Positions 1 through 16,125 of a stretch of DNA of 16,125 nucleotides are shown piece after piece (positions within the stretch are counted from its first letter, which is position 1; each line of letters opens with the position of its first letter). The stretch comes from Promethearchaeota archaeon (GTDB lineage Archaea > Asgardarchaeota > Lokiarchaeia > Sigyniarchaeales > SOKP01), in the NCBI GenBank assembly GCA_016840695.1, contig JAEORV010000004.1, forward strand, positions 1 through 16,125, given 5' to 3'. A program made the position numbers and the translations under genes. The notes below the pieces were generated by a model. The model did not search any database and was not told where the DNA came from. It saw only the letters and a program-made list of their open reading frames with translations.

Positions 1-1302
1 TTCATTGTTTCCGTTCTATTTTTAATTCAAACAACGTTGTTTTTAGAATACTCAAGTCTTTTAGGAAGGGGGCGAATCCTCGCATTTATATATATTGAAA
101 TGATAATTTTTTTGTTTTTTTTTGGAATTTTTACCCAAATTGGAGTAACTTCATTTCCAATTTTTTTATATGCTCCTCTTTTCTTCATCGGTTTTGCAAT
201 CTATTTTATCCAAAGAGAAAAACAACTAGAAAAACCACCCCTTAAGCAGCTTAAATTTGAGGAAAGACATGTAAATCTAGAGCTGATAAAGATGTTTTTC
301 TTGATTTTCTTCTTTAGTTTTGCTTTAGGTTTAACAACACCAATTTTCGAAATAAAGGACGCTTTTTTTGCCATGTTTACAGGTCATTTTGAATCCCTCC
401 CCGTGTTAATATTATTCGTACTTATGTTCGTTTTCTCTGCGATAGCCGTTACAATAATCGGTTATGTTTTTGACTTCAAGGGTAGAATGATAACGATCTC
501 AATATTAATTTTGATCATCACAATCGTTAATTTCAGTAATTTATTTGAATTACCAATAGTTCACATGTATGAAATGATAATAATCAGTTTATATGTGGCT
601 GGAGTTATGACCATCTCCTTATTAATAGGCGATATTGCCAAAAGAAAAAATTATAGCAAAGCATTCACTACGGCTATGGCAATCGGAGTTTTTGGATTAC
701 TCAATGGTATAGTAATAGTATATTTTTCCAGACAATTGATACCAGATATAAACAGTTATAACATGGTGATTATCGGATTGCAATATTTAGCATGTGTTAT
801 TACTCTAATTCTCTTAATCAATTCAAAAGAAACATTACCACATAAAGAAATGGAATGGTACGAATCCTTGATACATTTTTATGTGATTCATAAATCTGGA
901 TTGCTTCTTTACGAACATGAATTTATAAAAGTAGAAGAAAGAGCGGAATCAGATTTAGTATCTGGAGGAATCATAGGTCTGACTACGATTCTTGGTGAGA
1001 TTGTAAAAGGAAAAGAGAAGTTAAGGACCATAGATCACGGAGATAAGAAACTGATGTTTAAATATAGCCCAGATAGAGATGTGATATTTGTTCTTTTGAT
1101 TGGAGAAGATCTAATCATGTTAAGGAATAAGTTAGATCTTTTTATAGCGGAATTTATTGACGAGTATCAAGAAAAAGTCGAGAAATTACAAGGAGTAATT
1201 GCTAGCGAATGGGCCGGAGTTTCAAATCTTATTAAAAAGCATTTTTCGAGGAAATATTTTGAAATCCCTTACGAAAAAAGAAGAGCTAAACATGCGCATT
1301 AA
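1..1302 (+). CDS. MFS-like multi-pass membrane protein with C-terminal longin/roadblock-like domain (5' truncated)
   Basis: The reading frame is open from base 1, so the gene begins upstream; the TTG at 37 is not a credible start because hydrophobic residues continue before it. About nine hydrophobic segments cover bases 1-840. The segment GYVFDFKGRM (about 460-490), a charged loop between two membrane helices, resembles the major facilitator motif A (G-x-x-x-D-x-x-G-R), so this is probably the last three quarters of a 12-helix transporter-like protein. After the last helix a soluble domain starts near 870 with IHFYVIHKSGLLLYEHEF and runs to about 1200. Its pattern (strand, 'sGlllY', helix, 'FKYSPDRDVIFVLLIGEDL', long helix) is that of longin/roadblock-like domains abundant in Asgard archaea. 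The tail is basic (KKHFSRKYFEIPYEKRRAK). Substrate is unknown. The cytosolic domain could act in regulation or small-GTPase contact (inference). The fold call rests on pattern only. Confidence 0.72.
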   Translation, partial: FIVSVLFLIQTTLFLEYSSLLGRGRILAFIYIEMIIFLFFFGIFTQIGVTSFPIFLYAPLFFIGFAIYFIQREKQLEKPPLKQLKFEERHVNLELIKMFFLIFFFSFALGLTTPIFEIKDAFFAMFTGHFESLPVLILFVLMFVFSAIAVTIIGYVFDFKGRMITISILILIITIVNFSNLFELPIVHMYEMIIISLYVAGVMTISLLIGDIAKRKNYSKAFTTAMAIGVFGLLNGIVIVYFSRQLIPDINSYNMVIIGLQYLACVITLILLINSKETLPHKEMEWYESLIHFYVIHKSGLLLYEHEFIKVEERAESDLVSGGIIGLTTILGEIVKGKEKLRTIDHGDKKLMFKYSPDRDVIFVLLIGEDLIMLRNKLDLFIAEFIDEYQEKVEKLQGVIASEWAGVSNLIKKHFSRKYFEIPYEKRRAKHAH

Positions 1303-1432
1303 AATAAATTTAAAAAAATCCACAATTTTCCTAGTTTTATAGCGTGAAAACCTCAATAGAAATGGTTAAAAACAAAACTATCTTTATTGTTAAACATAGA
1401 AGTATTAATTAAATTTTTATTCTAATTCGAAG

Positions 1433-1783
1433 ATGAACATAGACAAAGAAGAAGTCACTCGTCGCGCCTTTCAAAGATATAAATCGGGAGAAAGTTACGA
1501 AGATAGTGTTTGGTACCTCGCTGAGCTCAGCGCAAAGATAAATAAAAATATTATCGATGGATATGACATCAAACCTCTAGAAACTGACAACATTATTGTG
1601 CTCTTGAGAGAAGACGTTAATGGCGCAGTAAAGTCGCCGTCTGAAGACGAAATAAAGAAAGTGGCAGAGATAATCCATAACGAAGCGCCCCCAAGGAGTG
1701 AATTACATTGGTTTATAGAGGAAAAATCCCTCCTATTAGAAGAAATTCAAAAAATTATAAATAACAACAAATCAGAAGCCTGA
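1433..1783 (+). CDS. small hypothetical protein with an internal two-fold repeat
   Basis: A 116-residue soluble, charged, mostly helical protein that I do not assign to a named family. It has no signal peptide, membrane segment or cysteine pair. Two parts look like repeats: residues 7-44 and 73-110 both carry E-[VI] followed by Ala (A12, A78), then Trp exactly 15 residues later (W27, W93), then [YF]-[LI]-x-E-x-S. The motif faintly recalls DUF2934-type helical proteins (A...W..AE), but this is too weak for a call. The ATG at 1433 is preceded by an A/T-rich stretch (about 1403-1419) with no Shine-Dalgarno sequence, so translation may be leaderless. It stands alone between the membrane protein and the acyl-CoA dehydrogenase, with a T-tract after it. 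Codon use resembles the neighbours, and I think it is a real gene. Confidence 0.7.
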   Translation: MNIDKEEVTRRAFQRYKSGESYEDSVWYLAELSAKINKNIIDGYDIKPLETDNIIVLLREDVNGAVKSPSEDEIKKVAEIIHNEAPPRSELHWFIEEKSLLLEEIQKIINNNKSEA

Positions 1784-1806
1784 TAACTATTTCTTAAAAA
1801 GAAAGG

Positions 1807-1816
1807 TTTTTTATTC
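1807..1816 (+). terminator. oligo-T terminator of the 116-residue gene
   Basis: A run of six T followed by ATT lies 24 bases after the stop codon of the small gene and upstream of the next promoter. Archaeal RNA polymerase terminates at such T-tracts without needing a hairpin, so this is a likely but unproven 3' end. Confidence 0.35.
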
Positions 1817-1851
1817 ATACTTCTTGTTTCATCTCAATTATTACCAATTCT

Positions 1852-1863
1852 AGTTATATAAAT
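1852..1863 (+). promoter_or_regulatory. TATA box of the acyl-CoA dehydrogenase gene
   Basis: The 12-mer AGTTATATAAAT is a textbook archaeal TATA element and recurs exactly at 6894-6905 before the FAD oxidoreductase gene. With the usual 24-27 base spacing transcription would start near 1880-1885, slightly inside the proposed start codon at 1875. Either the spacing is short here or translation begins at the in-frame ATG at 1923. Confidence 0.6.
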
Positions 1864-1874
1864 AGTGAAAAGTG

Positions 1875-3167
1875 ATGGTAAATACTAAAACAAATTACGC
1901 TCGGGCTATTAACGATGAAATAATGGAAAAGTTAAGCCTTGAAAATAGGTACGCGTTTCTGAACACGAACATGGCATCGATATTAAAGCCTGAAGAAATG
2001 AAATTTCTTACAGAAGTGCAAGATTTCTGCTTGAATTTTGAAAAAGAGAATAATATAACGCACGGAGTCGACGAAGACATCTATGATTGGATTGGAGCGT
2101 TCGGTAAAAAAGGTTACATATGTCGAGCGCATAAATTTGAGGAAATAGACGTGAACAATGATCCATTTGGATTAACTGCAGAACTAATGAGAGCCCTCGC
2201 AATCTGTTATTTTGAACCTCAGCTACTCATGATGTTTGGTGCGACGATTCTAAGCATTAACCCTCTCATGGATCATCATGACAACGTCCCTGTTCGACTT
2301 GATGCGCTTAAAGACTTGGTCACGGGTAATTCTCCGGGTTGCATACTGATAACCGAACCTGAAAGGGGGTCAGATGCAACTCATCAATTAACCACTTGTG
2401 TCCCTCAAGGTGATGGGAGTTTTATACTCAATGGTGAGAAAATATTTAACACTAACGCACCTAAATCGAAATGGGCGGTTGCTTATGCAAGTGCAGAACA
2501 GAACAATTCGGGTAAGATGGCTCAATTTTTAATAGATACTTCGTGGGAAGGATGGAAATGCGAACGTGTATATATCCCATGGGCTCCCAAACTTCATATC
2601 GGTAAGGAATACTTAACTAATCTAAGGATTCCTTCAGATTACGTGTTAGGGGGCGTTGGTAAAGGCAGGGATCACCTCTTTGAAGGGTTAGTGCCAGAAA
2701 GAATAATGATCGCAACACAGAATATTTGTGAAGCATGGACCTCAATAGCGTTTGCATCGATTTATGCGAACATGCGACAGCAATTTAATCAACCAGTTAT
2801 GAAATTCCAAGGTGTCAGCATGTTATTAAGCGAATTATGGGCCCGCACATCTACGTTATTCTATGGTTTACTCAAATTTTGCGAAGATTATGATGCCTTA
2901 AAGGAAAAGCACGGCGGAACAATTCCTCCAAATATAGCAAGAGCTCTAGTTGCTACAGCCAGTCAATTCAAATACACCTGTTCAGATTTAAGTAAAAATG
3001 TTTGTTACGAAGCAGCAAATCTAATGGGAGGCGCAGGACTATGTGATAACACGTTAATGCACGATCTTTTAAACATCTCCCGAATTCAAGAAATTGTTGG
3101 TGGATCCCGGCAAATTCAATTATATATAATGTCGGGCGCTTTGAGTTCCATTTTTAGAAACCTATAA
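1875..3167 (+). CDS. acyl-CoA dehydrogenase, catalytic base of the isovaleryl/long-chain type
   Basis: FAD-dependent enzyme predicted to introduce an alpha-beta double bond into an acyl-CoA in the cytosol, passing electrons to an electron carrier. About 430 residues, slightly longer than typical 380-400 residue members because of about 35 extra N-terminal residues. Numbering from the GTG at 1872, the flavin/substrate signature is TEPERGSD (161-168). R302-QQF begins the family's conserved central helix. GGAG (386-389) and GGSRQIQ (410-416) match the C-terminal signature. The medium-chain-type base (Glu before G-T-x-Q-I-Q) is Gly410. Instead E276 in LVPERIMIA aligns with the helix-G glutamate used by isovaleryl-CoA and long-chain dehydrogenases, so the enzyme is probably active. 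The start is uncertain: GTG 1872, ATG 1875, or ATG 1923 (which better fits the TATA box and still keeps the whole fold). It has its own promoter and terminator and lies just upstream of the thiolase-fold operon. No electron-transfer flavoprotein gene is in the window. Substrate unknown. Confidence 0.92.
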   Translation: MVNTKTNYARAINDEIMEKLSLENRYAFLNTNMASILKPEEMKFLTEVQDFCLNFEKENNITHGVDEDIYDWIGAFGKKGYICRAHKFEEIDVNNDPFGLTAELMRALAICYFEPQLLMMFGATILSINPLMDHHDNVPVRLDALKDLVTGNSPGCILITEPERGSDATHQLTTCVPQGDGSFILNGEKIFNTNAPKSKWAVAYASAEQNNSGKMAQFLIDTSWEGWKCERVYIPWAPKLHIGKEYLTNLRIPSDYVLGGVGKGRDHLFEGLVPERIMIATQNICEAWTSIAFASIYANMRQQFNQPVMKFQGVSMLLSELWARTSTLFYGLLKFCEDYDALKEKHGGTIPPNIARALVATASQFKYTCSDLSKNVCYEAANLMGGAGLCDNTLMHDLLNISRIQEIVGGSRQIQLYIMSGALSSIFRNL

Positions 3168-3172
3168 TTCAC

Positions 3173-3187
3173 TTTTTTTTCTTTTTT
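3173..3187 (+). terminator. oligo-T terminator after the acyl-CoA dehydrogenase
   Basis: Eight T, one C and six more T follow within 6 bases of the TAA stop. No convincing hairpin precedes them. This matches an archaeal intrinsic T-tract terminator and separates the dehydrogenase from the operon at 3362. The rest of the 194-base gap holds a TATA box and nothing else I recognise. Confidence 0.5.
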
Positions 3188-3327
3188 CATTATTAATATT
3201 ATTTTTTCTACCTTAAAAGGAAAGAAGAAAGGTTTTTCTCTATGGATAATGTAAAAAATGGATTTTCTCTCCAATTTTTCAGAATGAAAAGATCAAATTT
3301 TATGAATATTCAAATATGATGACATCA

Positions 3328-3336
3328 CTATATATG
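3328..3336 (+). promoter_or_regulatory. TATA box of the DUF35/thiolase-fold operon
   Basis: CTATATATG is centred about 27 bases before the expected transcription start near 3359, only 3 bases from the GTG start at 3362. No Shine-Dalgarno sequence lies before that GTG, so the first gene of the operon probably has a leaderless transcript. Confidence 0.5.
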
Positions 3337-3361
3337 ATTAATCAAATTTTATAATAAATAG

Positions 3362-3850
3362 GTGAAAAATTTGCCATTAGATTTAGAAAAGATGGAAGGA
3401 GATATTTTTACAAGTAAGGGAATGGTCAAGGCTGAATTTACTTTTTGGGTTGGGTTAGCCATGGATAAATTCTATGATGGCACTACAGATCAAAAATTTA
3501 TTGGTACGAAATGCTCTAAGTGTGGGAAGGTTTTCTTACCCCCGAGGAATAGATGCGGCGATTGTTTTGCAAAAGCAGAGGAATTTGTTGATTTGCCAGG
3601 TACTGCAACATTGAAGAATTTCACGATCACTCCTTGGAAAATTACAGAACGTAGAGCTAAAAAAGGTAACAAAAACGCTCTAGTTGGGTTAGTACAAGTT
3701 GATGGTGCCGATTCTGCCTTCATGACAGAAATCCTCAATACAACAGAAGACAAGTTAGAAGAAGGAATGAAATTGAAGGTAGTATGGGCAAAACGAATAA
3801 AAGGTCATCCGCAAGATATTGCGGGATTTGAACCCGTTGGAGGTGCCTAG
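3362..3850 (+). CDS. DUF35 zinc-ribbon/OB-fold protein, first of the operon
   Basis: A 162-residue protein with a rubredoxin-like zinc ribbon C51-x2-C54-x10-C65-x2-C68 containing the family's PP motif (VFLPPRNRC), followed by an OB-fold (about 80-155) with the typical VGLVQVDGAD strand. DUF35 proteins are non-catalytic partners of thiolase-fold enzymes. In archaea they bridge thiolase and HMG-CoA synthase and bind CoA, and in bacteria they pair with thiolase-like enzymes of benzylsuccinate and steroid degradation. The GTG at 3362 is preferred because it sits a normal distance after a TATA box; an alternative ATG lies at 3392. Its stop is 2 bases before thiolase-fold protein A, and the A gene's Shine-Dalgarno lies in its last codons, so the two are translated from one mRNA and probably form a complex. 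It shares the zinc ribbon with the 6230-6763 protein but differs strongly elsewhere. Confidence 0.9.
   Translation: MKNLPLDLEKMEGDIFTSKGMVKAEFTFWVGLAMDKFYDGTTDQKFIGTKCSKCGKVFLPPRNRCGDCFAKAEEFVDLPGTATLKNFTITPWKITERRAKKGNKNALVGLVQVDGADSAFMTEILNTTEDKLEEGMKLKVVWAKRIKGHPQDIAGFEPVGGA
3839..3844 (+). promoter_or_regulatory. Shine-Dalgarno site of thiolase-fold gene A
   Basis: GGAGGT with 8 bases to the ATG at 3853, embedded in the last codons of the preceding DUF35 gene. It fixes the start of gene A. The same 8-base spacing recurs before 4980 and 6980. Confidence 0.75.
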
Positions 3851-3852
3851 AT

Positions 3853-4977
3853 ATGGAAAGAATAGGAATAGTAGGATATCATCAGGTGAGGCCAGAATTG
3901 GACTTGCAAATGAGCCCATACGAGTGCATATTTACGGCGGTAAGAGGCGCTTTAGATCATGCGGGATTGAAAAGAAAAGACATAACAACGGTAATTTCTG
4001 CTACGAATGATTATTACGACGGAAAAACGATTTCAAATTGCTTCAAAGTTTCGGCTGGCGGAGCTTACATGAAAGACGAGAGTAAAGTGGAGATGGATGG
4101 AGCTCATGCTGCTCAATATGCTATGTTCAGAATACTTAGTCAGAACCATAAGCTCGCAATGGTATATGGTTTTAGCATGCCGTCTTGCATGCCATTTGAA
4201 TGTACCAGAATATTAGAGCTCGATCCTACATTCGATAGGCCAATAAGCTTAATGAACAGCTATTCGACTTGTGGGATGCAGATGAGGGCCTACATGAAAA
4301 AATATGGAGTATCAGAAGAGCAAATCGCTGAAGCTACAGCAACCAACTGGAAAAATGCTGCTAAAAATCCACTTGCCCTGCAGGAAGCTCAAAAAGCTGA
4401 CATGACTGCTGCTGAAGTGTTAAAATCTGACTATTTAGCTTCTCCCTTGAGAGAACTCATGTACCCCTTATTGGGTGATGGATGTACGGCTTTAATTTTG
4501 GCACCAGAAAAACAGGCTTTAAAAATAACAGACAATCCGGTATGGATCACGGGTGTTGGAAACTGCCAAGAAACTTATTACTTTGGCGAACGGGATTTAA
4601 CCACCAGTCTTTCAATGGAAAAAGCTTCAGAAGCAGCTTACAAGATGGCGGGAGTTAAACCATCTGATATCGATGTTGCCGAACTATTCGGATATACGGC
4701 TTGTGAAGACATCATCCTTGCCGAATCTGCTGGATTAGCTGAAAAAGGAAAAGGTGATTCGTTAGTTGCAAAAGGTTGTTTAAATCCTTCTGGAGGGGCT
4801 ACATCGGGGATGACGCCTTGTGCTACTGGTTTGAATAGAATAATCGAAGCGGTTAAACAACTTAAAGGTGAAGCTGAGGAACATCAAGTATCAGGAGTTA
4901 AAAAGGCCATAGCATCGGGACAAATAGGTTTTTGTGCTCAAAATAATATAATATATGTTTTAGAAGGAGGTAACTAA
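3853..4977 (+). CDS. thiolase-fold protein A (SCP-x-like) without canonical catalytic residues
   Basis: A 374-residue member of the SCP-x/archaeal thiolase-like branch. Fold landmarks are the GIVGYHQVRP start, the VEMDGAHAAQYAMFRI nucleophile-elbow region (79-94), LLGDGCTALIL (206-216), the DVAELFGYTACEDIIL loop (275-289) and the NPSGGATSG loop (311-319). In true thiolases the elbow holds Cys in V-E-x-x-C-A-S-G; here Gly83 occupies that place. The usual G-H-P-x-G-A-T-G histidine is Met320 (GMTPCATG). C361 in GFCAQNN may align with the second catalytic cysteine, but the usual glycines are Q and N. Classical condensation or thiolysis is therefore unlikely. Cysteine-less relatives such as the Ltp2 aldolase use tyrosines on the 275-330 loops; Y281 is a candidate, by inference. 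The gene is flanked 2 bases away on each side by DUF35 and thiolase-fold gene B, so a hetero-complex is likely. The name 'acetyl-CoA acetyltransferase' would probably be misleading. Confidence 0.85.
   Translation: MERIGIVGYHQVRPELDLQMSPYECIFTAVRGALDHAGLKRKDITTVISATNDYYDGKTISNCFKVSAGGAYMKDESKVEMDGAHAAQYAMFRILSQNHKLAMVYGFSMPSCMPFECTRILELDPTFDRPISLMNSYSTCGMQMRAYMKKYGVSEEQIAEATATNWKNAAKNPLALQEAQKADMTAAEVLKSDYLASPLRELMYPLLGDGCTALILAPEKQALKITDNPVWITGVGNCQETYYFGERDLTTSLSMEKASEAAYKMAGVKPSDIDVAELFGYTACEDIILAESAGLAEKGKGDSLVAKGCLNPSGGATSGMTPCATGLNRIIEAVKQLKGEAEEHQVSGVKKAIASGQIGFCAQNNIIYVLEGGN
4964..4971 (+). promoter_or_regulatory. Shine-Dalgarno site of thiolase-fold gene B
   Basis: AAGGAGGT with 8 bases to the ATG at 4980. 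It overlaps the last codons of gene A and supports translation of both from one transcript. Confidence 0.78.
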
Positions 4978-4979
4978 AT

Positions 4980-6233
4980 ATGTGTGCTAAAGTACAACCT
5001 GCAGTAATAAGTGCTGGTTTTTGCGAACATGCTTCGAAGCGTTCTGATGTGAACATGGCAGAATTGGTTAACGAAGCGGTTGAGGATACCATCACAAAAG
5101 CGGGAATCGAATGGAAAGACATTGATTGCGTGATAAACGGAAATATGCCCGCATTTGAAGGTGCTAACATACCCGAACTGTGGATGACTGACCATATGGC
5201 CTCCAAGAATAAGCCATTCTTGCGCGTGACGACTGGAGGTACGACTGGAGGTTCAGTAACGATCGCTGGATATTATGCCATTGCTTCTGGAATGTACGAA
5301 ACCGTGTTGGCGATTGGTTTTGAACAGCAATCGTGTGGTGATACATCTATGGGATTAGCTTCAGTGGCGCTAGGAGAATTTTCAATCATGCCAGAGTTAG
5401 GATACGAATACAACAAGATAGTATCTAACATGGGTGCGGGCGCAGCTATTGGTATTGCCTCTTATCAAGCCATGAGCTACATGAGGAGAAGTAGGGCAAC
5501 TGAAGAAGATCTGGCTCGCGTTGTCGTCCAAAACAGGCGAAACGCTGCTAAAAACTGGTATACCCACTTAAAAATGCCAACCGTTACAATCGAAGACGTA
5601 TTAGATACGCCATATATCTCGTTTCCATTAAGATATGGGATGGTTTGTCCTGCTACAGACGGTGCATGTGCAATGCTCTTTACAACTGAAGAAAAAGCAA
5701 GACAAATCGCAGATATTCCCGTGTATGTTAACGGAGTTGGAAGTTATAGTAATGAAAGTGCCGTATTAGCGGCTGATTGTGCTGGTGCTGGACAAGTAGA
5801 TCCCTCTGAACAATTAGGTGCAATGAAATCCGCAGAAGTTGCATACGGACAGGCGGGTATATCTTTCCCGAATAAAGAAATCGATTACGCAGAGGTCTAT
5901 GCGCCTTTTCCAAACCAAGAACTCATGTGGGTGGAACGAGTGGGATTATTTGAAGAAAATACCGCAGCAGAAGCCTATGAACAAGGCATTACCGCTCTAA
6001 ATGGTGAATTGCCAATAAATTGTTCTGGTGGTGTGAATTCAACCAATGCAATTGGGGCTTCAGCAATGGAAAGACCCGCAGAGGCAGCATTACAAATCAT
6101 GGGGAAAGCTGGAAATCAAGTGCCAAAAACAGTCCATACAGCACTAGGACACGGGTGGGGTGGTGCTGTCAACCTAATCACTCACTTAGTCATGTCGGAC
6201 GAACCACAGAGAAAATTTAAGGGAGGTAGGTGA
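4980..6233 (+). CDS. thiolase-fold protein B (SCP-x-like), cysteine-less active site
   Basis: A 417-residue thiolase superfamily protein, normal length for the SCP-x branch. The elbow region reads RVTTGGTTGGS (82-92): the position of the nucleophilic Cys (V-x-x-x-C-A-T-G-S in SCP-x thiolase) is Gly87. The loop normally holding G-H-P-x-G-A-T is STNAIGAS (354-361), with Asn356 in place of His. The C-terminal catalytic C-x-G is ALGHGWGG (388-395), so the cysteine is lost but the glycines and a nearby H391 are kept. The EVYAPFPNQELMWVERVGL segment (305-323) retains the tyrosine-containing loop typical of SCP-x-like proteins. The elbow GG-TT-GGS is well formed, suggesting that CoA ester binding persists. 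It overlaps the downstream DUF35 start by 4 bases (GTGA) and follows gene A by 2 bases. A two-chain thiolase-like complex with one or both DUF35 proteins is the most economical reading. Reaction unknown: aldolase, decarboxylative condensation, or a non-catalytic scaffold. Confidence 0.87.
   Translation: MCAKVQPAVISAGFCEHASKRSDVNMAELVNEAVEDTITKAGIEWKDIDCVINGNMPAFEGANIPELWMTDHMASKNKPFLRVTTGGTTGGSVTIAGYYAIASGMYETVLAIGFEQQSCGDTSMGLASVALGEFSIMPELGYEYNKIVSNMGAGAAIGIASYQAMSYMRRSRATEEDLARVVVQNRRNAAKNWYTHLKMPTVTIEDVLDTPYISFPLRYGMVCPATDGACAMLFTTEEKARQIADIPVYVNGVGSYSNESAVLAADCAGAGQVDPSEQLGAMKSAEVAYGQAGISFPNKEIDYAEVYAPFPNQELMWVERVGLFEENTAAEAYEQGITALNGELPINCSGGVNSTNAIGASAMERPAEAALQIMGKAGNQVPKTVHTALGHGWGGAVNLITHLVMSDEPQRKFKGGR
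6221..6227 (+). promoter_or_regulatory. Shine-Dalgarno site with awkward spacing before the second DUF35 gene
   Basis: GGGAGGT lies only 2 bases before the overlapping GTG at 6230 but 14 bases before the ATG at 6242. Neither matches the 8-base spacing used by the other genes here, so the true start of the second DUF35 protein is not settled by this site. Confidence 0.6.
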
Positions 6234-6763
6234 AAAGAAAAATGCCATTACCAGATTACGAGAAAAAGCAATACAAAGTAACAAGAACCATGCCAGGAGC
6301 TTGGTATCTTTCCAATTATAAGTATAAATTCAATTTATCTAGAATGAGAATAATGCTTAGAGGATTTAAAGAAGGGAAGATTCTTGGAGTGAAATGTAGG
6401 GGGTGCAATCACGTGTCGTTTCCTCCAAAATTAATCTGTGGAAGATGCCTTGTAATGCCAGATCAATGGGTAACGCTACCTGATACTGGATCGGTTGCAA
6501 CAGGTTCAGGGTCTCCTAGAACTGATCAAGAGACCGGTGAAATAGTAATAGATCCTGTTATTCTTGTTCGACAGGACGGAGCGGACACAGTTTGGATTCA
6601 TAATCTCCCAGAGAATTATTCATTCCACGATGTATATATCGGAATGCCGATAAAAGTCCATTGGGCTGAAGAATTAAAAGGTTTATGGAGTGATATCGAG
6701 TATTACGATCCTATTGAAGACATGGGAGACAAGATTAACAAAGAAGAGCTAGCAAAAAAATAA
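6230..6763 (+). CDS. DUF35 zinc-ribbon/OB-fold protein, last of the operon
   Basis: A 177-residue protein. The zinc ribbon C56-x2-C59-x10-C70-x2-C73 (CRGCNHVSFPPKLICGRC) is followed by an OB-fold (about 82-160) with VILVRQDGAD and a terminal acidic-basic tail. About 55 residues precede the ribbon, including a basic N-terminus and an aromatic stretch (GAWYLSNYKYKFNL) that may form the long helix or hairpin DUF35 proteins use to dock on thiolase partners. Its GTG start overlaps the TGA stop of thiolase-fold gene B by 4 bases, implying translational coupling; ATG 6242 would give a product 4 residues shorter. The protein is clearly diverged from the first DUF35 protein, which argues that each serves a different thiolase-fold subunit or that they form a mixed bridge. 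Expected to be cytosolic and non-catalytic, with roles in CoA-substrate binding and complex assembly. Confidence 0.9.
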   Translation: MKRKMPLPDYEKKQYKVTRTMPGAWYLSNYKYKFNLSRMRIMLRGFKEGKILGVKCRGCNHVSFPPKLICGRCLVMPDQWVTLPDTGSVATGSGSPRTDQETGEIVIDPVILVRQDGADTVWIHNLPENYSFHDVYIGMPIKVHWAEELKGLWSDIEYYDPIEDMGDKINKEELAKK

Positions 6764-6775
6764 AAAATAAAAAAC

Positions 6776-6813
6776 AAGCCTTCGTGGCTTTTCAAATTTT
6801 ATTTTCTTTTTTT
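6776..6813 (+). terminator. hairpin plus T-rich terminator of the operon
   Basis: The inverted repeat AAGCC-TTCGT-GGCTT (6776-6790) forms a 5-bp stem with a 5-base loop, followed by T-rich sequence with a run of seven T. It lies just after the second DUF35 stop and is the only hairpin-type terminator I can see in the window; the others are plain T-tracts. Confidence 0.55.
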
Positions 6814-6893
6814 ATTCTATTTTTAAAAACACTTCGAAAAAGGGACATGTTGATGCACTCGTTTTATTATTCTTCATAATTTCATGAAAAAAA

Positions 6894-6905
6894 AGTTATA
6901 TAAAT
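6894..6905 (+). promoter_or_regulatory. TATA box of the FAD oxidoreductase gene
   Basis: AGTTATATAAAT is identical to the element at 1852-1863. It predicts transcription from about 6925-6930, leaving a leader of about 50 bases that contains a Shine-Dalgarno site. The remainder of the 216-base gap (6764-6979) holds only the terminator and AT-rich sequence. Confidence 0.6.
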
Positions 6906-6966
6906 GATAACAAATAAAGTATTATTCTGATGAACAAAGAATAAAGACAATTCACACTAAAAAAAC

Positions 6967-6971
6967 GAGGT
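6967..6971 (+). promoter_or_regulatory. Shine-Dalgarno site fixing the TTG start at 6980
   Basis: GAGGT with 8 bases to TTG. The frame begins MTKENVIIIGAGIGG, placing the Rossmann glycines at the usual distance from the N-terminus, so the TTG start is well supported. Confidence 0.65.
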
Positions 6972-6979
6972 AAAATATC

Positions 6980-8494
6980 TTGACGAAAGAAAATGTTATT
7001 ATTATAGGAGCTGGAATTGGTGGGCTGGCTTGTGGTGCATTACTCGCACAAGCAGGGCATAAAGTTTTGATATTAGAAAAAAATTCATATATTGGCGGTG
7101 CTTGCAGTTCATATGAAAAGAATGGCTATCTTTTTGATAGAGCAGTGCACATATTTTCTTCTGGATTGAATGGGCAATATGGTGTCGTGTTTAAAAGGCT
7201 GGGATTGGATTACTTACAGTTAAGAGAACATGTCAACGAAATCACGGCAATGAAAATATATAAGCAAGAGGGGTATGTACAATATGATTTTAATGTGAAT
7301 ACTGCTCTTAAAAGTATACAAGCTTCCGCTCAAAAAAAGGGGGGAAGTGGGGCAGGAGGTGGCTCTGGTAAAGGGATGATGGACTCATTGAAAGGCTTGG
7401 GCTTTACTAAGAACACGGTGAAAGAGTTAACTGTTGTAATGTCGAATATCATGGGGATGACTAAAAAGAAATTAAGGGAATTGTATGAAGAGGGAATAAC
7501 AGTCACGCAATGGTTAAATAAATACACGGAAGATCCAGCCATTCACGGATTTATTGCATTTGCTACAGCCGCAATGTTTTGTATTGGTAATGGTAAAGCA
7601 AGCGCAGCAGAATTTATTCATTGCTTTAAAGGTGAAATGATGACAGAAGAAGGCATGCATTACCCCATAAGTGGAGCTGCGCAACACATTCCAGATGCAA
7701 TGGCCAGGGGATTTAAACATTACGGTGGCGAAATTCGAACGAACACGCCTGTAAAAAGCATTGTTATCAAGGGAAATAAGGTACAAGGTGTCATGGTTGG
7801 CGATGAACTGATTGAAGCACCAATCGTTGTCTCAAATTTATCAATAAAATGGTCAGTGCTTAATTTAATTGGACGGGATTACTTCGAAAAATCATATATA
7901 GACAAGATTGAAAGCTTGACACCTTCTCTATCCTCGATAACTTTCAAGCTCGCTTTGAAAAAACCATTGGTTGAGCATTGGGGGTTTGTAAATTGTTATC
8001 ATAAAACGTTACACGATTTCGCTGATAGATACCCGCCAGAAAAAGGATATCCTTTTTCAAATGGATTTTTTGGACCTATTCTATCAAATCTTGACCCAAA
8101 AACGGCACCTCCAGGATGTCAGAATGCAATTTTTGGAACGCTTGTCCCATCGAAAGGACCAGATTGGAAAAAATGGACAGATGTTTATTGGGAAGATCTT
8201 AAAACTTTTTTCCCAGACTTAGAGAAAAATCTAGATTTCGTAGATATTTCATATCCTAAAGATATATCGGCCTCAACTGGGAAACCCGAAGGACCTGTTG
8301 AAGGTTTAGCTCTCACGCCATCGCAGACGGGAAAAAATAAACCTTCCTCAATAATTCCTGGAATTGAAGGATTGTACGTGGTTGGAGATACCGCAGGGAA
8401 AAACGCTCACGGAATAGGTACCCAGGAAGCGTGCCATTCAGGAGTCATGTGTGCCGATGCAATTTTAGGAAACATAACTTTTGATAAGATTTAA
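6980..8494 (+). CDS. FAD-dependent oxidoreductase, phytoene desaturase / retinol saturase family
   Basis: A 504-residue flavoprotein of the CrtI/CrtISO/RetSat group (COG1233-like). The N-terminal dinucleotide-binding motif GAGIGG (10-15) is followed by the ribose-binding acid in ILEKN and the IGGACSS continuation. The C-terminal FAD motif GLYVVGDTAG...GIGTQEACHSG covers about 464-486. Members desaturate, isomerise or saturate polyene or isoprenoid chains. The substrate here cannot be read from sequence, and in an archaeon side-chain reduction or desaturation of isoprenoids is as likely as carotenoid chemistry. A glycine-rich stretch (KKGGSGAGGGSGKG, residues 119-132) interrupts the substrate domain and looks like a flexible linker or loop. 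No signal peptide or clear membrane helix. It has its own TATA box, Shine-Dalgarno and TTG start, and follows the thiolase-fold operon. No carotenoid synthase gene is nearby, so the context favours acyl or isoprenoid lipid metabolism (inference). Confidence 0.85.
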   Translation: MTKENVIIIGAGIGGLACGALLAQAGHKVLILEKNSYIGGACSSYEKNGYLFDRAVHIFSSGLNGQYGVVFKRLGLDYLQLREHVNEITAMKIYKQEGYVQYDFNVNTALKSIQASAQKKGGSGAGGGSGKGMMDSLKGLGFTKNTVKELTVVMSNIMGMTKKKLRELYEEGITVTQWLNKYTEDPAIHGFIAFATAAMFCIGNGKASAAEFIHCFKGEMMTEEGMHYPISGAAQHIPDAMARGFKHYGGEIRTNTPVKSIVIKGNKVQGVMVGDELIEAPIVVSNLSIKWSVLNLIGRDYFEKSYIDKIESLTPSLSSITFKLALKKPLVEHWGFVNCYHKTLHDFADRYPPEKGYPFSNGFFGPILSNLDPKTAPPGCQNAIFGTLVPSKGPDWKKWTDVYWEDLKTFFPDLEKNLDFVDISYPKDISASTGKPEGPVEGLALTPSQTGKNKPSSIIPGIEGLYVVGDTAGKNAHGIGTQEACHSGVMCADAILGNITFDKI

Positions 8495-8547
8495 TGCCAA
8501 AAAGAATATTGACAATAAAGAATCTATACTCTTGTAAGAATCCAAGA

Positions 8548-8562
8548 TTTTTTATTTTTTTT
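8548..8562 (+). terminator. oligo-T terminator after the FAD oxidoreductase
   Basis: Six T, A, then eight T, 54 bases after the stop codon and before the next TATA box. A weak CTTG/CAAG inverted repeat (8531-8546) precedes it but is too short to insist on. Confidence 0.45.
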
Positions 8563-8587
8563 CATATTTCACTATTCAATTTGTACC

Positions 8588-8596
8588 ATTATAAAA
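8588..8596 (+). promoter_or_regulatory. probable TATA box of the first TLP1-like gene
   Basis: ATTATAAAA lies about 19 bases (centre) before the ATG at 8611. This implies transcription starting at or just beyond the ATG region and no room for a Shine-Dalgarno site, so the transcript is probably leaderless. Spacing is slightly short, so the assignment is moderate. Confidence 0.4.
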
Positions 8597-8610
8597 AAAA
8601 AGTTTAAAAC

Positions 8611-10125
8611 ATGAGTAAAAAGCTCATTCCAGTTATCATTGGCGCTGCTCAGTTCACCCAGAGAAAAGACACGCCTCATCCGCTTGATCCACTTAAATTA
8701 GTTGCTCAAGCGTGCCAAAAAGCTATAGAAGGCACTGGAAATGATAATATAAAATCTTACATAGATACTCTTTATATGACGACCATTACTAGCTGGATTT
8801 ATGCTGATCCTCCAGGTGAACTATGCGAAATTATCGATATACGCCCTAATAATATAGATTACGTGAAAGTAACAGGTAGTGCACCTCAAGCATTAGTGAA
8901 TAAAGCTGTTCATATGATTTCAAAGGGAAGGAGTAAAATCGCATTAATTACAGGAGGAGATGCATATTACTCGAGATATCGACGAGCAAGGCACAATCTC
9001 GAATTAGATTGGCCAAAAGTTTCAAAACAAGTAGTAAATGAAGCTCGACGTAAAGCTTATAACAATTATTTAAATGAATTAGAAATTAACTATAACTTCA
9101 ATAATGCTACAAATGTATATGCGCTAATAGAGACCGCTTTACGGAATGCTTCAACTCACAGTTTTAGCGAACACTTACAACAGATAGGAGAACTTTATTC
9201 ATGTTTTTCGAAAATTGCGTCAGAAAATCCATATGCATGGAGTCGGAAATCTTTTAATACTAAAGAAATTATCACACCCTCACCAGATAATCGTAAAGTA
9301 TGTCACCCATATACAAAACGCATGGTTGCAAACATTTTTGTAGATCAAACCGCGGCTTTATTGATTACTAGCGAAAATTTTGCTGAGGAGTTAGGAATTG
9401 ATCAAAATCTATGGGTTTATCCATTGGGGGGCGTTGATCTTAACAATATATTTTCCATTTCTCAACGCCCTCGACTACACGATTCGCCCGCGATTAGGCA
9501 TGCATCTAAACTCGCTTTAGAACAAGCAGGTCTAACGCTCGATGACATTGATGCGTTTGATCTCTATAGTTGTTTTCCGTGTATGGTTGAGATTGCGAGG
9601 AAAGAAATTGGCATACCAGAAAATGATAAAAGAGATTTGACACTAACGGGGGGCCTCTCATTTTTTGGCGGACCTTTTAGTAGTTATTCACTGCATTCAA
9701 TTGTAACAGCCGTAGATCTCATTCAATCGAAACCGTCCATGAAAATAATGGTGTTAGCTAATGGGGGATATAATACTTCTCAGTCAATCGGAATTTACGG
9801 AAAAGATCGCCCCGCTAAATCACGGCTCGAAACCAATTATGCTAATATTCAAGAAAAAATCGATGCAGAAGCCTTACCTTACCCTCTTAATGAAGCTCAT
9901 GGTCGTATAACTATTGAAGCTTACACGTTTATTTACGATCGACAAGGGCAAATAGAGAGAGGAATTGTAATCGGTCACATGGAAGATGGAAGTCGTACAC
10001 TTGCCCACATTGACTCTGAATCGATACTTATTAAAGATGTAGAGCAACAAGATCTTGTTGGAAAGACTTATAAAATAGAATATGATGCTAAATTCAAGCT
10101 CAACAAGATAACTCTTACTGAATAA
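8611..10125 (+). CDS. thiolase-like protein type 1 (TLP1) family, copy 1
   Basis: A 504-residue protein, about 100 residues longer than ordinary thiolases. It has the thiolase fold in about residues 5-400 plus an extra C-terminal domain (about 434-504, beginning ITIEAYTFIYDRQG and ending VGKTYKIEY) matching the TLP1 additional C-terminal domain. The elbow reads VTGSAPQALVNKA (87-99), where the family has G-x-S-P-Q and thiolases have Cys, so the nucleophile is absent. The C-terminal loop reads GGLSFFGGPFSSYSLHS (347-363), replacing G-H-P-x-G. The last catalytic region is ANGGYNTSQ (383-391), also without Cys. TLP1 proteins bind CoA-type ligands but no thiolase reaction has been established for the family; the mycobacterial TLP1 structure is monomeric. 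Expected to be cytosolic. It is followed after 158 bases by a close paralogue with its own promoter. The DxYSCFPC segment (317-324) gives two conserved cysteines that are not at the thiolase positions. Confidence 0.87.
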   Translation: MSKKLIPVIIGAAQFTQRKDTPHPLDPLKLVAQACQKAIEGTGNDNIKSYIDTLYMTTITSWIYADPPGELCEIIDIRPNNIDYVKVTGSAPQALVNKAVHMISKGRSKIALITGGDAYYSRYRRARHNLELDWPKVSKQVVNEARRKAYNNYLNELEINYNFNNATNVYALIETALRNASTHSFSEHLQQIGELYSCFSKIASENPYAWSRKSFNTKEIITPSPDNRKVCHPYTKRMVANIFVDQTAALLITSENFAEELGIDQNLWVYPLGGVDLNNIFSISQRPRLHDSPAIRHASKLALEQAGLTLDDIDAFDLYSCFPCMVEIARKEIGIPENDKRDLTLTGGLSFFGGPFSSYSLHSIVTAVDLIQSKPSMKIMVLANGGYNTSQSIGIYGKDRPAKSRLETNYANIQEKIDAEALPYPLNEAHGRITIEAYTFIYDRQGQIERGIVIGHMEDGSRTLAHIDSESILIKDVEQQDLVGKTYKIEYDAKFKLNKITLTE

Positions 10126-10159
10126 ATAGATTAAAAGCTATATTATTTATTTAACATCC

Positions 10160-10167
10160 TTTATAAA
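10160..10167 (+). promoter_or_regulatory. candidate distal TATA box upstream of TLP1 copy 2
   Basis: TTTATAAA fits the archaeal consensus well, but it would give a leader of about 95 bases without a Shine-Dalgarno site. The weaker box at 10256 is better placed, so this one may be an alternative promoter or chance. Confidence 0.3.
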
Positions 10168-10254
10168 TGTTCTCATTACTGGTTATCATTAATGTATAAT
10201 GTTTAAATAATTGCCAATATTTACATCATACACATACTTCAAGATTTTTTAAAA

Positions 10255-10264
10255 TAGTATAATA
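10255..10264 (+). promoter_or_regulatory. probable proximal TATA box of TLP1 copy 2
   Basis: TAGTATAATA is centred about 24 bases before the ATG at 10284, matching the spacing expected for a leaderless transcript. No Shine-Dalgarno sequence is present before the ATG. Confidence 0.4.
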
Positions 10265-10283
10265 AACATAATACGCAAGAAAA

Positions 10284-11795
10284 ATGAGAAAAGAAGCTAT
10301 TCCAGTAATTATTGGTGCTGCTCAGTTTACCCAGAAAAAAGATACAACTCATCCCCTTGATCCGCTCAAATTAGTTGCTCAAGTATGTAAAAATGCTCTA
10401 GCTAACACGGGAAATGAGAGTGTAATCTCTCACATAGATAGTCTATACATGACAACAATTTCTAGCTGGATTTATGCTGATACTCCTATTAACCTATGTG
10501 AAACTCTCGATATTCATCCTAAAAATATAGAATACATGCCAATAACCGGTAGCGCACCTCAAAAGTTAGTAAATAAAGCAGCAAATTCGATTGCAAGTGG
10601 TAAGAGTAAAGTCGTGCTAATAACGGGGGGAGATGCATATTATTCGAAACACCAACGAACAAAAAACGGATTCAAGTTAGACTGGCCAAAAGTATCATTG
10701 AAAGTAAGAAATGATGCTCGTAAGGCATATGTCAGTTATCTCAATGATTTGGAGTTTAGATATAATTTTAATAATGCTACGATAGTGTACGCTCTTATTG
10801 AAACCGCTTTAAGGGATGCTTCTCAACACGGTCTTAATGAACATTTACAGAAGATTGGAGAGCGTTACGAAAGTTTTTCGAAAATTGCGTCAAAAAATCC
10901 TCATGCTTGGAGCCAAACTTCTTATAAAGCTGAAGAGATAATCACCCCCACCCCTGAAAATCGTAAAGTATGTTATCCATTTACAAAACGCATGGTTTCA
11001 AACCTTTATGTAGATCAATCTGCGGCTGTAATAATGACTAGCGAGGATTTTGCTGAGGAATTAGGAATTGATAAGGACCTCTGGGTTTATCCGATGGGAG
11101 GGGCAGATCTTGATAATATTTTTGCTATTTCTCAACGACCTCGACTATACGATTCGCCCGCCATTAGGGAGGCCTCTAAACACGTCCTGGAACATGCAGG
11201 TCTAACGCTCGATGAAATTGACTCATTTGATCTCTATAGTTGCTTTCCGTGCATGGTTGAGATTGCGAGAAAAGAAATTGGAATACCCGAAAACGATAAA
11301 AGAGACTTGACTATCACAGGTGGGCTCTCATTTTTTGGCGGTCCCTTTAGTAGTTATTCCTTACATTCAATTGTAACCGCCGTAGATCTCATTCAATCGA
11401 AACCTTCTATGAAAATCATGGTGTTAGCAAATGGAGGGTACAACACTTCCCAGTCCTTTGGAATTTACGGTAAAGATCGTCCTGCTAAATCATGGCTCGA
11501 AAATAACCATGCTAAGGTTCAAGAAGCAATCGAAGCTGAAGCCTTGCCTGAGGCTATAGTTGAAGCAAATGGAAATATGACGATTGAAGCCTATACCTTT
11601 ATTTACGATCGGCAAGGATCAATACAGAGAGGTCTTGCCATAGGTCACATGGAAGATGGAAGACGAGCTCTTGCTCAAATTGACCCTAAATCAATACATG
11701 TGGAAGATGTAGAACAACAAGATCTTGTTGGAAAGACTTATAAAATCGAATATGATAATAAAGCCAAGCTCAATAAGATAATTCTCGCTGAATAA
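10284..11795 (+). CDS. thiolase-like protein type 1 (TLP1) family, copy 2
   Basis: A 503-residue tandem paralogue of the protein at 8611-10125, aligning end to end with one single-residue deletion (ARRKAY against ARKAY) and roughly two thirds identity by eye. The elbow TGSAPQKLVNKA and the loop GGLSFFGGPFSSYSLHS are kept, so the missing cysteine and histidine are shared. The extra TLP1 C-terminal domain is complete (TIEAYTFIYDRQG to VGKTYKIEY). An 89-residue block (about 315-403) is almost invariant between copies while flanks diverge, and most DNA differences there are synonymous, which points to purifying selection rather than very recent duplication. The two copies may have different substrates or form a heteromer (inference). 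The gene is convergent with the minus-strand flavin oxidoreductase, 33 bases away. Not a pseudogene: the frame is intact and key loops are conserved. Confidence 0.87.
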   Translation: MRKEAIPVIIGAAQFTQKKDTTHPLDPLKLVAQVCKNALANTGNESVISHIDSLYMTTISSWIYADTPINLCETLDIHPKNIEYMPITGSAPQKLVNKAANSIASGKSKVVLITGGDAYYSKHQRTKNGFKLDWPKVSLKVRNDARKAYVSYLNDLEFRYNFNNATIVYALIETALRDASQHGLNEHLQKIGERYESFSKIASKNPHAWSQTSYKAEEIITPTPENRKVCYPFTKRMVSNLYVDQSAAVIMTSEDFAEELGIDKDLWVYPMGGADLDNIFAISQRPRLYDSPAIREASKHVLEHAGLTLDEIDSFDLYSCFPCMVEIARKEIGIPENDKRDLTITGGLSFFGGPFSSYSLHSIVTAVDLIQSKPSMKIMVLANGGYNTSQSFGIYGKDRPAKSWLENNHAKVQEAIEAEALPEAIVEANGNMTIEAYTFIYDRQGSIQRGLAIGHMEDGRRALAQIDPKSIHVEDVEQQDLVGKTYKIEYDNKAKLNKIILAE

Positions 11796-11800
11796 AAAGT

Positions 11801-11817
11801 AAAAAAAGATAAAAAAA
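11801..11817 (-). terminator. T-tract terminator of the minus-strand flavin oxidoreductase gene
   Basis: On the minus strand the 33-base convergent gap reads seven T, ATC, then seven T, directly downstream of the stop codon. This is a strong archaeal T-tract terminator. The plus-strand gene would have to terminate in the T-rich end of the opposite gene (11822-11836). Confidence 0.5.
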
Positions 11818-11828
11818 TCCATTTAATT

Positions 11829-12860
11829 CTATTTTATATAGCTAACAGCTTTTTTCAAGTGAATTTCAGCATCGCTTACGATGGTTTCGATAATATCCTT
11901 TACGTGTTCAAGGCTATTTATCGCACCAATGCTCTGTCCTAGTGGAACTGCTCCGTCTTCTATCTTTCCGTCGTAAATCATCTCGTAGTATTTTTGATCT
12001 TCAATCAAATCTTCCAAAGATAATTCCTCTTCTTCGGCAATCTTTTCTTGTTTACTTCCAACTAAACCGTGATGGGCAGTGTAATTGTTGTTCCATAATC
12101 TAATTGGAGCTAAAAATCCTGTAACTAAGGTGGTATCCGTGGCTTTAGCTGGAGGTACTACCGCTTTATATCTTTCGTGAAATTCGCTCTCTATTGAGGC
12201 TATAAATCTTGAACCCATTGCTATTGCTCCTGCGCCCGCTGCTAACGCGCTTGCAAGCCCAAATCCGTTTGCTAATCCTCCACACGCGATTATTGGAAAG
12301 TCTGGATATTGTTGTTTGATTTGCTGCAACAAGACTAACAATCCAATTTTTTCATACGCTTGATGTCCTCCTCCCTCGGTACCAGTAACGACCAAACCAT
12401 CTACGCCCGCATCAACACATTTTCCAGCTAACCAAAAAGCAGGAGCAACGTGAAAGTTTTTAATTTCCGATTTAGCTTTTAATTTTTGGTATGCTTTACT
12501 CCCTTGCAACATCCTTGCCGTACCAGCACTAGTGATAGCATAGCGCACTTGCTCCTTTAATTTTGGATTACTCATGATAAACTTGGGTATCTGCCTGCAA
12601 AGCGTTTGGGCATCAGGTTGCATTCGTGCCGTTCTAATGTTGAATCCAAAGGGTTTATCCGTGTGTTCGATGACGTGTAGCATGTTTTTTTTCATTTCTG
12701 CAACGCTTATTTTTCCAAATAAGTTCGTGTGGCTTAATGTGCCACATCCTCCAGCTTCTGATACCGCAATTGTCAACTCCGTGGTATAGAATGGACCCAT
12801 AGGAGCTCCAAAAATGGGATGCTTGATCCCAAACATTTTAGTTATATCTGTTTCAATCAT
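11829..12860 (-). CDS. NAD(P)H-dependent flavin oxidoreductase / nitronate monooxygenase family
   Basis: A 343-residue FMN-binding TIM-barrel protein. The N-terminus ITKMFGIKHPIFGAPMG matches the family opening (L-G-I-x-x-P-I-x-x-A-P-M-G). GTEGGGHQAY (160-169) holds the conserved histidine (H166) at the flavin. ACGGLANGFGLASALAAGAGAIAMGSRF (192-219) is the phosphate-binding end of the barrel; it is conserved throughout. The family includes nitronate monooxygenases but also FabK-like enoyl reductases and many 2-nitropropane dioxygenase-like oxidoreductases of unknown substrate, so the common name should not be taken as function. Next to CoA-thioester genes an enoyl- or oxo-acyl reductase-like role is possible (inference). 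The ATG at 12860 is chosen because it gives the family's normal N-terminus and lies 24-27 bases from a TATA-like box; a GTG at 12872 would add four residues. It is divergent from the beta-mannosidase gene. Confidence 0.88.
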   Translation of the reverse strand: MIETDITKMFGIKHPIFGAPMGPFYTTELTIAVSEAGGCGTLSHTNLFGKISVAEMKKNMLHVIEHTDKPFGFNIRTARMQPDAQTLCRQIPKFIMSNPKLKEQVRYAITSAGTARMLQGSKAYQKLKAKSEIKNFHVAPAFWLAGKCVDAGVDGLVVTGTEGGGHQAYEKIGLLVLLQQIKQQYPDFPIIACGGLANGFGLASALAAGAGAIAMGSRFIASIESEFHERYKAVVPPAKATDTTLVTGFLAPIRLWNNNYTAHHGLVGSKQEKIAEEEELSLEDLIEDQKYYEMIYDGKIEDGAVPLGQSIGAINSLEHVKDIIETIVSDAEIHLKKAVSYIK

Positions 12861-12879
12861 GATATTTCTCACTTTTGCT

Positions 12880-12888
12880 TTTTATTTA
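12880..12888 (-). promoter_or_regulatory. TATA-like box of the flavin oxidoreductase gene
   Basis: On the minus strand the sequence reads TTTAAATA, centred about 25 bases before the ATG at 12860, which fits a leaderless start there rather than at the GTG at 12872. Confidence 0.4.
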
Positions 12889-12964
12889 AAAAACTAATAA
12901 TAGCATCTATACTTAAAATGTTAAAAACTTTTTACTTAATAGAAAATTTCATCAGTGAGTGAAC

Positions 12965-15607
12965 ATGAAAAGAGTAGAAAAAATTCCGTTAAATTCAAAT
13001 TGGAAGCTAATTCACGAGGGAAAATCAATCAATCTCCCGGTGGAGGTCCCAGGAACTGTATTTGAAGCGTTAATCGAGAATAAAATCATCGAAGATCCTT
13101 TTTATGGTATGAACGAACACCACATGACCTGGGTATACGATTCTAATTGGCAATATGAATTAGAATTTGATGTAAATCCTGACTTTCTCGATCATTTGCA
13201 GATTTTCCTTGTCTTTCACGGATTAGATACCATTGCGGAAGTGGATTTAAACGACACGCTACTCGGACTTGCAGAGAACATGTTCAAGACATATGAATTT
13301 AATGTAAAATCACTCTTAAAACCCAACTCAAACAAATTAACTATAAAATTTAAAAGTCCTACTAAAACAGCTCGCGAAGAGATCGAAAAGCATGGCGTTA
13401 ATTTAAACACTGGATATGCTGCGCTTCCGGGCGTTCCATATCTACGCAAGGCTCAATATTCCTTTGGGTGGGATTGGGGTCCAAGATTGCCCGATATTGG
13501 AATATGGAAACCCGTGGAATTACTAGGATTTGACGATGTGAAAATTGACAATGTTCACGGGATACAAATATTTAAGTATAATAAAAATCCGTTAGAGATT
13601 AGGGATACAGGAGAAATACCTACTTTAAAAATTAACTCAGTAGAATTGCATCTAAATATTGAACTTGATGCTAAAAACGAAGATCTTGAAACCCTTGGAT
13701 ATTCCATAAAAATTGATTTGACCGCACCTAACGGACTCTTTCAATCTAAAGAGCTTTCTTTAAAATCTAAAAAACAATCTATAGTTTTTAATCTCGATAA
13801 TCCTGAAGTATGGTGGACTCACGATTTAGGTGAACCAAATCTTTATAATATTGATGTCTCCATTCATAATGAACAAAACATTGACTCACATTCACAAAAA
13901 TTGGGAATTAGAGACCTCCGGCTTGTTAGAAATCCAGATAAATGGGGTGAAACCTTCTACTTTTTATTGAATGGAGTTCCTGTATTTGCAAAAGGTGGCA
14001 ATTGGATTCCAATAGACAGCTTTATTCCGAGGGGTAAGAAGTTAGGGCTTTATCAACTAAATTTAAATCACGCAAAGGAAGCCAATATGAATATGGTTAG
14101 GGTATGGGGAGGTGGTATATACGAGGACGATCTTTTTTACGATACCTGCGACGAGCTTGGAATTTTAGTTTGGCAAGATTTTCCCTTTGCCTGTGCAGTG
14201 TATCCATATCACGAAGATTTTGTGAATAATGTAAAGGAAGAAGCAATTCATAATATTAAAAGGATAAGGCATCACCCGAGTCTTGCGTTATGGTGCGGAA
14301 ACAACGAAGTCGAGCAATTAATGATCCCTCTTTTACTTGAAAGTGGATTAATAGGGATGGATCAGTTAAACGAGTTTCGCGATGGAACGCTTGATCAACA
14401 AAAACAACAAAAAATCGCAAATTATGAGGAAAATTATCTAAAAATCTTTGAAAAGATCTTTCCTCAATTGATTAACCAATTGGATCCAACACATCCCTAT
14501 TGGCCAAGCTCTCCCTCAAATGGTAGCCTTACTTTTACAAAAAACAAGGAAAATCCAAATTCTCCAGATAAAGGAGACTCACATTTTTGGAACGTGTGGC
14601 ACGGGGGTGCATCTTTTTCCGCGTATAGAAAATTTAACTCTAGATTCATGTCTGAATATGGATTTGAATCATTTCCGCCGATAAAAACTATTAGAACCTA
14701 CTGTCCCTCCGAACAATACGATATTACTTCCCCTATCATGGAAAATCATCAAAAGAATCAAGCACAAAACAGAAAATTAAGGATATATACAAAAAAACAG
14801 TTTTCATTTCCAAAAAATTTTCAAATCCAGGTACTTCTTTCGCAATTCGCTCAAGCAGAAGCAATAAAATACGGGGTAGATCATTGGAGGCAAAATCGGA
14901 ATCATTATCATTGCATGGGCTCACTTTATTGGCAATTAAACGATTGCTGGCCAGTAGCAAGCTGGGCATCTCTGGATTATTTTGGAAGATGGAAAGCCCT
15001 TCATTATTACGCTAAAAGATTTTACAATCCTATTTTTCCCAGTGTGAAAGAAACTAAAGAATCTGTTGAGTTTTGGCTTACTAATGCCCTTAGAACTTCA
15101 ATTGAAGGGGTCTTTGAGTGGAAAATCTTCAACTCTGATGGGAAACTATTGATGAATGGAGCTAAAAGCCCCTCTATATTACCGTGTAGCTCTCTAAAAA
15201 TTGATGATGCTAATGTAAGTGGTATAAATCAAGACAAAAGTATGATGAGAAATAACGTGATATTTTATTCGTTTACAAATAATACTATATCACATCGTGG
15301 ATTTCGGTTATTTGATGCTCCAAAATATTTCCCCCTTAGTAATCCAGACATTACTTATTCCATTGAAAGTTTAGATGAAATAAATTACAGGTTGACTATA
15401 AACGCTAAGAAGATCGCACTCTTCGTTCATGTTGAATCTGATGCAGTTGATTTCGTAGCTTCTGACAATTTCTTTGCCTTAGAACCGGATGAATCGCAAG
15501 TTATTACTCTCAGACTCGAAGATTACCCTAATTTAAAAGAAGAAATCCCAGAAGAAGAAATTATCAAGTCATTTCAGGTCAAATCCTTATTTAATTTAAG
15601 GGTGTAA
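12965..15607 (+). CDS. GH2 beta-mannosidase, apparently cytosolic
   Basis: A glycoside hydrolase family 2 enzyme of 880 residues, predicted to release terminal beta-linked mannose from oligosaccharides. Numbering from the GTG at 12959: the sugar-binding jelly-roll covers about 5-190 and contains the mannosidase-typical SFGWDWGPRLPDIGIWKPV (168-186). An Ig-like domain covers about 195-325, the catalytic barrel about 330-690, and a C-terminal beta domain the rest. The acid/base is E450 in WCGNNEVEQ and the nucleophile is E566 in FMSEYGFESFP, both intact; RVWGGGIYE (381-389) and GSLYWQLNDCWP (654-665) are further family motifs. There is no signal peptide or membrane segment, so it likely acts inside the cell on imported or internal glycans. 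The ATG at 12965 is favoured over the GTG at 12959; no good Shine-Dalgarno or TATA box decides it. No sugar transporter adjoins it, so its substrate source is unknown. Confidence 0.92.
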   Translation: MKRVEKIPLNSNWKLIHEGKSINLPVEVPGTVFEALIENKIIEDPFYGMNEHHMTWVYDSNWQYELEFDVNPDFLDHLQIFLVFHGLDTIAEVDLNDTLLGLAENMFKTYEFNVKSLLKPNSNKLTIKFKSPTKTAREEIEKHGVNLNTGYAALPGVPYLRKAQYSFGWDWGPRLPDIGIWKPVELLGFDDVKIDNVHGIQIFKYNKNPLEIRDTGEIPTLKINSVELHLNIELDAKNEDLETLGYSIKIDLTAPNGLFQSKELSLKSKKQSIVFNLDNPEVWWTHDLGEPNLYNIDVSIHNEQNIDSHSQKLGIRDLRLVRNPDKWGETFYFLLNGVPVFAKGGNWIPIDSFIPRGKKLGLYQLNLNHAKEANMNMVRVWGGGIYEDDLFYDTCDELGILVWQDFPFACAVYPYHEDFVNNVKEEAIHNIKRIRHHPSLALWCGNNEVEQLMIPLLLESGLIGMDQLNEFRDGTLDQQKQQKIANYEENYLKIFEKIFPQLINQLDPTHPYWPSSPSNGSLTFTKNKENPNSPDKGDSHFWNVWHGGASFSAYRKFNSRFMSEYGFESFPPIKTIRTYCPSEQYDITSPIMENHQKNQAQNRKLRIYTKKQFSFPKNFQIQVLLSQFAQAEAIKYGVDHWRQNRNHYHCMGSLYWQLNDCWPVASWASLDYFGRWKALHYYAKRFYNPIFPSVKETKESVEFWLTNALRTSIEGVFEWKIFNSDGKLLMNGAKSPSILPCSSLKIDDANVSGINQDKSMMRNNVIFYSFTNNTISHRGFRLFDAPKYFPLSNPDITYSIESLDEINYRLTINAKKIALFVHVESDAVDFVASDNFFALEPDESQVITLRLEDYPNLKEEIPEEEIIKSFQVKSLFNLRV

Positions 15608-15637
15608 AAATTCGAAAATAATATCTCTCACTACAGA

Positions 15638-15652
15638 TTTATTTTTTTCTTA
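15638..15652 (+). terminator. T-rich terminator after the beta-mannosidase
   Basis: ATTTATTTTTTTCTT lies about 30 bases past the stop codon, with seven consecutive T. No hairpin is evident. It precedes the promoter of the next gene. Confidence 0.4.
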
Positions 15653-15679
15653 ATAGTGTGAGTTATAATTGAATCAATA

Positions 15680-15691
15680 ATAATATATATA
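15680..15691 (+). promoter_or_regulatory. TATA box of the edge gene
   Basis: ATAATATATATA lies about 45 bases before the TTG at 15731. It would place the transcription start near 15712, giving a short leader without a Shine-Dalgarno sequence. Confidence 0.45.
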
Positions 15692-15730
15692 GAAAAACAT
15701 TGAAATGATACTTATTACTGGTTATTAGAT

Positions 15731-16125
15731 TTGTCAAATCAGAGAAAACCAAAGAAGAAGAAACCCGCTGATGAGAAGCAAAAGTCGTTGACTTCGTTCA
15801 TGACCACGCCTAAACCATCTACAGAAAAAGCAAAAGTAGCACCGAAAAAAATTCAAAAACAGAAGAAAGAATCGACAGAGAAAGTCATTGAGAAAAAAGA
15901 AAAAAAGCCAGAAATCAAAATATCCGAAAAAAAAGTTGAAAAAATAACAGATAAAGCAAAACCTGAAAAGAAGGCATACAAAGAAATACCAAAGGATTTG
16001 TTTTTTAAAGGAAACACCGCGCCTTTTGGTTTAAAAGAGGGTAATGTATCTTTGACAAATATCTCCCGTGAATCGGTAAGTTCAAAATACCTGCGATACA
16101 TGATTGAAAAAGGTGAAATTGTTCA
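15731..16125 (+). CDS. lysine-rich protein with PIP-box-like motif (3' truncated)
   Basis: The frame opens after a TGA at 15701 and the first usable codon is TTG at 15731; it stays open to the window edge (131 codons). The N-terminus is strongly basic (NQRKPKKKKPADEK) and is followed by QKSLTSFM, which resembles a PCNA-interacting (PIP) box Q-x-x-[LIM]-x-x-[FY]-[FY] except for the final Met. Then comes a Lys/Glu/Pro-rich stretch of about 70 residues, surely disordered. Near the edge a folded part begins (IPKDLFFKGNTAPFGLKEGN, then a possible helix-turn-helix SRESVSSKYLRYMIEKGEIV). The product is not recognised. A DNA-replication or repair factor tethered to the sliding clamp fits the PIP-like motif, and a small lysine-tailed winged-helix protein (for example S25e-like) is an alternative. 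Both are inference and the missing 3' part would decide. The antisense frame through the Lys-rich part is a shadow. Confidence 0.6.
   Translation, partial: MSNQRKPKKKKPADEKQKSLTSFMTTPKPSTEKAKVAPKKIQKQKKESTEKVIEKKEKKPEIKISEKKVEKITDKAKPEKKAYKEIPKDLFFKGNTAPFGLKEGNVSLTNISRESVSSKYLRYMIEKGEIV

Follow-up and report, generated by a model that had tools for sequence, protein, structure and literature searches.

The window, by which we mean the whole stretch of 16,125 nucleotides of Promethearchaeota archaeon DNA that was analysed, carries four tightly packed genes, D1-A-B-D2, encoding two unlike thiolase-fold proteins between two unlike DUF35 proteins. Our preferred reading, to which we give a probability of roughly one half, is that the products make up one heteromeric enzyme with B as the catalytic and A as a degenerate subunit, which would split a branched beta-hydroxyacyl-CoA by a retro-aldol reaction. 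The assembly of the four proteins into one complex is well but indirectly supported by comparative sequence data; the retro-aldol chemistry we infer by analogy with characterised aldolases. The four genes and two neighbours that may be pathway partners are as follows.

1872..3167, + strand: upstream acyl-CoA dehydrogenase-like gene (Pfam PF00441, PF02770), possible pathway partner
3362..3850, + strand: D1, 162 aa, DUF35 subunit (ChsH2-like zinc ribbon plus OB fold), exact start unsure
3853..4977, + strand: A, 374 aa, degenerate thiolase-fold subunit, Ltp4-like
4980..6233, + strand: B, 417 aa, presumed catalytic thiolase-fold subunit, Ltp3-like, with Gly87, Tyr307, Pro309, Asn356 and His391
6230..6763, + strand: D2, 177 aa, second DUF35 subunit, overlapping B by 4 nt
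6980..8494, + strand: downstream phytoene-desaturase-like FAD oxidoreductase (Pfam PF01593, PF13450), possible pathway partner

The preliminary description of this DNA had noted four packed genes with two unlike proteins of each kind, and both points were borne out. All four reading frames are present on the + strand, separated by 2 nt at the D1/A (3850/3853) and A/B (4977/4980) junctions and overlapping by 4 nt at B/D2 (6230-6233). A and B share 26% identity over 377 aligned positions, D1 and D2 30% over 123. GGAGGT-like motifs precede A, B and D2; no such motif is visible ahead of the GTG of D1, so that the start of this gene is unsure. The downstream phytoene-desaturase-like gene scores 107.9 bits against TIGR02734, below the cut-off of 238.1.

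To see how the quartet is kept, homologues were searched in 97 genomes (relatives and the window's own genome) at a threshold of E<=1e-100. A and B gave 52 matches each, both sets falling in the same 47 genomes. The order D1-A-B-D2 on one strand and within 400 nt was found by tblastn in 49 of the 52 orthologous Asgard loci; these counts replace those from ORF picking (46/50), where antisense ORFs had masked genes at some loci. Two of the three exceptions, L046 and L053, are broken by a contig end, the B match of the L046 genome sitting on another contig. At the third, L082, the contig stops on the D1 side, and roughly 3.2 kb separate B from D2, with three extra ORFs in between, one of them with a sub-threshold HNH match. 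Five genomes have two quartets each, the window's own included (L050, contig C263). Presence is patchy: the two same-genus genomes that were searched gave no match at E<=1e-100. The order is thus kept in 49/52 loci while the flanks vary, and the arrangement is more than chance. Furthermore, for each of the six possible gene pairs the distances are correlated across 46 quartets (Mantel r 0.85-0.94, 0/999 shuffles each), which, in a test made without an unlinked control gene, fits inheritance of the quartet as a unit. The values favour neither way of pairing the DUF35 proteins with the thiolase-fold subunits.

Asgard genomes also bear a second set, with a more distant A-B pair, at 29 loci; its A is 35-40% identical to the A of the window. 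Its layout is A-B-D-D in 22 loci, D-A-B-D in two and one long DUF35 ORF in three (L066, L074, L122), where two DUF35 domains are fused in an ORF of 319-332 aa with both zinc Cys sets present. At the other two loci a single DUF35 was seen, followed by the contig end or by another ORF. Outside Asgard archaea, the A-B pair was found on plasmid records of Actinomycetota, Betaproteobacteria and haloarchaea (best 30 records per search, eleven of them examined). In Streptomyces clavuligerus, Tsukamurella and Nonomuraea a double DUF35 of 299-339 aa is followed by A and then B, and the order in Cupriavidus is A-B-D-D. A single DUF35 stands beside A-B in the two haloarchaea examined and in some bacterial sets, an observation that counts against our preferred reading.

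A scan of genome contigs with the Tsukamurella A as query gave at least 80 loci, which sample the near relatives of that single query; by title, 79 of the 80 listed are actinomycete and one is from Acidobacteriaceae. Among these listed matches, two DUF35 domains lie in one ORF no more than 1.3 kb upstream of A in 80/80 loci, and B lies no more than 250 nt downstream of A in 77/80. Two of the remaining three (L224, L227) stop at a contig end, and in L163 B is about 1.6 kb further on. The earlier statement that bacterial sets have one protein of each kind therefore does not stand as phrased: its comparison set was incomplete. The first half of the bacterial double DUF35 is without zinc Cys in the three examined. 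The DUF35-DUF35 fusion, present in two distant lineages, is evidence that a single assembly contains two DUF35 domains. Taken together, the kept order (49/52), the presence of A and B in the same 47/97 genomes and the DUF35 fusions in 80 listed bacterial and three Asgard loci support, indirectly, the proposal made in the preliminary description that the four proteins act as one machine.

In a quick maximum-likelihood tree of 82 thiolase-fold proteins, one clade (SH-aLRT 99) unites 23 B proteins from Asgard archaea, haloarchaea, Actinomycetota and Betaproteobacteria, and a separate one (SH-aLRT 99) holds 26 single thiolase-folds. The 23 A partners fall on one side of a branch with SH-aLRT 89, which is below the 95 mark, with weak inner forks and several long branches. 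Five loci with another type of A-B pair (L071, L141, L142, L147, L151) group apart; with these excluded, the A and B distances correlate over the 23 broad pairs (r 0.76, 0/999 shuffles). From the tree and the correlated distances, A and B seem to have split before the pair spread among the four groups.

B matches PF22691 (92.9 bits) and PF00108 (45.8 bits) in Pfam, and its best NCBIfam model is NF006180/PRK08313 (369.2 bits, cut-off 514); A scores 183.7 bits against NF005924 (cut-off 419), and the A-like family is named “lipid-transfer protein” in NCBIfam. That A and B stay below cut-offs passed by the bacterial proteins also tells against our reading. The AF2 model of B, with a pLDDT of 57.8, was too poor for a structure search.

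The absence of the catalytic Cys from both thiolase-folds, claimed earlier, was confirmed: the nucleophile position is Gly87 in B, and the corresponding stretch of A reads EMDGAH. The five loci of the other pair type being excluded, the 23 B proteins have Gly at position 87 (23/23), Tyr at 307, the His/Tyr of the HDCF/YDxF motif (20/23, Phe in three), Pro at 309, the Cys position of the same motif (22/23), Asn at 356, the His position of GHP (23/23), and His391 (17/23); the B proteins of those five loci have Gly/Tyr/Pro/Asn in 5/5. In an alignment of 50 sequences G87, Y307, P309 and N356 are invariant. H391 is also invariant there, yet it is Ser in 7 of the 50 Asgard B proteins examined and unread in one. 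An AExYxPF-type motif was found in 78/78 bacterial and 50/50 Asgard B proteins examined. A behaves otherwise: position 307 in its 23 rows is Phe (7), His (5), Tyr (4), Ser (2), Thr (2), Ala (2) or Glu (1), and Met320 stands at the GHP His position. The 26 single thiolase-folds have Cys (13) or Gly (8) at position 87, His at 307 in 22 and His at 356 in all 26. Gly87 alone is thus not diagnostic of B, and Tyr-x-Pro together with Asn is the signature that distinguishes B from single thiolase-folds. The Gly in 8/26 single thiolase-folds and the Phe replacing Tyr307 in 3/23 B proteins are to be set against the preferred reading. A thiolase, SCP2-type or degradative, is ruled out by Gly87 and Asn356 in B and by the Cys-less A with its Met320, and the name “acetyl-CoA C-acetyltransferase” carried by several homologues is doubtful because the nucleophilic Cys is missing.

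As to the DUF35 subunits, D1 matches PF12172 (zf-ChsH2, 39.8 bits) and, below the Pfam cut-off of 27.1, the OB domain PF01796 (23.4 bits); its best PDB sequence match is 3irb. D2 has zf-ChsH2 as its sole Pfam match (PF12172, 30.0 bits), and the D2-family HMM aligns along other DUF35 proteins with the OB part included. The zinc-ribbon Cys are all kept in family alignments (n=25 each): C51, C54, C65 and C68 in D1, C56, C59, C70 and C73 in D2. Neither D1 nor D2 could be matched to a particular half of the double DUF35 of bacteria, as both HMMs match both halves.

The flanks of the quartet differ between loci and include SepF, nitronate-monooxygenase-like, acyl-CoA dehydrogenase, BKACE, beta-eliminating lyase and AMP ligase genes. 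An acyl-CoA dehydrogenase homologue lies within six genes of A in 6/49 quartets, and BKACE lies within six genes of 21/29 second-set modules and 12/49 quartets. BKACE was not seen in the window or found in the window's own genome (74% complete), and given this and its presence near only 12/49 quartets it was dropped as a constant partner. SepF adjoins 18 of 46 complete quartets, which we judged to be a matter of location. Overall, the neighbours point to acyl-CoA catabolism.

We can now describe how the proposed enzyme may work. A and B would pair as a pseudo-dimer of thiolase folds with D1 and D2 on its flanks. This would be the alpha-beta-beta-alpha arrangement known from aldolases, in which DUF35 plus thiolase-fold occurs twice, but with both halves diverged. 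D1 and D2 would each bind one thiolase-fold subunit, which of them pairs with which being conjectural. As Gly87 replaces the nucleophilic Cys, no thiolysis is expected of B; instead, Tyr307 could serve as the base towards the beta-hydroxyl group of a branched beta-hydroxyacyl-CoA and so drive a retro-aldol cleavage, whose products would be a carbonyl compound and a short acyl-CoA. A would be the degenerate partner that completes the dimer. The general acid might be His391, a residue contributed by A, or a water that Asn356 holds in place. The residues that serve as general acid in the two characterised aldolases, Cys304 in CtSal and Tyr344 in TcLtp2, are both missing from B, which weighs against the proposal. 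The stoichiometry, the choice of B as the active subunit, and the reaction with its direction are likewise putative. The gene order D1-A-B-D2 mirrors the D-A.B-D model, but this may be a coincidence because other lineages use A-B-D-D or D-D-A-B.

The same data were weighed against other readings. A and B might instead form two separate homomeric alpha2-beta2 complexes, each with one of the DUF35 proteins, that catalyse successive pathway steps and are merely co-transcribed. The characterised relatives whose structures are described do have one kind of thiolase-fold subunit plus DUF35, according to the accessible part of PMC12329534, and a pathway operon would also fit the kept order and the correlated distances (Mantel values obtained without an unlinked control gene). 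We nevertheless consider this unlikely, given the DUF35-DUF35 fusion in 80/80 listed bacterial and three Asgard loci and the strict co-occurrence of A and B, whose matches share all 47 genomes; moreover, with a variable residue at the Tyr position and no Cys nucleophile, A is unlikely to be an active enzyme in its own right.

The assembly could be heteromeric and still differ in function. Claisen, acyl-transfer or other C-C bond-forming chemistry in place of retro-aldol cleavage, as in the PhlACB-type acyltransferase (PhlC-like thiolase fold, PhlB-like DUF35), a system with which the likeness seen is one of fold neighbours only, appears improbable: the Cys nucleophile is missing from A and B, no HMG-CoA-synthase-like PhlA partner was seen in the set by Pfam, and the neighbours (acyl-CoA dehydrogenase, AMP ligase, enoyl-CoA hydratase, BKACE) look catabolic. 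We give even less credit to the idea that the degenerate thiolase-folds make up a non-catalytic carrier or sensor of acyl-CoA or lipid. No known catalytic set is complete in either subunit, and the NCBIfam name of the A-like family would suit such a role; against it speak the strong conservation of the B active-site residues, including the AExYxPF-type motif throughout, and the requirement for Ltp3 and Ltp4 in the degradation of branched side chains reported for Rhodococcus in the available portion of PMC6273163.

The heteromeric retro-aldolase that we favour links an archaeal operon whose annotation is of little use to a bacterial sterol module on which few studies exist. The class of two thiolase-folds with DUF35 partners spans Asgard archaea, haloarchaea, Actinomycetota and Betaproteobacteria, and its B has a residue signature of its own. 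It thereby becomes testable whether B is the aldolase with A as its pseudo-enzyme partner, and what is cut in these archaea, which are not known to live on sterols. A bolder version, which we hold to be rather improbable, is that D1-A-B-D2 and its paralogue A-B-D-D are a dedicated Asgard heteromeric retro-aldolase for branched, perhaps isoprenoid-derived acyl-CoAs, releasing acetyl- or propionyl-CoA and a beta-keto acid to be converted by the neighbouring beta-keto acid cleavage enzyme (BKACE). If so, a route around HMG-CoA-lyase-type chemistry would be common to both domains, and the sterol use of Ltp3-Ltp4 would be a special case. A literature search, with subscription journals mostly outside its reach, gave among the matches listed no paper on this gene set in Asgard archaea, nor any that deals with a tandem DUF35 next to Ltp3/Ltp4.

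Among the known systems, the archaeal thiolase/HMG-CoA synthase/DUF35 complex is ruled out, since no HMG-CoA synthase match was found in a Pfam scan of ten window proteins. The benzoylsuccinyl-CoA thiolase BbsAB shares the pairing of DUF35 and thiolase-fold genes, one of each; it is ruled out by scores of 73.7 (A) and 73.9 bits (B) against the BbsB model (cut-off 750) and of 18.7 for D1 against the BbsA model (cut-off 250). The steroid aldolases Ltp2-ChsH2 and Sal-Shy are closer, in that they combine a thiolase fold with DUF35. In the part of PMC12329534 at hand, CtSal has Gly at the nucleophile position, said by the authors to exclude thiolysis, with Tyr302 as the base, Cys304 as the acid and the Sal dimer flanked by two DUF35 domains; the general acid of TcLtp2 is given as Tyr344. 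B resembles these enzymes in Gly87 and in Tyr307 at the YDxF position, a Tyr that is not conserved in A. Unlike Sal, it has Pro309 at the CtSal Cys304 position, and unlike Ltp2, it has Asn356 where TcLtp2 Tyr344 would fall, as placed by alignment and residue spacing. The thiolase-fold core of both aldolases is homodimeric, in contrast to the two unlike thiolase-folds of the window.

The nearest relative is the Ltp3-Ltp4 module of Actinomycetota. At the Rhodococcus erythropolis locus (L198), A and B pass NF005924 (643.4 bits) and NF006180 (749 bits), a TIGR03559 F420_Rv3520c oxidoreductase (500.7 bits, cut-off 335) flanks the double DUF35, and an acyl-CoA ligase and a P450-like gene lie nearby. 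The locus is syntenic with Rv3520c-Rv3521-ltp4-ltp3, annotated in the accessible text of PMC6429209 as F420-dependent oxidoreductase (Rv3520c), conserved hypothetical (Rv3521), ltp4 (Rv3522) and ltp3 (Rv3523); the names Ltp3/Ltp4 are thus tied to the bacterial homologues by synteny, without direct comparison to the named proteins. The available passage of a review (PMC6678751) calls Ltp3-Ltp4 a heteromeric aldol-lyase that cuts C24-C25 of campesterol and sitosterol side chains, so that “unassigned chemistry”, as the preliminary description put it, no longer holds as written. A characterised homologous operon of known reaction, which that description would have taken as evidence against its proposal, is approached by this module in its like composition and partial characterisation, but the bacterial assignment rests on 2012 genetics, as cited in the parts seen of PMC6273163 and PMC4761994, the former reporting the Rhodococcus requirement mentioned above. 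According to the accessible portion of PMC10398937, Mycolicibacterium neoaurum still formed 4-HBC from phytosterols when ltp3 or ltp4 was deleted; Ltp3/Ltp4 are therefore non-essential for that branched-sterol product there, which also counts against the preferred reading.

The quartet differs from the Ltp3-Ltp4 type in that D1 and D2 are separate and stand on either side, the bacterial DUF35s being one chain upstream, in that A and B fall below the NF005924/NF006180 cut-offs, and in having no sterol context. The likeness lies in the adjacent unlike A then B with two DUF35 domains, in the grouping of bacterial A and B with those of the window apart from single thiolase-folds, and in the same Gly/Tyr/Pro/Asn positions of B. 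The description that suits the quartet best is thus that of an archaeal variant of the module made up of Ltp3-Ltp4 and a double DUF35.

Among the Asgard loci, some quartets (D1-A-B-D2, two thiolase-fold genes bracketed by two DUF35 genes) and some second-set modules, which carry a more distant A-B pair, are adjoined by a recurring block of genes for an acyl-CoA dehydrogenase, a 473-aa thiolase-fold protein, a 200-aa protein and a beta-keto acid cleavage enzyme (L055, 2945-8984, and similar loci). The 200-aa protein of this block had no Pfam match at L055 and similar loci. At another locus, L082 (2675-5649), three ORFs sit between B and D2; one of the three gave a sub-threshold HNH endonuclease match, and the extra ORFs are possibly a mobile insertion into the operon.

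The window itself has the following further neighbours:

6980-8494, phytoene-desaturase-like FAD protein with the glycine/serine-rich stretch KKGGSGAGGGSGKG, which looks like a linker or insert
8611-10125, first thiolase-like gene of a tandem, with a TLP1 additional C-terminal domain
10284-11795, second gene of the tandem, with the same additional domain
11829-12872, - strand, nitronate-monooxygenase/FabK-like gene

The two tandem products are apparently very similar to each other, and the closest NCBIfam model for both is PRK08257, with scores below its cut-offs. Homologues of the FabK-like gene were found no more than six genes from A in 9 of the 49 quartets, and such a gene also lies near the A-B set of Rhodococcus erythropolis.

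Three bacterial sets combine an A partner with a B-like thiolase and one DUF35:

L154, 7081-9679
L155, 4922-7675
L156, 5072-7666

Their A partners (304-356 aa), annotated as 'hypothetical protein' in two sets and 'thiolase family protein' in the third, are strongly degenerate. A different adjacent thiolase-fold pair (L071, L141, L142, L147 and L151) was placed apart from the other pairs in the tree, and its B member has the same residues in all five loci at the positions of Gly87, Tyr307, Pro309 and Asn356 of the window B. Perhaps this kind of heteromer arose a second time in these pairs, or they are misplaced relatives.

Finally, the first half of the actinomycete double DUF35 proteins lacks the zinc-ribbon cysteines in all three inspected (L075, L076, L077), whereas the Asgard DUF35-DUF35 fusions bear both cysteine sets.
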